Made by a program: the position numbers and the translations under genes. DNA of 64,000 nt from a virus: IMG/VR virus record IMGVR_UViG_3300024308_000302, positions 62,001-126,000 of that record; one strand, given 5' to 3'. The notes below the pieces were generated by a model that was not told the DNA's origin, did no database searches, and worked only from the letters and a program-made list of their open reading frames with translations. Below, in pieces: positions 1-64,000 of this stretch (its first letter is position 1; each line of letters starts with the position of its first letter).

Positions 1-31
1 CCAAAGACCCTATCAAGAGCACTCAGAGACA

Positions 32-634
32 TTAGCAAATACCCATCGCAACATCAAGGTCTTCTGCCAGTTTTTGCTGGTTTTCTGGCGAGAACGTTTC
101 CATCAGGTTTTCGATTTCAGCATTGACGAATGCACGCATAGCTTTGATGTTGTCAGTGACAGACATTTTGCCATTCAAGGTTGCAACATACAATTGAGTA
201 TGGGAAATGTAGTTACGAACAGTAACCAGTTTCAGACCACCACCCAGCATGAAGTTAACAGGCACATTATTGTCGTTGTCAAGATGGAAACCATCGAAGT
301 CATCACCATTTTCAATGGTGCGATTATCAAGGTCTACAACAACAACTTTACGAGCACTGAGCGAAGTCATAGGGGTGGACTTGTTCAGGAAAATAGTGGT
401 ATTTTTTGCACCTTTTGGCTTGGCATAACCAATTACAACAAAGCGATTTTCGATAACTCGCACAACTTGCGTTTCACCACTGTCCATAACCAGAGACAGA
501 ACACCATCAACATCGGTTTTTTCCAGAACAAAGTTCTGAGTAAGCATTTTGGAAACAGCTTTCATTTCACTGTTTTTAGCAAAGATGCTGACCAGTTTTG
601 CTTTCAGTGCCGAATGATTCAGTGCTTTAGTCAT
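32..634 (-). CDS. Hypothetical protein, 200 aa
   Basis: I do not recognise a family. The start is placed at the ATG giving MTKALNHSAL because AGGA lies 8 nt upstream; a longer frame exists but would begin almost at the promoter. The protein is mixed alpha/beta with no membrane segment, a central Asp/Asn-rich stretch (about residues 115-130) and a helical, acidic C-terminus. It has its own promoter just upstream and heads the minus-strand gene series. Confidence 0.8.
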   Translation of the reverse strand: MTKALNHSALKAKLVSIFAKNSEMKAVSKMLTQNFVLEKTDVDGVLSLVMDSGETQVVRVIENRFVVIGYAKPKGAKNTTIFLNKSTPMTSLSARKVVVVDLDNRTIENGDDFDGFHLDNDNNVPVNFMLGGGLKLVTVRNYISHTQLYVATLNGKMSVTDNIKAMRAFVNAEIENLMETFSPENQQKLAEDLDVAMGIC

Positions 635-669
635 TGTGTAATTCCTTTCTTCGTTGATTTGATGTGTAT

Positions 670-698
670 AGTATAGCAAAAACCTGTTGTTTGAACAA
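670..698 (-). promoter_or_regulatory. sigma70-type promoter of first gene
   Basis: -35 TTGTTC, 17-nt spacer, -10 TATACT preceded by TTTTTGC; this extended -10 recurs before many genes of the window. Confidence 0.7.
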
Positions 699-704
699 GT
701 TTTT

Positions 705-1373
705 TTAAAGTTTTACGCAAACATTTCCGACTTCATCAAGGAATAAAATTTCACTAGATTCAACAACATCCCGTAGATGTTTCAAACGAGTTTCTTCAAC
801 ATCTTTATTGATACGAGTCACGATAACCGTAACAGTGTCTGGCAATGCAGTGAAATTCAAGATAGATTCTTTACCGGGCTGTGCTGGCTTAATCGCATAC
901 TTGTCTCGAACTTGAATTTTTTTACCTTCAAAAATCACAATGTCAGTAGGTTGATTTTTCAAAGAAACTTCAAAATAAGAATTATCAATAGAAACCAGAA
1001 TGTCAGTTGGACGCCGACCTTCCAACATAGGAATTTTAAGATTCAATACGGATTCAGTAAAAATACTATTAACAGAATTGAATTGCTCATTGGTTACAGA
1101 AACAGAGTGCATAACAGTTTCATTTTTAAGTTTATTTCGGAAGTTAACAATAAACTCTTGTTCAATATCAGCATCCAGATTTTTAACCAAGTCATTGGCG
1201 TTATTCAAAACATCCAGCACATGATCAAAATGAAATTCAAGACCACTGGATGGAAGCATACCTTCAACATTTGAAGCCGCCATAGAAACCACATCAGACA
1301 TTGAAGTCAATTGTTTAGAAAGACCTTGAACGGAAGCCAAAGAAGAAATGTTGCCAACGATAATAATAGACAT
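705..1373 (-). CDS. Hypothetical protein, 222 aa
   Basis: No family recognised. The start MSIIIVGN is chosen because AGGTG sits 6 nt upstream; an in-frame GTG three codons earlier overlaps that ribosome site. The N-terminal half looks helical (residues 10-100), the C-terminal half beta-rich. It is followed on the minus strand by the separately promoted 200-aa gene, so the two are probably independent units. Confidence 0.8.
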   Translation of the reverse strand: MSIIIVGNISSLASVQGLSKQLTSMSDVVSMAASNVEGMLPSSGLEFHFDHVLDVLNNANDLVKNLDADIEQEFIVNFRNKLKNETVMHSVSVTNEQFNSVNSIFTESVLNLKIPMLEGRRPTDILVSIDNSYFEVSLKNQPTDIVIFEGKKIQVRDKYAIKPAQPGKESILNFTALPDTVTVIVTRINKDVEETRLKHLRDVVESSEILFLDEVGNVCVKL

Positions 1374-1402
1374 GTTATTCACCTGAATGTTTGTAGGTTC
1401 CT

Positions 1403-1431
1403 ATTATACCTAAAAAAGAAAAAAATGACAA
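1403..1431 (-). promoter_or_regulatory. sigma70-type promoter
   Basis: -35 TTGTCA, 17-nt spacer, -10 TATAAT, about 30 nt ahead of the 222-aa gene's start. Confidence 0.75.
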
Positions 1432-1437
1432 CAAAAA

Positions 1438-1456
1438 AGCCGCTCGAAAGCGGCTT
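1438..1456 (-). terminator. Rho-independent terminator
   Basis: GC-rich hairpin AGCCGC/GCGGCT followed by a T-run on the minus strand, just after the 212-aa gene. Confidence 0.85.
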
Positions 1457-1472
1457 AAAAATTAAATTTATA

Positions 1473-2111
1473 TTATTCGTTCATCATAGCTTGCAGAATG
1501 GCAATAGATTTTACTCTTGGTTGTAAAAGCTCTTTAACCGCCCACATTTTTTCAAACAAATTAAACCAAAAAACAGAATCCCAAGATTTCAAAGAGTGAA
1601 GTTCGGTACTATTAAGGCTATGTTCAGTGCAAAGAGCTTTAATAATAGCTTCAATCAATTCACCACAAGCTTTTTTCCAACTGTTATCAATGTTTTCTGG
1701 CATATTGAATAAAAGTGGGTGACTTGCAAGTACAGTAAGTTCTTGAGAAGTAATACTTCGTTGTGAATCAAAATTGCAAGAAGCAAAAACATCAATATTT
1801 GCTTCAATATACTTATATTGCATAAGTTTCATTTCTCGTTCCACAACACGAGATTTATAAAAATCAGGAATAAGTTTTTTAATATCTTTGTCAATAATTA
1901 AAGGTTCTTGAAGATCTTTTGGAATATTCATGACTGCTTTACGAGGATTGGTTTCTTTCAAACCATCAACATGCAATTTACCATCACTGCCCCAATAGGC
2001 AAATGGTTCGCGTAAAAGAAGATGTGATAAAACAGAAAGGCGACTAGGAAAAATAGTAGGACTTTTAAGCATGAGACGCTTAACAATAACATCGGCATGA
2101 GCAAGTTTCAT
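1473..2111 (-). CDS. Hypothetical protein, 212 aa
   Basis: Unknown soluble protein. AGGAG precedes the ATG. Residues 30-60 contain a conserved-looking YWGSDGKLHV segment; the rest is predicted helical, with a Trp-rich C-terminal third. It has a private promoter (2138-2166) and terminator (1438-1456), so it is monocistronic. Confidence 0.8.
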   Translation of the reverse strand: MKLAHADVIVKRLMLKSPTIFPSRLSVLSHLLLREPFAYWGSDGKLHVDGLKETNPRKAVMNIPKDLQEPLIIDKDIKKLIPDFYKSRVVEREMKLMQYKYIEANIDVFASCNFDSQRSITSQELTVLASHPLLFNMPENIDNSWKKACGELIEAIIKALCTEHSLNSTELHSLKSWDSVFWFNLFEKMWAVKELLQPRVKSIAILQAMMNE

Positions 2112-2137
2112 AAAATTTCTCCTGTGATAAGGACGCC

Positions 2138-2166
2138 ATTATACACATTATACAAAAAGAATACAA
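2138..2166 (-). promoter_or_regulatory. sigma70-type promoter
   Basis: -35 TTGTAT, 17-nt spacer, -10 TATAAT preceded by TGTG. Confidence 0.75.
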
Positions 2167-2172
2167 TAAAAA

Positions 2173-2189
2173 ACCGCCCGAAGGCGGCT
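2173..2189 (-). terminator. Rho-independent terminator
   Basis: GCCGCC-TTCG-GGCGGT hairpin plus T-run, directly after the cytidine deaminase stop. Confidence 0.85.
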
Positions 2190-2191
2190 TT

Positions 2192-2593
2192 TTAATTGTT
2201 CAAGTCATCAAATGAGAACCGGAGTGGCATAATATCACCAAATTTAAACACTTTGAAGTCACCATCAATATTTGACAAGATAACTTCAGCGTCAGGTTCC
2301 AAAAATTCACTCATAACCTGAAGGCACGCACCACAAGGAACAATATGTTTTTCGGTATCAGCAGTAATAGCAATGCTGATGTAATCACCTTTTTTGCAGC
2401 CTTGCATATGGGCAGAATAAATAGCAGTACGTTCAGCACACATACAAAGTGAATATGAAGCGTTTTCGATGTTCGCACCCAAAAAAACACCTTTAGTGGT
2501 CAAAAGTGCGGCACCTACAGGGAATTTGGAAGCCAGCGAGTGAGTAAAGCTTTTAGCTTCAATCGATTTTTGAACAAGTTCCTTGTGATTCAT
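2192..2593 (-). CDS. cdd: Cytidine deaminase
   Basis: Zinc-dependent deaminase converting (deoxy)cytidine to (deoxy)uridine, pyrimidine salvage, cytosolic. The protein carries the family signatures: C52-A-E54 (zinc ligand and catalytic Glu) and P86-C-G-A-C90 (two more zinc Cys), plus substrate-binding N41-I-E-N44. At 133 aa it matches the short homotetrameric class rather than the 294-aa E. coli enzyme. The start MNHKELVQ is preferred over upstream ATGs because a purine-rich AGAGA precedes it. Monocistronic. In a phage it plausibly supplies dUMP precursors for dTTP synthesis. Confidence 0.95.
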   Translation of the reverse strand: MNHKELVQKSIEAKSFTHSLASKFPVGAALLTTKGVFLGANIENASYSLCMCAERTAIYSAHMQGCKKGDYISIAITADTEKHIVPCGACLQVMSEFLEPDAEVILSNIDGDFKVFKFGDIMPLRFSFDDLNN

Positions 2594-2633
2594 TCGAAGT
2601 CTCTTTCTCATAAGTGGTTGATTATATGAGTGC

Positions 2634-2662
2634 AGTATAGCAAAGAAAGCATTATCAATCAA
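2634..2662 (-). promoter_or_regulatory. sigma70-type promoter of cdd
   Basis: -35 TTGATT, 17-nt spacer, -10 TATACT preceded by TTTGC; long 5' leader of about 35 nt. Confidence 0.7.
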
Positions 2663-2688
2663 GCAAAATAAACATTTTCAAAATAAAA

Positions 2689-2707
2689 ACCCGGCTTAAT
2701 GCCGGGT
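2689..2707 (-). terminator. Rho-independent terminator
   Basis: ACCCGGC/GCCGGGT hairpin followed by T-rich sequence, after the 119-aa gene. Confidence 0.8.
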
Positions 2708-2725
2708 AAAGTATGCTTTGTAAGT

Positions 2726-3085
2726 TTAAACAGACATTTTTTTCAACTGTTCAACAAAAGCACTCGATTCAAAACGTTCAATGTCAGCAAAATTATTTTG
2801 CCCACCAGTAAAATCACGACGCCCTTTACAAGTTCTGAACAGAACTTTCAAGCCATCGCTGCCAAAGGATTGTCCAATTTGAATATAAAGTTTTTCACTA
2901 TGAAGAGTAACTTCACCAGAAACAGCAATACCAGCTTTATTGCTACGAATATCATAGGAACCAACAGGAAGATTAAGTTTCGTAGCAAGTTCTTTCAGGG
3001 CTTTTTTACCAGCACGATGAAAAGCGTCCTTGTCTTTTTCGTTATAAGAAAGATCTTTTTTGTTTAACTGTTGAAGAGTAGCCAT
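2726..3085 (-). CDS. Hypothetical protein, 119 aa
   Basis: Unknown small basic protein. GAGG lies 8 nt before the ATG. The N-terminal 40 residues are Lys-rich and helical, then a predicted beta region (about residues 42-75) and a GRRDFTGGQNNF stretch near residue 90. Monocistronic with promoter 3118-3146. Confidence 0.8.
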   Translation of the reverse strand: MATLQQLNKKDLSYNEKDKDAFHRAGKKALKELATKLNLPVGSYDIRSNKAGIAVSGEVTLHSEKLYIQIGQSFGSDGLKVLFRTCKGRRDFTGGQNNFADIERFESSAFVEQLKKMSV

Positions 3086-3117
3086 TTTGTAAACCTCACT
3101 TGGTAAGAATTAAAGCT

Positions 3118-3146
3118 ATTATACACATTTATTGATAAAGAGACAA
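3118..3146 (-). promoter_or_regulatory. sigma70-type promoter
   Basis: -35 TTGTCT, 17-nt spacer, -10 TATAAT preceded by TGTG. Confidence 0.75.
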
Positions 3147-3166
3147 CAAATATTAACTGATTAAAA

Positions 3167-3412
3167 TTATTGTGAAATATGTAGCTGAACGGTGTCAGTG
3201 ACCAGACCAAAAACATCAATATCATATTGTTCAACACGCGGATCATCCCAGTTGAGTTCTTTCAAGTGAGCAACGAATTTCACATAATCATCATGATCTT
3301 TGAAATGAAAAGCGGATGAACGTGGGCCACCCATATAGAAATGACCAGCACTGGACTTGCAAAGGTATTGGTGCGAACCTGCAGAATTTACGGTGCTTGC
3401 AAAAATGGTCAT
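3167..3412 (-). CDS. Hypothetical protein, 81 aa
   Basis: Small unknown protein, no membrane segment. Contains an aromatic/Gly patch (FYMGGPRSSAFHF, about residues 25-37) and an acidic C-terminal half. A TTGCCT-17-TATAAT promoter lies about 3453-3481. No recognised family. Confidence 0.75.
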   Translation of the reverse strand: MTIFASTVNSAGSHQYLCKSSAGHFYMGGPRSSAFHFKDHDDYVKFVAHLKELNWDDPRVEQYDIDVFGLVTDTVQLHISQ

Positions 3413-3488
3413 GACGAATCCTTTTTTTGAAAATGAGCTATGTATTGGATAAAGTCATTATACACATTTTAAGTTTTTAAGGCAAGAA

Positions 3489-3508
3489 AAAAGCGGCTCA
3501 TGCCGCTT
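3489..3508 (-). terminator. Rho-independent terminator
   Basis: AAAGCGGCATGAGCCGCTTTTTT-type hairpin after the 69-aa gene. Confidence 0.85.
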
Positions 3509-3510
3509 TC

Positions 3511-3720
3511 TTATAGGAAAAGTGGTGAATGGGAAAGAGCAAGACCACACATCAATGAAAGCTTTTTCCGGGTTTGGTGTCTTTCATAACGTTGAGCATC
3601 AGTCATATTTCGCTCACGTTCTCTCATATCAGCTTCATACTGTGCTTGACGAACAGCTTTTGCAGCAACAGAAGCATTTTTACGTTCTTCAAAGGAACCA
3701 CGATTTTTAGCCTGCCCCAT
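3511..3720 (-). CDS. Small basic phage protein, 69 aa
   Basis: Starts MGQAKNRGSFEERK; a strong GGAGG just upstream decides this start over the longer frame. The MGQAK-RG start is, from memory, common among unnamed small phage proteins, but no function is known to me. Very basic and helical up to residue 55. It follows the GNAT gene by 20 nt and probably shares its transcript. Confidence 0.75.
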   Translation of the reverse strand: MGQAKNRGSFEERKNASVAAKAVRQAQYEADMRERERNMTDAQRYERHQTRKKLSLMCGLALSHSPLFL

Positions 3721-3740
3721 AAACCCTCCAGAAAGTTTGA

Positions 3741-4109
3741 TTAACCTTGACGATGGTAACCATTTTTGTTCCAAAAATTACGGCTTGCAGAACAACCAAT
3801 TCCAACATACTGCTTACGGTCACCATTCAATTTATCGAGAAGAATAGTGCCAATGCCTTGACGACGTTTAGACTTGCGAACAAAAACCATTGTTTCATAG
3901 CCCACATAAGCTCTATCTGTAACGCTGACAGCCACACCTACAGGGACATTATGTTGATCATAGTGCAAGACCACATCTGCAAGGATGCCACCATTACGAA
4001 CAGCCACAAGCAAGCCAGAGAGCATATAACCTGAAACATACAAACGCGATTTCAAGGCAATGTCAGCATTAATCTGGTTTTGATTAGTGAGTACAAGTTT
4101 TTTAGCCAT
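3741..4109 (-). CDS. GNAT-family N-acetyltransferase
   Basis: Likely transfers an acetyl group from acetyl-CoA to an unknown amine. The acetyl-CoA pyrophosphate-binding motif A is visible as RKSKRRQGIGTILLDKL (about residues 79-95), after a beta-strand ending in VFV, and the C-terminus has the usual aromatic FWNKNGY. At 122 aa it is short for the fold but includes the core. First gene of a two-gene unit with the 69-aa protein. The target cannot be read from the sequence. Confidence 0.75.
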   Translation of the reverse strand: MAKKLVLTNQNQINADIALKSRLYVSGYMLSGLLVAVRNGGILADVVLHYDQHNVPVGVAVSVTDRAYVGYETMVFVRKSKRRQGIGTILLDKLNGDRKQYVGIGCSASRNFWNKNGYHRQG

Positions 4110-4137
4110 GATAAGTGCTCTCTGTTAAGATAGGGGC

Positions 4138-4167
4138 ATTATACCATAAAATGTTTTTCAAATGCAA
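4138..4167 (-). promoter_or_regulatory. sigma70-type promoter of GNAT operon
   Basis: -35 TTGCAT, 18-nt spacer, -10 TATAAT. The rnlA terminator overlaps its upstream edge. Confidence 0.7.
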
Positions 4168-4174
4168 AGAAAAA

Positions 4175-4193
4175 ACGCTGGATTAACCAGCGT
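4175..4193 (-). terminator. Rho-independent terminator of rnlA
   Basis: ACGCTGG/CCAGCGT hairpin with the rnlA TAA stop in its loop, then a T-run. Confidence 0.85.
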
Positions 4194-5316
4194 CTTCGGT
4201 AGTCACACCAAGTGCTCCAAGGTCTACTTCGTCTAAAGACCAGTCAGACAAGTGATTACGAGAATAGAAAGTCAAGTAATCGTTTTTGAAGCCTCGAACC
4301 GCATTCATCACAAAAGAGAACTGTGGATGACCTTTCAGAGCAATTGCAACATCTTTGATAGGTTGGCCAACAAATTGCTTAGCAATTTCGTGGACTTCTT
4401 TATCAAGGTTTTCAATATGAGCCTTGATGCTATCATTGATATGATGAATGGTAGTCAAATCTGCTTCTGGTGCGTTCAATGCTAAGTAAGCAATATAATC
4501 ATCAAGTTTCTCTTCGACAACCAGTCGGGCAATGTCACGCTGACGAACAAAGGTAACAGCATGGTGCAATTCCATATACCATTTGGTTTTGATTTTAACC
4601 ATTTCACCATTCGCAAATTGAATTACATAACCTTCAATACCTTGAACAGTATTCAGCGACTTGATAAGGCTTGGCAAATCATAACCAACACCAAACAGCG
4701 GCTTGTTAACTGGAATATCAAACTTTGCAGCCAAAATTTCTTTTTCAACTGGCATGAGATATTCACCAGTGATATTGTCACGAACATGAAGCAAAGTCAT
4801 GTTTTCTTCGTCATATCGCAGAACAATACGATGGCTTGGCGAAGTGAACTCGAAAATAGGCGAAAGATTTGCCATCGAGCAATATTTAGTGAAATCGTAG
4901 TATTTCTGGTTTTTAGCAACAAACCCTTCTGATGCAACAGCAACATCAGATTTGAACGATTTTTTCGATTTCGCAAAGAACTGACCGTTCAGGAAACCAG
5001 CCGAAATCATCGAGCCGTCCATTTTGTCAAAACCCGCAACCATCGTATCCCAATTCAATACAGCGGGTTGAACTTCTGCACGCTCTGCAAGGTTGAAGAA
5101 TTTGTGCAGTGGGCGGGAAAGAATTTTGCCATCAGCATCAAAAGCGATACCACGGGCTTCTTTTTCCATCGGAGTGGTGAAGGACTCACCATTGCTGATA
5201 TTGTAGCAAATGACAGTAGCGTCATTCGATTGTTTGTTGATGCCAATGTATTCCTTATGTTGAACATGAGGAAGCATATCGTTGATGGTTTCGATACGTG
5301 GGAAGATACTGGGCAT
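4183..5316 (-). CDS. rnlA: T4 Rnl1-type RNA ligase
   Basis: ATP-dependent ligase joining 5'-phosphate and 3'-OH RNA ends; in T4, Rnl1 with Pnkp restores tRNAs cut by host anticodon nucleases. The nucleotidyltransferase motif I is K98-M-D-G-S102. Further Rnl1-like blocks are ARGIAFD and SRPLHKFFNL before it, FEFTSPSHRIV (motif III region) and EGYVIQF...VKIKTKWY (motifs IV-V). Length 377 aa versus 374 in T4, so it looks full-length. GTGAG precedes the start. The candidate 5'/3' end-healing partner is the kinase-like gene at 22255-22686, not adjacent. Confidence 0.93.
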   Translation of the reverse strand: MPSIFPRIETINDMLPHVQHKEYIGINKQSNDATVICYNISNGESFTTPMEKEARGIAFDADGKILSRPLHKFFNLAERAEVQPAVLNWDTMVAGFDKMDGSMISAGFLNGQFFAKSKKSFKSDVAVASEGFVAKNQKYYDFTKYCSMANLSPIFEFTSPSHRIVLRYDEENMTLLHVRDNITGEYLMPVEKEILAAKFDIPVNKPLFGVGYDLPSLIKSLNTVQGIEGYVIQFANGEMVKIKTKWYMELHHAVTFVRQRDIARLVVEEKLDDYIAYLALNAPEADLTTIHHINDSIKAHIENLDKEVHEIAKQFVGQPIKDVAIALKGHPQFSFVMNAVRGFKNDYLTFYSRNHLSDWSLDEVDLGALGVTTEDAG

Positions 5317-5433
5317 TTGATAGACTCACTGTCTGTTTAAGTGTGATGATTATATCTCAAATACAATAATAAGACAAGGTAAAATCCGTTAAAAGAAAAA
5401 AAATATGATTTATAACGATTGAGAAAAACAAAA

Positions 5434-5455
5434 AAGGCCATCCCAAGATGACCTT
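5434..5455 (-). terminator. Rho-independent terminator
   Basis: AAGGTCATC/GATGGCCTT hairpin plus T-run after the 146-aa gene. Confidence 0.85.
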
Positions 5456-5472
5456 TCAAGAAAACAGGACGA

Positions 5473-5913
5473 TTAATCCAACATCAGTTTTGGGCAGATC
5501 CTCAGAATATCTTGTTTCAGTTTGCGTTCAAGCTCATTGGCTTTTTGAAGAATGTCTTTTACATCATCCAGTTGACGGAAAAGTTCTTGTACGGCTGGGT
5601 TTTGGGCGGCGTCTTCACGAGCTTTACGAAGTTCAAGAATGCACCGACCACTCCAATCATGCTGCACAGATTCAACCAATGGATAATAGAACTCATCACT
5701 ACTGTCACGCTCATAATTGGACTCATAATGATATTCAGTATTACCAGCACGGTCATAGCCTTCGGCATTGTAACCATAGCTATCATAACCATCGTCATCA
5801 TAATCGGCATCTGGATTTTTGCCATTACCATAGCCACCACCATTTTTTTCGTACCAATCTTGGTCTTTGCTGTAGGAAGTGCCAACGGTAGGAGAGTATT
5901 TACCAACGCCCAT
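5473..5913 (-). CDS. Hypothetical acidic protein, Tyr/Asp-rich, 146 aa
   Basis: Start MGVGKYSPTV chosen for GAGGG upstream. Residues about 12-75 are low complexity, rich in Tyr, Asp, Gly and Asn; the C-terminal 70 residues are helical (KANELERKLKQ). No family recognised. Monocistronic. Confidence 0.75.
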   Translation of the reverse strand: MGVGKYSPTVGTSYSKDQDWYEKNGGGYGNGKNPDADYDDDGYDSYGYNAEGYDRAGNTEYHYESNYERDSSDEFYYPLVESVQHDWSGRCILELRKAREDAAQNPAVQELFRQLDDVKDILQKANELERKLKQDILRICPKLMLD

Positions 5914-5989
5914 TTTTGAATCCCTCAATGATTTTTGATGAAGTGATTATAGCAAAAGACAGTTTTTACAGCAAGCAAAATCTACAATT

Positions 5990-6385
5990 TTAAGAATAAT
6001 CCCATTTACCATGGAATTGACGCAGGTTTTGTGCCAAATCAGCAAGAATAAATCCTTCACCTTCACCCTTGTAAGTTACAAGCCAAACATAAGTTGAAGT
6101 TTTGGCCATATTTTCGGCTTCTTCACGGGACAAACCTTCATGCAAGATTTCTGGATCAATACAGAAATCATATACACAGTCATCGTCATCATCACTATAG
6201 CGATGTTCACGTTTTGGTTCTGGTTTGTAGATGGGTTCCATGTGATAAGCAACAAGCTCTTCAAACATAGAAGGATTATCCGCCAGAGTGAAGGTTTCTG
6301 CTTTGAACGTTTCCGAATAAAATTCTTCTGCATAGGCGATAGCTGCTTGGCCAGCAGGGGAACGCAGAAATTCATTAGTCAACAT
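5990..6385 (-). CDS. Hypothetical protein, 131 aa
   Basis: Unknown. Acidic with a DDDDD run near residue 68 and a compact C-terminal segment (YVWLVTYKGEGEGFILADL). No membrane span or signal peptide. Its own promoter appears upstream (TATAAT near 6412). Confidence 0.75.
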   Translation of the reverse strand: MLTNEFLRSPAGQAAIAYAEEFYSETFKAETFTLADNPSMFEELVAYHMEPIYKPEPKREHRYSDDDDDCVYDFCIDPEILHEGLSREEAENMAKTSTYVWLVTYKGEGEGFILADLAQNLRQFHGKWDYS

Positions 6386-6484
6386 GATTTAGCCTTGTTT
6401 AAGATTTAAGCTATTATACCAAAAAATATAGAGAATGAAAAGAAAAAAGCCCCTTATGGAGCTTTATAAAAGAATGTTAGACCA

Positions 6485-6859
6485 TTAACCACCAATAGCA
6501 TGTCGTGGAGGGCCATCTTTAGGGAATTCAGTTGGTTTTTGAGCTTCTTTTTCCTCAAGTGCAGCACGTTCACGTTCTTCATCTTCTGGAAGAATTTGAG
6601 TCAAAATACATTTATCATCCATAAGAATTTTACGACCATCAGCATCTTTCATAGTAATAAACTTAATGGCTCGACCATGTGGAATTTCAGTAATAGAATA
6701 TGGGCCAGAATCGATCATAACTTTGTTATAATAAAAACATTTAACATCATATTTTTCAGTTTTGTCAGTATTACCCATATTGGCAGCATTTGCAGGTTGA
6801 AAACCAGACACTGCAGCCAGTGCAACAATAAAAACAAGCGATGCAAAAGTTTTATTCAT
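6485..6859 (-). CDS. Secreted/periplasmic hypothetical protein, 124 aa
   Basis: N-terminal Sec signal peptide: basic MNK, hydrophobic core FASLVFIVALAAVSGF, then a probable cleavage after PANA. Start chosen for AGGAAAA upstream. The mature part has two Cys and an acidic, Glu-rich tail ending PPRHAIGG. Function unknown; export suggests a role in the periplasm. Confidence 0.75.
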   Translation of the reverse strand: MNKTFASLVFIVALAAVSGFQPANAANMGNTDKTEKYDVKCFYYNKVMIDSGPYSITEIPHGRAIKFITMKDADGRKILMDDKCILTQILPEDEERERAALEEKEAQKPTEFPKDGPPRHAIGG

Positions 6860-6951
6860 GATTTGTATTTTCCTGTAAAAGAGAGGCAATTATAGCATGT
6901 ATTAAAAAAATAAAAAGCCTACATTGAGATATAGGCTAATAAGTGTAATTA

Positions 6952-7143
6952 TTAAGCGTAAGTCACACGCTCAAATTTATGATCAGCAACAGCTTTCAAA
7001 GCAAGTTCTTGAGTGTAGCCAGAAGGAAGGACAAGCCACATTTCATTTGTACGACATTCAAAAAGGTTTACTGCAAATCCAGCCTGCATCGCTCGCTTGA
7101 AATCACCTTCATTTTTGATAACTTTTACACGAATCTCGCTCAT
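6952..7143 (-). CDS. Hypothetical protein, 63 aa
   Basis: Short alpha/beta protein, no family recognised. Followed by a clear AGCCTA/TAGGCT terminator (about 6915-6938) and preceded by its own ribosome-binding site. Confidence 0.75.
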   Translation of the reverse strand: MSEIRVKVIKNEGDFKRAMQAGFAVNLFECRTNEMWLVLPSGYTQELALKAVADHKFERVTYA

Positions 7144-7201
7144 TTTGATAACTCTCTTTCTGTTTAAGATGGGGCTATTTTACCACCAAACAAAATCAAT
7201 A

Positions 7202-7936
7202 TCAACATTTTTTAACAAGTTCGATGATAACATAATTGTATACATCATGGATTTCTGATGACAAAATAAACTTGATATAATCAGCTTTCACATCAAAAAA
7301 TGTTGTGTCACAAAGAAGGTTTGCTTCTTCCCCACTAATCAGCTTAGGTTGACGCATGTTTTCAAACCATACAATAGAACTGGAATGAAGAGTTTCTTTC
7401 TTATGTTTAGAACTAAAAGGATAACTGCCAACATCCCAGATATAAGCATTATGCCCAATTAAAGATTCAAGTGAAAAAGTCGTAGCACAAAGAACATTGA
7501 ATTTGGCTTCTGCAACTTTAAAGGCCGCTTCTTGTGATTTCAAAGCCTCTCGCTGTGCCTCAAGTTCTTTCTTTTGAGTCACCAAAGCTGCCTGAGATTT
7601 TTCAACTTCATCAAATTTAGGGTCTTTCAACACTTCATTAGATGGTATTGTGATACGAACATGACAGTTATAACTATTCATAACATCACGGTTAGCAATG
7701 TTATGGATATATACCATATCATGAAAATCAATAGACAAAGATTGATCAGCAAAATGAACAGAATAGACGCGATCAACCAGATTATCTTTAGTCAAAAAGC
7801 GATAGCTGCCAGCACGCCCACCACCTTTTTCTGGATAGGATACATAGAGATGCACGCTTTTATGCAATTCAAACATATGCATAAGGCATGCTTCTGCTGA
7901 AACCCATTGATGTGGATTAACTGTAAACTTAGACAT
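7202..7936 (-). CDS. Hypothetical protein with coiled coil, 244 aa
   Basis: Start MSKFTVNP chosen because GGAG lies upstream. Residues about 115-150 form a heptad-like coiled coil (KKELEAQREALKSQEAAFK) separating two globular halves. Unknown function. Confidence 0.75.
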   Translation of the reverse strand: MSKFTVNPHQWVSAEACLMHMFELHKSVHLYVSYPEKGGGRAGSYRFLTKDNLVDRVYSVHFADQSLSIDFHDMVYIHNIANRDVMNSYNCHVRITIPSNEVLKDPKFDEVEKSQAALVTQKKELEAQREALKSQEAAFKVAEAKFNVLCATTFSLESLIGHNAYIWDVGSYPFSSKHKKETLHSSSIVWFENMRQPKLISGEEANLLCDTTFFDVKADYIKFILSSEIHDVYNYVIIELVKKC

Positions 7937-7998
7937 AACTGGAAGCTCCATTAAAGATGACTTATTATATCAAAATTAAGAATTTCAAGCAATACCTA

Positions 7999-8472
7999 TT
8001 AATTAGGCTTTAACATCTTGCCACGAAAATATTCTTGGAGCATCACAAAAAAATGAACAACTGCGGCCAAAACGCAGACAGCAAATATCGAAAAAACAAT
8101 AATAGACGCAAACATCCAAACGTTTCGCATACCTGTTTGAAGCTTATGACCACGACTAAATGTGAAAACCTGACCTTGAAGGGCATGAGCGTGCATATAA
8201 GGAGTTATTTCAGTTCGTTTAGTGATATTATCCACACCAAAATAAATATCACCATAATAACGATAAGTAGTTTTTTGTTTGTATTTATGAGGGTAGGCAA
8301 CCGGGTCTTTACTAACAAGCGTGCCAAAAACTGGCTCACTGTACCATTGAAGGTATTTTACCGCAAAAGGAGTCGCCATCAAAACAATAATGATCATAAA
8401 AGACCATACAATATTGTATTGAAAATTAAATTTTACTATAGAAAAATAAGATTTCCAAAAACCATCTTTCAT
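7999..8472 (-). CDS. Two-span membrane protein, 157 aa
   Basis: Two hydrophobic helices (about residues 22-42 and 118-142) flank a roughly 75-residue soluble loop, which is probably periplasmic if both ends are cytosolic. The basic C-terminus fits the positive-inside rule. No family recognised. Confidence 0.75.
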   Translation of the reverse strand: MKDGFWKSYFSIVKFNFQYNIVWSFMIIIVLMATPFAVKYLQWYSEPVFGTLVSKDPVAYPHKYKQKTTYRYYGDIYFGVDNITKRTEITPYMHAHALQGQVFTFSRGHKLQTGMRNVWMFASIIVFSIFAVCVLAAVVHFFVMLQEYFRGKMLKPN

Positions 8473-8543
8473 GATGTTTCTCCAATTGAGATTAGAGATA
8501 TTTTATCAAAAAACAGAGTTAAAGGCAACCATCAAAGGTTGCT

Positions 8544-8717
8544 TTAATATGTATCGTCATCCTCATCAACCGTATCATGAAGGTTGTATTCACTTGATTT
8601 TTGTTGTTCACGTTGCTGCTGGTAATAAGATTCACGTTCTTGTTTATCTTTTGGAACACCAAACATATCAGTACCACCCTGATAACGTTTATTGCCATGA
8701 AGATCATAATCAGACAT
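8544..8717 (-). CDS. Small hydrophilic protein, 57 aa
   Basis: Complete small ORF starting MSDYDLHGNK with AGGAG upstream and a TAA inside a stem-loop (AAGCAACC/GGTTGCCTT) that acts as terminator. Gln/Glu-rich middle and acidic DEDDD tail. Unknown. Confidence 0.7.
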   Translation of the reverse strand: MSDYDLHGNKRYQGGTDMFGVPKDKQERESYYQQQREQQKSSEYNLHDTVDEDDDTY

Positions 8718-8750
8718 AAATACTCCTAATGTAGTTAGTTTGATAAATTC

Positions 8751-9227
8751 TTAAACAACTGTTTCTTTTAATGGAAAATGATATTTAGCAGACTCTTCCA
8801 ATGCTTGTTTGAATTCATAATAACCTTTTTGAAGAGCTTCAATGAATGTTTCAGTATCAGTAAAAAGCTGATGATGTTTAGTGTAAGGCATAATTTTCTG
8901 AGCGAACTCTTTGAGTTCCTTAATACGCTCTTCATAAGCCTTATCAATCATTTTTTTAGAATCAGCATCAATATCACGAAGAACTCGCAAATTGATAACT
9001 GCCTTTTGTACAATCATAATGCAGGAATGAAGTTTATCTACATTGGCATTGAAAAGGTTATCTTGAAGAGCAATAGCAGATTTAACTTCGTTATTAGCTT
9101 GTTGATTTGCAAAAAGAGAAATATGTTTTACCAAACGTTCATCACGCTCAATCGACTCTTTAGCCAAAGAAATCAAATTGCAGACTTGAGCAGCACAATT
9201 TTCAGAGATACGAATGGAATTGGACAT
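8751..9227 (-). CDS. Hypothetical helical protein, 158 aa
   Basis: Predicted all-alpha with heptad-like stretches across residues 15-130; three Cys near the N-terminus. No motif recognised. Confidence 0.75.
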   Translation of the reverse strand: MSNSIRISENCAAQVCNLISLAKESIERDERLVKHISLFANQQANNEVKSAIALQDNLFNANVDKLHSCIMIVQKAVINLRVLRDIDADSKKMIDKAYEERIKELKEFAQKIMPYTKHHQLFTDTETFIEALQKGYYEFKQALEESAKYHFPLKETVV

Positions 9228-9305
9228 TTGATTATCTACCTTGGGAAGTGAACTACATTATAATAAATTTTAACGAATAAAACAACAAATTTTAGATATA
9301 AAAAA

Positions 9306-9321
9306 AAGGGCCGAAGCCCTT
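9306..9321 (-). terminator. Rho-independent terminator
   Basis: AAGGGC-TTCG-GCCCTT hairpin with T-runs on both strands, after the BI-1-like gene. Confidence 0.85.
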
Positions 9322-9329
9322 TTTGTTTT

Positions 9330-9980
9330 TTAATCTTCCTTCATAATCGAAAGAACTTTGATGAACAAGTTGATAATGTCAAGGTAAAGATTTGCAGCAG
9401 AATCGACAGCATTATCTACAGTTTTTTCAAGCGACATTGCAACAGCCCAATCGCCACCAATGAAACCACAGAAGATAAGTGCCACAGCCCAATCAAGAAT
9501 GGTCAAATGTTGCTCAAAAACAAACATGAGAACCAACTGAACCACAATCGCAATCAACAATGCCCAAAACAAACCAGACAAAATGCTTTTGAAGAAATTA
9601 GGAGCCAATGTACCTGCAGCAATCATACCAACTGTAACAAGAGCGGTCGTTTGAATGGCATTTGAAACAACTTCTGGTGATACACCATCCAAAATCAAGG
9701 TCAATACAATGCCAAGTGGAACAGCAATGAAATTATAACCAATAAAGCTTACAAGAGGGTTTGAAGATGCATGAATCATAATCGATCCAATAATACAAGA
9801 TACAAAGTATCCAACCAAAAGCATCCAACCCAAAGCCTTGACAGTCTCTACTGGAACAGTTGCCACAATATACCAGTTGATAGCAAAGCCATACAACAGA
9901 ACAGCACCAATGATAAAGTTATACATATTTGCAGAAATAGTGTCACTACCAGCAGTATAACTTTTATTAAGTGTAGTCAT
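9330..9980 (-). CDS. Bax inhibitor-1 / YccA-like membrane protein
   Basis: Polytopic inner-membrane protein, 216 aa with about seven hydrophobic segments, the usual BI-1 (UPF0005) size. The C-terminal helix AANLYLDIINLFIKVLSIM matches the family signature (LSLYLDFINLFL in YccA/YbhL-type proteins) and a GD-containing loop precedes it. In E. coli, YccA binds and inhibits the FtsH protease. A phage copy could protect phage proteins from FtsH, as lambda CIII does; this role is inference. It has its own promoter and terminator. Confidence 0.85.
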   Translation of the reverse strand: MTTLNKSYTAGSDTISANMYNFIIGAVLLYGFAINWYIVATVPVETVKALGWMLLVGYFVSCIIGSIMIHASSNPLVSFIGYNFIAVPLGIVLTLILDGVSPEVVSNAIQTTALVTVGMIAAGTLAPNFFKSILSGLFWALLIAIVVQLVLMFVFEQHLTILDWAVALIFCGFIGGDWAVAMSLEKTVDNAVDSAANLYLDIINLFIKVLSIMKED

Positions 9981-10016
9981 AATAAGTTCTAATCTCCTAT
10001 GTGTTTGAACGATGTT

Positions 10017-10045
10017 ATTATATCAAAAAGCGATTATCAATGCAA
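10017..10045 (-). promoter_or_regulatory. sigma70-type promoter of BI-1-like gene
   Basis: -35 TTGCAT, 17-nt spacer, -10 TATAAT. Confidence 0.75.
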
Positions 10046-10049
10046 CATT

Positions 10050-10628
10050 TTAACTCGGAAGGAAGCTGAAAAATACAAACAAACTCTGTTTTTGCATGAC
10101 TTCTTTCAATTTTGGTTCAACATTGGCCAATCGAGCCAGCTTCGGATCACTCAACTTTTTGGCAATATCAATAGTGCTGTGAGTGCCTTTAACTGCAAGC
10201 TCTTTTGCAAAAGCAGTTGCCAATGCACTTGTTTTGAAATCTTTAGTAACAGTATTCCAACGTTCATACTTGAACTCTTCATAAGTTACAGTGTATACAG
10301 TTTCCCATTTGCGAACACCTTTAGCAGTATTCTTTTTAACTACCGTACCTGATGGTACTTTTACTTTTGATTTTCGTGCATTTGGAATTTCAAAATAATA
10401 CATTGGGCCATATTTATCACTGTATTGTGGCTTTTGAAGGTATTCATCAGCCAAATCATAAATATTCTTGATTGTAGCTTTAGCTGGAAGTGCCACTTGT
10501 TTAAGTTGCCCTTTTTGGCGTAAATGATTGGGGTGAGTGCCATTGTCAATAGAGTCTTGGCAAACCGAATCATAAACTTCACGAACGTTTACACCATAAC
10601 CAGAAGCTGTAAAATCGTAGGCACCCAT
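10050..10628 (-). CDS. Hypothetical protein, 192 aa
   Basis: Start MGAYDFTASGYGVNV is set by AAAGGAG. The N-terminal region (to about residue 45) and a basic middle (ARKSKVKVPSGTVVKKN) suggest a compact, possibly nucleic-acid-associated protein. The MGAYDF-type start is seen in unnamed phage proteins from memory; no function known. Confidence 0.75.
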   Translation of the reverse strand: MGAYDFTASGYGVNVREVYDSVCQDSIDNGTHPNHLRQKGQLKQVALPAKATIKNIYDLADEYLQKPQYSDKYGPMYYFEIPNARKSKVKVPSGTVVKKNTAKGVRKWETVYTVTYEEFKYERWNTVTKDFKTSALATAFAKELAVKGTHSTIDIAKKLSDPKLARLANVEPKLKEVMQKQSLFVFFSFLPS

Positions 10629-10691
10629 ATCAATGTCTCCTTTAAATAAGAGCAATTATAACAGTTTTCTATTGAAGTGTAAAACAAAAAA

Positions 10692-10707
10692 ACCACCAGA
10701 AGGTGGC
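10692..10707 (-). terminator. Rho-independent terminator
   Basis: GCCACC-TTCT-GGTGGT hairpin followed by seven T, after the 51-aa gene. Confidence 0.8.
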
Positions 10708-10721
10708 TTTTTTAATTTGGT

Positions 10722-10877
10722 TTAATTACCGATTTTTTGTGGAACACTTACAGTGGGTCGGTCACCACCCATAGTAAACAGAATGTTCACATTTTCTTTG
10801 TTTTTAATAGCATCAACAATTTCTCGGTTAAGTTCAAGTTGACGACTTTGCAAGAACTCTGCTGGTGTCATTTTCAT
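10722..10877 (-). CDS. Small protein, 51 aa
   Basis: Complete ORF beginning MKMTPAEFLQ, ending VPQKIGN before a TAA; a helical N-terminal half. A weak ribosome site (TAAG) and no convincing private promoter suggest read-through from the 44-aa gene just upstream. Unknown. Confidence 0.6.
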   Translation of the reverse strand: MKMTPAEFLQSRQLELNREIVDAIKNKENVNILFTMGGDRPTVSVPQKIGN

Positions 10878-10918
10878 TTTACTTAGAATGGAAATTATGA
10901 AAAAGGGGCCTAAGCCCC

Positions 10919-11053
10919 TTATTCTGCATCACTGTGACGATTACGGCGTTTATCTCGCCATTTACGGTCATTTTTACGAGCTTTGATTTGCTCAGAATCT
11001 TTCACTTTACGACCGCTGAAACGTTCTACCATATCACCATGAGAGCCTTGCAT
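10919..11053 (-). CDS. Small basic protein, 44 aa
   Basis: ORF MQGSHGDMVERFSGRK... with GAGGA upstream and its TAA at the base of an AAGGGGC/GCCCCTT terminator. Rich in Arg and Lys (RKNDRKWRDKRRNR), so possibly nucleic-acid binding. Unknown. Confidence 0.65.
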   Translation of the reverse strand: MQGSHGDMVERFSGRKVKDSEQIKARKNDRKWRDKRRNRHSDAE

Positions 11054-11127
11054 CTTTACATCCTCGTTTGTTGTTTAATAAAGCAATAATATCAAAAAAA
11101 TGTTTTATTGTAAAGCTTTTTTATTGG

Positions 11128-11385
11128 TCAAAAAAGATTGTTTTGCTCAACTTCATCCAACAGTTCATTGGCCAACATAAGGTCTGCGGCAACGGAAGGA
11201 TTCAGAGTAAGGCCCCGTTCTTTTGCATCAGATTCAACACTTTCGACCACACAGCCAAGAACAGAAACCAGACGTTCATTTTGAGCACGAAGAGCAGCAA
11301 GTGCCTGCAGAAGTTTTGGGTCATCTTGAACAAGGCCAGTTTCATCGGATTGTTCAGCAATGTCAGCTTGAAGGCGAGTATTCAT
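11128..11385 (-). CDS. Hypothetical protein, 85 aa
   Basis: Acidic, mostly helical; resembles short Leu-rich coiled-coil proteins (LLQALAALRAQNERL, residues 25-39). No motif recognised. Confidence 0.7.
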   Translation of the reverse strand: MNTRLQADIAEQSDETGLVQDDPKLLQALAALRAQNERLVSVLGCVVESVESDAKERGLTLNPSVAADLMLANELLDEVEQNNLF

Positions 11386-11439
11386 TTTTTATACCTCATT
11401 GTTTAGATGGTGAAAGTATAACAAAAAAAACAAAAATGA

Positions 11440-11841
11440 TCAAGCATTAAAAGTTAATTCATACTCTCGATATTTTGAATCATCCTCAAAAGACCAAGAT
11501 AAAGCTTTCTTTTGCAAAACGAAGGTCTTACAAAGTCTATCGTATAGCTTAACTCTAGATGGGAGATTCAAGGCAGACGCAAAAGAAAGTTTATTTTTAC
11601 CAGTCGTATGCATAATTTCTTGCAGAATGTAAAAAACAGCAGAGAAAACGGAAAAAGAATTACCCGTAGCATAAATTCCAGTGCCTTTACCAGCCAAAGT
11701 AAAACTAATTCTTAAATAGTCTGAATTTTCTGAATTGATAACATCCATGACATATTTATGGCTATTAATTGAAAACACATAATGTTTGAGATGATCACCA
11801 AAAACTGATTTGACTTCAAAATCCACTTTTGAATCAAACAT
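11440..11841 (-). CDS. Hypothetical protein, 133 aa
   Basis: Start MFDSKVDFEV set by AGAGG upstream. Beta-rich N-terminal half. No recognised family. Confidence 0.75.
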   Translation of the reverse strand: MFDSKVDFEVKSVFGDHLKHYVFSINSHKYVMDVINSENSDYLRISFTLAGKGTGIYATGNSFSVFSAVFYILQEIMHTTGKNKLSFASALNLPSRVKLYDRLCKTFVLQKKALSWSFEDDSKYREYELTFNA

Positions 11842-11923
11842 TGATATGACCTCTAATTGAATAGATGGAAAGTATAACAAAAATGAAAAATAAAAACAAG
11901 AAAAAATGGGCCGAAGCCCCTAA

Positions 11924-12652
11924 TCAAAGCAGTACAGCAACAGGTTCTTCAACAATTTCCCCATTTACTGCTCGGAAGATATTTCCTACATAAAATTTGT
12001 TAGTTGACATTTCCCAATAAACTTCATAAGACATATATGAAAGAACACCTGCTTTAACTTTTTCAAGCACATGATTCTTATCATTATGGCGAACAACATG
12101 AAGAAGAGAAAGTTCAGAAAGTTTCTTTGAACTATCAGATTTAACAACATGTTTAGAAAGTTGTTCTTGGTCAATAAAACCATAGGATTTTTGAAGATAT
12201 TTGCCATCAATAACACAAGTATTCAAATCCTCTGAAACTTTAAACTTGAAATAAACAATAGATTCAGGGATTTTACCTTTGGCATTATAGAAGAACTTAG
12301 AAGCAAAGAATCGTCCTTCTGCTGGGTTTTTAAAGGTGTATTCATCAAAAAGTGCCGCCAAGTCAAAAGCATCTTCAGCATAAATACCAGTGTCCCCCAT
12401 AAGTAACTGAGTTTTTTTATCTCGGCCAAATGGAGTTACAAAGTCAAACATAAATACAGAATTAACACTTTGAATATCAATGCCTTTTCGAAGTTGAGAA
12501 TCAGTGCCAAAGAACAAAGCTGCATCGCCATTTTCAAAATGAGCCATGAAAGCTACTGCAATACTGCTGTTAGGTTTTGCAAGAATAGCTGAAAGTTTTT
12601 CAACAAATTCATTTTGGTGTTTTTGGTCATGACAAGGAATAGTAGCAGACAT
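11924..12652 (-). CDS. Hypothetical protein, 242 aa
   Basis: Soluble alpha/beta protein with no motif I recognise. Its stop overlaps an AGGGGC/GGCCCAT hairpin that acts as terminator. Confidence 0.75.
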   Translation of the reverse strand: MSATIPCHDQKHQNEFVEKLSAILAKPNSSIAVAFMAHFENGDAALFFGTDSQLRKGIDIQSVNSVFMFDFVTPFGRDKKTQLLMGDTGIYAEDAFDLAALFDEYTFKNPAEGRFFASKFFYNAKGKIPESIVYFKFKVSEDLNTCVIDGKYLQKSYGFIDQEQLSKHVVKSDSSKKLSELSLLHVVRHNDKNHVLEKVKAGVLSYMSYEVYWEMSTNKFYVGNIFRAVNGEIVEEPVAVLL

Positions 12653-12709
12653 TATAAGATCTCCAATATTAAATAGAAAAAGTATATAAAAGGGGCATAA
12701 GACACATTA

Positions 12710-13255
12710 TTACACGGTTACATCACCATTTTTATCTACTGCTCCAATTGCAGTAAGCATGGCAATGATTTCTTCTGCTTTTTGAGCCTCAGCCAACTTG
12801 CGTTCTTCTACAGTCTCTGGCAGTCGATTGATAATGATTTGTACATTATCACTCAAATTTTTCCAAGTGTAAGAATTATGGCGAGAACGGCGTTCTGGGG
12901 CTGTGAAAGTATAACGAATCCTAGAACCAGAAATAATAATTAGCGGGCCAGGATTCTGGTCTTCATCCAAGATATAGCTCAAAACACCATCTTGATGTTC
13001 TACAATAGAATCATCTTGAAATTCAGCCACACCAATGGAACGAAGTGTATCAGCCAGACGGCTTTCTTCGTCATAAATTTCAGATTCATTGAAAATACGA
13101 GTTACACCTTGATTGCCGAGGGTATAACTGATGCTGTAACGTTGAGGTACTTTAACTACATTATCATTGACAATCGCAAGGATATCATTTGCCCGCTGCA
13201 ACAATGCTCGTGCATTGGTTCTTACAACGTTGATTTTTTGTTCATTGGTAGTCAT
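12710..13255 (-). CDS. Hypothetical protein, 181 aa
   Basis: Start MTTNEQKINV preferred over the longer frame, which would run into the next gene's terminator. Arg-rich around residues 115-130 and a helical C-terminus (ERKLAEAQKAEEIIAML). Unknown. Confidence 0.75.
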   Translation of the reverse strand: MTTNEQKINVVRTNARALLQRANDILAIVNDNVVKVPQRYSISYTLGNQGVTRIFNESEIYDEESRLADTLRSIGVAEFQDDSIVEHQDGVLSYILDEDQNPGPLIIISGSRIRYTFTAPERRSRHNSYTWKNLSDNVQIIINRLPETVEERKLAEAQKAEEIIAMLTAIGAVDKNGDVTV

Positions 13256-13365
13256 GGATAGCAATCTCTTGATTGATTTGAGAAGTGAAGTATACCAAAA
13301 ATTATTGGTAAAGCCAAGATAAAAAATTAAAAAAGGGCCGAAGCCCTTAAAAAAGTGTTTTTTGG

Positions 13366-13794
13366 TTACGAAGCAATTTTGTGTTTGCTGACTTGTTCCA
13401 AAATCCAAGACTCATATTTTTCAAGTCGTGGAAGACAAGAAGACAACGCTTCACGGTAATCAATATGGTAAAGAACAGAATTAAATTGAATATGAGCTTT
13501 TTGCCCAAGTAGCACAACATCACTTTGATGTTCGTTCAAATCAATAATTTTACCATCATTGACAACAAAAACATGGTTAGCATTGCCAGCCAAACGACCA
13601 CCAAAAAGACTTCTGGCAAGTAATGATGCAAATTTACAGCTACCAGAACGCGAACCATTAGGAACAACATCACGTTGTTTTTGGCGTTCTTCCCATAAAG
13701 CATCCAATGCTTCATTAGCAACCAGAATATTACGTGGAGTGTATGGAATTTTTGCTGGATAAATTGATTTAAGATCTTTCACAGTAAGAATCAT
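13366..13794 (-). CDS. Possible transglutaminase-like cysteine enzyme, 142 aa
   Basis: Unknown as a whole, but it shows a Cys-His-Asp spacing of transglutaminase/NlpC-like folds: C53 at the start of a helix (GSCKFASLLAR), H74 in a strand (NANHVFVV) and D85 shortly after (GKIIDL). The order and spacing fit a papain-like catalytic triad; without alignment this is tentative. It heads no obvious operon; a downstream gene starts 3 nt away at 13797. Confidence 0.5.
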   Translation of the reverse strand: MILTVKDLKSIYPAKIPYTPRNILVANEALDALWEERQKQRDVVPNGSRSGSCKFASLLARSLFGGRLAGNANHVFVVNDGKIIDLNEHQSDVVLLGQKAHIQFNSVLYHIDYREALSSCLPRLEKYESWILEQVSKHKIAS

Positions 13795-13796
13795 TT

Positions 13797-14099
13797 TTAA
13801 ACACCTTTTAAATTTACATGCTTATTAACTAATTGTTTATAGAGAGAGAAAGCCTCAAAAAAATTAAGTTTTTCATATAGTTTTTTTTCTAAAGTATCTT
13901 CAACTATAAATTCTTTCGAATAAACACGTACAGATACAATAGGGTAATCTAATGCGTCACCAGATAAATCAACAGGTTTATTAAAAATAACCCCTTTAAT
14001 AATCTTGTTTTTATTATTACTTAAAAAAGAAATTTTTGCTGTCATCTTATTAAAGACTGACAACAAGAAAACAAAGATTAATACCTTGTATTTAATCAT
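13797..14099 (-). CDS. Secreted or membrane-anchored protein, 100 aa
   Basis: Start MIKYKVLIFVFLL gives a classical signal peptide with possible cleavage after KMTA; AGAGC precedes it and the upstream gene's TAA lies one nt before the ATG, so the two are coupled. The mature region is short and basic. Unknown function. Confidence 0.65.
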   Translation of the reverse strand: MIKYKVLIFVFLLSVFNKMTAKISFLSNNKNKIIKGVIFNKPVDLSGDALDYPIVSVRVYSKEFIVEDTLEKKLYEKLNFFEAFSLYKQLVNKHVNLKGV

Positions 14100-14100
14100 T

Positions 14101-14424
14101 TTATTGCTCTTTATCCAATGAAACACCATGAATAGAAGCAATAACTGAAATATCAGATTTAATATTTTCAATATATTCTTTCAATGTTTCAATTTTATCA
14201 AGATCTTTTTCACGAATACGATGAATCCAAACGTCAAAACTATTCCGATAGCTTTTTTTAAGAGTGGAATAACCACTAATCAGTTCTGCAAGACGATATT
14301 CATCTTTGTAAAGATATAGTCTCCCACTATGCTCATAAGCAATATAACCATCATCATTACGGAATACGATTTCTGCTGATGCTGGCATTGCATATTTATT
14401 TGGTGCGGCAGTGTGATAGCTCAT
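14101..14424 (-). CDS. Hypothetical protein, 107 aa
   Basis: Soluble; N-terminal beta region (FRNDDGYIAYEHSGRLYLY) then long helices with a coiled-coil-like LDKIETLKEYIENIK. First gene of a pair with the secreted 100-aa protein. Confidence 0.75.
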   Translation of the reverse strand: MSYHTAAPNKYAMPASAEIVFRNDDGYIAYEHSGRLYLYKDEYRLAELISGYSTLKKSYRNSFDVWIHRIREKDLDKIETLKEYIENIKSDISVIASIHGVSLDKEQ

Positions 14425-14515
14425 AAATTGATCTCCAAAATATGCCTAATTTTAACATAAATCATTATTTTAGACAATAAAAAAAGGCTACTTAATGTAG
14501 CCTTTTGTCTGCAAG

Positions 14516-14791
14516 TCAGTGCATAATGTGCAGACCTTTAACGTGGCAAGCACAACGGCAGAACTTATACTGTCTCAACGTTGCAATGGGTTCTTTACCT
14601 TCCATGATACGTTCGATATTTTCTTTACATGGCCTACTTTCATCATGTTCTTCTAGAATTTGAAGTTTTAGCCCAGAAGGAGTTTCAATCAACTCAGCCG
14701 TTTGACCATAAACGTCTTTCAAAGCATTCATGTCAACAGAGCGATCTTCATTGATATATTTTTTGTAGCAAGCTCCACAACAAGGAAACAT
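14516..14791 (-). CDS. Cys-rich protein, possible zinc binder, 91 aa
   Basis: Two Cys clusters: CCGAC at residues 4-8 and CRCAC followed by His (CRCACHVKG) near the C-terminus, consistent with a bound zinc. AAGGAG precedes the start. Begins about 10 nt after the lipoprotein gene stop, so probably cotranscribed. One of the few genes with a TGA stop. Confidence 0.7.
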   Translation of the reverse strand: MFPCCGACYKKYINEDRSVDMNALKDVYGQTAELIETPSGLKLQILEEHDESRPCKENIERIMEGKEPIATLRQYKFCRCACHVKGLHIMH

Positions 14792-14800
14792 AATAACTCC

Positions 14801-15124
14801 TTACCATTTATACGTCATTTGCTTACGAAGGTTTTTTTCATAAAGACGTTGATAACCATTGTTCAGACATTTGTTATAACTGGTTTCAATACCAGAAATT
14901 TTTTTGTTAAAAACTTGTTGTGCTTTCAGAGCTTCGGCACGACTGTCAGCAAATCTAACAGTGCTTTCTTTGCGAATATAAGCATTTGTAGCATTTCGGT
15001 TAGCAGTTTGTTTGCATTTCAGTTCAACTTGACGTTGCTGATAACCAGAATTGTAACCACCACCTGCACAACCAGTCATCAATGCCAGAGCTACGGCAAC
15101 AACAGCGATTTTCAGTGCTTTCAT
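14801..15124 (-). CDS. Lipoprotein, 107 aa
   Basis: N-terminal signal peptide with a clear lipobox: MKALKIAVVAVALALMTGC, acylated Cys at residue 19 predicted. The mature 89 residues are basic and helical with two more Cys. Probably anchored to the inner or outer membrane; small phage lipoproteins often act in superinfection exclusion or lysis, but nothing here decides between these. Confidence 0.8.
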   Translation of the reverse strand: MKALKIAVVAVALALMTGCAGGGYNSGYQQRQVELKCKQTANRNATNAYIRKESTVRFADSRAEALKAQQVFNKKISGIETSYNKCLNNGYQRLYEKNLRKQMTYKW

Positions 15125-15238
15125 GGGTTTTCATCCTTTTGAAGTAGGCATTTGCAATGGTAAAGGCTTATTTGTATGCTCGACCATTGCTGCTTTGATG
15201 GGATAAGTATACTAAAAATATGAATTCAAGACAAGCTT

Positions 15239-15655
15239 TTAATCAAGCATTGCACCAAAATTTGTAATTGCAGCCTCTTGCATAATAGGAATATATAGAG
15301 AAAACATTTCTTCATCTGAGATTGGTCCATAAGCCTGTTTTCTCAATTTAACTCTGCGACTAATCTCTTTTAACAAGCCATCTTTATCCTGACTAAGATT
15401 ATACAAACGAATCTTAGGTGCAATATCACAAATTCCATTTTGATTAAATACATAAATGTTAAAAGGATTATCAGAAAAAACAGGTTCGGCAAAACCTGTT
15501 TTACAACGACTTCCAATAATAAAACCTTGAGAGTCTGAGTCTTTTACAATTTTGTGAACTTCACGCATAAAAACCTCTAGCTTATTAGCATAAAGCGTAG
15601 ACCAGTTTTTAACGTTCGTTAAATCCAAAACAAAATCACCAGTATTGTAATTCAT
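15239..15655 (-). CDS. Hypothetical protein, 138 aa
   Basis: Soluble alpha/beta protein, no motif recognised. Confidence 0.75.
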   Translation of the reverse strand: MNYNTGDFVLDLTNVKNWSTLYANKLEVFMREVHKIVKDSDSQGFIIGSRCKTGFAEPVFSDNPFNIYVFNQNGICDIAPKIRLYNLSQDKDGLLKEISRRVKLRKQAYGPISDEEMFSLYIPIMQEAAITNFGAMLD

Positions 15656-15711
15656 ATATCACACCTGAATTTATAAAAGAGATTAGATTATATCAAATTG
15701 AAGAAAAAATG

Positions 15712-16185
15712 TCAAAGAAGGTCACGATAAGTACCAAATGGAGCTAATCGCCCAAAATCTTTGGTATGAAATTTGCCAATAGTAATATGGCCACTATCTC
15801 TTGCACTTAATATGCCATAATGTTTACGCATTTCATCAATAAAGGTGGTATAAGCATTAATCCAGACATGATGTTCATTCCAAAAAATCTCATGCCCATA
15901 ATGAACATCCACAGTTGAGCCATCCATCCAACCCCAAGGAATGGATTTATCAATGTCCTTATAGCCTTTAAGCACAGAAATATGAGATTCCCATGATGGT
16001 TTCAATAAATCAATGCCGAACTTTTTATAAAATTGATAACGATAATAACTGGCTATCTCATCATCAATACGAATGATAGCCCAATGATCAACGTTTTTGG
16101 ACATTTTTTTGCGATCTGGATCATAAATGATGGTGCCCTCTGTACAAAAATGCAGACACCTATGTCTATAATAGAGATTTTCCAT
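15712..16185 (-). CDS. 2H phosphoesterase, candidate Acb1-like anti-CBASS nuclease
   Basis: Two H-x-[ST]-x motifs, H68-I-S70 (ESHISVLKGY) and H133-I-T135 (GHITIGKF), 65 residues apart, define a 2H phosphoesterase. Total length 157 aa and the motif spacing closely match T4 gp57B (Acb1: 152 aa, H44-x-T46 and H113-x-T115), which hydrolyses the cyclic oligonucleotide messengers of CBASS. The aromatic HHVWINAY segment between them also fits that family as I remember it. Cotranscribed with the upstream 79-aa gene (2-nt gap). Family 2H is seen; Acb1 identity is inference. Confidence 0.7.
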   Translation of the reverse strand: MENLYYRHRCLHFCTEGTIIYDPDRKKMSKNVDHWAIIRIDDEIASYYRYQFYKKFGIDLLKPSWESHISVLKGYKDIDKSIPWGWMDGSTVDVHYGHEIFWNEHHVWINAYTTFIDEMRKHYGILSARDSGHITIGKFHTKDFGRLAPFGTYRDLL

Positions 16186-16187
16186 GA

Positions 16188-16427
16188 TTATAGCTCAGGC
16201 AATTCCAAATCAGCTTTTTTGAACTTACCAGTCCAATTATCTTTTCTGGAAGGATAAAAGAAATTGCCATCCACAACATAAGAAAGGCTTTTTTGAATTT
16301 TATGTACTTTAACAATAGACAAAGTGGCTTTAAAGTTAGGATCATCCTTATTAAAAACACTATCACCATAAAAGTAATAGTCACCCGGCTCAGTGGGGAC
16401 AACATCAGTCCAGTTATTCCAATCCAT
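16188..16427 (-). CDS. Hypothetical protein, 79 aa
   Basis: Start MDWNNWTDVVP set by TTGGAG upstream. The WTDVVPTEPGDYYFYGD N-terminus resembles small phage proteins with a W..P..PG.Y pattern. First gene of the unit that continues into the 2H phosphoesterase. Confidence 0.7.
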   Translation of the reverse strand: MDWNNWTDVVPTEPGDYYFYGDSVFNKDDPNFKATLSIVKVHKIQKSLSYVVDGNFFYPSRKDNWTGKFKKADLELPEL

Positions 16428-16451
16428 AAAAAATCTCCAATAAAGGAGATT

Positions 16452-16481
16452 ATTATAACACAAAAACAATAATGAGCACAA
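16452..16481 (-). promoter_or_regulatory. sigma70-type promoter of the 2H operon
   Basis: -35 TTGTGC, 18-nt spacer, -10 TATAAT preceded by TGTGT. Confidence 0.65.
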
Positions 16482-16484
16482 GGA

Positions 16485-16979
16485 TTAAAAGTTAACTAAC
16501 TTCAAATAATGTGCATGAATTATTTTAGTATATACTGGAATAATGTATGGTTCTTTGATGTGTCCATTATTTTTGAATACTAATTTAGCATAAGTGTTAA
16601 AACATTTAATAAGAAACTTTTGATCTACTTTTTTTGTTTTTAGAGCAAATCTACTCGCAAACATTTCAGCAGTTAAAACTTTCTCAAAGTCTTTAACTTT
16701 ACCATTAATAGTATTAAGCATCAAAGTGTCAGGTGTTGGCATGAAATAAGTTGAATAATCAACTAATTTATGATGAAATTCATGGCCCAATTCGTGAAAA
16801 AGGAGAGATTTAAAATTTAAGCTAAAAGGATTGATATGGACAGATTTACCCTCTAAAAGACCACCTTTTTCTAGAGCATAAAAAGGATCGAATTTAATGT
16901 TATACCGCTTAGATAAAGCATAACCCATAAACAGGTTCTTGATAACTCTCAATGGATTGATAAAGTGTAAGATCTTCAT
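16485..16979 (-). CDS. HELGH zinc metallopeptidase, 164 aa
   Basis: Zincin signature H62-E-L-G-H66 in a helix (LLFHELGHEFHH), with E105 (TAEMFASRF) as probable third zinc ligand, about 40 residues later. Small soluble protease of the ImmA/IrrE-like size range. A basic N-terminus with a short hydrophobic stretch might associate with membrane. Substrate unknown. Own promoter region and AT-rich codons. Confidence 0.75.
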   Translation of the reverse strand: MKILHFINPLRVIKNLFMGYALSKRYNIKFDPFYALEKGGLLEGKSVHINPFSLNFKSLLFHELGHEFHHKLVDYSTYFMPTPDTLMLNTINGKVKDFEKVLTAEMFASRFALKTKKVDQKFLIKCFNTYAKLVFKNNGHIKEPYIIPVYTKIIHAHYLKLVNF

Positions 16980-17061
16980 ATAGGAGTCTCTGTAATGGAT
17001 AAACAGAGTATAGTAAAAAACAAAATGGTAGGCAAGAAAAAAGGGGCCGAAGCCCCTTAGA

Positions 17062-17571
17062 TTAAACAGCTAATGAAAGGTCAAGAACAAGCCCTTCATC
17101 ACGCGGAACAAGTACGTATTCTTGTTTTTGTGAGAGCAATGCCTGATCCATGCGTTCTTTTTGCTCTTTACCTTCATCTTTAACTTTTGTGATAATTACT
17201 GTCATACCAATGAATCGTTGAGTTTGCATAACAGTAGATTGATTTTCGGGAGACATAAATTCACGAATAAGCATATCATAAACTTCATCATATTCCCGAG
17301 CACGAATTGGGTTTTCAACAATAACAGAAGCCTCAACCAAACGTTCCAAACCATGTTTAAGGTCGATCTCAGGAATCATGAATGCGGTTGATTTGCCATC
17401 CTTCATAACAGTAAACAACAAATTAATCAGATTGCCAGTTTTTGCAACATGCTTGTTAAGCTCAATGGAATGGGATTTCAGAGTGTTCAGATAACCCATA
17501 AAGAGCATTTGAAGTTCATCGATGGTAACTTCTTTGTCTTCGATTACAAGCCGTGCTTTAATATTACGCAT
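17062..17571 (-). CDS. Hypothetical protein, 169 aa
   Basis: Soluble, helical; followed by an AAGGGGC/GCCCCTT-type terminator (about 17040-17058). No motif recognised. Confidence 0.75.
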   Translation of the reverse strand: MRNIKARLVIEDKEVTIDELQMLFMGYLNTLKSHSIELNKHVAKTGNLINLLFTVMKDGKSTAFMIPEIDLKHGLERLVEASVIVENPIRAREYDEVYDMLIREFMSPENQSTVMQTQRFIGMTVIITKVKDEGKEQKERMDQALLSQKQEYVLVPRDEGLVLDLSLAV

Positions 17572-17631
17572 TTGTATCTCCCATATTGAATTTGAGTAAT
17601 TATATCAAAAAATTAAAAAAAGAACAAGTGA

Positions 17632-17997
17632 TTAAAAATTAATCACTTCTTCTGCAACAAAACGTTTAATAATAGTAACATTGACAGTTTCATGATAGTC
17701 ATGAACATGAGCCACAATTTCGCTCAAAGAATAAGCCAATGCTACAGCAATATCTTTCTGGCCACCAACCAAAGTGAAAGTAAAATCAGTAGTCAAGCCA
17801 TCAGAAACATAAATGTCCAAATCTTTGAATTCTTTCAAGCGATTTGCCATCACTTCTGGGACATGGCTTTTGAACTTTTGAAAAAGGCTTCCACCGCCAT
17901 AGTTGAATTTTTCAACAGTAAGCAAATTCGAACGAGTAACGCCATCCAGTTTGAATTTGATTTGAAACCCAGTTACTTCAATTTCTTTAATAGCCAT
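17632..17997 (-). CDS. Hypothetical protein, 121 aa
   Basis: Alpha/beta; Gly-rich NYGGGSLF loop near residue 35. Unknown. Confidence 0.75.
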   Translation of the reverse strand: MAIKEIEVTGFQIKFKLDGVTRSNLLTVEKFNYGGGSLFQKFKSHVPEVMANRLKEFKDLDIYVSDGLTTDFTFTLVGGQKDIAVALAYSLSEIVAHVHDYHETVNVTIIKRFVAEEVINF

Positions 17998-18060
17998 GAG
18001 AATATTCTCTTAGTGGGATAATGGGGGTATTATACCAAAACCCCCAAGTCAAAGCAATGA

Positions 18061-18690
18061 TTAAACGTATTGTTTGCTTTTTTCTGCAAAGCTATCAATT
18101 CCATTGATAGAGAATGGGCCTTTTTGCATATAGCCTTTCACATATTTAGCACAAGACCCACTGATTTCAGTCAATTTTCTGACAACATCATCAGCCATGT
18201 AAGGTTGTGCCTCTCTTACATAAATACCTTTTACTTTATTTTCAAGTACAGTAACAGAAATAAAAGGAAGTGCTTTGAAAGCTTGAACAACATCAGAAAC
18301 TTGCTGTTCAGTCAGTTTCGAAAAACTAACAGCCATGTAATAATTGGATTCTCTAAGAACATGATTTTTAGTGTCAACAATAAAAGACTGCTCAAGTTCA
18401 TCAATTTCTTTTTGAACTTCTCGGTTATTGTTATCAACATTATTGTTATGATCTTGAGTAATCATAAGGAGTTGTTCACCAGCCAGCAAAAATGCCTTGA
18501 ATGCTTGCTGAACAGAAATAGGTGTATTGGGATTAAGAGTGGATTTTTCAAGTTCACCCATAAAATCAGAAATACTGATGCTATAGTCTGAAATTTCTTC
18601 TGCCGCTGGAAGGACTAACCGTTCCAGTTTTTTTTGACGAAGTGCAGTCAATTTCGCAATGGCATTATTTACAATATCTTGAGAATTCAT
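18061..18690 (-). CDS. Hypothetical protein, 209 aa
   Basis: Start MNSQDIVNNA set by AAGG upstream. Long predicted helices over residues 1-110, with Asn-rich HNNNVDNNN near residue 78. Unknown. Follows the 164-aa winged-helix-like gene closely (16-nt gap), so likely in one transcript. Confidence 0.75.
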   Translation of the reverse strand: MNSQDIVNNAIAKLTALRQKKLERLVLPAAEEISDYSISISDFMGELEKSTLNPNTPISVQQAFKAFLLAGEQLLMITQDHNNNVDNNNREVQKEIDELEQSFIVDTKNHVLRESNYYMAVSFSKLTEQQVSDVVQAFKALPFISVTVLENKVKGIYVREAQPYMADDVVRKLTEISGSCAKYVKGYMQKGPFSINGIDSFAEKSKQYV

Positions 18691-18706
18691 ATCTGATACC
18701 TTTAAG

Positions 18707-19201
18707 TTAGTATTCGTTTCGAACAATATTAAAAATAGTGTCTTTTTCAAAAATCATTTTTTTATCGCCAAATTCAATTTCTACAACTGAATGTGATTTT
18801 TTGAAAGTCAAACGTTCAAACCAGTCTTTAGCGATAGTTTTGTGAGTGACTTTGGTAACATAGCCAAGAGTTACACGGTCTTCTGTAGTGCCTTCATACC
18901 AACGTTCATTGTAGTCTGCATAATATTGACAACCAATAAACAGATAGTTATCTGGTTTGATTTTATGGCTTTCAATATTACGAACAATGCAGGTATCAAT
19001 AAGAAGATTAGTGGCAACATAGTGACGACCAAGAGAGTACGAAGACTTATCAAGAACCAATCCTTGCTGGATCAGCTTATTCAAAGCAATTTCGCAAGGT
19101 GGATATACACGAACTTTAGGAAGGGTATAAAAACGCTTACGGCGAAGAACAGAAAGGATCTCTTTCTGCACTTTTTCGATTTCTTCTTCTGCCCAAGCCA
19201 T
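18707..19201 (-). CDS. Possible winged-helix protein, 164 aa
   Basis: Residues 8-50 (IEKVQKEILSVLRRKRF..., then a helix and LVLD strand) read like a winged helix-turn-helix; the remainder is beta-rich. It shares layout with the 163-aa protein upstream: N-terminal helical bundle, 'TKV(N)' strand, Tyr/Trp motif and a C-terminal FxxDxI ending. Probable paralogues; function unknown. Confidence 0.6.
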   Translation of the reverse strand: MAWAEEEIEKVQKEILSVLRRKRFYTLPKVRVYPPCEIALNKLIQQGLVLDKSSYSLGRHYVATNLLIDTCIVRNIESHKIKPDNYLFIGCQYYADYNERWYEGTTEDRVTLGYVTKVTHKTIAKDWFERLTFKKSHSVVEIEFGDKKMIFEKDTIFNIVRNEY

Positions 19202-19265
19202 AATGGTATCACCCTTAATTGAATGACACCATTATATCATGTAGAAAGACCATAAACAACTATTT

Positions 19266-19757
19266 CTATTGTTTGACTTGCAGAATATCATCAGGAGCAA
19301 ATGTCATGCGTTCAGTCTTCGTCCTTCCATTAATGACTTTTTTGAATACAACATCAATAACACAATTTTCTGGATTGCCATTAATACGCTGCCAGAAGTT
19401 TTTGTAAGTATAACGAGTAGAGAGGGCAGTAACCGCCCCCAGTCGTTTGGCATCAGACACAGAACCTTCGTAGTTATCGCCAAGTGACTTCTCAACAAAA
19501 ACAAACCCGCTGAAAACATCAAGGTTTAATTTGAGTTCTTTGGCCCGAATATCTTTAACAATTGCAGTTCTATTAACTTTAGCAGTAGCACCAAAAAGAC
19601 CACATACTTGTTCAGGCTTCCCCTTGATAAGACCACGCTTAATCAGTTCTTGAGCAAAAGCCATATGAACTGTTGCACCATCAGCAACATAATAAGAGCC
19701 AAAAAGACGAAGGTAAGAAAGAACAGCTTTTTCGTCAATAAAATTAGCAGCAGTCAT
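19266..19757 (-). CDS. Hypothetical protein, paralogue of the 164-aa gene, 163 aa
   Basis: N-terminal LSYLRLFGSYYVADGATVHMAF and ELIKRGLIKG resemble a small helical/winged domain; the C-terminus ends in TERMTFAPDDI, close to the ending of its neighbour. Two adjacent divergent copies suggest an old tandem duplication. Confidence 0.6.
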   Translation of the reverse strand: MTAANFIDEKAVLSYLRLFGSYYVADGATVHMAFAQELIKRGLIKGKPEQVCGLFGATAKVNRTAIVKDIRAKELKLNLDVFSGFVFVEKSLGDNYEGSVSDAKRLGAVTALSTRYTYKNFWQRINGNPENCVIDVVFKKVINGRTKTERMTFAPDDILQVKQ

Positions 19758-19775
19758 TTGATAACTCCAAATTAA

Positions 19776-20153
19776 TTATTGGCAAATACCAATGACTTTA
19801 TCAAGTGCTAACATTTGTGTACGAAGTGTTTGAATTTGGACATTGTAGAGAATCATGCCTTCACGATCATCAGTAATAAAGAAACGTTGTTCTGCTTGCT
19901 GGTCAAGACGTTGAAGTTCATGACTGTATGCACGACGAATAAAGTCAGCTTCTTCTTTGCTTGCCTTGATAGCAACCCCGTCATTCAATGCCGAGCGGAT
20001 AACTTTGAGAGCCTTGGTAGAATTTTTCGCAAAACTCTCTACTTTAGAGCTATCAATTCCCAATTTAGCATCAGAGATTTGCAGGTTGGCAAGAAATTCA
20101 ACGTAAGGAATGATGATAGTGCGTTCAATTGAAGCGGCGTTCAAAGGTGTCAT
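19776..20153 (-). CDS. Hypothetical helical protein, 125 aa
   Basis: All-alpha with heptad-like repeats (RRAYSHELQRLDQQAEQRF). Unknown. Ends 18 nt before the paralogue gene start. Confidence 0.7.
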   Translation of the reverse strand: MTPLNAASIERTIIIPYVEFLANLQISDAKLGIDSSKVESFAKNSTKALKVIRSALNDGVAIKASKEEADFIRRAYSHELQRLDQQAEQRFFITDDREGMILYNVQIQTLRTQMLALDKVIGICQ

Positions 20154-20220
20154 GATTACTGTCTCTACCTGTTTGATTTGAATGTATTATATAGTAATTA
20201 AGGACGCGAAGCAACAAATA

Positions 20221-20454
20221 TTAGTTACAAATGCCCCAATGAGCCACGTCTACAGATTTACCATCAGTAATAACATGAGTATAAATTTTCTCAGCCATCA
20301 TAGAAGCATGATGCTCATCAGTAAGGTCTTTGTCATGACGATACTTTTCACCATTTTTCATTTTAATGATGCAAAAGAAAACTTGGCTTGCTGCAGCAAT
20401 GTAGGCTGATTCGTAATCAACTGTAAGCACATCGCTTGGAATGATTGCACTCAT
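20221..20454 (-). CDS. Hypothetical protein, 77 aa
   Basis: Small soluble protein ending VDVAHWGICN; no motif recognised. Confidence 0.7.
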   Translation of the reverse strand: MSAIIPSDVLTVDYESAYIAAASQVFFCIIKMKNGEKYRHDKDLTDEHHASMMAEKIYTHVITDGKSVDVAHWGICN

Positions 20455-20537
20455 AAATGAATACCTTAAATCGTTTAATTGCCATTATTATAGCAAAAAA
20501 GCAACACCAAAACAAGCATTTTTAATAAATGGCAATT

Positions 20538-20768
20538 TTAATTTTCGTAAATATCAAAATAATCACCAAAGTGACGATCAAAAGTTGCCACAAGATGATT
20601 ATAATCTTGAGATTTCATATCCTTGAGAATATCTTCATAAGTAGCTGGATAAAGTTTTTTACCATAGCTACTTGCATATGCAAGGATCGCAAAAGCGTTA
20701 CCTTCTGGGCCAGATAAATTTAACTGAACTTTGTCAGGTTTTGGCATTGATTTAGTATGAATAGTCAT
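20538..20768 (-). CDS. Small phage protein with GPEGNAF motif, 76 aa
   Basis: Contains LNLSGPEGNAFAILAYA (residues 16-32), a segment I recall in many unnamed small phage proteins. Helical C-terminal half. No known function. Confidence 0.7.
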   Translation of the reverse strand: MTIHTKSMPKPDKVQLNLSGPEGNAFAILAYASSYGKKLYPATYEDILKDMKSQDYNHLVATFDRHFGDYFDIYEN

Positions 20769-20817
20769 ATAACCTCCAAATAATTTGTATTATATCATAA
20801 AAAATAAGTATTGTAAC

Positions 20818-21282
20818 CTATCTTTTTTCAATAACGTCAAGACCATAAGTATCAGTTAACCAAGATAAATCTAACTTCCAGTCATATTTTGAGCGTTCTT
20901 CATATTCATTGAATGCTTTACCAATCAACTTGCCAGCTTGAGACATTGTTAGGGAATTAATAGCAGCAAAATGAGCTTTTGCAAGATCTGATTTACCTAA
21001 TACATTCGCAAACCCAATATGTTTAACCATATGACAATCAGGGCATAATGAAACCGTACCAGTCAACTTTTGAATTTTATTAACATCATCATATTCCCAT
21101 ACTTCATGACACTCAACAGGCCATTTAGGGCCAACAGAATTACAAATTTCGCAAACATGACCAGCTTTTTCAAAAGTATGTTTTTTTATCTTAGACCAAA
21201 TAGTAGAAGAAACATGATCTCGTACATTTGAAAACCAACAAGAACTTGGAACTAACTCAATAGTTAATTTTAATGATGACAT
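20818..21282 (-). CDS. HNH endonuclease-like zinc protein, 154 aa
   Basis: Zinc ribbon pair C44-x2-C47 (CEIC) and C80-x2-C83 (CPDC) bracket the HNH core with H59 (VECHEVWEYDD) and HMVKHIG after the second pair. The LTIELVPSSCWFSNVR start is typical of phage HNH proteins of this type. Probably a DNA-nicking homing-type or general HNH nuclease; the target cannot be read. Confidence 0.8.
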   Translation of the reverse strand: MSSLKLTIELVPSSCWFSNVRDHVSSTIWSKIKKHTFEKAGHVCEICNSVGPKWPVECHEVWEYDDVNKIQKLTGTVSLCPDCHMVKHIGFANVLGKSDLAKAHFAAINSLTMSQAGKLIGKAFNEYEERSKYDWKLDLSWLTDTYGLDVIEKR

Positions 21283-21393
21283 AAGAACTCCAATAGTTTG
21301 AAACAGTGTAACAATGCTTGAATTAAAATCAATAAGATAGAAACAAAAAACCCACTATGAAAGTGGGTGTCTTTTATTACCTTGATTGTTGAC

Positions 21394-22155
21394 TTACTCG
21401 CCAACAATCTCCACATTAGCTAGTTTTTTGGTATGGTTAATGAATCCTTGAATACCATCAGAGATACCTGAGTTGTATTCAAAGACAAAATCATTAAGCC
21501 CCGCAACTTGAGCCGCTTCGAAGTATTCGTACATTTGAGGAACATCCATACCAGTGGTATAAACATGAACAATTTTACCACCTTTTGCTTTGAAATCACT
21601 AAATACAGCGACAAGAGAATCTTTGTCATATTTCCGAAGGTTCAACACATAGGAGAAATTAGGGTCACGTTCGCCCAAATACTGCTTGGTACGAGCTTCC
21701 AGTTCTGGATCATTCTCCAAATTGATGTAAGTGGTGTTTTCATTGATTACATGAGTAGGTTTGAAACTGGTATCCAAAACACTGGTAGACAAGATTTCGA
21801 AGTCTTTATGCATGGTGCAGTATCCACCACGACGATTAACAAGAACTTCTTCACCTTTAATGATGTGCTCCAGCATGTTCATGAACTTCCGTTGCATGAT
21901 AGAATCCATTGCAAGGAGTGGGCGACCACCTTTAATCTGGCATTCAGCCAGAGCACCAGCCAAAATACTACCTTCTGGCGTTGCAGTAATCATATGATCC
22001 CAACGGCTAGGATTCGATTGGCTTTTCAGGAGTCGAGACGTTTGCTCAACTACTTTTTCTGAAACATGAGCGGAATACTCAAGCAGTTCATCCGGGTTAG
22101 ACAAAATGATCCATTCACCTTCACCATGAGGCATTTTAACAACTACTGTACGCAT
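21394..22155 (-). CDS. Hypothetical protein, 253 aa
   Basis: Soluble alpha/beta protein, larger than its neighbours, with Asp-rich and Gly-rich loops (FEYNSGISDGIQGF near the C-terminus) suggesting a Rossmann-like fold; no catalytic motif recognised. Clean ACCCAC/GTGGGT terminator follows its stop (about 21350-21368). Confidence 0.75.
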   Translation of the reverse strand: MRTVVVKMPHGEGEWIILSNPDELLEYSAHVSEKVVEQTSRLLKSQSNPSRWDHMITATPEGSILAGALAECQIKGGRPLLAMDSIMQRKFMNMLEHIIKGEEVLVNRRGGYCTMHKDFEILSTSVLDTSFKPTHVINENTTYINLENDPELEARTKQYLGERDPNFSYVLNLRKYDKDSLVAVFSDFKAKGGKIVHVYTTGMDVPQMYEYFEAAQVAGLNDFVFEYNSGISDGIQGFINHTKKLANVEIVGE

Positions 22156-22254
22156 TGGATAATACTCCTTGATTTAAGTAGAGCCATTATAGCAAAAAAC
22201 ATTAGACATAGAAAGCTAAATTTTCATGCCTAACGTTATTTTTAAGTTTTTTGA

Positions 22255-22686
22255 TTATGCACCAATTTGAATAGCATCTGGATGCTGTTCAAAACTGATT
22301 TTTTTATCTTCAACAACTTCTGCTGGTACATTATGTACGTTATCAAAATTGTGATACATTTCGAAAATACGAACAGGAATTTTTACTTCATTTGCAAAAT
22401 CAAGCAATTCTTGCATTTCTTGAAGTTTGGTATAAGTATTGCTTACAACAACAGAATGAGCGTCCAGCAGAGCATTTACAGCGTTCTGAAAACATGCATC
22501 TTTAGCGGCTTGATGGAAAGCAAAGTCAAATTTGTAGACGCCATTGGCATCAGTAAAGAAGCTATCATTTTCAAAATGCTTGTAACCTTTCTCAACAAAT
22601 TGTTTTGAAAAAGTCGTTTTTCCACTGCCGGGATGACCACGGACAATAACCAGTTCTTGATGAGAAGGAATAGATACAGAATTCAT
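22255..22686 (-). CDS. N4BP2-type polynucleotide kinase-like ATPase, 143 aa
   Basis: P-loop kinase: Walker A G17-H-P-G-S-G-K-T24, then a FEND segment (residues 38-41) and VSNTYT (residues 82-87) in the positions of the NEDD4-binding protein 2 / polynucleotide kinase-like family. Start MNSVSIPSH placed by the ATG nearest the conserved core. A kinase of this size could phosphorylate 5'-OH RNA ends, the substrate an Rnl1 ligase needs; such pairing with rnlA is inference, as the genes are 17 kb apart. Confidence 0.75.
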   Translation of the reverse strand: MNSVSIPSHQELVIVRGHPGSGKTTFSKQFVEKGYKHFENDSFFTDANGVYKFDFAFHQAAKDACFQNAVNALLDAHSVVVSNTYTKLQEMQELLDFANEVKIPVRIFEMYHNFDNVHNVPAEVVEDKKISFEQHPDAIQIGA

Positions 22687-22752
22687 GATGAACACCTTAT
22701 GTTAATTTTTAAGAATTATAGCACAAAAGAAAGCTTTGGCCAACAAAAATAA

Positions 22753-22926
22753 AAAAAGGTCACTTGCAGTAAGCGACCTTATCATGTTGAAAGCCTTTTA
22801 AATAGGCTTTGGCACGGTTTTCCCCAATAGCTTGCCAAACTACTGAGAGCTACCTCGTCATCAGAGAATACGAGAGGTCATCCAATGCTGTGAAAATCCC
22901 TGAGAGTCTTGTGAACCATGCATTGC
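22753..22926 (-). ncRNA. Structured RNA unit 1 (promoter to terminator)
   Basis: A promoter (-35 TTGATC, 17 nt, -10 TATTAT, 22933-22961) and terminator (22757-22780) bound a roughly 170-nt GC-richer transcript without a good ORF. Perfect stems visible: TTTGGCA/TGCCAAA, AAAGCC/GGCTTT (mutually exclusive) and ACCTC/GAGGT. One frame would encode about 45 residues but is broken by a TGA. Likely a small regulatory or decoy RNA; function unknown. Confidence 0.6.
22757..22780 (-). terminator. Terminator of RNA unit 1
   Basis: AAGGTCGCTT/AAGTGACCTT hairpin followed by T7 on the minus strand. Confidence 0.8.
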
Positions 22927-23027
22927 AAAGCAATAATAACAAAAAAAACTGACAAGATCAATAAATATTTTCATGCTTTTTAGCAAATAAAAAACCCCAT
23001 GCGTGAACATGAGGTTATTATTGTAAA

Positions 23028-23111
23028 TTACATCAGACTATTGAGCTGTCGCAAACAGAACTCTTGTGCCAAAATCTCAAGATCCTTCCCAGCTAAGGAA
23101 GTAAATGGCAA
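23028..23111 (-). CDS. Possible 27-aa peptide in RNA unit 2
   Basis: TTG-initiated frame beginning MPFTSLAGKDLEILA with AAGGGG only 3 nt upstream and overlapping the previous frame's stop. Coding status uncertain; the spacing is short for a ribosome site. Confidence 0.25.
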   Translation of the reverse strand: MPFTSLAGKDLEILAQEFCLRQLNSLM

Positions 23112-23118
23112 TTTCCCC

Positions 23119-23229
23119 TTACAGTACCCAATGGTCGAGGTATATCCCATCGGAATGAGAATCAGCACTATGATTCAGCAAATTACCAAATGCCAGTAAT
23201 GACAACAGTGAGTGCCTTACAAAAAACAT
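23119..23229 (-). CDS. Possible 36-aa peptide in RNA unit 2
   Basis: ATG frame MFFVRHSLLSLLAFGN..., mildly hydrophobic N-terminus, poor ribosome site. Low support. Confidence 0.25.
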   Translation of the reverse strand: MFFVRHSLLSLLAFGNLLNHSADSHSDGIYLDHWVL

Positions 23230-23255
23230 GAAAGTTTTCCGTATTGGATTTCGCA

Positions 23256-23284
23256 ATTATACAATAAAAATTAGATTGTGTCAA
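23256..23284 (-). promoter_or_regulatory. Perfect-consensus sigma70 promoter
   Basis: TTGACA, 17-nt spacer, TATAAT: exact consensus hexamers, unusual even in this window. Confidence 0.85.
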
Positions 23285-23292
23285 AATTTTAT

Positions 23293-23440
23293 AATAAAAA
23301 GCCACCGGAGTGGCTTAGTGATTCATATACCCATATAGTTCATCACATTATATGGAGCTACCATGTCGGCACTGGATCTGAATGGTCATCGGTCGCTACA
23401 AGTCCACCGAAGAATAAGCCTAAACTCATTCCGCGACCCC
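23293..23440 (-). ncRNA. Structured RNA unit 3
   Basis: Promoter -35 TTGCGT, 17 nt, -10 TACTAT (23447-23475) and an AAGCCACTCCGGTGGCTT terminator (23299-23316) bound about 145 nt. Strong stems: GGTCGC/GCGACC enclosing GAATGAG/CTTATTC, and CCATAT/ATATGG. Contains a 23-codon frame MSLGLFFGGLVATDDH at 23358-23429 without a good ribosome site. The nested perfect stems favour a structured RNA. Confidence 0.6.
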
Positions 23441-23482
23441 AAAAAAATAGTATCAAAATATATGGATTAACGCAAGCTTTTT

Positions 23483-23920
23483 TTAAAAATCACCATTGGC
23501 TTTATCAAAAGCTGCTTCAACCTGTTTGCGTACAGATTCTGGAAGAACAACATCACTGTTCAAAACACCACGAAGAGCCAGATACATATCAGAAACTGCC
23601 AGAATTTGCATAGAACCTTTTGAATATGTCATATATTTTGACAATTGTGCAATTTCGTCATCCGTAAAATCAAACCGCTTGGTTGCTTTTTTGAGTGCTG
23701 GGTAGATTTGATTCCAAAGATCTGGGTTGGATTCTTCAACACCAGAATCAGAAAGAGATTTGATCAATGCAATTAGCCGGGATGGTGTGCTGACAAACAT
23801 ATTGGTTCCCATGGAATTGCGAATGCAATGAACAAGATTTTCGTCATCAGAGTTGATGGCATGAATCCAATCCATCCGAACAGTAGCAGGGATATTGAGC
23901 CAAACTTTTTGATCTTTCAT
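23483..23920 (-). CDS. Hypothetical protein, 145 aa
   Basis: Start MKDQKVWLNIPATV chosen for AGGTG upstream. Soluble, helical; no motif recognised. Confidence 0.75.
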   Translation of the reverse strand: MKDQKVWLNIPATVRMDWIHAINSDDENLVHCIRNSMGTNMFVSTPSRLIALIKSLSDSGVEESNPDLWNQIYPALKKATKRFDFTDDEIAQLSKYMTYSKGSMQILAVSDMYLALRGVLNSDVVLPESVRKQVEAAFDKANGDF

Positions 23921-23995
23921 GCGGATGCACCTATTTTTGAATATAGGCTTATTATACAAGAATAAGCCTGCACTGACAAGAGAATAAAGGTATCA

Positions 23996-25162
23996 TTAAA
24001 TATTTTGCATCATAAAGACTTCGCAATCCTTAAAAGACATATCAGACAATGATTTCTCCATGCTATCAATAAGCAAAGAATTAACAGTAGAATATACCAA
24101 ATCAAAAAGCTCTGAAAGATCATTGCTGTAAATAGTGGTTTTATTTATGTTGTCTTTTATTGTAAAAATGTGAAAATTATTAGATTCATTTTTATTCGAG
24201 AAGACGATAGCAAAATCACCAAATGAAATATCAAAAAATGCCCGCTCAAAATCCATAGGGTGACTTTCTGAAAAATTCATTGTAATGATATATTTTTTTG
24301 AAATAAGAGCTTGATAATTATGATGTAAATTAAAAGCTGTTATAAATTTTTCAAAAATAGAATTGTTCAAATGATTTTTTATAATATCAATAAAAAATGA
24401 AGTATTATTTGAAACAAGCATTAAATTGTTTTCGGCACAAAAACCTTGGCGTACACTATTTTGATAATTTAAAAGGTTAATAGCATTAAAAACATCATCT
24501 TTATTTGGATATGTAAACATGTCGTGTCTAGTATTTGCATTAAATGTTGATGATAAAGTCAAACTTTTAAATTGATCAATATTAGAAGATTTAACTTCTG
24601 GATAATCAAAACCTGTAATAATGGCAATTTGTTTTCTAAATAAATCAACAGCTTGAATTACTGCTGAGCTAATATCATCAGCAATTGGAGTTAATTGTTG
24701 ATTGATACTGCAATGAGCAGGTTTAACGATTACACCTTGCTTTGTAATGTCAATTAAAATATCTGACTTTAAAGACATAATTTGTAAACATTGAACACCA
24801 TTTGAATCAATAGACTTTTTAATAAAAATAGCATTAGTGTTTTCAAGAAAATAAGTAGGAACTTGTTCTTTTTTGTAAAGGGCCAGATTTCTCATTTTAT
24901 CTTTATTAAAAAAATAAGAATTAAAATCGTTAATCAATGAAATAAATGATGCACAAGCAAGAGAATCAAATTTAAACAGTTCCATCAAAATTGTTTTAAT
25001 ATCATATCCAATAAAAAATGAATGATCATTTTCTACATTATAATTATTTACATAAGATTGTTGACGAAGAGAAGTCATCCTACCTACCAAAGATAATTTA
25101 TGAGTATCAATAAAAGATTGAATACTATTTGCATAATTGGAAAAAATATTATCAAAATACAT
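23996..25162 (-). CDS. Hypothetical protein, 388 aa
   Basis: One of the longest and most AT-rich genes here; Asn-, Ser- and Ile-rich, no membrane span. No family recognised. Its codon use is more AT-biased than its neighbours', which may mark separate acquisition. Confidence 0.75.
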   Translation of the reverse strand: MYFDNIFSNYANSIQSFIDTHKLSLVGRMTSLRQQSYVNNYNVENDHSFFIGYDIKTILMELFKFDSLACASFISLINDFNSYFFNKDKMRNLALYKKEQVPTYFLENTNAIFIKKSIDSNGVQCLQIMSLKSDILIDITKQGVIVKPAHCSINQQLTPIADDISSAVIQAVDLFRKQIAIITGFDYPEVKSSNIDQFKSLTLSSTFNANTRHDMFTYPNKDDVFNAINLLNYQNSVRQGFCAENNLMLVSNNTSFFIDIIKNHLNNSIFEKFITAFNLHHNYQALISKKYIITMNFSESHPMDFERAFFDISFGDFAIVFSNKNESNNFHIFTIKDNINKTTIYSNDLSELFDLVYSTVNSLLIDSMEKSLSDMSFKDCEVFMMQNI

Positions 25163-25202
25163 AAAAAATCCTATAGAATTAGTTTAAAAACAATTTTAAA
25201 AC

Positions 25203-25364
25203 AAAAAAAGACCACTAAAGCGGCCTTCTGTTATAATTTGGTGGTTTTTAGGGGTTCGAACCCATCAATTAAGCCGTAGCCCAAAAGTTCTCTGTTAAAC
25301 ATACCCGAAAACAAATTCCAAGAACTATCTAGATCATTCAAAGTCTTTGCCAGAGAAAACCATA
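25203..25364 (-). ncRNA. Structured RNA unit 4, tRNA-like 3' half
   Basis: Promoter -35 TTGTAT, 17 nt, -10 TAGTAT (25371-25399); terminator GGCCGC/GTGGTC (25210-25225). The 3' half contains GGGTTCGAACCC and ends ACCACCA at 25239, like a tRNA T-arm and CCA tail, but I cannot fold an acceptor, D and anticodon arm around it. An alternative is a 23-aa peptide (25231-25302, MFNRELLGYGLIDGFEP...). Confidence 0.5.
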
Positions 25365-25408
25365 AAACATATACTATCAAAAATCGATCTTAGATACAAG
25401 CATTTTTT

Positions 25409-25693
25409 TCAAAATAGTGATTTAAATTCTGTCTCATAGCGAACACCATCAATATGTTTGAAGTTCTTATGAAAAGATTGCATTTTTTGAATGTTTTTAA
25501 AACCATTAGGCCAAACAACTACCCAATCACCAACATCCCATTCAAACCGATCAATAAAATCATCAATAGTCTGAACACATCGTTCTTGTCCTGATGCACT
25601 CACAACAACAGCAATTGGTTTATTTTCTTCGCCAAATGCAGGATACATCAATTCAAGAGATTTAACAATTTGATAAGCATTTACAATAGTCAT
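25409..25693 (-). CDS. Hypothetical protein, 94 aa
   Basis: Soluble alpha/beta; Trp-rich middle (FEWDVGDWVVVWPNGF, residues 49-64). Starts 3 nt after the PncC-like gene stop, so cotranscribed with it. Unknown. Confidence 0.75.
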   Translation of the reverse strand: MTIVNAYQIVKSLELMYPAFGEENKPIAVVVSASGQERCVQTIDDFIDRFEWDVGDWVVVWPNGFKNIQKMQSFHKNFKHIDGVRYETEFKSLF

Positions 25694-25696
25694 TGT

Positions 25697-26173
25697 TTAT
25701 TCTTCCAAACGATCAATCAAAGCTTGTAGTGCAATTTTTGCAAAATAAGCTTGTGAAGTTGGACGGGCAACATATTTGTTATTTTCAATTTTGAATGTAA
25801 CAAAACTATTGTCAGAACGACGATAAACAGAAATATAGGCATAAGCCTTTTCAATTTCAACAGTAGGAGATACATAACCAGTTGTAGCGACACCAAAATC
25901 AGTATTCATCAAGGTAGAAATACCTTTCGCCATTTCTTCGGCTGTTTGAGCACTAACACAATTGCAAGCAGCAGCATTAGATTCATCAACACCCAAAATA
26001 TCAACTTTTTGACGAAGGTTGTAGGCAGTAACACCACCACTAAAATAAGCAGAAGAACCAGAAATAGCCGTCAAAAGAGCCTGAATATTGCCACCAGTCA
26101 GGCTTTCAGCAACTGCTAAAGTCATTTTGCGTTCAATAAAAATCTGCTGAATTTTTTCAATCTGTTGGTACAT
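25697..26173 (-). CDS. pncC: CinA C-terminal / PncC-like NMN amidase
   Basis: Nicotinamide-nucleotide amidase family: NMN to nicotinate mononucleotide, pyridine-nucleotide recycling. The CinA-C signature is clear: LAVAESLTGG (residues 19-28; S24 in the active-site position, with Leu where most have Cys next), LLTAISGSSAYFSGGVTAYN (residues 33-52) and K56. Length 158 aa is that of stand-alone PncC. In a phage it may help rebuild NAD after NAD-depleting defences or simply boost the pool; this is inference. First gene of a two-gene unit. Confidence 0.85.
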   Translation of the reverse strand: MYQQIEKIQQIFIERKMTLAVAESLTGGNIQALLTAISGSSAYFSGGVTAYNLRQKVDILGVDESNAAACNCVSAQTAEEMAKGISTLMNTDFGVATTGYVSPTVEIEKAYAYISVYRRSDNSFVTFKIENNKYVARPTSQAYFAKIALQALIDRLEE

Positions 26174-26267
26174 GCTATCTCTCCTAAAAGAATTGTATTT
26201 TACAACATAATGCCATCAATATCAATTGAAAAATATTGTATTTGTATAAGATGTTTTTAAAACTGAC

Positions 26268-27026
26268 TTAATATTCTATAGCATCAATAACAGCAATCGC
26301 CTCAGAAATATCAATATTATCCAATGAAACATCCTTTCCATAATATTTAACAAGTTCTTTTCTCAAATTAGAATAATAAACTCTGTAGCGATATCGTGAA
26401 TCCACAACAGCCCAAAGAGTATCATTCAGATTATCAAAATCAATAGGTAAAATATCATTATCAGGGTGCCGTACTGATTCTGAATATTTTGGCACACTTA
26501 AATAATGAACGCCATCAATTTTTAATAGTGAGATAACAAATGATTTATTATAAGTTGGCACATAAATATCAAATCTTATACATGATTTTGAACTATCTGA
26601 GTACAAAGATTGTTTAAATCTAATATTCATATTTCTTTTACGAAGTCTGCGAGATTTAAACAAGAGTTTAGATTCTTGAAGTGTGAAGTCAAAAACTTTA
26701 TCTAAGTCAGAAATAAAATAACTATTATTGTCTTTGTATTGTTTGATATAAGGATCTCCATGTGAAAAAATCCCATAATCTACTGATAAGTTAATGATAC
26801 TTTGCACTAATTGTAATGCAATATCACGATCAACTAATGATAATGCAGGGAAATGATTCATGACATGAGGAATAATACGATATTCTTCCAATGACAAGCA
26901 GCCATGCTGTAACCAAAATGTGTTACGAACAGGATAACCAGATTCTTTATGAATTTTAATAATGAGTGGGTTACTCAAAAACGGGCCAGTGCCTGAGCAT
27001 TGAGCTACAAGGTCATGTAGGTGCAT
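26268..27026 (-). CDS. Hypothetical protein, 252 aa
   Basis: Soluble, with an HG-containing N-terminal half (FSHGDPYIKQ near residue 87) and a basic middle (KSRRLRKRNMNIRFK). No family recognised. Confidence 0.75.
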   Translation of the reverse strand: MHLHDLVAQCSGTGPFLSNPLIIKIHKESGYPVRNTFWLQHGCLSLEEYRIIPHVMNHFPALSLVDRDIALQLVQSIINLSVDYGIFSHGDPYIKQYKDNNSYFISDLDKVFDFTLQESKLLFKSRRLRKRNMNIRFKQSLYSDSSKSCIRFDIYVPTYNKSFVISLLKIDGVHYLSVPKYSESVRHPDNDILPIDFDNLNDTLWAVVDSRYRYRVYYSNLRKELVKYYGKDVSLDNIDISEAIAVIDAIEY

Positions 27027-27074
27027 ATAATCACTCCAAGAGTAGTGCTATATTAATAGAATATAAAATAAAAA

Positions 27075-27236
27075 TCAAGAAAAACCTAGCATTTTTTCAA
27101 GGCGAGAAATGCTGTGTTGAATAGATTTTAAGAATAAAGGGTTTTGAATAAAAATAAGCTGATACTCTGGATCTTGCAGTTGAGCTTTCAAAGTCTCAAG
27201 CAATACCAGAGCAGCTTCTTTTTCTTCGTAAGTCAT
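27075..27236 (-). CDS. Small helical protein, 53 aa
   Basis: Complete ORF MTYEEKEAALVLLETLK... ending in TGA; third gene of a three-gene small-protein operon, starting 3 nt after the previous stop. All-alpha. Unknown. Confidence 0.65.
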   Translation of the reverse strand: MTYEEKEAALVLLETLKAQLQDPEYQLIFIQNPLFLKSIQHSISRLEKMLGFS

Positions 27237-27239
27237 GGC

Positions 27240-27326
27240 TTATGAAGAAAGCACACCCGGAACAAGAATATGTAAAAAATATTCATGATCACTACCGAGT
27301 GGTTTAATAAGTAATAAAGATGACAT
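27240..27326 (-). CDS. Small protein, 28 aa
   Basis: ORF MSSLLLIKPLGSDHEYFLHI... with AAGG upstream, between two other small genes with near-zero gaps, which supports translation. Unknown. Confidence 0.5.
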   Translation of the reverse strand: MSSLLLIKPLGSDHEYFLHILVPGVLSS

Positions 27327-27338
27327 TAAAACTAAGCC

Positions 27339-27461
27339 TTATTTCTGGATAAAGTAGTTTTGTTGAAATTTGAAGCTTTTATCTTCTTTTGGGGCAAATG
27401 TCTTCTTCAACACTACAACTGCATTGCACAAACTTTTGAGAATGTTATCTTGTTTATTCAT
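27339..27461 (-). CDS. Small basic protein, 40 aa
   Basis: ORF MNKQDNILKSLCNAVVVLKK... with AGGTGG upstream, first in the operon behind a consensus promoter. Unknown. Confidence 0.6.
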   Translation of the reverse strand: MNKQDNILKSLCNAVVVLKKTFAPKEDKSFKFQQNYFIQK

Positions 27462-27489
27462 AGTTTATCCACCTTTGAAAAGAGTGTTT

Positions 27490-27518
27490 ATTATACTACA
27501 TTTTGAGAAGTGTGTCAA
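27490..27518 (-). promoter_or_regulatory. sigma70-type promoter of three-gene operon
   Basis: TTGACA, 17-nt spacer, TATAAT; perfect consensus hexamers. Confidence 0.8.
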
Positions 27519-27522
27519 AAAA

Positions 27523-27565
27523 AATGGCCATAACGTAGCTGTAGCGAGTACAGAAGAGGTTATGG
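27523..27565 (-). terminator. Branched terminator
   Basis: CCATAAC/GTTATGG outer stem enclosing a CTGTA/TACAG hairpin, followed by eight T. Confidence 0.6.
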
Positions 27566-27596
27566 CACTGTTGTTGGTTAACGCTTAGTTAAATCT

Positions 27597-27770
27597 TTAA
27601 TGGATTACTGGATATCCACTCAAATCAATTGGGTCAAAGTTTTCCGAAGAAATTTCAATGAATTCAACACCAGCAGCTTTAGCAACCTTCAGCATATGGT
27701 CACGATTTGCTTGTGCCCGAACCAGTTCCTGCTCAAGACGTTGATCCATTTGTTCTGCAGTAAGATACAT
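27597..27770 (-). CDS. Small protein, 57 aa
   Basis: ORF MYLTAEQMDQRLEQELVR... with GGAG upstream; helical N-terminal half, ending YPVIH. Unknown. Confidence 0.65.
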   Translation of the reverse strand: MYLTAEQMDQRLEQELVRAQANRDHMLKVAKAAGVEFIEISSENFDPIDLSGYPVIH

Positions 27771-27826
27771 AATGATTCTCCAAGTGTTTATTTAATGTTA
27801 AATTGTACTCAAAAAGACAAAACAAA

Positions 27827-28564
27827 TCAACTGTTTTCTGTCAATTTATACTTGTTCAAAAAGATGCAAAAATCTGTATAATCAATATCTTTGTTTTTCA
27901 ATTCAAGAACATCATTTTCAAAATTATTGATAAAGAATTCAACTGGAACAAAATTAACATAGCTTTTTTCTTCAATATTGCCAAGCCAAGCAAGAGTTTG
28001 TTCACCCATCGTCTTAAAATCTTGAACAATACGAGACTTCAAGGTTTCAATAACCGAATTTTTGATGACAATATCATAGTCATCATTGGTATAAACAAAT
28101 TGATCTTTTTCAAAAATGAAACTAACAGGTTCAAAAACCGTATCAACGAAAAGATGTGGTTTTTCTTCTCGAAGTTTAGGAATTATACTGGCCGCTACTT
28201 CCAAAAATTCAACATATTTAAGTGTTTCCTTGAACTCTACAAAACTATCATATTCCATGCTATTGGTGCTAAAATCAAAGTTCAATTCTCGCAATGGGAA
28301 CGTAAAGACAGGCTCCATCACCGCGTTAAGCTGATAAGAAAGATGATGATACAGAGCATTCGCTTCTTGTACATTTTTATAAGTGAGAACTGGCTGGATG
28401 AAAGCTGCCGCCATTGAACTCAATTCAGGAATGTAATTGTCAATAAAGAGCAACAAATCAGATGGTTTGATTTTGATCTTTAAGCCATTACCAATTTCAA
28501 CATCATAAGAGAGGTTGGCAAGTTCAGAAGAATAACCATGTACTATTGATTTAGTGACAAACAT
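27827..28564 (-). CDS. Hypothetical protein, 245 aa (paralogue A)
   Basis: Start MFVTKSIVHGYS set by GAGAGG. Shares layout and segments with the next gene upstream, e.g. LLLFIDNYIPEL versus LISFITSYLPEV and the C-terminal FCIFLNKYKL versus LCAFMNKYQL, so the two arose by tandem duplication. No known domain. Confidence 0.75.
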   Translation of the reverse strand: MFVTKSIVHGYSSELANLSYDVEIGNGLKIKIKPSDLLLFIDNYIPELSSMAAAFIQPVLTYKNVQEANALYHHLSYQLNAVMEPVFTFPLRELNFDFSTNSMEYDSFVEFKETLKYVEFLEVAASIIPKLREEKPHLFVDTVFEPVSFIFEKDQFVYTNDDYDIVIKNSVIETLKSRIVQDFKTMGEQTLAWLGNIEEKSYVNFVPVEFFINNFENDVLELKNKDIDYTDFCIFLNKYKLTENS

Positions 28565-28624
28565 AGCAAAACCTCTCATAGATATAATGAGAGGATTATA
28601 CACTTTTTCAATCTTATTGTATAG

Positions 28625-29362
28625 TTAAATTTTAGCTCCAAGCTGGTATTTGTTCATAAAAGCACACAGTTGTTCAAAACTGTTATCATTCCTTAGAATT
28701 TCAATATCTTTAGGGAATTGAACAATAAATGTGTCTAATGGCATCATACTGTAATCACTTGTTCTTTTTTTGGAATGTTCAAGAGTTTTAGCACCCAAAG
28801 AGTGATATCCATTTAACAGATGATTTGCAATAGCATCAATAGACTTTTTACCTACTTCAACTCTAATATCATCATCCAACTTGAGACACATAGAATCTGT
28901 ATTGAATGTCCAATTGTTCAAAGCAAAAGAAACAGGCTTAACAATATAAGCTGCATTTTCCTCAAGAATAGAAGGGATAACAGTGGTCATATGATCCATC
29001 AAACCATTGAATGTATAGTCTGGACCCATGCAAGGATCAAAAAGATCATCATAGAACTCCGTAGCAACTACATCACCATCTTTAAACTCGACATTAGCTA
29101 AAGAATCAAAAAAGTTGTCTTTAATATACTGCGAAATTAAATAACGAACTTTTTCACGCAAATGATAAGATTTGTTGGCTCGCAAATAATTAAGTGCTGC
29201 CAGTTTAAATGGTTCAATATCAACTTCGGGAAGATAACTTGTAATAAAAGAAATCAGATCACCATCACGAATGCTCAATGAACAGTTATTTGAAGTAAAT
29301 CCAACTGACATTTCAAGTAAAGGTGCAAAATAATTCTTAGATTTTTCTTCTTGGATTTGCAT
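28625..29362 (-). CDS. Hypothetical protein, 245 aa (paralogue B)
   Basis: Paralogue of the gene downstream; the same length to the residue. Soluble alpha/beta. Function unknown; the pair may act together as a complex or on related partners. Confidence 0.75.
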   Translation of the reverse strand: MQIQEEKSKNYFAPLLEMSVGFTSNNCSLSIRDGDLISFITSYLPEVDIEPFKLAALNYLRANKSYHLREKVRYLISQYIKDNFFDSLANVEFKDGDVVATEFYDDLFDPCMGPDYTFNGLMDHMTTVIPSILEENAAYIVKPVSFALNNWTFNTDSMCLKLDDDIRVEVGKKSIDAIANHLLNGYHSLGAKTLEHSKKRTSDYSMMPLDTFIVQFPKDIEILRNDNSFEQLCAFMNKYQLGAKI

Positions 29363-29419
29363 AATAACTCCAAATATTAAAAATAAAAAAAGCCCCGAAG
29401 GGCTTCTTTCTGGATGCCC

Positions 29420-29551
29420 TTACAGGCGACCTTTGTTTTGCTCAGCTTCTGCTTGCTCCCAAGCAGCTTCTTTGTCACGTTTGTTTTGATCGTCACGCTG
29501 TTTGTAAGCGGCTTCGATTTCTTGTTCACGGGTCATTTTTTGAGTAGTCAT
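29420..29551 (-). CDS. Small charged protein, 43 aa (paralogue of 37754-37888)
   Basis: ORF MTTQKMTREQEIEAAYKQ... with AAGGAA upstream. Nearly the same N-terminus and a W at the same place as the 44-aa gene at 37.8 kb, so a real, duplicated small gene. Helical and highly charged. Unknown. Confidence 0.7.
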   Translation of the reverse strand: MTTQKMTREQEIEAAYKQRDDQNKRDKEAAWEQAEAEQNKGRL

Positions 29552-29668
29552 TGTTTGTGTTTCCTTTTGCAGTTACCGACTTAGCGGCGATTTGGTTTTT
29601 TTTCTTTGTTGCTTTCTATGGGTCTAAGTATACACACATTTGAAGGCTTTGTGAAGCCTTTTTTCAAC

Positions 29669-29890
29669 TTAAACCAAAAGATTTTTCAATTGGTGAGCAG
29701 CTACAACGTCAACGCCAGAAGCATCACCATTTTTCCAAGCAATACTGAAAAGCACATCAGGTTCACCATTAATATTGATGGAAAAAGATGCAGATTGAAC
29801 AGTAAACGATTTATTTTGATCAACCTGAACAGTATCACCAACAGAAACAGTAGCTCGATTGACAACAGCAGCTAAATTGAAAGTAGACAT
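29669..29890 (-). CDS. Hypothetical protein, 73 aa
   Basis: Start MSTFNLAAVV set by AGGA upstream; beta-rich (TVQVDQNKSFTVQSASFSI). Unknown. Followed by a hairpin AAGGCTT/AAAGCCTT with weak T-run on this strand. Confidence 0.7.
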   Translation of the reverse strand: MSTFNLAAVVNRATVSVGDTVQVDQNKSFTVQSASFSININGEPDVLFSIAWKNGDASGVDVVAAHQLKNLLV

Positions 29891-30012
29891 AATAAGAGAT
29901 CCTAAAGATAGGTGAATTGAGCTATGATTATAGCACAAAACAGAAAAGCCAATCAAGAAGATTGGCTGTATTTAGGCTCGAAAGCCACTTTTAATGGGAA
30001 TCAACATCATTC

Positions 30013-30156
30013 CTATTTGTGTTTCTGATCTTTCTGAGTGCCTTTTTGATTCTGTTGATTAAGGTTTTGGCCCTGATTTTGCTTTGCACCAGTAGGCTGT
30101 GCCTGCTTATTTTGTGGTTGAGACTTATTTTGGTTTTGATTCTGAGTTGTATTCAT
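30013..30156 (-). CDS. Gln/Asn-rich small protein, 47 aa
   Basis: ORF MNTTQNQNQNKSQPQNKQ..., almost half Gln or Asn, strong GGAGG ribosome site, TAG stop (rare here). Low complexity, probably disordered. Followed by AGCCAATC/GATTGGCT terminator (about 29957-29977). Confidence 0.65.
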   Translation of the reverse strand: MNTTQNQNQNKSQPQNKQAQPTGAKQNQGQNLNQQNQKGTQKDQKHK

Positions 30157-30270
30157 AAATACCTCCAAGGAATGTTTTTTGTTTGCAATCTATCTGTGAT
30201 GGATACAGAATTTATGAGAAATTCAAAAGACTGATTACGTGCCTTTATATATTAGATAGCAAGATTAGTA

Positions 30271-30621
30271 TTAAGTAACCTTTTTAACACCATCTAAAAT
30301 ATGCTTTTGATCATCTGATAATAATTTATGAATCTCTTTCTTGGTTGATTCAAACTTAGAACCAAGAATTTGTTCAATATCTTTTATCTGACTATCATTC
30401 AAATTGAGTTTTTCATAATTATCTTTGAAAAACTGTTTCACTGAATCTTCTGAGTTAGAAACTCTATGTGAAAACTTGTGTGCATTTTCATTTATGTAGT
30501 CGATACCTTTATGTACATTTGTATCAACTTTCTTTTTAAACTGTTTATCATTACAGTATTTAAATGTTGCATATGCGAGAGGCAAAACTGCAGCAAACCA
30601 TAGATTATTTATCTTATTCAT
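30271..30621 (-). CDS. Membrane-anchored hypothetical protein, 116 aa
   Basis: One N-terminal hydrophobic helix (WFAAVLPLAYATFKY, residues 8-22) then about 90 charged residues, mostly helical. Topology probably N-in or N-anchor; function unknown. Confidence 0.7.
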   Translation of the reverse strand: MNKINNLWFAAVLPLAYATFKYCNDKQFKKKVDTNVHKGIDYINENAHKFSHRVSNSEDSVKQFFKDNYEKLNLNDSQIKDIEQILGSKFESTKKEIHKLLSDDQKHILDGVKKVT

Positions 30622-30856
30622 ATATCAATCCTCTATTATTTGTTCAGCTAACGATAGCATGAATATTTGTTTTGTCAATAACAAGAATCATTCGCAACCA
30701 GCAAAATAGCCTTGTATAATAAGGATTTAGGTATAATTGTATATTGATAAAAACATTAATATTTAGGTAAATATAGAATAAGAAAAAATTGAGAATATTT
30801 TTTTTCAAAAAAAAACAAAAAACCGGCACTTGGCCGGTTATAAAATTGCAACTTTA

Positions 30857-31237
30857 TTAAAATGCTGTTGTTTCAATAATATGTTTTTTAACAAATTCCA
30901 CTATATCTGCACCATCTGGCAAAACAAATTTATGATTATTGGGATCTTCATAAAGAGCTTTCTTCAAATTGAAAGCATGACAAACAACCAAAATATTACT
31001 GGCAATGTAGCCAATGCTATTATCTTTTCTATCCAGAGTACGAGTATTGTAAGATTGTTTTTTGTCAGTAGGGTTTGCGTCAACAAGTGGCATACCAGTA
31101 ACTTGGCAATGCGATACAGAAAGATATTCTAACATTTGATCAAGATTGATATTGAATTCACGACCACGTTTTGCACATTTACGCTTCATGAAACCCAATT
31201 TTTCTTGTGCAATAGCGATTTGTTCATCTGTATACAT
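30857..31237 (-). CDS. HNH-like nuclease, 126 aa
   Basis: Start MYTDEQIAIAQE favoured because the upstream frame lacks a ribosome site. The middle reads CQVTGMPL...TRTLDRKDNSIGYIASNILVVC...N, the familiar phage HNH/zinc pattern 'DR.DN..GY...N..vvC...N..K'. First Cys pair is incomplete, so catalytic status is unsure. Preceded by its own promoter. Confidence 0.7.
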   Translation of the reverse strand: MYTDEQIAIAQEKLGFMKRKCAKRGREFNINLDQMLEYLSVSHCQVTGMPLVDANPTDKKQSYNTRTLDRKDNSIGYIASNILVVCHAFNLKKALYEDPNNHKFVLPDGADIVEFVKKHIIETTAF

Positions 31238-31291
31238 GGTGATAATCTCACTGGATTGATAAGCCATTATAGCAGAAAAGAAAACAGGCAG

Positions 31292-31795
31292 TCAAACTGC
31301 CTGTGGTGGAAAATACTCATGTTTTTCACGGTATAAGCCATGTTCTTTCAAATAGGTTTTAATGAGTTCAAACAATGCAGGAATTTCAATATAATCTTTA
31401 TCATAACCACAACTGGTGTAGTAGTCAGTTGAGCGATATCCATCGCTACCCACTCGCATATGTTTGCGTACAGCTAAAACCAATTGATCGACATGTTCAC
31501 TTTTGAGTCGTGGAACAATAAGTGAAACAATAACAGCAATTGCTTGATTTTTATGATATCCATTAAACAAACTTTCATATTCTGTGTCATCATCATCATC
31601 GTCAGATTCAGACCAAGAACTACGAACAAGTCTTGAAGTCATATAACCATATTTAAAAATTTTGTCGTCAAGTTGAGCGTAATCATCTGGCTCACTACGG
31701 GAATGAATGTTTGTTTTAGAAAAAGAATTTTTGCAATAGGTTTCAAAAGTCTTTTTAAGTGCTTCGATGTCAGTGTTCATCCAATAACGTAGCAT
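31292..31795 (-). CDS. Hypothetical protein, 167 aa
   Basis: Soluble, with an acidic run DDDDDD near residue 65 and helical flanks. Unknown. Confidence 0.75.
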   Translation of the reverse strand: MLRYWMNTDIEALKKTFETYCKNSFSKTNIHSRSEPDDYAQLDDKIFKYGYMTSRLVRSSWSESDDDDDDTEYESLFNGYHKNQAIAVIVSLIVPRLKSEHVDQLVLAVRKHMRVGSDGYRSTDYYTSCGYDKDYIEIPALFELIKTYLKEHGLYREKHEYFPPQAV

Positions 31796-31836
31796 GTGAA
31801 AACCCTTCTGATTAAGTATGGCTTATTATACAATAA

Positions 31837-32115
31837 TCAAGCTTGATGCTCAAGCTGATTTTGAGGAAAATATGAATTAGCCATCTGTTCTATGGCATAC
31901 ACAACGTATTCAACAATTGATGTTATTTCATCTGTATAAATATCTGAAAAGTATTTGGGATCTCGTTTATATTTGGCAGCATAAGCAGCACAACGAAGTT
32001 CAGTTTCAACAGTGCCATCAACCAAAGCTCTAATATGTTTTTGCCAATAGCCAACAATTTCCATGCCTTTCATAACTTTAGCAGTAGGAAATGGTATTTT
32101 TGTATCATCTGTCAT
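31837..32115 (-). CDS. Hypothetical protein, 92 aa
   Basis: Helical, Tyr-rich, soluble. Its ATG overlaps the stop of the upstream membrane-protein gene (ATGA), a sign of translational coupling. Confidence 0.75.
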   Translation of the reverse strand: MTDDTKIPFPTAKVMKGMEIVGYWQKHIRALVDGTVETELRCAAYAAKYKRDPKYFSDIYTDEITSIVEYVVYAIEQMANSYFPQNQLEHQA

Positions 32116-32402
32116 ATTTTCTTTCTCACTGAAAAACTAACGACACCACCAGACATGGTGCTTTCTTCATATTCTTGATCATAAAAAGATGAATAGCCAA
32201 TTGAAGTTTCTGAATGGATGGACTCATTAGAGGTTAAAAAGATTCTTTTTGCAAGAAGTCCACAACAAATACCAACGAGTAATGAACAAAAAATGTCAAT
32301 AACTGTAATACGATTACGTTGCCTAACCATCAAAAGATAGTTTTTAGCACCAATCAGTGTCCATATAGCAACAATAAACATAAAGCAGTATTGAATTGTC
32401 AT
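32112..32402 (-). CDS. Two-span membrane protein, 96 aa
   Basis: Two hydrophobic helices (about residues 3-24 and 38-54) with a short basic loop, then an acidic Ser-rich tail. Start MTIQYCFM chosen for its spacing to GGGAG. Coupled to the downstream 92-aa gene; both may form one unit. Unknown. Confidence 0.7.
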   Translation of the reverse strand: MTIQYCFMFIVAIWTLIGAKNYLLMVRQRNRITVIDIFCSLLVGICCGLLAKRIFLTSNESIHSETSIGYSSFYDQEYEESTMSGGVVSFSVRKKI

Positions 32403-32504
32403 TATCATACTCCCTGTATTTTTATTAATAATACACCTATTTTAAAGAATTATCAATATTTTTTTATATTCATTGGAAATAAAAAAAGAGCACCATGCTC
32501 TTTT

Positions 32505-33023
32505 TTAAATTGAATGACTAGGAATATCTCTTGGACATAAATCTTCACCATTAAAATGCCCAGCTTGACCACAATAGGTTTTAAGGGCTTTTATATTATT
32601 ACTACACATAACTAAAGCATAGTTATCTATATATAAGGAAGGATCATAATCTGGAATATATCTATTTTGAAAAGTTCCTTTAGTCAAGTAGCCAGCGATA
32701 CCAGTAGTTGTTATAAAATTGTATTTAAAAGTTGTATTAATTTCTGGTGCATATCCAAGCGGAATTACATAATCATTCATGGCTAATTCAGAATCCTTTT
32801 CCTGATAAACCATCCAGTTAACAGTAGAATCATTATAATCAAACTCAATACAGCCAGCAGTATTTTCTGGTTCAATTGGAGTAGTTTGATCATTTATTTT
32901 AAACTGTATAGAACCATCAGGAAGTATGCCACCTTGTGGAACTTCTAACGGTGTATGAATAGAGTAATCAGCATAAGTGTTAAATATAAGAAGACTTAGA
33001 ATAGTTATAAGTGATTTGTTCAT
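32505..33023 (-). CDS. Secreted protein, 172 aa, YSxxxPLE family member
   Basis: Sec signal peptide MNKSLITILSLLIFNTYA, then mature start DYSIHTPLEVPQGGILPDGS, the same pattern as the secreted proteins at 42485 and 60646. Several Cys in the mature part suggest disulfides. No ribosome site is obvious, unlike most genes here. A bidirectional AAAAAGAGC/GCTCTTTTT terminator follows. Function unknown; likely periplasmic or released. Confidence 0.7.
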   Translation of the reverse strand: MNKSLITILSLLIFNTYADYSIHTPLEVPQGGILPDGSIQFKINDQTTPIEPENTAGCIEFDYNDSTVNWMVYQEKDSELAMNDYVIPLGYAPEINTTFKYNFITTTGIAGYLTKGTFQNRYIPDYDPSLYIDNYALVMCSNNIKALKTYCGQAGHFNGEDLCPRDIPSHSI

Positions 33024-33132
33024 GAGAGTAATGAAATGTTAGTAATATTATAATAACATCGCATTATAAAAGATCAAGATTATGCTTGAAAAAAGGGAAA
33101 ATAATACAATGAGTGCTATTTTGTTAAAAATA

Positions 33133-33861
33133 TTAACAAATAAAAGAAGTGCTTTTAAAGAAAGATTCAGATTTAAAACCATCACTTCTGGCATCTTCAA
33201 GTAGTTGTAGAGTTTTAAACCGGAACAATTCACGCTTACTCCGAACATCAAAAACAACACGTTCAGTATAACCTTTAAGTTTAGGGTGTTTCTTTTGAAC
33301 TTCGCGGCTCTTTTCCTTATCAATGGCCATAGAGATAACAGCATCTTCAAGATCAATGCTCAAACCAATTTGATTTTGAACAAAATCATTAAAGGTGAGG
33401 AACTGAGTCAATTCAGGGTATTTCAAGTGTTCACGCAAGGCTTCAAGGGTCTTAAAGAAGCGGTCGTCAAAACCCACACCATGATGCACAATGAAAGAAG
33501 GCTCTTTCAGTGCTTGATAGGTCAAAATATTTTTATAGAGTTTTTCAATCATGGAACCTTTGCTTTCTTGATATTTGAACTCAAAGATAGAGCCAGTTTT
33601 CATATCAAAAAAGTCAGGGTCAATACGAATGTCTCCGATATGGATTTTACCTTGCACACCCCAACCACGAAGAAAACCTTCGGTTCCAAGGAAGCGAGTA
33701 AAATACAGATAATCATTATCAACCCAACGGGAAATGTCATCGTCACTTGTAGCGACATATCCGTTATTAACGAAATAGGGTTGACCAGCAGCGGCAATGA
33801 TCGCAAGACCAATCTGCTCAAAAACTGTACCGTTGCTTTTGCTGGAGTTTATCTTGCTCAT
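33133..33861 (-). CDS. PD-(D/E)XK-like nuclease, 242 aa
   Basis: Start MSKINSSKSNGTV set by the ATG nearest the conserved core. The signature D81/D83 (RIDPDFF) followed by E94-F-K96 (FEFKYQES) fits the restriction-endonuclease fold, with helices after it. Activity and target unknown; could be a phage resolvase-like or degradation nuclease. Confidence 0.6.
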   Translation of the reverse strand: MSKINSSKSNGTVFEQIGLAIIAAAGQPYFVNNGYVATSDDDISRWVDNDYLYFTRFLGTEGFLRGWGVQGKIHIGDIRIDPDFFDMKTGSIFEFKYQESKGSMIEKLYKNILTYQALKEPSFIVHHGVGFDDRFFKTLEALREHLKYPELTQFLTFNDFVQNQIGLSIDLEDAVISMAIDKEKSREVQKKHPKLKGYTERVVFDVRSKRELFRFKTLQLLEDARSDGFKSESFFKSTSFIC

Positions 33862-33996
33862 AATCAAAGACTTCAAATAACCTAATGAAGCCTGATTATA
33901 GCAAATTTGAGGTGTGCTGTAAAGGAAAAATGAAAGATTATATAGACAATAATCTATTATCACTCATAAAGAAAATAATTTTACAAAAAACATCAA

Positions 33997-34407
33997 TTAT
34001 GCAAAATCGTAAGCCTTCACATTACCTTTTTTGTCATAACCAACCTGCTGACAATCAATAAAGTCTGTCCAAGAAGGCAATTCTTTACGTTGTTCTTTTG
34101 TTGGCAACACCAACCGTTCTTGAATAACACAAAGGAAACCATCCAGAATAAAGCCACGGCTCTTTGCAGTAGTCTCATCAGAATAGCTGGACTCAACACA
34201 ATTATCATGAATTCCACTGTCAGAACGTGGGAATTTGATTACAAAATTTTTGCTGATAAATGTAGCCCGATTGCGACCACAAGATGGTTCGCCATATTTT
34301 GCAATCAATCGAGCCAGCACAAATTTAGCTCGGTCATTGATAGAAGCATCGTCCCAATCACAAAAATTAACTGATGGAATGCGTTGCTGAGTCATGTGAA
34401 GAGTCAT
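33997..34407 (-). CDS. Hypothetical protein with kinase-N-lobe-like segment, 136 aa
   Basis: Reads CGRNRATFISKNFVIKFPRSD (residues about 43-63) then ...ERLVLP, resembling a truncated kinase N-lobe, but no catalytic loop or DFG follows. So either a decoy fold or coincidence. GGAG precedes the start. Confidence 0.6.
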   Translation of the reverse strand: MTLHMTQQRIPSVNFCDWDDASINDRAKFVLARLIAKYGEPSCGRNRATFISKNFVIKFPRSDSGIHDNCVESSYSDETTAKSRGFILDGFLCVIQERLVLPTKEQRKELPSWTDFIDCQQVGYDKKGNVKAYDFA

Positions 34408-34452
34408 GTGAAAACTCCATTTTCGTTAGATGAAGCAATTATATCATACCTG

Positions 34453-35367
34453 TCATTTAAACAAAAGCATTTCTGCAAGATTAATTCTTTCCTCAAAAGA
34501 ATGAAGTGTATTGAATGGCCCAGTCATGAATATTTCTGGTAAAAGTTCTTTTATGTTATCGTCATTACACAACCTGAACTTTCTGAAAGTTACAAATTCA
34601 GATTCTGAAAAACCATCAGGATTACACTCAAATATACAATAAATGTCGTCAATAAATGCACGTTCAGAATATAATACTGAATTAAATGTCAATATCAACT
34701 TTTTATCGTAAAGTCCAAAAGAAGATGAAAAAGAAATATGTGTAAAATTCAAATTTAAGTCGAAATGAATTTGAATAGTAGGAAGCATGTCTTGAAAATA
34801 TTTCAGATTTTCTGGCAGTTTAACCCAATGGTTTTTAAAAGCAAAAGGTTTAACTTTAAAAGCAATGGAATTCGTAAGAATAACACCAACTCTTTCAATA
34901 TCCGTACCATATAAAAGAGAAAAGTCTCTATCAAATAAAGTATCAGTAATAAAGGGATCGAGTTCAAAATTTTCTTGAATTTTATCAAACTCAGAATAAA
35001 ATTTATTCAAAATAAATTCTAGAGAGTCATCTTTTCTAAAACTGTCGATCAAATAAGTTAACGAAGAATGAACTTTAATTGATTTGCGAGTTCCATTCAT
35101 GTTGTAATAAATACAGACACTATGTAAATCTTTATTTTCAAAAAAAATATCTAAATCAAGTGGTTCAATAGTATCATAGGGCAAATGTGAAACATATTGT
35201 TGAGAAAAATATTGTTGAATATCTATCTTATGAAATGGAATTTTGAACACAGTGCATTGGGCAACTTCTCTAATGTCATAAAACGAAGAAATAACAGATA
35301 TATCAGTCTCTGGAAAATTTAATTTCCGAAGAACTTCAATAACGTAAGGATAACGTGTTAAAGACAT
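34453..35367 (-). CDS. Hypothetical protein, 304 aa
   Basis: Soluble, Phe/Tyr-rich, no family recognised. Its C-terminus (LLPEIFMTGPFNTLHSFEERINLAEMLLF) is similar to that of the 198-aa protein at 37091-37687, so the two share a terminal domain. AT-rich. Confidence 0.75.
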   Translation of the reverse strand: MSLTRYPYVIEVLRKLNFPETDISVISSFYDIREVAQCTVFKIPFHKIDIQQYFSQQYVSHLPYDTIEPLDLDIFFENKDLHSVCIYYNMNGTRKSIKVHSSLTYLIDSFRKDDSLEFILNKFYSEFDKIQENFELDPFITDTLFDRDFSLLYGTDIERVGVILTNSIAFKVKPFAFKNHWVKLPENLKYFQDMLPTIQIHFDLNLNFTHISFSSSFGLYDKKLILTFNSVLYSERAFIDDIYCIFECNPDGFSESEFVTFRKFRLCNDDNIKELLPEIFMTGPFNTLHSFEERINLAEMLLFK

Positions 35368-35390
35368 TCTGCTAATTCCTTAAAATGGAA

Positions 35391-35406
35391 AAAGTCCCGA
35401 AGGACT
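35391..35406 (-). terminator. Rho-independent terminator
   Basis: AGTCC-TTCG-GGACT hairpin plus T-run; the 58-aa gene's stop falls in the upstream arm. Confidence 0.7.
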
Positions 35407-35582
35407 CATTCACCATCATCTGAATCAGATGGTTCATCTTCAATATCAAAGGAATAACTTCGACCATCACCTTTGTCAAAACCGGAAGTGAAACCAGATT
35501 CTACCTGTTCGCGGATTTTATCAAGGGCATCCAAAAGGTCTTCTGTAGTTTGACCAGTGCTTTCAAGTTTAAGAGTTAGCAT
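35406..35582 (-). CDS. Small phage protein, 58 aa
   Basis: ORF MLTLKLESTGQTTEDLLDALDK..., with SGFTSGFD and an acidic DSDDGE tail; this layout (helix, then 'SGFD', then beta) is common among small unnamed phage proteins from memory. Unknown role. Confidence 0.7.
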   Translation of the reverse strand: MLTLKLESTGQTTEDLLDALDKIREQVESGFTSGFDKGDGRSYSFDIEDEPSDSDDGE

Positions 35583-35596
35583 ATTTGTATTCCTTA

Positions 35597-36034
35597 TTAG
35601 TTGTGAGATTTATTAAGTTGAGTGTTGTTATAAACACTAGAAAAATGCATCTTTGCATCAATAAATACATTTTGATTTTCAAAAATCTTATTAACATCAT
35701 CATTGCCCAATGGTTTGTTGTGTTTAATACTTAGGGCAAAGTATTTTTGATAGCGTTTGATATAAACATTAACTTGATCTTCAATCAAAGAATGAATAAT
35801 AACATAATCATCAAACTTGATTTTGTCACAAAAACTTTTAGAAAGCTCACTGACTTTGAGGTCTTTTTCAAGTTCCGTAATAAAAAGATCCAACGCAGAC
35901 AAACTGGACTTGAAATCAAGCTCTTGAAGTTCACCAATAAGTTTTGAACCATAATCAGAAGATTCAACATGGTCCTCAATCAAGGTTTCCCGAGCTTTTT
36001 TTGCCATTTGATGCAGGGTAAGAACATGAGACAT
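35597..36034 (-). CDS. Hypothetical protein, 145 aa
   Basis: All-alpha; followed closely by the 58-aa gene (14-nt gap), probably one operon. Confidence 0.75.
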   Translation of the reverse strand: MSHVLTLHQMAKKARETLIEDHVESSDYGSKLIGELQELDFKSSLSALDLFITELEKDLKVSELSKSFCDKIKFDDYVIIHSLIEDQVNVYIKRYQKYFALSIKHNKPLGNDDVNKIFENQNVFIDAKMHFSSVYNNTQLNKSHN

Positions 36035-36086
36035 AAATGCACCTCTAATTTAAGATGACTAATTATACAATATCTAAACTATATAA

Positions 36087-36374
36087 TCAAGAAATGGTTA
36101 AAAAACTCTGAGTGTTAATGACTTTTATGTAAGCAAGTAGTAAATCCATGAATTTACGCTTTGTTTCTGGATTTTCTTGTTTTTGAACTAATTCGTAAAG
36201 GCGAAACATAGTATCACGATTTTCACAAGCTTTAATAAACCCAGATCGTGTATGTTGCAAATTGTAGTAACTAAGGAAAATATTCATTCCTTTTTGAATT
36301 TTTTTCATGATTTCTTCGTCAGAGTAAGGATAAAGACTAATCATTTTCATAAATTGAAGAATTGGATTATACAT
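36087..36374 (-). CDS. Hypothetical protein, 95 aa
   Basis: Small helical protein; start MYNPILQFMK with AGGTG upstream. Unknown. Confidence 0.7.
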   Translation of the reverse strand: MYNPILQFMKMISLYPYSDEEIMKKIQKGMNIFLSYYNLQHTRSGFIKACENRDTMFRLYELVQKQENPETKRKFMDLLLAYIKVINTQSFLTIS

Positions 36375-36465
36375 AAATTCACCTGTAATTTAAGCTACAA
36401 AGCATAAATATTAATGGAAAAATTATATCACAAACATAAAACTTTATCAAATAAAAAAGCCTGCA

Positions 36466-37029
36466 TCAGCAGGCTTCAGATTGTGGATTGAAGATATTTC
36501 TTGAAACTCCCAATAAGGCAATCACACCACAAACAACTTGCAATGTTGCAATAGGATAATTGCCCACATACATCAAGTGAACAAAAAATACAATATGAGT
36601 TAGCAAGTTGCTCATAAAGAACATCTTTTCACTGATTTTATGTTGTGTAAACAACATGAAAGTAAATGGTAAAGTAACAACTGGAATCCAACCAATACTT
36701 TGGAAGAACCAACCAGAAACATCATTCACAATATAGTTGGCTACAGCACCAATAAAAGTAAACAAAGAAATAATCATCATATTTTTAAAGGACACGAATT
36801 TAAAGTTCAACGTCACACCAAGAACAGCAAGAAGACTTGAAATGATAAACAATCCATTTGAAATAACAGACTGAATATTTTCAATCATTAAACTTGAAGC
36901 CATAAAAATAACAGAGGCCACTAACATGGCTGTTGAGAAAAACCAATGTTCTTTTTTAATTGTACCAAAGGAAATCAGGACAGATGCCAAAATGGCAATA
37001 AAGGAAGCAAACCAACTAATAACAATCAT
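36466..37029 (-). CDS. Polytopic membrane protein, YgjV-like
   Basis: About six transmembrane segments over 187 aa with short polar loops, basic stretches at the cytosolic sides, no signal peptide. The layout, with paired hydrophobic halves (about 10-60 and 90-180), resembles YgjV-type inner-membrane proteins; this is weak. Clean AGCCTGC/GCAGGCT terminator follows. Confidence 0.6.
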   Translation of the reverse strand: MIVISWFASFIAILASVLISFGTIKKEHWFFSTAMLVASVIFMASSLMIENIQSVISNGLFIISSLLAVLGVTLNFKFVSFKNMMIISLFTFIGAVANYIVNDVSGWFFQSIGWIPVVTLPFTFMLFTQHKISEKMFFMSNLLTHIVFFVHLMYVGNYPIATLQVVCGVIALLGVSRNIFNPQSEAC

Positions 37030-37090
37030 TGTTAACTCATTTTCTGAAATGGAACATTATTATAGCAAAAAATAGGTTTATTGGCAACTG

Positions 37091-37687
37091 TTAAATAATA
37101 AGCATTTTAGCTAAATCGATCCTATCTTTCAAATTAGGAATATTACTTGGACCTACAAGGAATAATTCAGGAAGAATCTCTATAATGGAATCTTTAATAT
37201 TTAAATGAATATGCAAAATATCTAAGACATCATCTTGAGGCAAACCAGTGAAATTTATATCAAGAATAGTAGTATATTTATCAGGAGCAGTATCATAAAG
37301 AATACCGTATGTTTTGATACAATGTAAAATATTACCACTTAAGTCAGTTGTAATCCTAGTTTCCATAACATGTTGTATATTATTACTTTTTTTCAAATAT
37401 TCTTTATATAAAAACATGACTGTGAAATTTGAATAATTATTAGAAGCCTTAAAAAGTATAATTCTTGGAAGCATATCTATAAGAGATGTCAAAAATTGTG
37501 GTATATAAGGAATATTAGGAGAAGAAATAATAACAGAACACTCAAGACGAATTTTATCATTATAAACAAGGTATTTATCAGAAACAGAATCTCTATTAAA
37601 GTCAAAATCAGTCAAATCTATATTAAAATTAGAAGACAATAAAGAAATAAAATGTTTGAGATTGTTCAAATAAGAGTTATTAGCCAT
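37091..37687 (-). CDS. Hypothetical protein, 198 aa
   Basis: Start MANNSYLNNL set by AGGTG. Its C-terminus (ILPELFLVGPSNIPNLKDRIDLAKMLI) matches that of the 304-aa protein at 34.5 kb, so they share a terminal domain; the N-terminal part is Asn- and Ile-rich. Unknown function. Confidence 0.75.
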   Translation of the reverse strand: MANNSYLNNLKHFISLLSSNFNIDLTDFDFNRDSVSDKYLVYNDKIRLECSVIISSPNIPYIPQFLTSLIDMLPRIILFKASNNYSNFTVMFLYKEYLKKSNNIQHVMETRITTDLSGNILHCIKTYGILYDTAPDKYTTILDINFTGLPQDDVLDILHIHLNIKDSIIEILPELFLVGPSNIPNLKDRIDLAKMLII

Positions 37688-37753
37688 ATTTATTATTTCA
37701 CCTATATACAAAAACAAAAAAGCCCATACGGGCCTTTTTGTTTGAAGAAGGTT

Positions 37754-37888
37754 TTATTCATCAAAAACTTTTTTACTGTCTGCATCGATTTTATCCCAAT
37801 CGGCATCTTTCTCACGTTTTTGGGCTTGCTGATGTTGCTGGTAAGCCAGTTCAATTTCTTGTTCGCGGGTCAGTTTTTGTTGAGTCAT
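37754..37888 (-). CDS. Small charged protein, 44 aa (paralogue of 29420-29551)
   Basis: ORF MTQQKLTREQEIELAYQQ... with the same start segment and conserved Trp as the 43-aa gene at 29.4 kb. Highly charged and helical. Unknown. Confidence 0.7.
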   Translation of the reverse strand: MTQQKLTREQEIELAYQQHQQAQKREKDADWDKIDADSKKVFDE

Positions 37889-37956
37889 TTACATCTCCAA
37901 TTGCTTCGTTGTTTGTATGGGTTAATTATACTGATTTTTAGGCTTGCTGTAAAGCT

Positions 37957-38367
37957 TTATTTTGGTAAGTGATCCCAATATTGAGCGTCAACAGAATCAT
38001 AAATTTCTTCGTTTTCGCAAACGAGAACATACCAACCAGTTTCACGCTCACCAACAGGATGACCAAAGTACGCAATAATAGGTTTATCATAACCTTTGGC
38101 TTTAACCAGATATTCACCATAAGATTCTGGTTCTTTCCACACACGCTTCCAGTCAGCTTCTGTTGGAATCTCAGACCAAGACTCAATGTCAACAGCAACA
38201 TAGTCAGAATCGTTCTCAGAAACCAAAGAGTACCAACCAGTAGCTCGTTGACCAACAGGGTGATCGTAACGAGCGACAATTACTTTGTGATATCCTTTTA
38301 CTTTGACAAGATAGTCGCCATATTCTTCAGGCTCTTGATAAGGGCGTTTCCATTCTACAACTGCCAT
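37957..38367 (-). CDS. Two-repeat protein, 136 aa
   Basis: Two tandem copies of a roughly 65-residue unit: WKRPYQEPEEYGDYLVKVKG... and WKRVWKEPESYGEYLVKAKG..., each followed by HPVG and a conserved TGWY. An internal duplication; each unit looks like a small beta barrel of the DUF551-like kind. Function unknown. Confidence 0.75.
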   Translation of the reverse strand: MAVVEWKRPYQEPEEYGDYLVKVKGYHKVIVARYDHPVGQRATGWYSLVSENDSDYVAVDIESWSEIPTEADWKRVWKEPESYGEYLVKAKGYDKPIIAYFGHPVGERETGWYVLVCENEEIYDSVDAQYWDHLPK

Positions 38368-38432
38368 TTTTGTTGCTCCAAGCTATCTGTTTAGGATTTA
38401 ATTATAGCAAAAAAGTTAGTAATGGTAAAGCT

Positions 38433-38678
38433 TTATTGTGCTGAGTCCATTACAGATTCAAGCCAACTTTGAGCTTCTTTAACATACTCTGCACCAGCTT
38501 CACTATTTTTAAGAATTCGACTCAAGATGCCCAAAACAGCATCTTTTTCAATCTTGTCAGATGCAATATCACGCATAAGATTGCTAATATCATTTTTGAT
38601 AGAAACATTGCCATGGTAACTATTGTCCATTGCATTTTTACTGGTTTGAAGTGCTTTTTTTACCAAAGGAGTCATCAT
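38433..38678 (-). CDS. Hypothetical helical protein, 81 aa
   Basis: All-alpha; last of a three-gene string with short spacing (38883-39095, 38680-38886, then this), so one transcript. Unknown. Confidence 0.75.
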   Translation of the reverse strand: MMTPLVKKALQTSKNAMDNSYHGNVSIKNDISNLMRDIASDKIEKDAVLGILSRILKNSEAGAEYVKEAQSWLESVMDSAQ

Positions 38679-38679
38679 A

Positions 38680-38886
38680 TCATTCCTCTACGAGTTCAAT
38701 TTCAAGAGCCATCATGAAGCAACGACTTGAAACAGTATCATCATCCCAAAGAATTGAAATACTGGCTTCTCGGTCAGTTGGGTCAAATTCAATAACAGTA
38801 CCTTGCTGAGTTTTGGCGAAGTTCCATACACGTTTTCCAAAGATAGAATCATCTTCTGGATGTTGACATACTAACATGAAATTCAT
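38680..38886 (-). CDS. Hypothetical protein, 68 aa
   Basis: Beta-rich with an 'H-P-E-D-D' start; its ATG overlaps the preceding gene's stop (ATGA). Unknown. Confidence 0.75.
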   Translation of the reverse strand: MNFMLVCQHPEDDSIFGKRVWNFAKTQQGTVIEFDPTDREASISILWDDDTVSSRCFMMALEIELVEE

Positions 38887-39095
38887 TCCTTGTCTTTATT
38901 TTTCGAGATTTTGTAATAAGCACTGGTCAGATACCAGCCAAGGGCACGAATTGCTCCGTCAGCACCCACATCAGGATGCTTTACGTCGAAAACGTCATCA
39001 ATAAGATAACCAACGTCATAGCGACCATCAGGGTACTTACGAACTTGAATAATTTTGTTTTGATCTTCGATTTCGGTAACGATTTCAAAAGACAT
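38883..39095 (-). CDS. Hypothetical protein, 70 aa
   Basis: First of the three-gene string. Small alpha/beta protein with a short basic C-terminus. Unknown. Confidence 0.75.
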   Translation of the reverse strand: MSFEIVTEIEDQNKIIQVRKYPDGRYDVGYLIDDVFDVKHPDVGADGAIRALGWYLTSAYYKISKNKDKE

Positions 39096-39158
39096 ATGGC
39101 ACCTATCACATCAAATTAATGATGCGATTATAGCATATGATAGGTGTACAAACAAGGA

Positions 39159-39503
39159 TTAGACTGTTGCTATTTCAGAAAAAATAGGGAAAAAGAATGC
39201 TATAACAAAAAGACCATCGAAAAGGCAAGCTGTGCCAGCTATTTGAAATAATTTTGATTTATAAGCATCTGTCATTTTAGTAGAGCAGTAGGTTAAATAA
39301 GAACCAACAATGAATAATAAAAATGAGACAAAAATTAATGCCGTAGACACTGGTATGTTTAAAACAGTAAGGCCAGCAAATGGTAATATATTTTGTAAAT
39401 AACAGCCTAGTGAAACTAATCCAGCAAAAAGAGACATAAACAATATAAAGCCTACAATACCACCAACCACTAATAAAATAAATGATCCTAAATGTGCAAA
39501 CAT
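39159..39503 (-). CDS. Four-span membrane protein, 114 aa
   Basis: Start MFAHLGSFILLVVGG preferred (GAGA upstream); a longer frame would begin inside the previous gene's terminator. Four hydrophobic helices with few charged residues between. Possibly a holin-like or signalling pore; no motif supports either. Confidence 0.65.
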   Translation of the reverse strand: MFAHLGSFILLVVGGIVGFILFMSLFAGLVSLGCYLQNILPFAGLTVLNIPVSTALIFVSFLLFIVGSYLTYCSTKMTDAYKSKLFQIAGTACLFDGLFVIAFFFPIFSEIATV

Positions 39504-39597
39504 AAAAATCTCATAGTTCAATAATAAAAATATAACAGTTGTAAAATAGATTGCAATAAAAAAGGCCACCAAAGTGACCTTAGTAATAACGGTTTAA

Positions 39598-39924
39598 TTA
39601 GAAATCAATATACTTCAAATTATAACCATGTTTGTTGGCAAAAAGATCAATATCATCTTTAGTCCAATCAGGATCAAACGATTTAACCAATGAGCCAGCA
39701 TCATCAAGCAAATCGTGAAAGAATGTCATGCCAGTCTCAACACGAACAACAACACCATCTTTGAGTGAACCTGAAAAATCAGGCAGACTAATCAATGTAG
39801 CCATCTGATAATTTTTACTTGCCGCTAATTTTTTCTTTTTAATCCGATTATAAATAATGAACGAAACATAAAGTGTCAAAGCAAAAGCTAGAAAAAGAAA
39901 TCCAAGAAAAATGTTAGAATACAT
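39598..39924 (-). CDS. Single-span membrane protein, 108 aa
   Basis: Start MYSNIFLGFLF set by GAGGTATATTG. One N-terminal transmembrane helix, basic stop-transfer KKKK, then a soluble acidic domain. Unknown. Confidence 0.65.
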   Translation of the reverse strand: MYSNIFLGFLFLAFALTLYVSFIIYNRIKKKKLAASKNYQMATLISLPDFSGSLKDGVVVRVETGMTFFHDLLDDAGSLVKSFDPDWTKDDIDLFANKHGYNLKYIDF

Positions 39925-39983
39925 AACAATATACCTCATCAATCAATGCTGTAATTATAACAAAAATCCGAATTAAATAAAAG

Positions 39984-40358
39984 CTATTTTACAACTCGTA
40001 ATGTTGGTTTGCCTTTAGGGCGTGGTGTATTATCTGGCTTGTCATCAATAGATTCTTTTTCAAAAATGTAACCTTTGCCATTTTCGTTTGCATAAATCGC
40101 TTGAATAGCACCAACCGGAACATAAATATCAAACAAAGAACCTTTAAAACGAGCAGAAAAAGATAAAGCGATATTATCAGACTGGAAAGATGTGATTGCA
40201 CCCATAGCAATATTCAGTACAATATACTCATCATTCTGATAAGCTGGTGGAACAATAACATCAGGATATTGAACAGAAACCTTAATATGTGGCGTCATAC
40301 CATTATCAACAATCCACTCATAGATTCCACGAATGATATAAGGTCGTCTTGAATTCAT
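39984..40358 (-). CDS. sspB: ClpXP adaptor SspB homologue
   Basis: SspB binds the ssrA tag and delivers substrates to ClpXP. The N-terminal domain matches closely: RRPYIIRGIYEWIVDNGMTPH (residues 4-24), IVLNIA (46-51), FSARFKG and PVGAIQAIYANENGKGYIFE (81-100). The conserved C-terminal ClpX-docking motif is present as KPTLRVVK (117-124). At 124 aa the linker is far shorter than in E. coli SspB (165 aa). Own consensus-like promoter (40383-40411). A phage copy could tune degradation of tagged or other targets; that role is inference. Confidence 0.93.
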   Translation of the reverse strand: MNSRRPYIIRGIYEWIVDNGMTPHIKVSVQYPDVIVPPAYQNDEYIVLNIAMGAITSFQSDNIALSFSARFKGSLFDIYVPVGAIQAIYANENGKGYIFEKESIDDKPDNTPRPKGKPTLRVVK

Positions 40359-40382
40359 AATCGTTCCTTTAAAATTTTGTCT

Positions 40383-40411
40383 ATTATATTGTTTTTCAGG
40401 CTTTAGGTCAA
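40383..40411 (-). promoter_or_regulatory. Promoter of sspB
   Basis: -35 TTGACC, 17-nt spacer, -10 TATAAT. Confidence 0.75.
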
Positions 40412-40467
40412 TTCAAATAGTTAAGTCAAAAAAACATAAATCTAAAGTGCTGTTTTATAGAAAAATA

Positions 40468-40695
40468 TTAATAATAAATAATTCGATTCTCATCTGTTTT
40501 TTTTGCTGTTTCAAAATTATCAACAGAATATGAGATACCAGTAAACATTAAAACCATAACTAAACTAAAAGCTCCAAATTCAAATAACAAAGAAAGTCTT
40601 GATTGTCGAAATGATATATTTTTTTTAACAAATTTAGTTTTAATCAGAGTTAATTCTTTTTCTTGAACAGTTTCAATAACCAAATCATCATTCAT
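40468..40695 (-). CDS. Single-span membrane protein, 75 aa
   Basis: Start MNDDLVIETVQEK set by AAGGTG. Charged N-terminus, one transmembrane helix (about residues 37-55), short tail. Unknown; downstream of sspB but with a long gap. Confidence 0.6.
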   Translation of the reverse strand: MNDDLVIETVQEKELTLIKTKFVKKNISFRQSRLSLLFEFGAFSLVMVLMFTGISYSVDNFETAKKTDENRIIYY

Positions 40696-40764
40696 ATAAA
40701 TCACCTTTAAGAATATCCTGCATAATAACAAAAAATACAAAAATGTCAATTTTTAGAACAAAAA

Positions 40765-40785
40765 AAAGCCTCCGAAGAGGCTCTT
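40765..40785 (-). terminator. Rho-independent terminator
   Basis: AGCCTC-TTCG-GAGGCT hairpin plus T-run after the 58-aa gene. Confidence 0.8.
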
Positions 40786-40797
40786 TTTGATTGTTAG

Positions 40798-40974
40798 TTA
40801 AAACAATTGCAAAAGATAGTTTTTCAATACTGGAAAGTAAACATCATATACCTTCATTTTCAAAATGGCAAAAATTGGCAACCCAAAAATTAGAGAGCAC
40901 AATACAGTTACCACAAGTTCTTCTGCTTTGTTCAGTTGTACATCATTATCAAAATTTTCGTTGTTCAAGTCCAT
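40798..40974 (-). CDS. Single-span membrane protein, 58 aa
   Basis: Start MDLNNENF set by GAGGTGG; acidic N-terminus then one hydrophobic helix and a short aromatic tail. Unknown. Confidence 0.6.
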   Translation of the reverse strand: MDLNNENFDNDVQLNKAEELVVTVLCSLIFGLPIFAILKMKVYDVYFPVLKNYLLQLF

Positions 40975-41072
40975 AGCCCACCTCATCATTTACAATAGAG
41001 ATATTATACCACAAAGAGGTCGAGAGGGAAGAAAAAAGCCTCAATAAATGATACTTTTTTTAGAACTATTTG

Positions 41073-41762
41073 TTATCGTTTGAAGGGAAATTCAAAGGGA
41101 CGTTTCGTTTCCCGAGTGAAAAAATCATCATCTGTAACCATAGCCGGAAGCGATGCAATGATTCCGTCAAAATCATTTTTAAGATCTTCTGGTTTAACAT
41201 AGGTCGCATAAAATTGAGCAAGATACCAAGTAACTGACTGCCAGAAAACCATATTGTCAGTCAAATTGTTAGAAGTGGACATGAAATGACATTTAGCATT
41301 GCCACCTCGTTGACGAACAGCAAACTTGATATAATGATGAACTTGACCTTTAAATTCTTCAAATTCCTGACGAACTTGCAGCACTGGATCATCAAGGCCA
41401 ACAAGCTGTGCCAATTTTTCTAAAAGGGGCGTATTTTCTTTGGCTAAATTGTTATGCAGCGTAACCCAATCATCTTTAGGGCTTGGATTGGACTTAATAT
41501 AAACCTGCAAATACTTATTTTCATCATTTTCAATTTTATGAAAAGGCTTGTCAAATCGAGTCAAAAAGTGATTATTTGGGTCAAGAACAGATTTATCATT
41601 AAGACTGAATTCCATGCAGCGAATGGCATCACGAGACACATCTTTCTGCAGCAATGCACCATTGAAAAAACATACATCTTCATTTTCAAGAAGTTCACTG
41701 AATTCAGATTGACCAATAATGCTATTGACCAACAAAAGAACACGATCTTTGACAGTACGCAT
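41073..41762 (-). CDS. Hypothetical protein, 229 aa
   Basis: Soluble alpha/beta, Asp/Phe-rich, no motif recognised. Ends FEFPFKR. Confidence 0.75.
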   Translation of the reverse strand: MRTVKDRVLLLVNSIIGQSEFSELLENEDVCFFNGALLQKDVSRDAIRCMEFSLNDKSVLDPNNHFLTRFDKPFHKIENDENKYLQVYIKSNPSPKDDWVTLHNNLAKENTPLLEKLAQLVGLDDPVLQVRQEFEEFKGQVHHYIKFAVRQRGGNAKCHFMSTSNNLTDNMVFWQSVTWYLAQFYATYVKPEDLKNDFDGIIASLPAMVTDDDFFTRETKRPFEFPFKR

Positions 41763-41806
41763 GGATAGCTCTCCTAAAGAATAGCCATATTATAGCAAAG
41801 AAAAGA

Positions 41807-42250
41807 CTATTTCTCAAGCAGTGCTTGGACAGTTGTACCTGACATAAATTCATCAAACATATCAGAAACACACTGTTTAGACAACCCAGTATTAAAGTAA
41901 ATATCCATAACTCTACCAGAAGACATGAATACTTCTTTCAGTTTAGATTCTGGAATTCCATTTACACCAAGGAATTCAATGGCAACAAGAATGTCATGCT
42001 TGATATTATTTTTATAGGAAGCAAATTGAAGTTTAGCGTCTTTAAATTGCAGTTTGAAATCACTGCTGAAGCCATCAATAGGAGCTTCGCGGAAATAGAA
42101 GGAATGAGAATCATCAATCAAAGATGAATTCAAGTTGTCTACTTCAGCCTTAATCTCTTCATCAGAGCAATTACGAATAGCAACAATATGCTGAATAGAA
42201 GAGTAATAATCTTCAATGTCTTGCTGAATGATAACAAAATATTTTTTCAT
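41807..42250 (-). CDS. Hypothetical protein, 147 aa
   Basis: Soluble, helical with two Cys near the C-terminus. Its transcript begins at a promoter 136-164 nt upstream, leaving an unusually long structured leader. Unknown. Confidence 0.75.
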   Translation of the reverse strand: MKKYFVIIQQDIEDYYSSIQHIVAIRNCSDEEIKAEVDNLNSSLIDDSHSFYFREAPIDGFSSDFKLQFKDAKLQFASYKNNIKHDILVAIEFLGVNGIPESKLKEVFMSSGRVMDIYFNTGLSKQCVSDMFDEFMSGTTVQALLEK

Positions 42251-42379
42251 TTTTAAACTTTCTCAAGTGCATGAAAGAAATCTGGATATGGTCAGAGGTT
42301 GTATCGGCCCCTCTCTTAAACGGCGTGATCCTCACACCTATAACGACAACTCACGTCTTCTGCCGTAACCATAATTTGA
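42251..42379 (-). promoter_or_regulatory. Structured 5' leader, possible riboswitch or attenuator
   Basis: Promoter -35 TTGCAT, 17 nt, -10 TATTAT (42386-42414) places the transcript start about 129 nt before the ATG, whereas most promoters here sit 20-50 nt away. The leader contains ACGGC/GCCGT, GTGTGA/TCACGC (with a GU pair) and AGAGG/CCTCT stems, plus an 18-codon frame with a poor ribosome site. Could be a regulatory leader or a separate RNA. Confidence 0.45.
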
Positions 42380-42430
42380 AAACAAATAATAGCAAATATT
42401 ACACATCAATGCAAGATATTTTTACAAAAT

Positions 42431-42458
42431 TTGATTTTTCTTTAAACTACAATATAAT
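42431..42458 (+). promoter_or_regulatory. Promoter of pentapeptide gene
   Basis: -35 TTGATT, 16-nt spacer, -10 TATAAT. Confidence 0.6.
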
Positions 42459-42484
42459 CAACTTATAAACAAAAACAATAAGAT

Positions 42485-43351
42485 ATGATTAAACTATTAC
42501 ATATTGCTATGATGGCAATAACTTTGACGCCAATTTCTTTTGCTGGATATACTATTAAAATACCTTTAGATAGTAGTCATATCAATATGGGAAATAATCA
42601 ACCAACTAACCCGACTAATCCAACTACACCATCAAAAAGTTATGATGACTTTTTAGAAGATCTATTTGCTAATAACACTGGATTCCAAGATAAATATAAT
42701 AACTTATGTAGTCAATATGAAGGCGGAGTAAGAACAGATTATGTGCCATCAGATGATGGAATAATTGATGTGAATGCTAACTGTGTTCAATTCCCCGGTT
42801 ATGATTTTTCTGGTAAAACATTCGCAGATGCAGCTATTGGTTGGGCCAGTTTCATTGGTGCAGATCTAAGTAATATACAGATGTCTGAGTTATATATGGA
42901 ATATACAGATTTTTCAGATGCTAACTTATCTAATGCTGTTGTAAATAATGGAGCCTTCAACTACGCAAGTTTTGATGGTACTAATATGTCATCAGCACAA
43001 TTTAATAATCCAAGTTTTATTGATTCATCTTTTGTTGATACCAATTTATCAAATGCTACTTTTGCAACAAACACAACTGTAAATTCATCTACTTTTGAAA
43101 ATGCAAATCTAAGTGGTGCAACATTTGAAGGTAACAACTCATTAAGAGGAACAACATTTACAAACTCTAATTTAAGTGGCGTAACATTTGGAGCAGGAAC
43201 AGGTTTTGATAACACTATTTTTGATGGAGTTGATTTAAGAGGTGCAGTATTCAGTGACTCACTTAATATCTATGGTGCTACATTTATAAATGTCATTTAT
43301 GATGAAACTACAGTTTGGCCAAGGTGGTATACACCACCAGCATCAATGTGA
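42485..43351 (+). CDS. Secreted pentapeptide-repeat protein, 288 aa
   Basis: Sec signal peptide MIKLLHIAMMAITLTPISFA, then mature start GYTIKIPLD as in the other secreted proteins of the window. Residues about 110-270 are pentapeptide-like repeats (A-[ND]-L-S-[NG]-A-x-F type, e.g. FIGADLSNIQMSELYME), predicted to form a right-handed beta helix. No ribosome site is evident. It is one of few plus-strand genes and ends at a bidirectional terminator (43360-43384). Function unknown; secreted beta helices often bind or mimic DNA or polymers. Confidence 0.75.
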   Translation: MIKLLHIAMMAITLTPISFAGYTIKIPLDSSHINMGNNQPTNPTNPTTPSKSYDDFLEDLFANNTGFQDKYNNLCSQYEGGVRTDYVPSDDGIIDVNANCVQFPGYDFSGKTFADAAIGWASFIGADLSNIQMSELYMEYTDFSDANLSNAVVNNGAFNYASFDGTNMSSAQFNNPSFIDSSFVDTNLSNATFATNTTVNSSTFENANLSGATFEGNNSLRGTTFTNSNLSGVTFGAGTGFDNTIFDGVDLRGAVFSDSLNIYGATFINVIYDETTVWPRWYTPPASM

Positions 43352-43359
43352 ACACAAAA

Positions 43360-43384
43360 AAAAGACCTCCGAAGAGGTCTTTTG
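43360..43384. terminator. Bidirectional terminator
   Basis: AGACCTC-TTCG-GAGGTCT with T-runs on both strands; identical core recurs at 62762-62780. Confidence 0.8.
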
Positions 43385-43393
43385 TGTTACTTA

Positions 43394-43465
43394 GCAAAGT
43401 GGCAGGATTTAAACCTACAACCTCCACTCGGTTAGAGTGGCTATCTGACATTGATATACACTTTA
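43394..43465 (-). tRNA. tRNA-like element, anticodon arm AAC (Val-like)
   Basis: Cloverleaf can be drawn: 7-bp acceptor TAAAGTG/CACTTTG (first pair U-G), D-stem TATC/GATA, anticodon stem CCACT/AGTGG with 7-nt loop CTAACCG (anticodon AAC), T-stem GTAGG/CCTGC. But D-loop lacks GG, the T-loop is TTTAAAT, and CCA is not encoded. So possibly a degenerate or non-translational tRNA. Confidence 0.45.
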
Positions 43466-43489
43466 CCTGTTCCGGCGTTTCAGCCTAAA

Positions 43490-43568
43490 CCCATATCAGT
43501 GATGGGACTTGAACCCATGACCTTCTCTCTTCAGAGATTATCTACCGACTGATATACACCTTTATGGG
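43490..43568 (-). tRNA. tRNA-like element with shortened anticodon arm
   Basis: T-arm ATGGG-TTCAAGT-CCCAT and D-stem TATC/GATA with GG in the D-loop are good. The anticodon arm TCTCT/AGAGA encloses only four nt (GAAG) instead of seven; opening one pair gives a 6-nt loop with GAA. Acceptor pairing is partial (GGTG/CACT, plus CCCATA/TATGGG). No CCA encoded. Likely a degenerate or decoy tRNA. Confidence 0.4.
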
Positions 43569-43659
43569 AGAGAACCAACTTGTTCAAGAACAAGCCTGAT
43601 GCAAGCTAAATCTTAGGTTACATCTATTTTTTAATAGTAGTCGCTGACTACTGTGAACG

Positions 43660-43688
43660 ATTATAGCAAATAGCTTGATGGTAGGCAA
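43660..43688 (-). promoter_or_regulatory. Promoter of 43.5-kb tRNA-like operon
   Basis: -35 TTGCCT, 17-nt spacer, -10 TATAAT preceded by TTTGC. The leader forms a perfect AGTAGTC/GACTACT hairpin. Confidence 0.7.
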
Positions 43689-43691
43689 GCT

Positions 43692-43919
43692 TTATTTTTT
43701 CATGTAGATTTCATTAATTTTTGCTTGGTCACAAGATACAACATTTTTTTCATAAAGTTCTGCATAAGAACAAGCTTCAAAAAAAAGATTATTCTCAGAA
43801 CTCAAATCAACATCTGGTTTTTGAAACAAAATAGAATCTACATCAACATACAGAGTGCCCCAAACATCGTCTTCAAACTCAACATTTCGAAGCTCAATGC
43901 CAATAAATGATGCACTCAT
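43692..43919 (-). CDS. Hypothetical protein, 75 aa
   Basis: Small acidic soluble protein. Starts 3 nt after the stop of the basic 100-aa gene, so cotranscribed with it. Unknown. Confidence 0.75.
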   Translation of the reverse strand: MSASFIGIELRNVEFEDDVWGTLYVDVDSILFQKPDVDLSSENNLFFEACSYAELYEKNVVSCDQAKINEIYMKK

Positions 43920-43921
43920 TA

Positions 43922-44224
43922 TTATTCCTCTACAAATTCTTCAAGAATATCATGATTAATACGTTGCTTCTCAGAACGCTTTTCACTACGACGAACAGCA
44001 ACTTTAAGGCGAGCTTTTGATTTACGCTCATTATGATTTTTATCTGGCATATGAGACAAATCATGATGACTAAGAGATGGGTCTTTAGCAATCAACTCAT
44101 CAGTTTTTGAATTGTAAGCAGAAATGCCATTACCAGTGCTTTTATGAGCATCAAATGCAACATTTGCTGCACGATGAATTTTTACCAGTTTCCAATTTTT
44201 TTGATCACGATGACTTCTGGACAT
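43922..44224 (-). CDS. Very basic protein, 100 aa
   Basis: Start MSRSHRDQKNWKLV set by GGAG. Strongly basic with KARLKVAVRRSEKRSEKQR near the C-terminus; likely nucleic-acid binding. First gene of a pair with the 75-aa protein. Confidence 0.7.
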   Translation of the reverse strand: MSRSHRDQKNWKLVKIHRAANVAFDAHKSTGNGISAYNSKTDELIAKDPSLSHHDLSHMPDKNHNERKSKARLKVAVRRSEKRSEKQRINHDILEEFVEE

Positions 44225-44304
44225 AACCTTAATCTCCAATATTTTTTCTATTATATCAAATATACACTCAAAAAAAAAGACTTCTATCGAAGCCTTTCAC
44301 ATCT

Positions 44305-44769
44305 TTAAGCTAAAGAATCCACGCGATAAAAGAGTTTTTCACAATGATCTTTGAATTCGCCATCGTCAACAGAAAGGTCAGGACAATTTTTATTGATATG
44401 GATATCAAAAGACTCATAAAAATAGTCAACAGGAAAATCAATCTGATCAGATGCAGGAACAACATAGACAAGGCGGTTATCCTGATAGAAGTATGCATAT
44501 TGCTTGCCATTAACAGGGCAAACCATTTCAAGACCATATTTAATAGCAACTTGGCTTGCATAATACTTCACATAGGCCACACCATCTTCTGGCATGATTT
44601 TATAACTACAAAACAAGCTATTATCAATTTCTTGCGGATAAAAATGATCGTTAACATTCGCACTTACAGTAATGAATTTTTTGTAATGAGGGTATGGAAG
44701 CTGAAAAACACCAATCAAAGATACTGTATCAGTGTTATCTTTAAGTGGAACTGTCAAAGTATAAGGCAT
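44305..44769 (-). CDS. Hypothetical protein, 154 aa
   Basis: Beta-rich soluble protein; starts about 12 nt after the 140-aa gene's stop, so probably in one transcript with it. Hairpin GGCTTC/GAAGTC then T-run follows. Unknown. Confidence 0.75.
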   Translation of the reverse strand: MPYTLTVPLKDNTDTVSLIGVFQLPYPHYKKFITVSANVNDHFYPQEIDNSLFCSYKIMPEDGVAYVKYYASQVAIKYGLEMVCPVNGKQYAYFYQDNRLVYVVPASDQIDFPVDYFYESFDIHINKNCPDLSVDDGEFKDHCEKLFYRVDSLA

Positions 44770-44780
44770 GATATTAACCT

Positions 44781-45203
44781 TTATTTAAGAGGAAACAGAA
44801 CGATTTCGTAAACATCAACCATTTGCAATGGTTTAACATCTGGATAATCACATGCTTCATCTGGGACAACAAAAGCATAAAACTTATCGTCTGGATTGAA
44901 CTGTTTTTCAAAGTAACCAGCATTAACTGCAGCACCAGTCATAATGCCATTAAATTCCAGATAACTAAAACGCTTCAAGGATTCTTCTGTAAAAACAGAA
45001 TTTCGAGGATCTTGCCATTTATGTGGGCGGTCATGGATAAATGGTTTTCCCACGAAACTGTGCATAGGGTGTTCAGCACCTTCTGCTGTCAGTTTGGCCA
45101 TAATTGTTGCTTGCAAAGCGTTTTTCTTTTCAGCCAATTGAGTTTCAAGAATAGCACATTCTTGAGCCAGTTTGTCAATTTCAAGCTGAGTAGGTTGAGT
45201 CAT
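44781..45203 (-). CDS. Hypothetical protein, 140 aa
   Basis: N-terminal coiled coil (about residues 5-38), then a beta-rich part. Unknown. First gene of the pair. Confidence 0.75.
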   Translation of the reverse strand: MTQPTQLEIDKLAQECAILETQLAEKKNALQATIMAKLTAEGAEHPMHSFVGKPFIHDRPHKWQDPRNSVFTEESLKRFSYLEFNGIMTGAAVNAGYFEKQFNPDDKFYAFVVPDEACDYPDVKPLQMVDVYEIVLFPLK

Positions 45204-45303
45204 TTCTATAATCCTATCTGTTTAAATTTCACTGATTATAGCACAATAAACCCCTATAAACAAGACGTTTTAAAATGGTTGCACAATCCAAGACATACAG
45301 TTG

Positions 45304-45332
45304 TTGCAGCAAAACCGAAAAAATGATATAAT
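45304..45332 (+). promoter_or_regulatory. Promoter of plus-strand 145-aa gene
   Basis: -35 TTGCAG, 17-nt spacer, -10 TATAAT. Confidence 0.7.
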
Positions 45333-45364
45333 CATGCTTCAAATGAAATAGAAAGGTTAATTTT

Positions 45365-45802
45365 ATGACTGAAAATATTGAAATTGGAATCAAAGACATA
45401 AATGGAGTTGAACTTGTACATGGCGACTATGTAAGGTTTGATTTCTCCGATCTGATGGACACACCATTTATTGGTTCCAATTTTGGCAAAACCATCAAAA
45501 AACAGAATTTGGAAAAGTGTATTTTTCACTTTATGTCTGCAAAAAAATTTCAACCTGACTATGGTTGGCATAACACACTTTGCTATGTCATCTATTTTGT
45601 AAAAGATGGTGATATTTTCCTGACTAAAGAAAATCGTGACCCAGAAGACAAACCATATGTAAGAAAAGGCGATGAACCAAATTATTTTGATTTTGATGTT
45701 GATCCAAGATTTTTGGTTTACATCACTGGAAAAAACGGATTTACAAAAGTTGGGCATTCTGAAAATGTAACCTTGACTGTTGAAGAAGTTGTAAACAGTT
45801 AA
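45365..45802 (+). CDS. Hypothetical protein, 145 aa
   Basis: Plus-strand gene with AGG ribosome site. The start, IGIKDINGVELVHGDYVRF, resembles small YopX-like domains (ING.el..GD.v). Ends at a bidirectional AAGATGGCA/TGCCATCTT terminator. Unknown function; orientation reversed to neighbours suggests insertion. Confidence 0.75.
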   Translation: MTENIEIGIKDINGVELVHGDYVRFDFSDLMDTPFIGSNFGKTIKKQNLEKCIFHFMSAKKFQPDYGWHNTLCYVIYFVKDGDIFLTKENRDPEDKPYVRKGDEPNYFDFDVDPRFLVYITGKNGFTKVGHSENVTLTVEEVVNS

Positions 45803-45856
45803 ATAAAGGGAACAAAAAAAGATGGCAACTGCCATCTTTTTTATTGCCCGAAAGTT

Positions 45857-46195
45857 TTATCTAATTCGACTTGCAATCGATCCATTCCAGATAGTAAACA
45901 AGTCAGAACCAAGCCAAGACAAATCTTCTTTATCATAATCAATTACTGGCATTCCAGCTTTTTTAGCAAATTTGATAAAATCTTCTTTACTGTGTGAAGA
46001 TACAGTTAATGGAGCCAGCCAAAATGCAAAGACTTCTTTGAAGAACAAAGAATCCAAACCAAGCACTGATAATTTTGAGTTACTAAAGAAATGAGAATCT
46101 TTTTGTTCTTGCTCAACAACAAATGCTTGAAATTTTACTTTTTCTACATGAACAGTATCCATGTCCAGACCAAGAAAATCAGTAAGATTGAACAT
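45857..46195 (-). CDS. Hypothetical protein, 112 aa
   Basis: Start MFNLTDFLGL chosen because it overlaps the end of the upstream gene by 17 nt; a longer frame is possible. Soluble. Unknown. Confidence 0.7.
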   Translation of the reverse strand: MFNLTDFLGLDMDTVHVEKVKFQAFVVEQEQKDSHFFSNSKLSVLGLDSLFFKEVFAFWLAPLTVSSHSKEDFIKFAKKAGMPVIDYDKEDLSWLGSDLFTIWNGSIASRIR

Positions 46196-46541
46196 AGACA
46201 ACCTCCACATCTTCATCAGGATCATAAGAAGGCATCATAGAACCCAAATTATTACTGGAAAACCCATAACGCTCCATGTACATAAGCATCATGTTTTTTA
46301 CGTCTTTGCTAAGTTCAAGGGCAGCAGGAACTTCACTCAAATCATAGCCAACAGATTTATTGATATCAACAAATGAAAACTCACCATTACCAGTGAAGAA
46401 AGCAAAATGATGTTTTTTACAAGCAGGCTTGATATGTTCTTCAAAAATAGAATTGATCAAAGAAAAAACAGAATCTTCATATTGTTTATGCATAGCATCA
46501 AAATGCGTTGAAACAGCGTCAGTCGTTTGTGGAATAGTCAT
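46179..46541 (-). CDS. Hypothetical protein, 120 aa
   Basis: Helical, Met-rich middle (KNMMLMYMERYGF). Ends TGA inside the next gene's start region. Unknown. Confidence 0.75.
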   Translation of the reverse strand: MTIPQTTDAVSTHFDAMHKQYEDSVFSLINSIFEEHIKPACKKHHFAFFTGNGEFSFVDINKSVGYDLSEVPAALELSKDVKNMMLMYMERYGFSSNNLGSMMPSYDPDEDVEVVYVQSY

Positions 46542-46604
46542 TGTTATAGCCCTATAGTGGTAATTGGCTGATTATACCACTATTATAAAATGACAGCAAG
46601 AAAA

Positions 46605-46826
46605 TTATTCTTCAACAAGAATATAGTGACACCAAATTTTAAATTCTGGCAAATAACATTGATTATGATCATTTACTTCAACAGGTTCAAAAACAGAGTC
46701 ACCTAATGCAAGTAATGCTTTCAGTTTTCGAATAACATAGAAAGATTCCGCAATGGATAAGTCTAATAATTGTTCTTCTGAATACATATCTTTCATCATA
46801 TAATCTTTATCCAACTTTACTTTCAT
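46605..46826 (-). CDS. Hypothetical protein, 73 aa
   Basis: Start MKVKLDKDYM set by AGGAGAG; the upstream gene's stop overlaps its first codons by 20 nt. Soluble helical. Unknown. Confidence 0.7.
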   Translation of the reverse strand: MKVKLDKDYMMKDMYSEEQLLDLSIAESFYVIRKLKALLALGDSVFEPVEVNDHNQCYLPEFKIWCHYILVEE

Positions 46827-47124
46827 TTGAAACTCTCCTTTTGAACGGAACAACATTTGAATATTTAGAATAATCAATTGGTTTTGAATTAACAACTTTT
46901 ATTGTATATATTAATTTGCGACTCTCAATAACTTTGAAAGAATAAAAAATGCCCAATAATAAAATATTAGGGATAGGAACAATAAGCATTAACTCAATAA
47001 ATGAATTAATTGTAAAAAAATAAGAATAAGAGGCAATCAACAAAGGAACACAAATAAAATTAACAGGAACTACACAACTGTAAAAATTATTATAGTCTTT
47101 TAAGTAATTAAGTAATTTTTGCAT
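46807..47124 (-). CDS. Membrane protein, 105 aa
   Basis: Two hydrophobic helices (about residues 15-35 and 45-62) followed by a basic C-terminus. Overlaps the start of the 73-aa gene. Unknown. Confidence 0.7.
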   Translation of the reverse strand: MQKLLNYLKDYNNFYSCVVPVNFICVPLLIASYSYFFTINSFIELMLIVPIPNILLLGIFYSFKVIESRKLIYTIKVVNSKPIDYSKYSNVVPFKRRVSNESKVG

Positions 47125-47194
47125 ATAACAATAACTCCAAAGTTATTTAAGTATACACAAAAAAATAAGGCTATCAAGTAGCCTTATAAATTTT

Positions 47195-47719
47195 TTATTT
47201 TTTGAGATTGAGATTGAGACTCGTTAGTAATGAGTTCATATAGTTCTCAAGTTTTGCGGACCAAATAAATGCTTCATCTTCTGTTTCAAAGAAACGATTG
47301 AAAACAGAAAGACCATGACTAAAACCAGCCCGTTCATTGTCCATAAACGGTACAACAAGACGAACATAAGGCAGTAGTCGAGTGCCATGTTCTTCTGAGA
47401 AATGACCATCCCAATAAATGGAAGTCCACATTTTAGAATCATAGTCATCATTTACTGTTTCAATAAAAGTAGTAAAATGCTTAGATTTAAAGAACTCTGG
47501 TTCTTCCAACAAAGTCTCTTTATAATCCTCAACAAATAAATTGAAATAATTATTGAGAGCAGCAATATAAGCATCTTCTTCTGATGGATCTTCGAAAGTC
47601 TCAGACCAAATAAGAACCCCAGCAGGAAATTGAGTTTCCGCAAGATTCATAAACTCTGGTGCCAAGTAAATGGAAGTAACACCATCTACCTTGTTTACAA
47701 TAAGAAAATTCTGGTTCAT
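47195..47719 (-). CDS. Hypothetical protein, 174 aa
   Basis: Start MNQNFLIVNK set by GAGAGG. Soluble, acidic alpha/beta; many Phe. Starts 12 nt after the previous gene's stop, so one transcript. AAGGCTA/TAGCCTT terminator after it. Confidence 0.75.
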   Translation of the reverse strand: MNQNFLIVNKVDGVTSIYLAPEFMNLAETQFPAGVLIWSETFEDPSEEDAYIAALNNYFNLFVEDYKETLLEEPEFFKSKHFTTFIETVNDDYDSKMWTSIYWDGHFSEEHGTRLLPYVRLVVPFMDNERAGFSHGLSVFNRFFETEDEAFIWSAKLENYMNSLLTSLNLNLKK

Positions 47720-47731
47720 TTTAAACACCTC

Positions 47732-48364
47732 TCAAGAGTTTTTTTCAATGACTTGCAACAAATACACAAGATCATCTGGTAATAGTGGAATCAAACTTTC
47801 TTTAATGAAGTTAATTTGAATAAAATAATGGCCAGATTCTTTTTTGAAATGATAATCAACAGAATGAAGCATTGTTTTAATATCTTCACCCATAAGCCGA
47901 TCATAGTAAACAACAAGATTTTCATTTCGAACAAAAGCAAAACAATTAATTTCTTTAAACTTAGCAATAAGATAATCGACTTCTTTCTTATTCAAAGTTT
48001 TCAATTCAAAATGAAGAATACTTGAAAGTCGAGCTTCTGGAATTTTAAGTTTTTCTTCAAATTCAATTCGATTAGCTGTGATTTTTTCATTAATTTCGAT
48101 ATTATTGTTATAAGCAACCTGATTAATTTGATCTACACCCGACATAAATTGTTGAAGGGTTTCACGAAGCTCAACACGAAGTTTGCGAAGTTCAGGCGTA
48201 AGCAATGTTTCTTCTGGTTGTTCCAGCAAGCTGATAAGAGTGACCGTTTCGTCATCGTTGAAAACATCTGGAGTATTGATGACCTGTTGACGGCAAGCAA
48301 CAAGAGCAGCTTGTTTTTTCTTATAGGCTTCAACAATCTCTGCAATCTGAATAGCTTTACTCAT
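47732..48364 (-). CDS. Hypothetical helical protein, 210 aa
   Basis: Largely coiled coil over residues 10-120, alpha/beta C-terminus. First gene of the pair. Unknown. Confidence 0.75.
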   Translation of the reverse strand: MSKAIQIAEIVEAYKKKQAALVACRQQVINTPDVFNDDETVTLISLLEQPEETLLTPELRKLRVELRETLQQFMSGVDQINQVAYNNNIEINEKITANRIEFEEKLKIPEARLSSILHFELKTLNKKEVDYLIAKFKEINCFAFVRNENLVVYYDRLMGEDIKTMLHSVDYHFKKESGHYFIQINFIKESLIPLLPDDLVYLLQVIEKNS

Positions 48365-48445
48365 GATAATAGATCCATTTTATTCAATAGGAGAATTATA
48401 GCACAAATAGATTAATCAAACAAGAAAAAACGGCCAGAAGGCCGC

Positions 48446-48700
48446 TTAGCAAATTGGAATGCCTTGTTTTAAAGTGTAACGCCCAGTCTCGTAACGAAAA
48501 AGTTCAATTATCATGTTGCTGTTATGGTCGATAATATCCAATACTCGTTCCATATCATCTTCAAAAAGATCAACTTTTTGAGCAACTACAGTACAAGAGT
48601 TAGCATTTACTTTGATAAAAACAGAATTTTTTTTCAAAGTTTTGATATCGTCTTCGTCAAGTTTCTCAAGTTCAATGTCTTGATTGATAACTACACGCAT
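48446..48700 (-). CDS. Hypothetical protein, 84 aa
   Basis: Start MRVVINQDIELE set by GGAG. Soluble. Follows the 64-aa gene by 17 nt. Unknown. Confidence 0.7.
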   Translation of the reverse strand: MRVVINQDIELEKLDEDDIKTLKKNSVFIKVNANSCTVVAQKVDLFEDDMERVLDIIDHNSNMIIELFRYETGRYTLKQGIPIC

Positions 48701-48717
48701 ATATATTCTCCAATAAA

Positions 48718-48912
48718 TTAAAAAACAATGAACCCAACAAAAGCCAGTGTTAAAACGAGAGTCCAAAACTTGAGTGATTTGAAAATCTCATAAGTAGAAG
48801 GTCTGAATAGAAAATTTGGCCTATGAGCATAGACAAAAGCTCTTGCATAGCCATTTTCACACATCACCAGTTCATCAGTTCCACCACAATCAACACAAGT
48901 GCAATATAGCAT
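48718..48912 (-). CDS. Zinc-finger membrane protein, 64 aa
   Basis: Start MLYCTCVDCGG set by AAGGTG at good spacing. CTCVDC at residues 4-9 plus a third Cys suggest a metal site, followed by one C-terminal transmembrane helix (WTLVLTLAFVGFIVF), so a tail-anchored zinc protein. Unknown. Confidence 0.65.
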   Translation of the reverse strand: MLYCTCVDCGGTDELVMCENGYARAFVYAHRPNFLFRPSTYEIFKSLKFWTLVLTLAFVGFIVF

Positions 48913-48974
48913 ATTAGTCACCTTCATTTACTCATCTTTGGATAATTATAGCAGAAACCGAAAATATAGGCAAT

Positions 48975-49247
48975 AAAAAAGCCATCAAATGATGGCTTGA
49001 AGTGTGCAATATAGATGATGTTCAGAGAAGTTTAAAAAACATCAAAAATGGATTGCTAAGTTCCTAATATAGCGACCTCATGACTGTTGTAATCGTCGTG
49101 TCATTCAAAAGTATCGCAATTTCAACGACCGCTCGGGCGATTACACAGCACTTCTTTTCGATAGGAACAATATTGTTTTAAATTTTACCAATCATAATCA
49201 AACGAACCACAGTTTTTTTGAAGAATTTCTACTTTTACCAAAGACAG
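48975..49247 (-). ncRNA. Structured RNA unit at 49 kb
   Basis: Promoter -35 TTGCAT, 17 nt, -10 TATAAT (49254-49282) and a GCCATC/GATGGC terminator (48981-48996) bound about 270 nt with no convincing ORF. Long-range perfect stem GTTCCTA/TAGGAAC encloses about 90 nt; further stems ATCGC/GCGAT and GATGTT/AACATC. Good candidate for an unnamed phage small RNA. Confidence 0.6.
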
Positions 49248-49421
49248 AGCAAGATTATAACAGAATTAACGATAAGATGCAATTTTTTAAAACAATGATA
49301 ATGAGAATCAAAATCATGAATAGAATTGATTTAAATAAAGCTCTAAATGTATAAAAATTCAATATTTGACTTATATAATATATGAGGTATTATTTTTTAT
49401 AGCTAAAAATAAGGAATTAAA

Positions 49422-49850
49422 ATGCATCTAACTAATAAAGAATTAAATTATATAGCAGGGTTTAATGAATATCAATTTATGGAACTTAAAAATAATATTG
49501 ATAAAATAAAAAAAATATTAAATTTAAATGTCTATAATTATCCAGATCCAAAAAGTTTTGATACAAATTATTATTTTACAATTAGTGGGAACCATAGAAT
49601 AATAATTATACACGATGATTTTAAACATATATTAAAATATACACAGAATCAAAAAGATATTGCCTCTAATTTAATAACACAATTAAATTTTAAATTCGTA
49701 TTTAAAAATATAGATACATTAAAAATTGAGTTAGATGATTACAATTCAGTTGAATACTTTGTAAATAATGAAAATTTTATTAATAATTTTGACGATTTAA
49801 ACGGGCACTTATGGGATAAAGCTGTTTTGGTAATATATCAAAAAATGTAA
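49422..49850 (+). CDS. Hypothetical protein, 142 aa, plus strand
   Basis: Very AT-rich, Asn/Ile/Lys-rich, soluble. Weak promoter (TTGACT-16-TATTAT). Base composition and orientation suggest recent insertion. Unknown. Confidence 0.7.
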   Translation: MHLTNKELNYIAGFNEYQFMELKNNIDKIKKILNLNVYNYPDPKSFDTNYYFTISGNHRIIIIHDDFKHILKYTQNQKDIASNLITQLNFKFVFKNIDTLKIELDDYNSVEYFVNNENFINNFDDLNGHLWDKAVLVIYQKM

Positions 49851-49899
49851 AAATAAAAAGACATATTCATATGTCTTTTTTATTAAATGTAGAATAAAA

Positions 49900-50165
49900 A
49901 CTACTTGATAAAAATGTTGATTATTTTTACGAAAAAGTTTTTAAGAGAATAATGATTGCCATCAGTTTGAATATAAGTAGCCCAAACAATATTGAAACAT
50001 TCAAGAGCTAAAGCATGATGATCAGAATGAACAATCAAAGGGCCTTGTTTACGGTTTCAATCATATTGGAATTCAGAAGATACAAGATGGTCACAGATCC
50101 AATCAAACATATAGATCTGGTCATGACTCATTTTATAAAAATGACCTTTCCAGAAAAGACACATA
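49900..50165 (-). pseudogene. 3' remnant of a phage gene split by the IS element
   Basis: Minus-strand frame reads ...LMCLFWKGHFYKMSHDQ... then VSSEFQYD, a TGA, and continues NRKQGPLIVHSDHH to a TAG at 49900-49902. An in-frame stop and no start: the 3' half of a disrupted gene. The matching 5' half is probably 51293-51484 on the other side of the IS element. Confidence 0.6.
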
Positions 50166-50181
50166 AGATAATTGACATCCA

Positions 50182-50202
50182 CCCCATAGCTAAAGCAAGG
50201 AG
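50182..50202 (-). repeat. IS605-type right-end palindrome
   Basis: Imperfect hairpin on the minus strand, CTCCTTGC-TTTA-GCTATGGGG, with one extra T; overlaps the tnpB stop. Confidence 0.6.
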
Positions 50203-51260
50203 ATTCCTTCCGCAAGACGGCCATGCCCGACCGCAAGAATGTTAATGGCTGCGTTTACATCTCGTTGATGTATGCCACCGCATACATCACATTTCCATTC
50301 TCTTATTCGCAGCCCATCTAATCCTTTCGGCCCAGTTAAAGACTTACAAAGATGACAGGTGCGGGTTGTGTCTCTTTCGTCAACATTATTATCTAGTAGT
50401 ATGCCTGCGTTATCGCATTTATTTTTCAGCATACTTCTAATCAGGCCAAAGCCTGCATCTAATGTTGACTTTCCTCTTTTTGCTTTGAGCATTTTCTTAA
50501 TGCTCAAATCTCCAACATAAATCTCACTAAAATTTTTGACTAAATTTGTAGTGAATTTATGTAGAGAGTCTTTTCTAATATTAGCAATTTTAGCATGAAT
50601 ATTACGAACTCTTTTTTTATTATTAGCTCTTTGTTGAACTTTTAATTGTTTTTCATATTGTCTATAAACTTGATTATATTTAGTTTCACTTCCATCACTA
50701 GCCGTAGCAGAAGCTTTGAACCCAAGATCAACACCAACAGCCCCTTGACCAGACGACAATACTCTTGGTACTTCAACAACAACATTGAAGTACCAACGAC
50801 CACGAGCATCTTCATTAAAAGAAGCATTTTTAAATTCGTATTTTGACAGTTCATAACTGTCAAATACTGAATAATATTGCTTATTGAAATAAACTTGACC
50901 ATTCACCCAAGAAGCTGCTTTTGAGTTTATTGGAATCCAACCAAGACTTCTTCTTGATCCAAATGTTTTTCGCCATTTGAGTTTTTGTTTTTTAAACTGT
51001 TTTCTTCGAGTAGCATATTCTTTACAAATGGATTGAATGGTTTGACTATGCAAACCAAGTTCTTTAGCAGAACCATTGGTATATTTTTGCAGATCATAAT
51101 TTGAAAGAAACTTTTTATGTTCAACTATGTTTCTATGACTTAATTCATTAAGATAATTCCAAACAAAATTAACGTTCTTAGCCATCTGGCAAAGAACGTT
51201 TTTATGTTTATCTTTAACTCTAACTTTTAGAGTTTTTGTTGTATATTCGGAATTATTCAT
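50190..51260 (-). CDS. tnpB: TnpB (IS605 OrfB) RNA-guided nuclease
   Basis: 356 aa. RuvC-I VDLGFKASATASDG carries the first catalytic Asp; RuvC-II region reads IYVGDLSIKKM where many TnpBs have a catalytic Glu before DL (here Gly); zinc finger CHLC...CDVC; RuvC-III HQRDVNAAINIL with the last Asp. TnpB cuts DNA near its own IS ends using an RNA made from the right end. Own promoter TTGACT-17-TATAAT at 51268-51296. Gly in place of Glu may lower activity; shifted catalytic residues are also possible. Confidence 0.85.
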   Translation of the reverse strand: MNNSEYTTKTLKVRVKDKHKNVLCQMAKNVNFVWNYLNELSHRNIVEHKKFLSNYDLQKYTNGSAKELGLHSQTIQSICKEYATRRKQFKKQKLKWRKTFGSRRSLGWIPINSKAASWVNGQVYFNKQYYSVFDSYELSKYEFKNASFNEDARGRWYFNVVVEVPRVLSSGQGAVGVDLGFKASATASDGSETKYNQVYRQYEKQLKVQQRANNKKRVRNIHAKIANIRKDSLHKFTTNLVKNFSEIYVGDLSIKKMLKAKRGKSTLDAGFGLIRSMLKNKCDNAGILLDNNVDERDTTRTCHLCKSLTGPKGLDGLRIREWKCDVCGGIHQRDVNAAINILAVGHGRLAEGISLL

Positions 51261-51267
51261 AGGTGAA

Positions 51268-51296
51268 ATTATAGATTAAAATAAGAAAAAAGTCAA
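51268..51296 (-). promoter_or_regulatory. tnpB promoter
   Basis: -35 TTGACT, 17-nt spacer, -10 TATAAT. Confidence 0.7.
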
Positions 51297-51484
51297 TAGT
51301 TATAAAAATTCATCCCCATAGATAAATCAAGGGGCTTTCTTTTTACAAAAGCTTTGGTAAAAGCTTCACGGGTGTGGGATTTTGCCTGTTCTCTATTCGC
51401 ATTATTGCAACGAGCAGTAGAAAACATCTGGAAAAACGTGGTTTTATGCTCAACTGGCATATCATTAAGCGTTACAAGTGTCAT
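51293..51484 (-). pseudogene. 5' remnant of the IS-disrupted gene
   Basis: Frame begins MTLVTLNDMPVEHKTT with AGGAAT upstream, and runs to RKPLDLSMGMNFYNY. From about residue 48 the sequence lies in the IS left end (LDLSMG spans the palindrome), so the original C-terminus is replaced. Likely the same gene as the remnant at 49900-50165. The 63-aa product may still be made. Confidence 0.55.
51314..51334 (-). repeat. IS605-type left-end palindrome
   Basis: Minus-strand hairpin CCCCTTGA-TTTA-TCTATGGGG with one unpaired T, 50-75 nt upstream of tnpB. Confidence 0.6.
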
Positions 51485-51590
51485 TGCTCAATTCCTTGAA
51501 TGATGTCTAATACAGCCATTATAACCAATTAAACACCATAAAAGCAATCAAAAATAAGTTTTGTAATAATAAATTAACTCAACTGAAACT

Positions 51591-52088
51591 TTAAACTACT
51601 GTATTTGCAAAATTTTCTTCGCAAATTGTGTTCTCATAAATAAGATGTTTCCATTCAGTAGTAAACAAAGGATCAATTGCAAATTTTTTGAATACAACGG
51701 GTACACCAATATGATCGTAAGCTTCCTCAATCATACCTCTATTATATTCACTTTTGCCTATTTTAAGAGCGACTTCAATTGCCTTTTCTTGTGTTACGTA
51801 AAGCATTGATTGAGCAGCAGCACACTTATTTTTTTCATCAATATATGGGATGTTCAAATAAGCAACTTCATAGCCTTCATCTGGAATGATTTTGTCTTGA
51901 ATTAGTTTAGTGCGATCAATAGTTACAACACCAAAAGTATCAGCAACTGTAACTGGGCTTCTTCGTGGAGCAGTAATGTTAGCTTGAACTACATCAAGAT
52001 TATCATACAAACCTTTCTGAAGAAGCAATGGTCGGCTCGCACCTGTGCTATGTGGATGACGAAGATTGACATATTTAATAAGCAGCAT
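51591..52088 (-). CDS. Hypothetical protein, 165 aa
   Basis: Start MLLIKYVNLRHPHS set by GGAG. Soluble alpha/beta; no motif recognised. It lies between the IS element and the RNA cluster. Confidence 0.75.
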   Translation of the reverse strand: MLLIKYVNLRHPHSTGASRPLLLQKGLYDNLDVVQANITAPRRSPVTVADTFGVVTIDRTKLIQDKIIPDEGYEVAYLNIPYIDEKNKCAAAQSMLYVTQEKAIEVALKIGKSEYNRGMIEEAYDHIGVPVVFKKFAIDPLFTTEWKHLIYENTICEENFANTVV

Positions 52089-52157
52089 AATAAACTCCAA
52101 ATAAATTAGCCTTCAAATTGAATGGATTATAACATAAAAAAGAAAAATTGACAACAA

Positions 52158-52415
52158 AAAAGCCTACTAGATCACTCTAATAGGCTTCTTTGTAAAGGCT
52201 TTCCACCTTATACGGAAGGTTTGGTGCGTATATGCCCACACAGGTCACGAACTGTTGCCAGTCTGGTAGCCACTTCACTATTGAACCAATGTCTTAACCA
52301 TAAAGGGATACGGGCACTGATTCTCAATATGTCACAGTTAGAACTATACTGCAGCACCTTTGTTTCAAGTTCATATAGGCCATCGAGACAGCCATTCACA
52401 AAGGTTAATACAAAT
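52158..52415 (-). ncRNA. 3' segment of RNA cluster, structured
   Basis: Region from the end of the Leu/Ser-like tRNA element to the terminator. Perfect stem CCTTTGT/ACAAAGG, ACTG-GCAA-CAGT (GNRA loop), and CAGT/ACTG. An uninterrupted frame runs through it (about 70 codons) but has no start with a ribosome site; I favour RNA. Part of the long transcript from 53108. Confidence 0.45.
52159..52186 (-). terminator. Terminator of RNA cluster
   Basis: AAGCCTA/TAGGCTT hairpin followed by six T on the minus strand. Confidence 0.8.
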
Positions 52416-52510
52416 TGGCAGGCTGGTCTGGCCTCGAACCAGAAACTTCCACTCACTCGTGGTGTTTTACCAGAGATCCTATGGCGGATCTATTTTAAAC
52501 TACTCAACCT
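52416..52510 (-). tRNA. tRNA-like element with long variable arm, aberrant middle
   Basis: T-arm TCTGG-TTCGAGG-CCAGA and acceptor AGGTTGA/CCAGCCT (6 of 7 pairs) with encoded CCA are good. The D-arm region has only 12 nt and the apparent anticodon hairpin AGATCC/GGATCT has loop GCCATA with no U33. A CCAC/GTGG hairpin fits a class II variable arm. Not a canonical tRNA. Confidence 0.4.
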
Positions 52511-52545
52511 ATTAAATCATAAGACCTACACTATCAAGCAAAAAC

Positions 52546-52651
52546 TGGTGGAAGCGGAAGGATTCGAACCTCCGTGCGGCAAGGTATAGGTTGGTAACAC
52601 CACCCCTCCGCTTAGTTACCTCAGAGTTAAGCCAGACTACTCTACACTTCC
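52546..52651 (-). tRNA. tRNA-Ser-like element, 106 nt, irregular anticodon arm
   Basis: Acceptor GGAAGTG/CGCTTCC, D-stem GAGT/ACTC, T-arm GGAGG-TTCGAAT-CCTTC and CCA are sound and resemble tRNA-Ser ends. Between D-stem and T-arm lie 50 nt; the best anticodon stem GGTAAC/GTTACC encloses 16 nt rather than seven, and a GCGG/CCGC hairpin competes. So either an insertion-bearing tRNA or a tRNA-derived decoy. Confidence 0.45.
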
Positions 52652-52679
52652 ATAATTTGTACAGGGCTGGTGGTTAAGC

Positions 52680-52780
52680 TTGGTTTACCTGTGTGACCAA
52701 TTTGAATGGAAGTGTTCCAATTACACTTGCATTCACCACTACTGATCTGGCATAAGCCATTTCTATAAGCAAATATGCAT
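52680..52780 (-). ncRNA. Hairpins in RNA cluster, remnant tRNA-like
   Basis: AAGTGT-AATTGGA-ACACTT gives an anticodon-like 7-nt loop, followed by a short CCA-TTCAAAT-TGG loop like a degenerate T-arm. No acceptor stem found. Too weak to call a tRNA. Confidence 0.3.
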
Positions 52781-52791
52781 ATCTGCTAAAC

Positions 52792-52869
52792 TGGTTGCGG
52801 GAGCAGGATTTGAACCTGCGATCTCCAGCCAATGAAGCTGGTGAGTTAACCGGACTACTCCATCCCGCG
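52792..52869 (-). tRNA. tRNA-Met (CAT), initiator-type features
   Basis: 78 nt with encoded CCA and full cloverleaf: acceptor CGCGGGA/TCCCGCA with an unpaired C1-A72, D-stem GAGT/ACTC (A11-U24), anticodon stem CCAGC/GCTGG with loop TTCATTG (CAT), T-arm GCAGG-TTCAAAT-CCTGC. C1-A72 mismatch and A11-U24 are hallmarks of bacterial initiator tRNA; the three G-C pairs of the anticodon stem are not conserved. The strongest tRNA of the window. Confidence 0.85.
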
Positions 52870-52884
52870 TCAAATTTGTTCGCA

Positions 52885-52927
52885 GCACTAAGCCACTTGA
52901 CCTTCGCCCCTAACCTACGCTTGGCCC
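52885..52927 (-). ncRNA. Repeated RNA motif, copy b
   Basis: CCAAGCGT...GGGGCG...GGTCA...GTGGC, closely like the element at 53027-53066; sits just 5' of the initiator-type tRNA. Confidence 0.4.
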
Positions 52928-52962
52928 GGATGAACCTGATGTTCATCTCCCGTATAAAAAAG

Positions 52963-52985
52963 AGCCGGTTCACCCAACCGTTTTA
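52963..52985. terminator. Bidirectional terminator-like hairpin inside cluster
   Basis: CGGTT-GGGTG-AACCG with T-rich flanks on both sides; minus-strand flank GCTCTTTTTT. May separate two parts of the RNA cluster or be a read-through attenuator. Confidence 0.6.
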
Positions 52986-53026
52986 TTTAGACATGTTACT
53001 TATCATCTAAATCTCTTGAAAACCTT

Positions 53027-53066
53027 GTGCCACTGGCACTGACCAACGCCCCGTCCACGCTTGGTC
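53027..53066 (-). ncRNA. Repeated RNA motif, copy a
   Basis: GACCAA/TTGGTC stem, then GTGCC-AGT-GGCAC hairpin; preceded by GTAGAG/CTCTAC. Shared with copy b: CCAAGCGT, GGGGCG, GGTCA, GTGGC. Confidence 0.4.
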
Positions 53067-53114
53067 TATTGTAGAGCCTTTATTTCTCTACCCCTTGTTC
53101 GTTTCAATGAGATA

Positions 53115-53143
53115 AGTATAGCAAAATCCAATCTTCATGTCAA
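53115..53143 (-). promoter_or_regulatory. Strong promoter of RNA cluster
   Basis: -35 TTGACA, 17-nt spacer, -10 TATACT preceded by TTTTGC. Confidence 0.8.
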
Positions 53144-53197
53144 AGCTTTTTGCAGAGTTTTTCCAATAATTTTTCAGATCAAGATCATCACTGCACG

Positions 53198-54352
53198 TTA
53201 TCGATAATGATCTAGAACATCGATTAACAAACTGAAATCACCCCTCAGATTCCCTGAATGGTCAGAATGAAGGTTGAACCCACGAAGTGAATCATAGACC
53301 AGACCATCATCATCATTAAAGTTATCTAAATGATATTGAGACGATTTTACATAACCATAATGTTCTATCATAACTGGATAGCTTTTAGGACCATAATCAC
53401 GACCAATATAGTATTGAACCATTTCCAAATAATTAACGCAGGAATCAATCATTTCTGAATAGTAGAAATCATCTGGCGATGCCTTTACTTCATGGGCTGC
53501 TGTCCAAACTTTATAACGACCAGTAGATTTTTCAAAAACATAAGCATAAAGTGTATTTTGGCTCCTTTGAGACATTAACAAATGGGTTTCTGTTTCAGTC
53601 AAAAACGCATAGTTGTCCATGTCATTAAAAGCAAACTGTTTAACAGATGTTGCTTTTTTCTTTTTAAGCAGTTTTTTCCATCCATTAAACATAGTTTCCA
53701 GATCTTTTTGAGATCCATCAACCATTTGAAAACTTTCAACTTTATTTCTTTCAATGAATTCAAGTTGTTCAGCCGTGAACGCTTCTGGAAAATGATTGCA
53801 CAGTTCAATAAAATCTTTTGAAATGTAGGCAACAGGATATGCGTTGCTAAGACGAACAATGCAATATTCTGAAAATTCATTGCTGCTATATCGATCTTTG
53901 TTTTTAAATTGCATAAAGTCTTGTGCAGGATACAGACTGGTCAGTTTAATAAACTTTTCATGGATAACTTCAACATCATGCACAATTGGTTCTTTAAATT
54001 TATCAGGTAATGCAGAGAAATCAGGAGCTTTATATTTCGAATAAACTGTATACTGATCATATTTTTGTTTAACATGGTAACGAAAACCATCAAGATGAAA
54101 AACAATAGAATTATGAACATTATTAACATTGTTCAAACTTTGGAGTGTAATCTGCTCCATCAAGTCCAATTGCTCTGGAGTAGCAGTTTTATCAAGAATG
54201 GCTCGCATAAGCTCCATCGTCATTTCAACACGGTGAGCACGCAAGTGATGTTCTTTACTTTCAATCAGGCTTTGATCAAAACGGTCTGAAAAAAGATAAT
54301 CAGTGAGTGTATTTACAATAGAAACAACTTCTTGGTTTGAATTGTTGCTCAT
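53198..54352 (-). CDS. Hypothetical protein, 384 aa
   Basis: Large soluble protein; its ATG overlaps the preceding gene's TAA by one nt. N-terminal helices to about residue 80, then a beta-rich region; several Tyr-rich blocks (QYHLDNFNDDDGLVYD). No family recognised. Confidence 0.75.
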   Translation of the reverse strand: MSNNSNQEVVSIVNTLTDYLFSDRFDQSLIESKEHHLRAHRVEMTMELMRAILDKTATPEQLDLMEQITLQSLNNVNNVHNSIVFHLDGFRYHVKQKYDQYTVYSKYKAPDFSALPDKFKEPIVHDVEVIHEKFIKLTSLYPAQDFMQFKNKDRYSSNEFSEYCIVRLSNAYPVAYISKDFIELCNHFPEAFTAEQLEFIERNKVESFQMVDGSQKDLETMFNGWKKLLKKKKATSVKQFAFNDMDNYAFLTETETHLLMSQRSQNTLYAYVFEKSTGRYKVWTAAHEVKASPDDFYYSEMIDSCVNYLEMVQYYIGRDYGPKSYPVMIEHYGYVKSSQYHLDNFNDDDGLVYDSLRGFNLHSDHSGNLRGDFSLLIDVLDHYR

Positions 54353-54657
54353 TACAGATTACCTTTTTCTTGTTCATATTTCGCTTTCATTTTGTCATGA
54401 TAAGCATCACGCTTTGCATCAAACTCAACAAGATCGCTTTCAGAAAGATTACCTTTTTCGTCTTCACGATCAATAAAATGTTCAACAGCCTCGTCAGGAT
54501 ACCAACCACTTGGCACAAGACCACTCAAAATACCAAATTCGATTGCCAAATCAAAAGCAATATTTTCTTTGGTTTCATTTTTAGCACATACTTCTGGAAT
54601 TAGACTAACAACGTGTGCAATCCATTCGTCACGCTTCATAATATATTGAATAGTCAT
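54352..54657 (-). CDS. Hypothetical protein, 101 aa
   Basis: First gene of a pair with the 384-aa protein, overlapping by 1 nt. Acidic helical protein with EKGNLSESD and basic C-terminus. Unknown. Confidence 0.75.
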   Translation of the reverse strand: MTIQYIMKRDEWIAHVVSLIPEVCAKNETKENIAFDLAIEFGILSGLVPSGWYPDEAVEHFIDREDEKGNLSESDLVEFDAKRDAYHDKMKAKYEQEKGNL

Positions 54658-54731
54658 CGTTTAGGCTCCTTAATAATTTTGTCTAATTTCATAGGTGAAT
54701 CATAGCAAAAATAGTTTAAAATGTAAACAAA

Positions 54732-54752
54732 AAACCATGCCGAAGCATGGTT
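54732..54752 (-). terminator. Rho-independent terminator
   Basis: ACCATGC-TTCG-GCATGGT plus T-run; the identical hairpin recurs at 63949-63968. Confidence 0.85.
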
Positions 54753-54794
54753 CAATATTGGTATAAATGATTGAAGTTGCAACTATGGTTAGTA

Positions 54795-54905
54795 TCAGGA
54801 AGCACCACAATATTCACAAGGTGCATAACGAGTTGTTTTTCCACATGAAAGACATTGAAAACCAATCAATTGACAATTATTGCGTTTATATTGGATAATT
54901 TTCAT
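54795..54905 (-). CDS. Zinc-ribbon peptide, 36 aa
   Basis: ORF MKIIQYKRNNCQLIG... with GGAG upstream; Cys pairs CLSC and CEYC make a small zinc ribbon. Below common ORF length limits but well supported. Unknown. Confidence 0.65.
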   Translation of the reverse strand: MKIIQYKRNNCQLIGFQCLSCGKTTRYAPCEYCGAS

Positions 54906-54964
54906 AAAAATCTCCTAATTATATATTAACCAACACGGTTAGGTACAGTGAAAAACCTTATTAA

Positions 54965-54994
54965 TTTTGATGATATACTTATATCAAAATATCA
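54965..54994. repeat. Inverted repeat near promoter
   Basis: GATGATAT...ATATCATC, two 8-nt arms about 12 nt apart, upstream of the zinc-ribbon gene. Could be an operator. Confidence 0.4.
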
Positions 54995-55013
54995 TCATTG
55001 TATCAAAGACTTT

Positions 55014-55451
55014 TTAAAGAAAATCTGCCAACATTTTGATGGCTGCATTTCCACGAACAAAAGTTTGCTCAACACGACCATCAGTATATTGCGTAATGAT
55101 AGTGATTTCTGGCTGAGTTTTTGAGCGTACAAAGACAGCAAAAGAGTCATCAAAACATAATGATTCATTCACTACCATACCAATCGTTACATAAAAATTC
55201 TGACCTGTAATATAGCTATTCACCAAGTTTGCAAACTCTTTAGTGACATATTCGGGAGTTTTATCAGAAAACCAAGCATTTGGATAACCACTGAGTGTTT
55301 CTTCATCATCATCAATAACAACATCAGCACTAGTACATTTTAGTTGCTTAAGGGTGATTTCAGACATTCCAATAGAAATAGTTGAAGTTGGGTAATAACT
55401 CATAAAATAAAAGCCATCGTCTTGCGGAATTTTTTCTTTCAAAATAAGCAT
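55014..55451 (-). CDS. Hypothetical protein, 145 aa
   Basis: Soluble, beta-rich; no motif recognised. Confidence 0.75.
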   Translation of the reverse strand: MLILKEKIPQDDGFYFMSYYPTSTISIGMSEITLKQLKCTSADVVIDDDEETLSGYPNAWFSDKTPEYVTKEFANLVNSYITGQNFYVTIGMVVNESLCFDDSFAVFVRSKTQPEITIITQYTDGRVEQTFVRGNAAIKMLADFL

Positions 55452-55524
55452 TAATTTTCTCCAAAACGTTGTCTATTGATTAGGGCTATAATACTAAAAA
55501 GCATACATTACGTCAAAGATTTTC

Positions 55525-56478
55525 TCAAATGATTTTGAATTTTTTTACACCACCAAGAGAAAAATGAGCTATTTTGAAGTCCACCAACCTATACAGCAAG
55601 TCCAAAGTATAAGCAGAATCGTTGCCAGCATTATGAAGATAGCTTGAAAAATGGTTGACTTTAAGAGCTTTCAAAGCATCTTTAAGCGAAATATAATGAT
55701 TTTTGGCTGATTTTGCTGCAATGGATTCACATTCATTATAAATAACAGAAGATGTATCAATACATTTAATATGTTCAATTTGAGTCATATCAAAATTACA
55801 ATGACGCAAAATTTTGAATTCAATAGGTAATGCGTGACCAATAATAAAATCAACATCTTTTAGATGCTCAATGAGGATTGGGGCAAAATCATCATGAGTT
55901 ACGAGCACAGATGTGCCAAATTTGAAAGTGTCCATTCGTTTTTTAGTTGTTGTATAGTGAAAATGATTAACAACGCCATCAAAAGAAATAGTGACGCCCA
56001 TTTCAAAGATTTCTATTTTTTTTGATGAATCACGATATTCAAAATCAAGGGAAAGAATCTTTTTTCCTTCCAAGCTAATAGGAAGGGGAGATTCAAATTT
56101 TTCTGCAAATGCAGCTTTCTTTTCTTTGCGAACAGCAATACGTTTTTGTTCAATATCATTGAAAATAAGTTTGAATTCTTCATGGGAAGAAACATCAAAA
56201 AATTCAAGTTTTTCTTTTGAAAATTTTGCATACTTTTTGAATGCTGTAACTTTAAGTTCCAAAGAAAATAAACTATTTACATAATCAATAATTGGAATCA
56301 AAGAATTTTTTCCAATATGAATTTTATCTTCAAATATACAGAAAGAAGAAACAAGACCTTTATCAAAAAGATCTTGTTCATTGAAAACAGATTTAAATTG
56401 TGAAGCCAAATCACGATTTTCAATAAAAATAGATTGATTTAAAAAAGTAGATTTGAGAACTGCAAAGTTATAAATCAT
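55525..56478 (-). CDS. DEDDh 3'-5' exonuclease-like protein, 317 aa
   Basis: Start MIYNFAVLKS set by ATG near the core. Exo I D145-F-E147 (LDFEYRD), Exo II around IIGHALPIEFK, Exo III HNAGNDSAYTLDLL with H and D. N-terminal 130 residues have no recognised fold. The HNAGNDSAYTL ending resembles Gfd2/YDR514C-type exonucleases. DNA or RNA trimming; substrate unknown. Paralogue at 56994-58061. Confidence 0.75.
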   Translation of the reverse strand: MIYNFAVLKSTFLNQSIFIENRDLASQFKSVFNEQDLFDKGLVSSFCIFEDKIHIGKNSLIPIIDYVNSLFSLELKVTAFKKYAKFSKEKLEFFDVSSHEEFKLIFNDIEQKRIAVRKEKKAAFAEKFESPLPISLEGKKILSLDFEYRDSSKKIEIFEMGVTISFDGVVNHFHYTTTKKRMDTFKFGTSVLVTHDDFAPILIEHLKDVDFIIGHALPIEFKILRHCNFDMTQIEHIKCIDTSSVIYNECESIAAKSAKNHYISLKDALKALKVNHFSSYLHNAGNDSAYTLDLLYRLVDFKIAHFSLGGVKKFKII

Positions 56479-56596
56479 GGTTAATCCTATTTTCATTAAT
56501 CAAAGGAATTTAAATAATTAATGCATTATAGCATAGGCTGGAGAAAAAGACCAACAAAAAAGGGCCGACTGGCCCTCTCTGAAACTTTTTTGATGT

Positions 56597-56986
56597 TTAA
56601 ATAGTCATCATGGATCTTAAAATCAAATGATCTTTAATGGACACATCTTCGTTGATAGTATCTCTCATTCTGATAATGTTCTCAATCATAGACTTGATTA
56701 CCATTTTATTTAAAATCATATCTGGAGACAAGAGTAAATTTTCTATAGTTGTACCAGCATAGGAAAACAAAAAATATTTATTTTTTATAACTATATCTAT
56801 ATCAAGCGATCTTTCTTGAAAGTGATAACGAAGAGAAAATGGACTATAGCCTATATATAAATTTTCTAACTCTAAACATGAAATTCCATTTGGATTTGAA
56901 TTATTTATAAATTTATCATATAAATCATCAAAGCCGATAAGTTCGACTGCAAATTTAAAAGATAATGATTCGATATCGTGTTCCAT
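56597..56986 (-). CDS. Hypothetical protein, 129 aa
   Basis: Helical, Ile/Asn-rich. Starts 8 nt after the stop of the second exonuclease-like gene, so probably cotranscribed with it. Unknown. Confidence 0.7.
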   Translation of the reverse strand: MEHDIESLSFKFAVELIGFDDLYDKFINNSNPNGISCLELENLYIGYSPFSLRYHFQERSLDIDIVIKNKYFLFSYAGTTIENLLLSPDMILNKMVIKSMIENIIRMRDTINEDVSIKDHLILRSMMTI

Positions 56987-56993
56987 AAAAACC

Positions 56994-58061
56994 TCAGAAT
57001 GAATAAATATTCATTTTAGGAAGTTCCCAAAGATAAGGTGCAATTTTAATACGTTTCTTTTGAATATTATAAGGATGCTCAATAAATTCAACCATTTGAA
57101 GAACAGCCATCAAAGTATAAGCCGCATCATTACCAGCATTATGCAAAATCAAAGAGTTATGTTCAATTTTCAAAATATGAAGCATATTTGACAAAGAAAC
57201 AGATTTATTTTTCATGTTTTCAAAGTAAAAATTGAAACGAGATTTCATTAGACCTTGAGAATCAATTACTTTCAGGTTATCAATAGACAGAATATCAATA
57301 CCATGATGTTTGAGAACAATATGTTCACTTGAAACAGAATGGCCAATAAGGTAATCAACATTAAGCAAGCGATCTTTAACAATAATCAACAATTCTTGAA
57401 CTGTAACAAATTGACTGTTACCAAACAGAAACTTATTACTTACATCTTTAGGATAGTGGTTCTCACCAATAGTGTCATTAACAATATAATGCTCATAGCT
57501 AATGACACCATCCTTAAAAATAGCCATACCACATTCCAAAATCGTCCAGTCTTTATTGGAATCAAACTCAAAATCAATAGCCATGATACGATTTGACTTG
57601 AAATTGGCAGATAACTGACTATTGAGTTTTTCTGTAATTTGAATTTTTTCTATACTTTCGGCTTTCTTTTCTTCTTTAATAGCAGCCCGAACAGCATCTT
57701 TACTTTCTTTATGCTCACCATTCATATTGAAACGAATTTGCTCAACAGCATCTTCAAATGTCAAGTAATCAGAAACTGTAAATGCAATTTCAGCTTTAGT
57801 TGATTGCGGGTCTTGAATATCAAATCCAAATTGATTTTTAATAGCATTCATGATTTTTGCAAGTTGCATTTCATCAAAAAGAATTGTTGAGCTTTTAGAA
57901 ACATAAAGTTCATCAACAAAATCTTTTTTTGCAACTTTAGAAAGCTTATAATTTTCCATGAAATCTGCAAAGACAATTTTTCTTTCTTTTTTAGTCTTAA
58001 ATTGATCAATCAAGCTTTCTTTGAAAGCTACTTGAACAGAGTTCCAGAAATAAAGGTTCAT
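56994..58061 (-). CDS. DEDDh exonuclease-like protein, 355 aa (paralogue)
   Basis: Exo I IDFEFDS, Exo II IGHSVSSEHI, Exo III HNAGNDAAYTL; same order and ending as the 317-aa gene, so a paralogue from duplication. An N-terminal domain of about 160 residues is separate. Unknown substrate. Confidence 0.75.
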   Translation of the reverse strand: MNLYFWNSVQVAFKESLIDQFKTKKERKIVFADFMENYKLSKVAKKDFVDELYVSKSSTILFDEMQLAKIMNAIKNQFGFDIQDPQSTKAEIAFTVSDYLTFEDAVEQIRFNMNGEHKESKDAVRAAIKEEKKAESIEKIQITEKLNSQLSANFKSNRIMAIDFEFDSNKDWTILECGMAIFKDGVISYEHYIVNDTIGENHYPKDVSNKFLFGNSQFVTVQELLIIVKDRLLNVDYLIGHSVSSEHIVLKHHGIDILSIDNLKVIDSQGLMKSRFNFYFENMKNKSVSLSNMLHILKIEHNSLILHNAGNDAAYTLMAVLQMVEFIEHPYNIQKKRIKIAPYLWELPKMNIYSF

Positions 58062-58238
58062 TTTTGTGATTCCTTGAAAAGATATGGCTATTATACCAAA
58101 AAAAGGGCTTCATGAAAAGAAAAAAATAGAGAAACATGTAAAATATTAAACAAATAATTATAAATGAAATAAATTTCCCTATATGATTATTGATTTTACT
58201 TATAAAATAAATATAATTTAAATAAAAAAGGAGGTTTT

Positions 58239-58835
58239 ATGAGTAAAAATAAAGAAATAACATCATATATTGAGTTATTAAAAAATATACAATTAAAAAA
58301 TGAAAAAATTATAGAATCAATATTTACTGAGCCATATGAATGGTATAAAGGAACACCGACAGAAATAAGAAAAGAAGATTCTATGACTAATGCTTTAATG
58401 TATAATGCATTAGCAAGAAAGATGATTGTTGAATATTATGATAAGTTCATGAATCCAATAAATTTGAAGTTTCTTGTTGAAAGGATTAAAAAAGAGAATG
58501 CTGTTTCTATATACAAAGATGATATAGATTATTTAAATGAAAAATATACAGATTTTATTAACAAAAACAGCTATAATGAACATAATACAGTAGAAAAAAA
58601 TAGTATTAACAAGAATGAATTAAATATAATGATTAATAAAACAATCAATAGTTATGAAGAGTTCAAGGTATTATCAGATTACGTTAAAAATTATAAAGTA
58701 GAAATTACAACATCTTTTTCATTTTTTAGTGTCAACAAAATTGAAATGGTAAGCAAAAACTTAATAGCAAATTATCCATCATTAATTGGTATTTTTGGCA
58801 TTATGATGAATGTAAAAAGAAAAATGAAAGAATAA
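58239..58835 (+). CDS. Hypothetical protein, 198 aa, plus strand
   Basis: AGGAGG ribosome site. Very AT-rich, Asn/Lys/Ile-rich and helical. Base composition unlike most genes here suggests later acquisition. Bidirectional AAAGCCA/TGGCTTT terminator after it. Unknown. Confidence 0.7.
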   Translation: MSKNKEITSYIELLKNIQLKNEKIIESIFTEPYEWYKGTPTEIRKEDSMTNALMYNALARKMIVEYYDKFMNPINLKFLVERIKKENAVSIYKDDIDYLNEKYTDFINKNSYNEHNTVEKNSINKNELNIMINKTINSYEEFKVLSDYVKNYKVEITTSFSFFSVNKIEMVSKNLIANYPSLIGIFGIMMNVKRKMKE

Positions 58836-58867
58836 AAGCCACGTATATGGCTTTTAGTTTGCTGTTA

Positions 58868-60403
58868 TTATTTAATACAACCAACTTCACAACTGTATGA
58901 AGCACCTTGCGTCTCAGAAGATATATACCAGTGCCCATTTAAGTTTTTATAGACCTTACAACCAGTAGGACCAGCACCAGAACCAATATATAGACCAGTT
59001 AAAAAACAACCAGAATACTGTCCAAGAGATCGTATAACAGGAGCAGTTGTTCCAGAATCTGAGCCACCACCAGCATAAGTACCCATAGAAATTAAATTAG
59101 ATCCAGAATTATTACTCCATATACCACTTATACAAGATAAAACACCACCTGTTGAATTTCTCGCAAGAGAACCATTAGGTGAACATGAACGACCTTCAAC
59201 CTCAACTTTAGTAAGATTGATATTGTTATCAAATTGAGCAGTACCTCTTGTATGTAAAGTACCATCCATAGATGTATTACCATTAACAACTAAATCATTT
59301 TTAACTGTCAAATAATTAGTATTTACAGCATTTGAAAATATAGTATCAGTATAAAGTTTATTGATCAAACCTTTCTGAGCAGATATGTTGTCAACTACTT
59401 GGTAGGCTACAGTAGATCCATTGTCGTCCATAGAGAATATTCCACATGGAGCAGTCTGAGCAGAATCAACCAATCCATCATCAGTGTTCTTATAAATAGG
59501 GCATAATTTATCAAGCATTATTCTTGAACTGATAGAAGAGTTTGTAACAACATCAACAGCAACAGGTGCTCCTGTCGTATTTTGAATGCCAATACCACAG
59601 TCAACATTAGAAGAGTTCCAAGAACCTGTTACTGTATCTTGTATCCATTTTAAACAAAGAAGTTTATCATTATCTTTAGTTGATTTAAACGTAACTGATG
59701 AACCAATCATAGAATTTGTGCCATCAACTCTTAAATGTTCATTACCACCCTCTCTATCATAAGTAGCAACTAACACACAATTGTTTTTCAAAGCCAAACA
59801 TTCTTTATTAGTTATTTTAGAATTTGTATCGGATGTTGAGGCAAAATAGAATTGATGACCACCAGTAATATTAAGAGAGTCATTTGCTTTTGCTGTCATA
59901 ATTGCTTTGTTATAATATCTGAAATTTTGAGAAAATACTTGTTGATTCTTTGCTTGGAATGTAACTTTGAAGTTCTTTATAAAACCTTCTGCATCTGGTG
60001 TTATCTTTGCCTTAATGTCAAAATTATAAGGTGATTTTGACCAGAAGTTACAAGGAATTAATTGTGTTGATTTTTCTGAGTCCAAAACAGGAACCCAGTT
60101 TTTTGCTCCACCACATGAAGATTGTTGTGCGATAAACTCTGTGCTGAGCATAGAAAGAATAGCATTAGAGCCAACCCATTCAGTGCCATTTTTAAAGTTA
60201 TTGATATCTAATCCATCTACATGAATTCTTTTATCAAATGCCGTAACAATTGAAACAATGTCTTTACCAAATATTAGTGCTTGTTCTTCACGCTGTCTTT
60301 CTAAGTACCAATAAAGAATACCCACAACGATTATCATGATTATACTAAGTGAAATGAGAGTTTCCAGAAGTGTTAAACCATCAGTTTTTTTTATAGATTG
60401 CAT
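58868..60403 (-). CDS. pilV: Type IV prepilin with PilV/shufflon-type tail
   Basis: N-terminus MQSIKKTDG|LTLLETLISLSIIM is a type IV prepilin: cleavage after G9, Glu at +5, long hydrophobic helix. The segment LTVKNDLVVNGNTSM... leads to CSPNGSLARNSTGGVLSC at residues 407-424, the landmark of PilV shufflon constant regions (IncI plasmids), followed by a short Gly-rich tail ending CEVGCIK. PilV is the tip adhesin of type IVb pili. No other pil genes or recombinase seen here. Finding it alone in a phage-like window is unusual. Confidence 0.8.
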   Translation of the reverse strand: MQSIKKTDGLTLLETLISLSIIMIIVVGILYWYLERQREEQALIFGKDIVSIVTAFDKRIHVDGLDINNFKNGTEWVGSNAILSMLSTEFIAQQSSCGGAKNWVPVLDSEKSTQLIPCNFWSKSPYNFDIKAKITPDAEGFIKNFKVTFQAKNQQVFSQNFRYYNKAIMTAKANDSLNITGGHQFYFASTSDTNSKITNKECLALKNNCVLVATYDREGGNEHLRVDGTNSMIGSSVTFKSTKDNDKLLCLKWIQDTVTGSWNSSNVDCGIGIQNTTGAPVAVDVVTNSSISSRIMLDKLCPIYKNTDDGLVDSAQTAPCGIFSMDDNGSTVAYQVVDNISAQKGLINKLYTDTIFSNAVNTNYLTVKNDLVVNGNTSMDGTLHTRGTAQFDNNINLTKVEVEGRSCSPNGSLARNSTGGVLSCISGIWSNNSGSNLISMGTYAGGGSDSGTTAPVIRSLGQYSGCFLTGLYIGSGAGPTGCKVYKNLNGHWYISSETQGASYSCEVGCIK

Positions 60404-60616
60404 ATAGGAAGTGTTGTGACTTTATAATAAAATAACATAGAGTCCAATAATAAAGTATTACAATATGGTTAATATTTGATGAAATTTTTATTAAATTGTT
60501 ATTTATAAAGGATTTTTTGATAATTAATATTATATTTAAATAAATAGTGAATAAAAAATAAATGTTAAAATATATCAAATTATTAGATTAATTAAGAGTG
60601 TTGAATAATATTAAAA

Positions 60617-60637
60617 AAGCACTTATTTCTAAGTGCT
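60617..60637 (-). terminator. Terminator after secreted 254-aa gene
   Basis: AAAGCACTT/AAGTGCTTT hairpin plus T-run. Confidence 0.65.
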
Positions 60638-60645
60638 TTATTTAA

Positions 60646-61410
60646 TTATAACAATATTTTTCTAACTCTACAAATTTCTGTATATTCGTAATTTGGATTA
60701 GGGCCAGAAACTGATGGTATGCGATTAGCATTGTGTAGATAAACATAAGAACCTTCTCTATCTGGATCATAATCTGATGGCACATGATACCATGTGTTGG
60801 ATATAACAGATATACCAAAAGTAGATGATTGCATAACATACTTACCGTTTACAGTATCATATGCTGAATAATCAGAATTTATATTAAAAATACATTCTGG
60901 AGTCCAATCAGGGCCTGATTGATCTTCTTGTTCTGGTGGATTATATGGTGGTTCTTCCTCATCATCTTCATATCCACCACCTGATGGCATTGGTACTGTA
61001 GGATAAATTTTACTGTCATCAACACAAATTTCATAGTTATCCATTTGTGGATTAGATTCTTTTAAAGCTCCTTCAGTAACCCCACTTGGCGGGCCACTAT
61101 GACCATTAGATGGACTATAAAACCCTATTATTCTTCCTTGATATACATAACCTTTATCTCCAGCTTTCAAAGCACCCATAGGTTGCTTAAAATAAGTAAC
61201 CATGTAGCCTGTTTCACCATTGTACTGACAATTACCACTCTGGTTGTCATTTGATTCAGAACCACTACCAGAGCCAATAACAATACTACCAGTTGGCAAA
61301 CTGCCACCATTGGTAAGTTCTAATGGAATCAAGACTGAAAACTCTGCAAATGAAGGTGAAACACTTGCAATTGCTACTAACAAGGCAGTTAATTTTATTC
61401 TTTTTTTCAT
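60646..61410 (-). CDS. Secreted protein, 254 aa, YSxxxPLE family member
   Basis: Signal peptide MKKRIKLTALLVAIASVSPSFA, then mature start EFSVLIPLELTNGGSLPTGS, matching the proteins at 32505 and, more loosely, 42485. Region 150-180 is acidic and Pro-rich (DDEEEPPYNPPEQE). Good AAGG ribosome site. Upstream neighbour of the PilV-like gene; a link in function is possible but unproven. Confidence 0.75.
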   Translation of the reverse strand: MKKRIKLTALLVAIASVSPSFAEFSVLIPLELTNGGSLPTGSIVIGSGSGSESNDNQSGNCQYNGETGYMVTYFKQPMGALKAGDKGYVYQGRIIGFYSPSNGHSGPPSGVTEGALKESNPQMDNYEICVDDSKIYPTVPMPSGGGYEDDEEEPPYNPPEQEDQSGPDWTPECIFNINSDYSAYDTVNGKYVMQSSTFGISVISNTWYHVPSDYDPDREGSYVYLHNANRIPSVSGPNPNYEYTEICRVRKILL

Positions 61411-61562
61411 ATATACCTTAATTATTATATTTCGTATATAAAAAGTTTACTACATTATAAAGATAAGTCAAAGTTTTGACTGAATATATTTAGATAAAAA
61501 TAAATTAAAAGACATTCCGAAGAATGTCAATATATTGTTGTCTATAATTTTAAACTTGTTCA

Positions 61563-62690
61563 CTAACCAAGTTTTTCAATTGTACAAATAACAGGCCGAT
61601 CTGTATACACATTTGAATTATAATTGGTTATTTTATATCTACCCGGAATTACAGGCACAACAACACCACCAAGGTCATCTACAACTTCTTCAAATGACAA
61701 GTTACGTTCGACTGCATATTTTTCAACAAGCTCACTGTTAACAGCTTGAATACACCATGCATCAGTGATCACTTTTCCTTTTGATTTAAATCCTTCATGA
61801 GAAATAGGGAAAATATAGTCCTTTTTAGATCGCCAAGCTTTAGAGTTAACAGCCATAATACTGCCAGTTTTTTTATTGAATGCAATAATAGGAGAAGAGT
61901 TTTGAACTGGAACCATCAATAATCCATGTTTAAGCATAAATTCCTGATGATATAAAGACCCAATAAGAGAATTTGTGTTATTGTAATAACCTGTGCGTTC
62001 TATAATGTAGTTGATAGAATCTGAATGGCCTTGAGGAATCAAATTATTCTGTAGATCATTGGCAAAAACAAGATGATCTGATGTTACATCCATAAAGCTT
62101 TGATGTTCTTCAATGCCATTAGGGTAGTTGCATTTTCTTTGAATTCCTTCACCCCAAATAGAAATTTGTTGAACATCATCAAGTTTATCCCAATGTGGGC
62201 CATCTTTAACCAAAACAGACCCCATAGAAATAACACCATCTTTCATATAGTATGAAGTAGTAGATCCACAAACATGACAATAAGTAGATGGAGCATGAGT
62301 TGGCATAATTGCTTGTTTATAAAAGTAAATTGGAGCATCCATAATTTCATCACGGATTAACTCATAACTTTTTCCCTTTTTAATAGCAATATGAATATCA
62401 CATACCATTGATTTTAAACATGTCATAACATTTTGTTTAATACTTTCTAGAACAAGCTTGGCCATTCTGGATTTATCATTAGCAAGATTCCCCAGAGTGT
62501 AGCCTGAAAAAAGGTTGCTATTGTGCCCACCAAGATCAAGTAGAGTAGAATTGAAAGCATCATTCAATTCGTTTTGAAAAACAGAATGAGTAATAGTATG
62601 TTCAGCCATAGACCAAGAAGTATCGCCAGTGGATGCCGATATGCATTTTTGGTGAATAGCTTTGATTAATTGTTCATAATTAATAATCAT
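61563..62690 (-). CDS. Hypothetical protein, 375 aa
   Basis: Start MIINYEQLIKAI set by AAGG. Soluble; CHVCGSTTSYY (about residues 138-148) suggests a metal site. No known domain. Confidence 0.75.
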   Translation of the reverse strand: MIINYEQLIKAIHQKCISASTGDTSWSMAEHTITHSVFQNELNDAFNSTLLDLGGHNSNLFSGYTLGNLANDKSRMAKLVLESIKQNVMTCLKSMVCDIHIAIKKGKSYELIRDEIMDAPIYFYKQAIMPTHAPSTYCHVCGSTTSYYMKDGVISMGSVLVKDGPHWDKLDDVQQISIWGEGIQRKCNYPNGIEEHQSFMDVTSDHLVFANDLQNNLIPQGHSDSINYIIERTGYYNNTNSLIGSLYHQEFMLKHGLLMVPVQNSSPIIAFNKKTGSIMAVNSKAWRSKKDYIFPISHEGFKSKGKVITDAWCIQAVNSELVEKYAVERNLSFEEVVDDLGGVVVPVIPGRYKITNYNSNVYTDRPVICTIEKLG

Positions 62691-62761
62691 AGTTAACCTT
62701 TTGGTGAAAATTAATACTTGATTATACAACAAAACAAAATATTTGTCACCAGAAATAAAAA

Positions 62762-62780
62762 AGACCTCCGAAGAGGTCTT
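62762..62780 (-). terminator. Terminator of tRNA-like transcript
   Basis: AGACCTC-TTCG-GAGGTCT plus T-run; same hairpin as at 43360. Confidence 0.8.
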
Positions 62781-62782
62781 TT

Positions 62783-62848
62783 AAATGTGTAGTAGGATTC
62801 GAACCTAACAAATGGTTAACAAACCAAGCTCCCAACTGAGTACACTGG
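62783..62848 (-). tRNA. tRNA-like element, Asn-like loop in short anticodon arm
   Basis: T-arm TTAGG-TTCGAAT-CCTAC and D-arm CTC-AGTTGG-GAG are recognisable; the anticodon hairpin TGGTT/AACCA has only TGTT as loop, or a 6-nt loop with GTT if one pair opens. Acceptor pairs GTGTA/TACAC only. Promoter -10 is about 3 nt from its 5' end and a terminator follows, so it is its own transcript. Confidence 0.4.
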
Positions 62849-62850
62849 CA

Positions 62851-62879
62851 ATTATATCTAATTAGAGGAATTATTGCAA
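62851..62879 (-). promoter_or_regulatory. Promoter of tRNA-like transcript
   Basis: -35 TTGCAA, 17-nt spacer, -10 TATAAT. Confidence 0.7.
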
Positions 62880-62880
62880 G

Positions 62881-63279
62881 TTAATAAGAATAAAATTTTC
62901 TCATTCTAATTGATTTGTTAATGATTTTCCTAAGCTCTACTTTTTTCTGAACAACATCAGAAGTAGCTTCGATTACCTTGAAAATACGATTTTGTAAGGC
63001 TTCTACATCTTCCTGAAATTTAAAGTAGCGTGATTTAGAGAAGTCATCCATTTCTTCATTGAATTCATCATTTTTCAAGTTAACTATGTCTGTCATGTAA
63101 AGACAGGTAGCATAGTTATTCATGTCAGAATAAAAAGTGGCATTAGCTAAAGAAAGCTCATGTTTAGCCAGAGCAACCATCGAATTTACTGATCGCATTT
63201 TATCAAAAAGAACATTTCGTTTTTTAATGTATACTCGCTTGCATGCACGATAAGCACTAAAACTGTTCAAAAATGACAT
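62881..63279 (-). CDS. Hypothetical helical protein, 132 aa
   Basis: Start MSFLNSFSAYRACKR set by AGGATG. Basic N-terminus, then helical to the end. Unknown. Confidence 0.7.
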   Translation of the reverse strand: MSFLNSFSAYRACKRVYIKKRNVLFDKMRSVNSMVALAKHELSLANATFYSDMNNYATCLYMTDIVNLKNDEFNEEMDDFSKSRYFKFQEDVEALQNRIFKVIEATSDVVQKKVELRKIINKSIRMRKFYSY

Positions 63280-63307
63280 GGAAAACATCCTATATGTATT
63301 TGAATAT

Positions 63308-63373
63308 CTATTTTAGCAAAATACGATAAGAAAGTAAAGAAAAAAGCCACTCAATTTTCTTTTTAACTGACAT
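63308..63373 (-). CDS. Possible 21-aa basic/hydrophobic peptide
   Basis: ATG with a strong AGGAG at ideal spacing; frame MSVKKKIEWLFSLLSYRILLK to TAG. An amphipathic membrane-active profile. The frame overlaps the next gene's promoter, so coding is uncertain. Confidence 0.4.
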   Translation of the reverse strand: MSVKKKIEWLFSLLSYRILLK

Positions 63374-63418
63374 ATAAACTCCTGCTAAATATGTTATGTA
63401 CTTAATAAAGATAATTAA

Positions 63419-63886
63419 TCAAGTGCAAAACAGACCAGAATCTTTTGAGTATAAAATATGTTCAGCATCATTTTTAACAACGAACATAATTTGACCGGCT
63501 GATTCAACCACTTCTTTATCGTTATGGATATGAGCAAAATAAGTATCACAAGTCAAAACACCAAATGGTTCATGTGCAGTTTCTGGATACAAATCGAAAA
63601 GGACAGACAATTGAGATTTTTTCTGTTCTCCTTTCGAAAACCCAAAAAGAACAAAATCTTCGTCAGCAGTACAAACATCAATATCGAATTTGTATTTATG
63701 TGCCAGTGCAATATCAAGTGGATTATCATTGAATGAGTCCCAACCAACAGGATCGCAATCTGTAAAATCTGCCATCACCTTAGTAAGTTGGTCAGATGAC
63801 AAACTTGAAATTTTAGCCAAAGAAATAGAGTGGGATAGGCCCACAATGTCATGTACTTTAAATTGATTCTCTTGCTCATTAGACAT
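63419..63886 (-). CDS. Hypothetical protein, 155 aa
   Basis: Start MSNEQENQFKVHDI set by GGATATC. Soluble alpha/beta, no motif recognised; TGA stop. Confidence 0.75.
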   Translation of the reverse strand: MSNEQENQFKVHDIVGLSHSISLAKISSLSSDQLTKVMADFTDCDPVGWDSFNDNPLDIALAHKYKFDIDVCTADEDFVLFGFSKGEQKKSQLSVLFDLYPETAHEPFGVLTCDTYFAHIHNDKEVVESAGQIMFVVKNDAEHILYSKDSGLFCT

Positions 63887-63948
63887 GTTTGATATCCACT
63901 GTGTTAATGGATGTATTATATCAAAAAAGGATTTTAAAGTAAATAAAA

Positions 63949-63968
63949 AACCATGCCGAAGCATGGTT
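63949..63968 (-). terminator. Rho-independent terminator
   Basis: ACCATGC-TTCG-GCATGGT plus T-run, after an upstream tRNA; identical core to 54732-54752. Confidence 0.8.
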
Positions 63969-63974
63969 TCTAAG

Positions 63975-64000
63975 TGGTGCCCCCGATAGGAATCGAACCT
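63975..64000 (-). tRNA. tRNA, 3' part only, cut by window edge
   Basis: T-arm ATAGG-TTCGATT-CCTAT (partial), acceptor 3' strand CGGGGGC, discriminator A and encoded CCA. Anticodon lies outside the window, so identity unknown. Confidence 0.75.

Follow-up and report, generated by a model that had tools for sequence, protein, structure and literature searches.

A phage tRNA-island transcript is a mosaic of structured RNA modules, one of which appears to belong to an undescribed RNA family of bacterial viruses

What is made from a phage transcription unit that encloses no credible gene? The window analysed here, a stretch of 64,000 nucleotides (G000:C1:62001-126000) taken from a 290,157-base virus record (G000), holds such a unit of about 0.95 kb on its minus strand, bounded by the promoter and the terminator given in Table 1. 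The first-pass annotation had described a strong promoter and a terminator at this distance with no credible gene between them. We located both sites, and the open reading frames inside reach at most 122 aa and have no match in PHROGs or Pfam; the unit is devoid of a credible gene. The 957-nt transcript folds to -319.6 kcal/mol, against -275.9 kcal/mol for dinucleotide shuffles (z = -5.8). Standard tools do not read all its parts as ordinary tRNAs: ARAGORN and Rfam call a single tRNA-Met(CAU), leaving both copies of the repeat and the structured segment at the 3' end beyond tRNA genes, as had been claimed, and the other Rfam matches (snoRNA, miRNA, CyaR, tmRNA) are weak and far under the gathering scores. 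Judged by its sequence, the bulk of the transcript is non-tRNA, a mosaic of structured RNA modules. The stretch may be described as a phage tRNA-island operon, in which a single minus-strand promoter would give a polycistronic non-coding precursor with the order X, Y, X, tRNA-Met, tRNA-like 1, tRNA-like 2, B, C and terminator. Comparison with other loci shows X, Y, B and C to be separate structured modules that recur elsewhere, with their pairs kept by compensatory changes.

Table 1. Features of the transcription unit, in window coordinates and in transcript order.
Feature	Position	Strand	Details or basis
Promoter, TTGACA-17-TATACT with TG ahead of the second hexamer	53115..53143	-	11/12 matches
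Module X copy 1, transcript 5' end	53041..53105	-	hairpins GTAGAG/CTCTAC and GACCAA/TTGGTC around AGCGTGGACGGGGCG
Module Y, three-way junction	52960..53017	-	AAGAG/CTCTT; ATTTAGA/TCTAAAT; CGGTT-GGGTG-AACCG
Module X copy 2	52899..52953	-	95% copy at G000:129842-129954
tRNA-Met(CAU), partly initiator-type	52792..52869	-	ARAGORN, Rfam
Spacer hairpin TGAATGGAAGTGT/ACACTTGCATTCA	52703..52735	-	relatives looked for, none found
tRNA-like 1: 7-bp acceptor, D arm, T arm, about 27 nt extra middle part	52546..52651	-	sequence
tRNA-like 2: acceptor and T arm, abnormal middle, GCCA end	52416..52510	-	sequence
Module B, CCTTTGT/ACAAAGG hairpin and second hairpin	52335..52405	-	83% copy at G000:126651-126726
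Module C, member of a widespread phage RNA family	52195..52328	-	P1, P2 and P3 helices
Module C helices	P1 52323-52315/52291-52283; P2 52276-52273/52218-52215; P3 52209-52206/52198-52195	-	
Intrinsic terminator	52154..52193	-	18 pairs and T run

Some neighbours of the unit deserve mention in their own right. A promoter-like cassette past the terminator (window 52126-52164) resembles many sites of the record, e.g. G000:63403-63441 (90%), and is apparently a repeated phage promoter. The array adjoins a gene for a TnpB-type IS605 protein (OrfB_IS605, with a Cas12f1-like TNB domain, window 50190-51260), and a gene of similar look adjoins module C in contig L032. Further away, at window 58868-60403, this phage record encodes a type IV pilin-like protein, in which an N-terminal methylation motif is combined with a shufflon N-terminal domain.

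The two motif copies on which the first-pass annotation had dwelt (CCAAGCGT, GGGGCG and GGTCA in the same order, at 53040-53064 and 52898-52924 on the minus strand) survive alignment, and the match reaches other phages with compensatory changes. The protein encoded beside the array (53198-54352) led to five related phage records (G001-G005). The array is absent beside this gene in the relatives read at that place, and X and Y sit elsewhere in the related records, within other tRNA-containing arrays. The block 52880-52993, which comprises the second motif copy and the hairpin described as terminator-like, is the part matched at 95% by G000:129842-129954, in another tRNA cluster. Module X consists of two hairpins, of which HpB keeps AGCG..GGG(G)C despite unrelated stems (GACCAA/UUGGUC, GUGAC/GUCAC, GAUAGC/GCUAUC, AAUGG/CCAUU), and the shape of copy 1 recurs on unrelated stems in G000, G001 and G003-G005. 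Module Y has a closing helix, a helix H2, the sequence UAAAA and a helix H3 with the loop RGGYG. Its three helices are kept in the 11 tabulated copies (e.g. CGGUU/AACCG becomes CGCUU/AAGCG), and individual positions show as many as five types of pair. Because H2 of Y and the X copies of the window came out misaligned in MAFFT, the X and Y helices were tabulated by hand; those of P2 in module C were treated likewise, and such tables are weaker than an automatic test. The supposed internal bidirectional terminator is instead the H3 arm of this conserved junction. We rejected a terminator role for the hairpin at 52966-52980: the long U run is found in the window copy only, and since most other copies lack one, H3 is not primarily a terminator.

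How far do these two modules extend? The pattern CCAAGCGTN{2,10}GGGGCGNNGGTCA gave two chance matches only in viral contigs, both in coding-type DNA (L025, L026), so that a search of this stringency limits the motif to the present phage group. The pattern of the Y hairpin retrieved, from the viral contigs, the relatives and one chance match (L072), and a distant blastn search of X-Y against phages gave nothing convincing. By pattern searches and blastn, neither X nor Y was found beyond this phage group. Within the group, promoter-like sequence directly precedes X in several places: in the window, at G000:163182, and in units of G001, G003, G004 and G005. The put antitermination RNA of phage HK022 consists of a pair of neighbouring hairpins where a phage transcript begins, and X resembles it in this general layout. 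By analogy, X might be a promoter-proximal antitermination RNA letting polymerase cross untranslated arrays. We regard this as rather unlikely, given that X, unlike put in this comparison, is also found inside arrays (window copy 2; G000:129883). More generally, X at the 5' end of such transcripts may aid polymerase read-through of untranslated arrays, or shield the 5' end.

The tRNA-Met had been called a clean initiator-type tRNA, which holds in part. It has the C1xA72 mismatch and the A11-U24 pair of initiator tRNA-fMet, but its anticodon stem (CCAGC/GCTGG) lacks the three G-C pairs 29-31:39-41 and it is therefore only partly initiator-type. The record has several CAU tRNAs, this one and those at L010:6236-6312 and L012:11265-11343, with initiator-like ends in at least the first two. 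Downstream of it, the two elements described as having normal acceptor and T arms around abnormal middles were both found. Might they work as tRNAs, with a small intron or an unusual arm, and not as RNA punctuation? The acceptor and T arm are intact in both, and ARAGORN reads tRNA-like 1 as tRNA-Gly(ACC) with a 23-nt intron, yet it does so only when forced to place an intron of 10-200 nt. With default settings neither ARAGORN nor Rfam (RF00005) calls either element, and T-arm RNAs with abnormal middles have a precedent in T4 rnaC. We know of no bacterial splicing route for such tRNA introns. Functional tRNAs are thus an improbable reading of the two elements. The first of them also has a weak match to the Rfam tmRNA model (14.6 bits against a gathering score of 47).

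Other tRNA-related features of the material are unusual. A possible permuted tRNA-Leu lies at L010:12400-12480 (G000:132400-132480, minus strand), where a 5' acceptor and D arm (CTGAGGTGGTGGAATTGGTAGACAC) are closely preceded by a T arm and 3' acceptor (GAAGGTTCGAGTCCTTCTCTCAG). Two tRNAs have a CUA anticodon of the amber-suppressor type (L019:19840-19914 and L020:849-923; 'Pyl' in ARAGORN), and TAG still terminates 15 of the 250 open reading frames of at least 150 aa in the record carrying them. Two more have unusual anticodon loops ('???' in ARAGORN; L014:15401-15477 and L019:3041-3117). The window also encodes, at 4183-5316, an RNA ligase of the T4 Rnl1 type (96 bits); ligases of this class are known to repair tRNAs.

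The core of module B has zero exact matches in viral contigs. The one further copy of the module, in G000, stands just before a tRNA-Asn, and the helix CAGU/ACUG has become CUGU/ACAG there.

The most important part of the observation lies outside the repeated motif, in the 3' segment. That this structured segment is more than tRNA genes had been claimed from the letters alone; it turns out to belong to an RNA family present in hundreds of phages. Searched with blastn, the module C segment gave matches of about 25-50 nt in some 240 phage records, most of them where no gene is annotated, and the part common to these matches is GCCCGUAUCCCUNUAUGGUUAAGAC. Matches in 266 phage records span 80% or more of the 235-nt version of Ackermannviridae; carriers of module C in that family include Agtrevirus, Kuttervirus, Limestonevirus, Miltonvirus and Campanilevirus. 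Other carriers are Schitoviridae (Gamaleyavirus), Acinetobacter phages and many metagenomic phages, and a looser pattern restricted to the loop matched 60 viral contigs. Among 84,980 prokaryote species a stricter pattern found a single contig, of 8 kb, in a Flavobacteriaceae MAG, and the 235-nt stretch has no match in plasmids or in 5,426 E. coli genomes. A match in phages of the phAPEC8 type (Phapecoctavirus) was rejected, as it lies inside a CDS and the stem is missing. A covariance model of P1 and the core gave one strong match per record in 19/19 carrier records searched, with scores of 49-69 bits against 16 for the next best match. Rfam holds no match for module C, and text searches, with preprints and most subscription papers outside their scope, retrieved no earlier description. 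These comparisons support well that module C represents an apparently undescribed RNA family of about 300 bacterial-virus genomes, with one copy per record.

Is this family held together by structure? Module C includes a hairpin whose covarying 9-bp stem P1 surrounds CCYGNAUCCC-XNUY-UGGUYAAGAC. The window member has the features common to the family, a covarying P1 closed by G-C around CCYGNAUCCCXNUYUGGUYAAGA with X and Y paired, and all nine P1 pairs are formed. We analysed a set of 48 distinct sequences drawn from 36 contigs found by the loop pattern, 7 GenBank phage loci, the window, the MAG contig and 4 other loci; selection by the loop leaves the flanks free. At least seven of the nine flanking pairs are formed in 37 of the 48, against a mean of 6.7 when partners are shuffled. 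In P1 and the apical part, 181 cells are changed on both sides, compared with 62.6 +/- 6.3 in shuffled and at most 59 in slid alignments; none of 500 shuffles reached 181, although relatedness among sequences inflates such tests. In the core CCC-X-N-U-Y-UGG, X and Y, both free in the looser search pattern, are paired in 48/48 sequences (UA 27, GC 19, AU 1, CG 1). Further helices follow: P2 has 46/48 positions paired in a hand table of 12 members including the window, with changes among CUGG/CCAG, CCAG/CUGG, GAAG/CUUC and CCGG/CCGG, and P3 has 98% of cells paired in 10 members including the window, with 15 double changes against 4.1. The two strands of P2 enclose a domain of variable length, and P2 and P3 are not resolved in the Ackermannviridae subgroup. 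In tetraloops of the CUUG type the first and last bases form a Watson-Crick pair, leaving a 2-nt loop. The apical XNUY of module C, with its X-Y pair, is alike, and in the member at L159 the loop is literally CUUG. Unlike such a tetraloop alone, it is flanked by a C-U mismatch and CC/GG within a larger conserved internal loop.

These patterns bear on the simplest reading of the locus, an ordinary tRNA array of decayed tRNAs and non-functional spacers. Odd tRNAs are frequent in phage tRNA arrays, and the tRNA-Gly reading of tRNA-like 1 with its forced intron would fit. Yet decay is contradicted by X, Y, P1, P2 and P3, whose pairs show compensatory changes, and by near-invariant loops in phages with almost no proteins in common. 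We thus consider an ordinary array highly improbable.

The setting of module C is informative as well. A tRNA called by ARAGORN lies within 3 kb at 24 of the 47 distinct loci, and these tRNAs, 86 in total, share the strand of the module without exception. On this sequence evidence the module C family is restricted to phages, has a single copy and follows the tRNAs in strand. Might it act in cis, as a leader, a terminator-linked switch or a processing signal for the adjoining tRNA or gene? In six loci P1 begins 9-14 nt after the end of a tRNA, a terminator comes after the module in the window and in G001-G005, and in L089 a start codon lies about 150 nt downstream of the motif. However, module C occurs at the 5' end, in the middle or at the 3' end of arrays, the genes beside it differ between loci, and it is single-copy although arrays hold many tRNAs. 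A role in cis therefore seems to us unlikely. In G001-G005 module C has its own terminator and lies about 12 kb from the X-Y arrays, and so gives no sign of a function coupled to theirs. No protein was found common to all eleven carriers compared, some of which are fragments in which a shared one could be missed. The phages TCUP2199 and KKP 3715 and the record G000 have almost no proteins in common.

Several other RNAs or candidates were seen around module C. In an Ackermannvirus (L083:1206-1315), the sequence just upstream of it resembles the sRNA STnc100, scoring 33.7 bits where the gathering score is 47. A tmRNA gene (tag ANDNALPMAA; L163:8025-8381) lies about 2 kb or less from the module in a 358-kb phage contig. 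The module is also surrounded by almost gene-free DNA, 2.3 kb in Gamaleyavirus KKP 3715 (L116:35526-37803) and 1.6 kb in Acinetobacter phage TCUP2199 (L115:31305-32924), which probably holds more unnamed RNAs.

How does module C compare with the RNAs already described from such islands? The large ornate non-coding RNAs ROOL and GOLLD of phages and prophages are often found near tRNA islands, and the GOLLD linker sometimes contains tRNAs (PMC12286853). Module C resembles them in being a phage RNA that lies near tRNA genes, at about half of its loci. Unlike them, the modules described here are of about 55-220 nt and of another architecture, and the Rfam models of ROOL and GOLLD had no match, by gathering or E-value thresholds, in the window and five carrier loci. 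A homo-oligomeric RNA cage is a further mark of ROOL and GOLLD. The species 1 and 2 RNAs of T4 (rnaC and rnaD) are small stable RNAs inside a phage tRNA cluster, as our modules would be. With its T-arm end and abnormal middle, rnaC looks like tRNA-like 1 and 2, a resemblance for which we claim no homology, and the module C model reached at most 9.6 bits on the T4 region, matching the stem and no core, against 40-69 bits on carriers. Ordinary phage tRNA arrays share with this locus the normal tRNA-Met in the transcript and the strand of module C relative to neighbouring tRNAs, but here most of the transcript is non-tRNA. As the tests available gave no homology to ROOL, GOLLD or the T4 RNAs, module C appears to be a new, unrelated family of the same niche.

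What, then, could such a transcript do? We lean, with some reservation, towards a tRNA-island transcript that is processed to release RNAs acting in trans, with a conserved host factor as the target of module C. The nucleases by which the host processes tRNAs (RNase P, RNase E/Z) would cut at the tRNAs and tRNA-like units and free stable RNAs. Two observations suggest such an excision: module C often starts at most 15 nt from the end of a mature tRNA, and the tRNA-like units, in which the T and acceptor arms are intact, stand between the modules. Freed module C would then offer its nearly invariant internal loop and the apical hairpin with its 2-nt loop to a conserved host factor, a contact that may help the phage by translation takeover or by protection from a nuclease. 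Action in trans is suggested by the variable place of the module in the arrays, and by a core that barely changes while few proteins are common to the carriers. The partner is more easily sought in the host because no phage protein is common to the eleven carriers. Module C thus probably binds a conserved host factor.

Should the contact be made by base pairing, module C would be an antisense RNA or a decoy for a host RNA, for which its long conserved hairpin loop could serve as a pairing site. But part of this loop is already paired internally, and shuffled loops do just as well in predicted duplexes with E. coli RNAs (16S, 23S, 5S, RNase P RNA, 6S, the tmRNA region and three tRNAs), the best fraction being 0.035 over nine tests. 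We hold pairing with host RNA to be very unlikely. Starting from a trans-acting module C that contacts a conserved host factor, one might go further and see in it an undescribed phage RNA effector whose invariant core binds a universally conserved host machine, and which spread horizontally among unrelated phages as a stand-alone RNA gene in tRNA islands, without a dedicated phage protein partner. We put this forward tentatively, as a possibility that falls somewhat short of even.

Phages with tRNA islands carry structured RNAs, from the species 1 and 2 RNAs of T4 to ROOL and GOLLD. Because no Rfam model covers the family, module C is left blank or labelled as a hypothetical protein in about 300 records. 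It is compact, single-copy and strongly conserved, and occurs in phages of such common laboratory hosts as Salmonella, E. coli, Dickeya and Acinetobacter. Since some 300 phage genomes carry the family, it seems to serve some purpose of value to infection.
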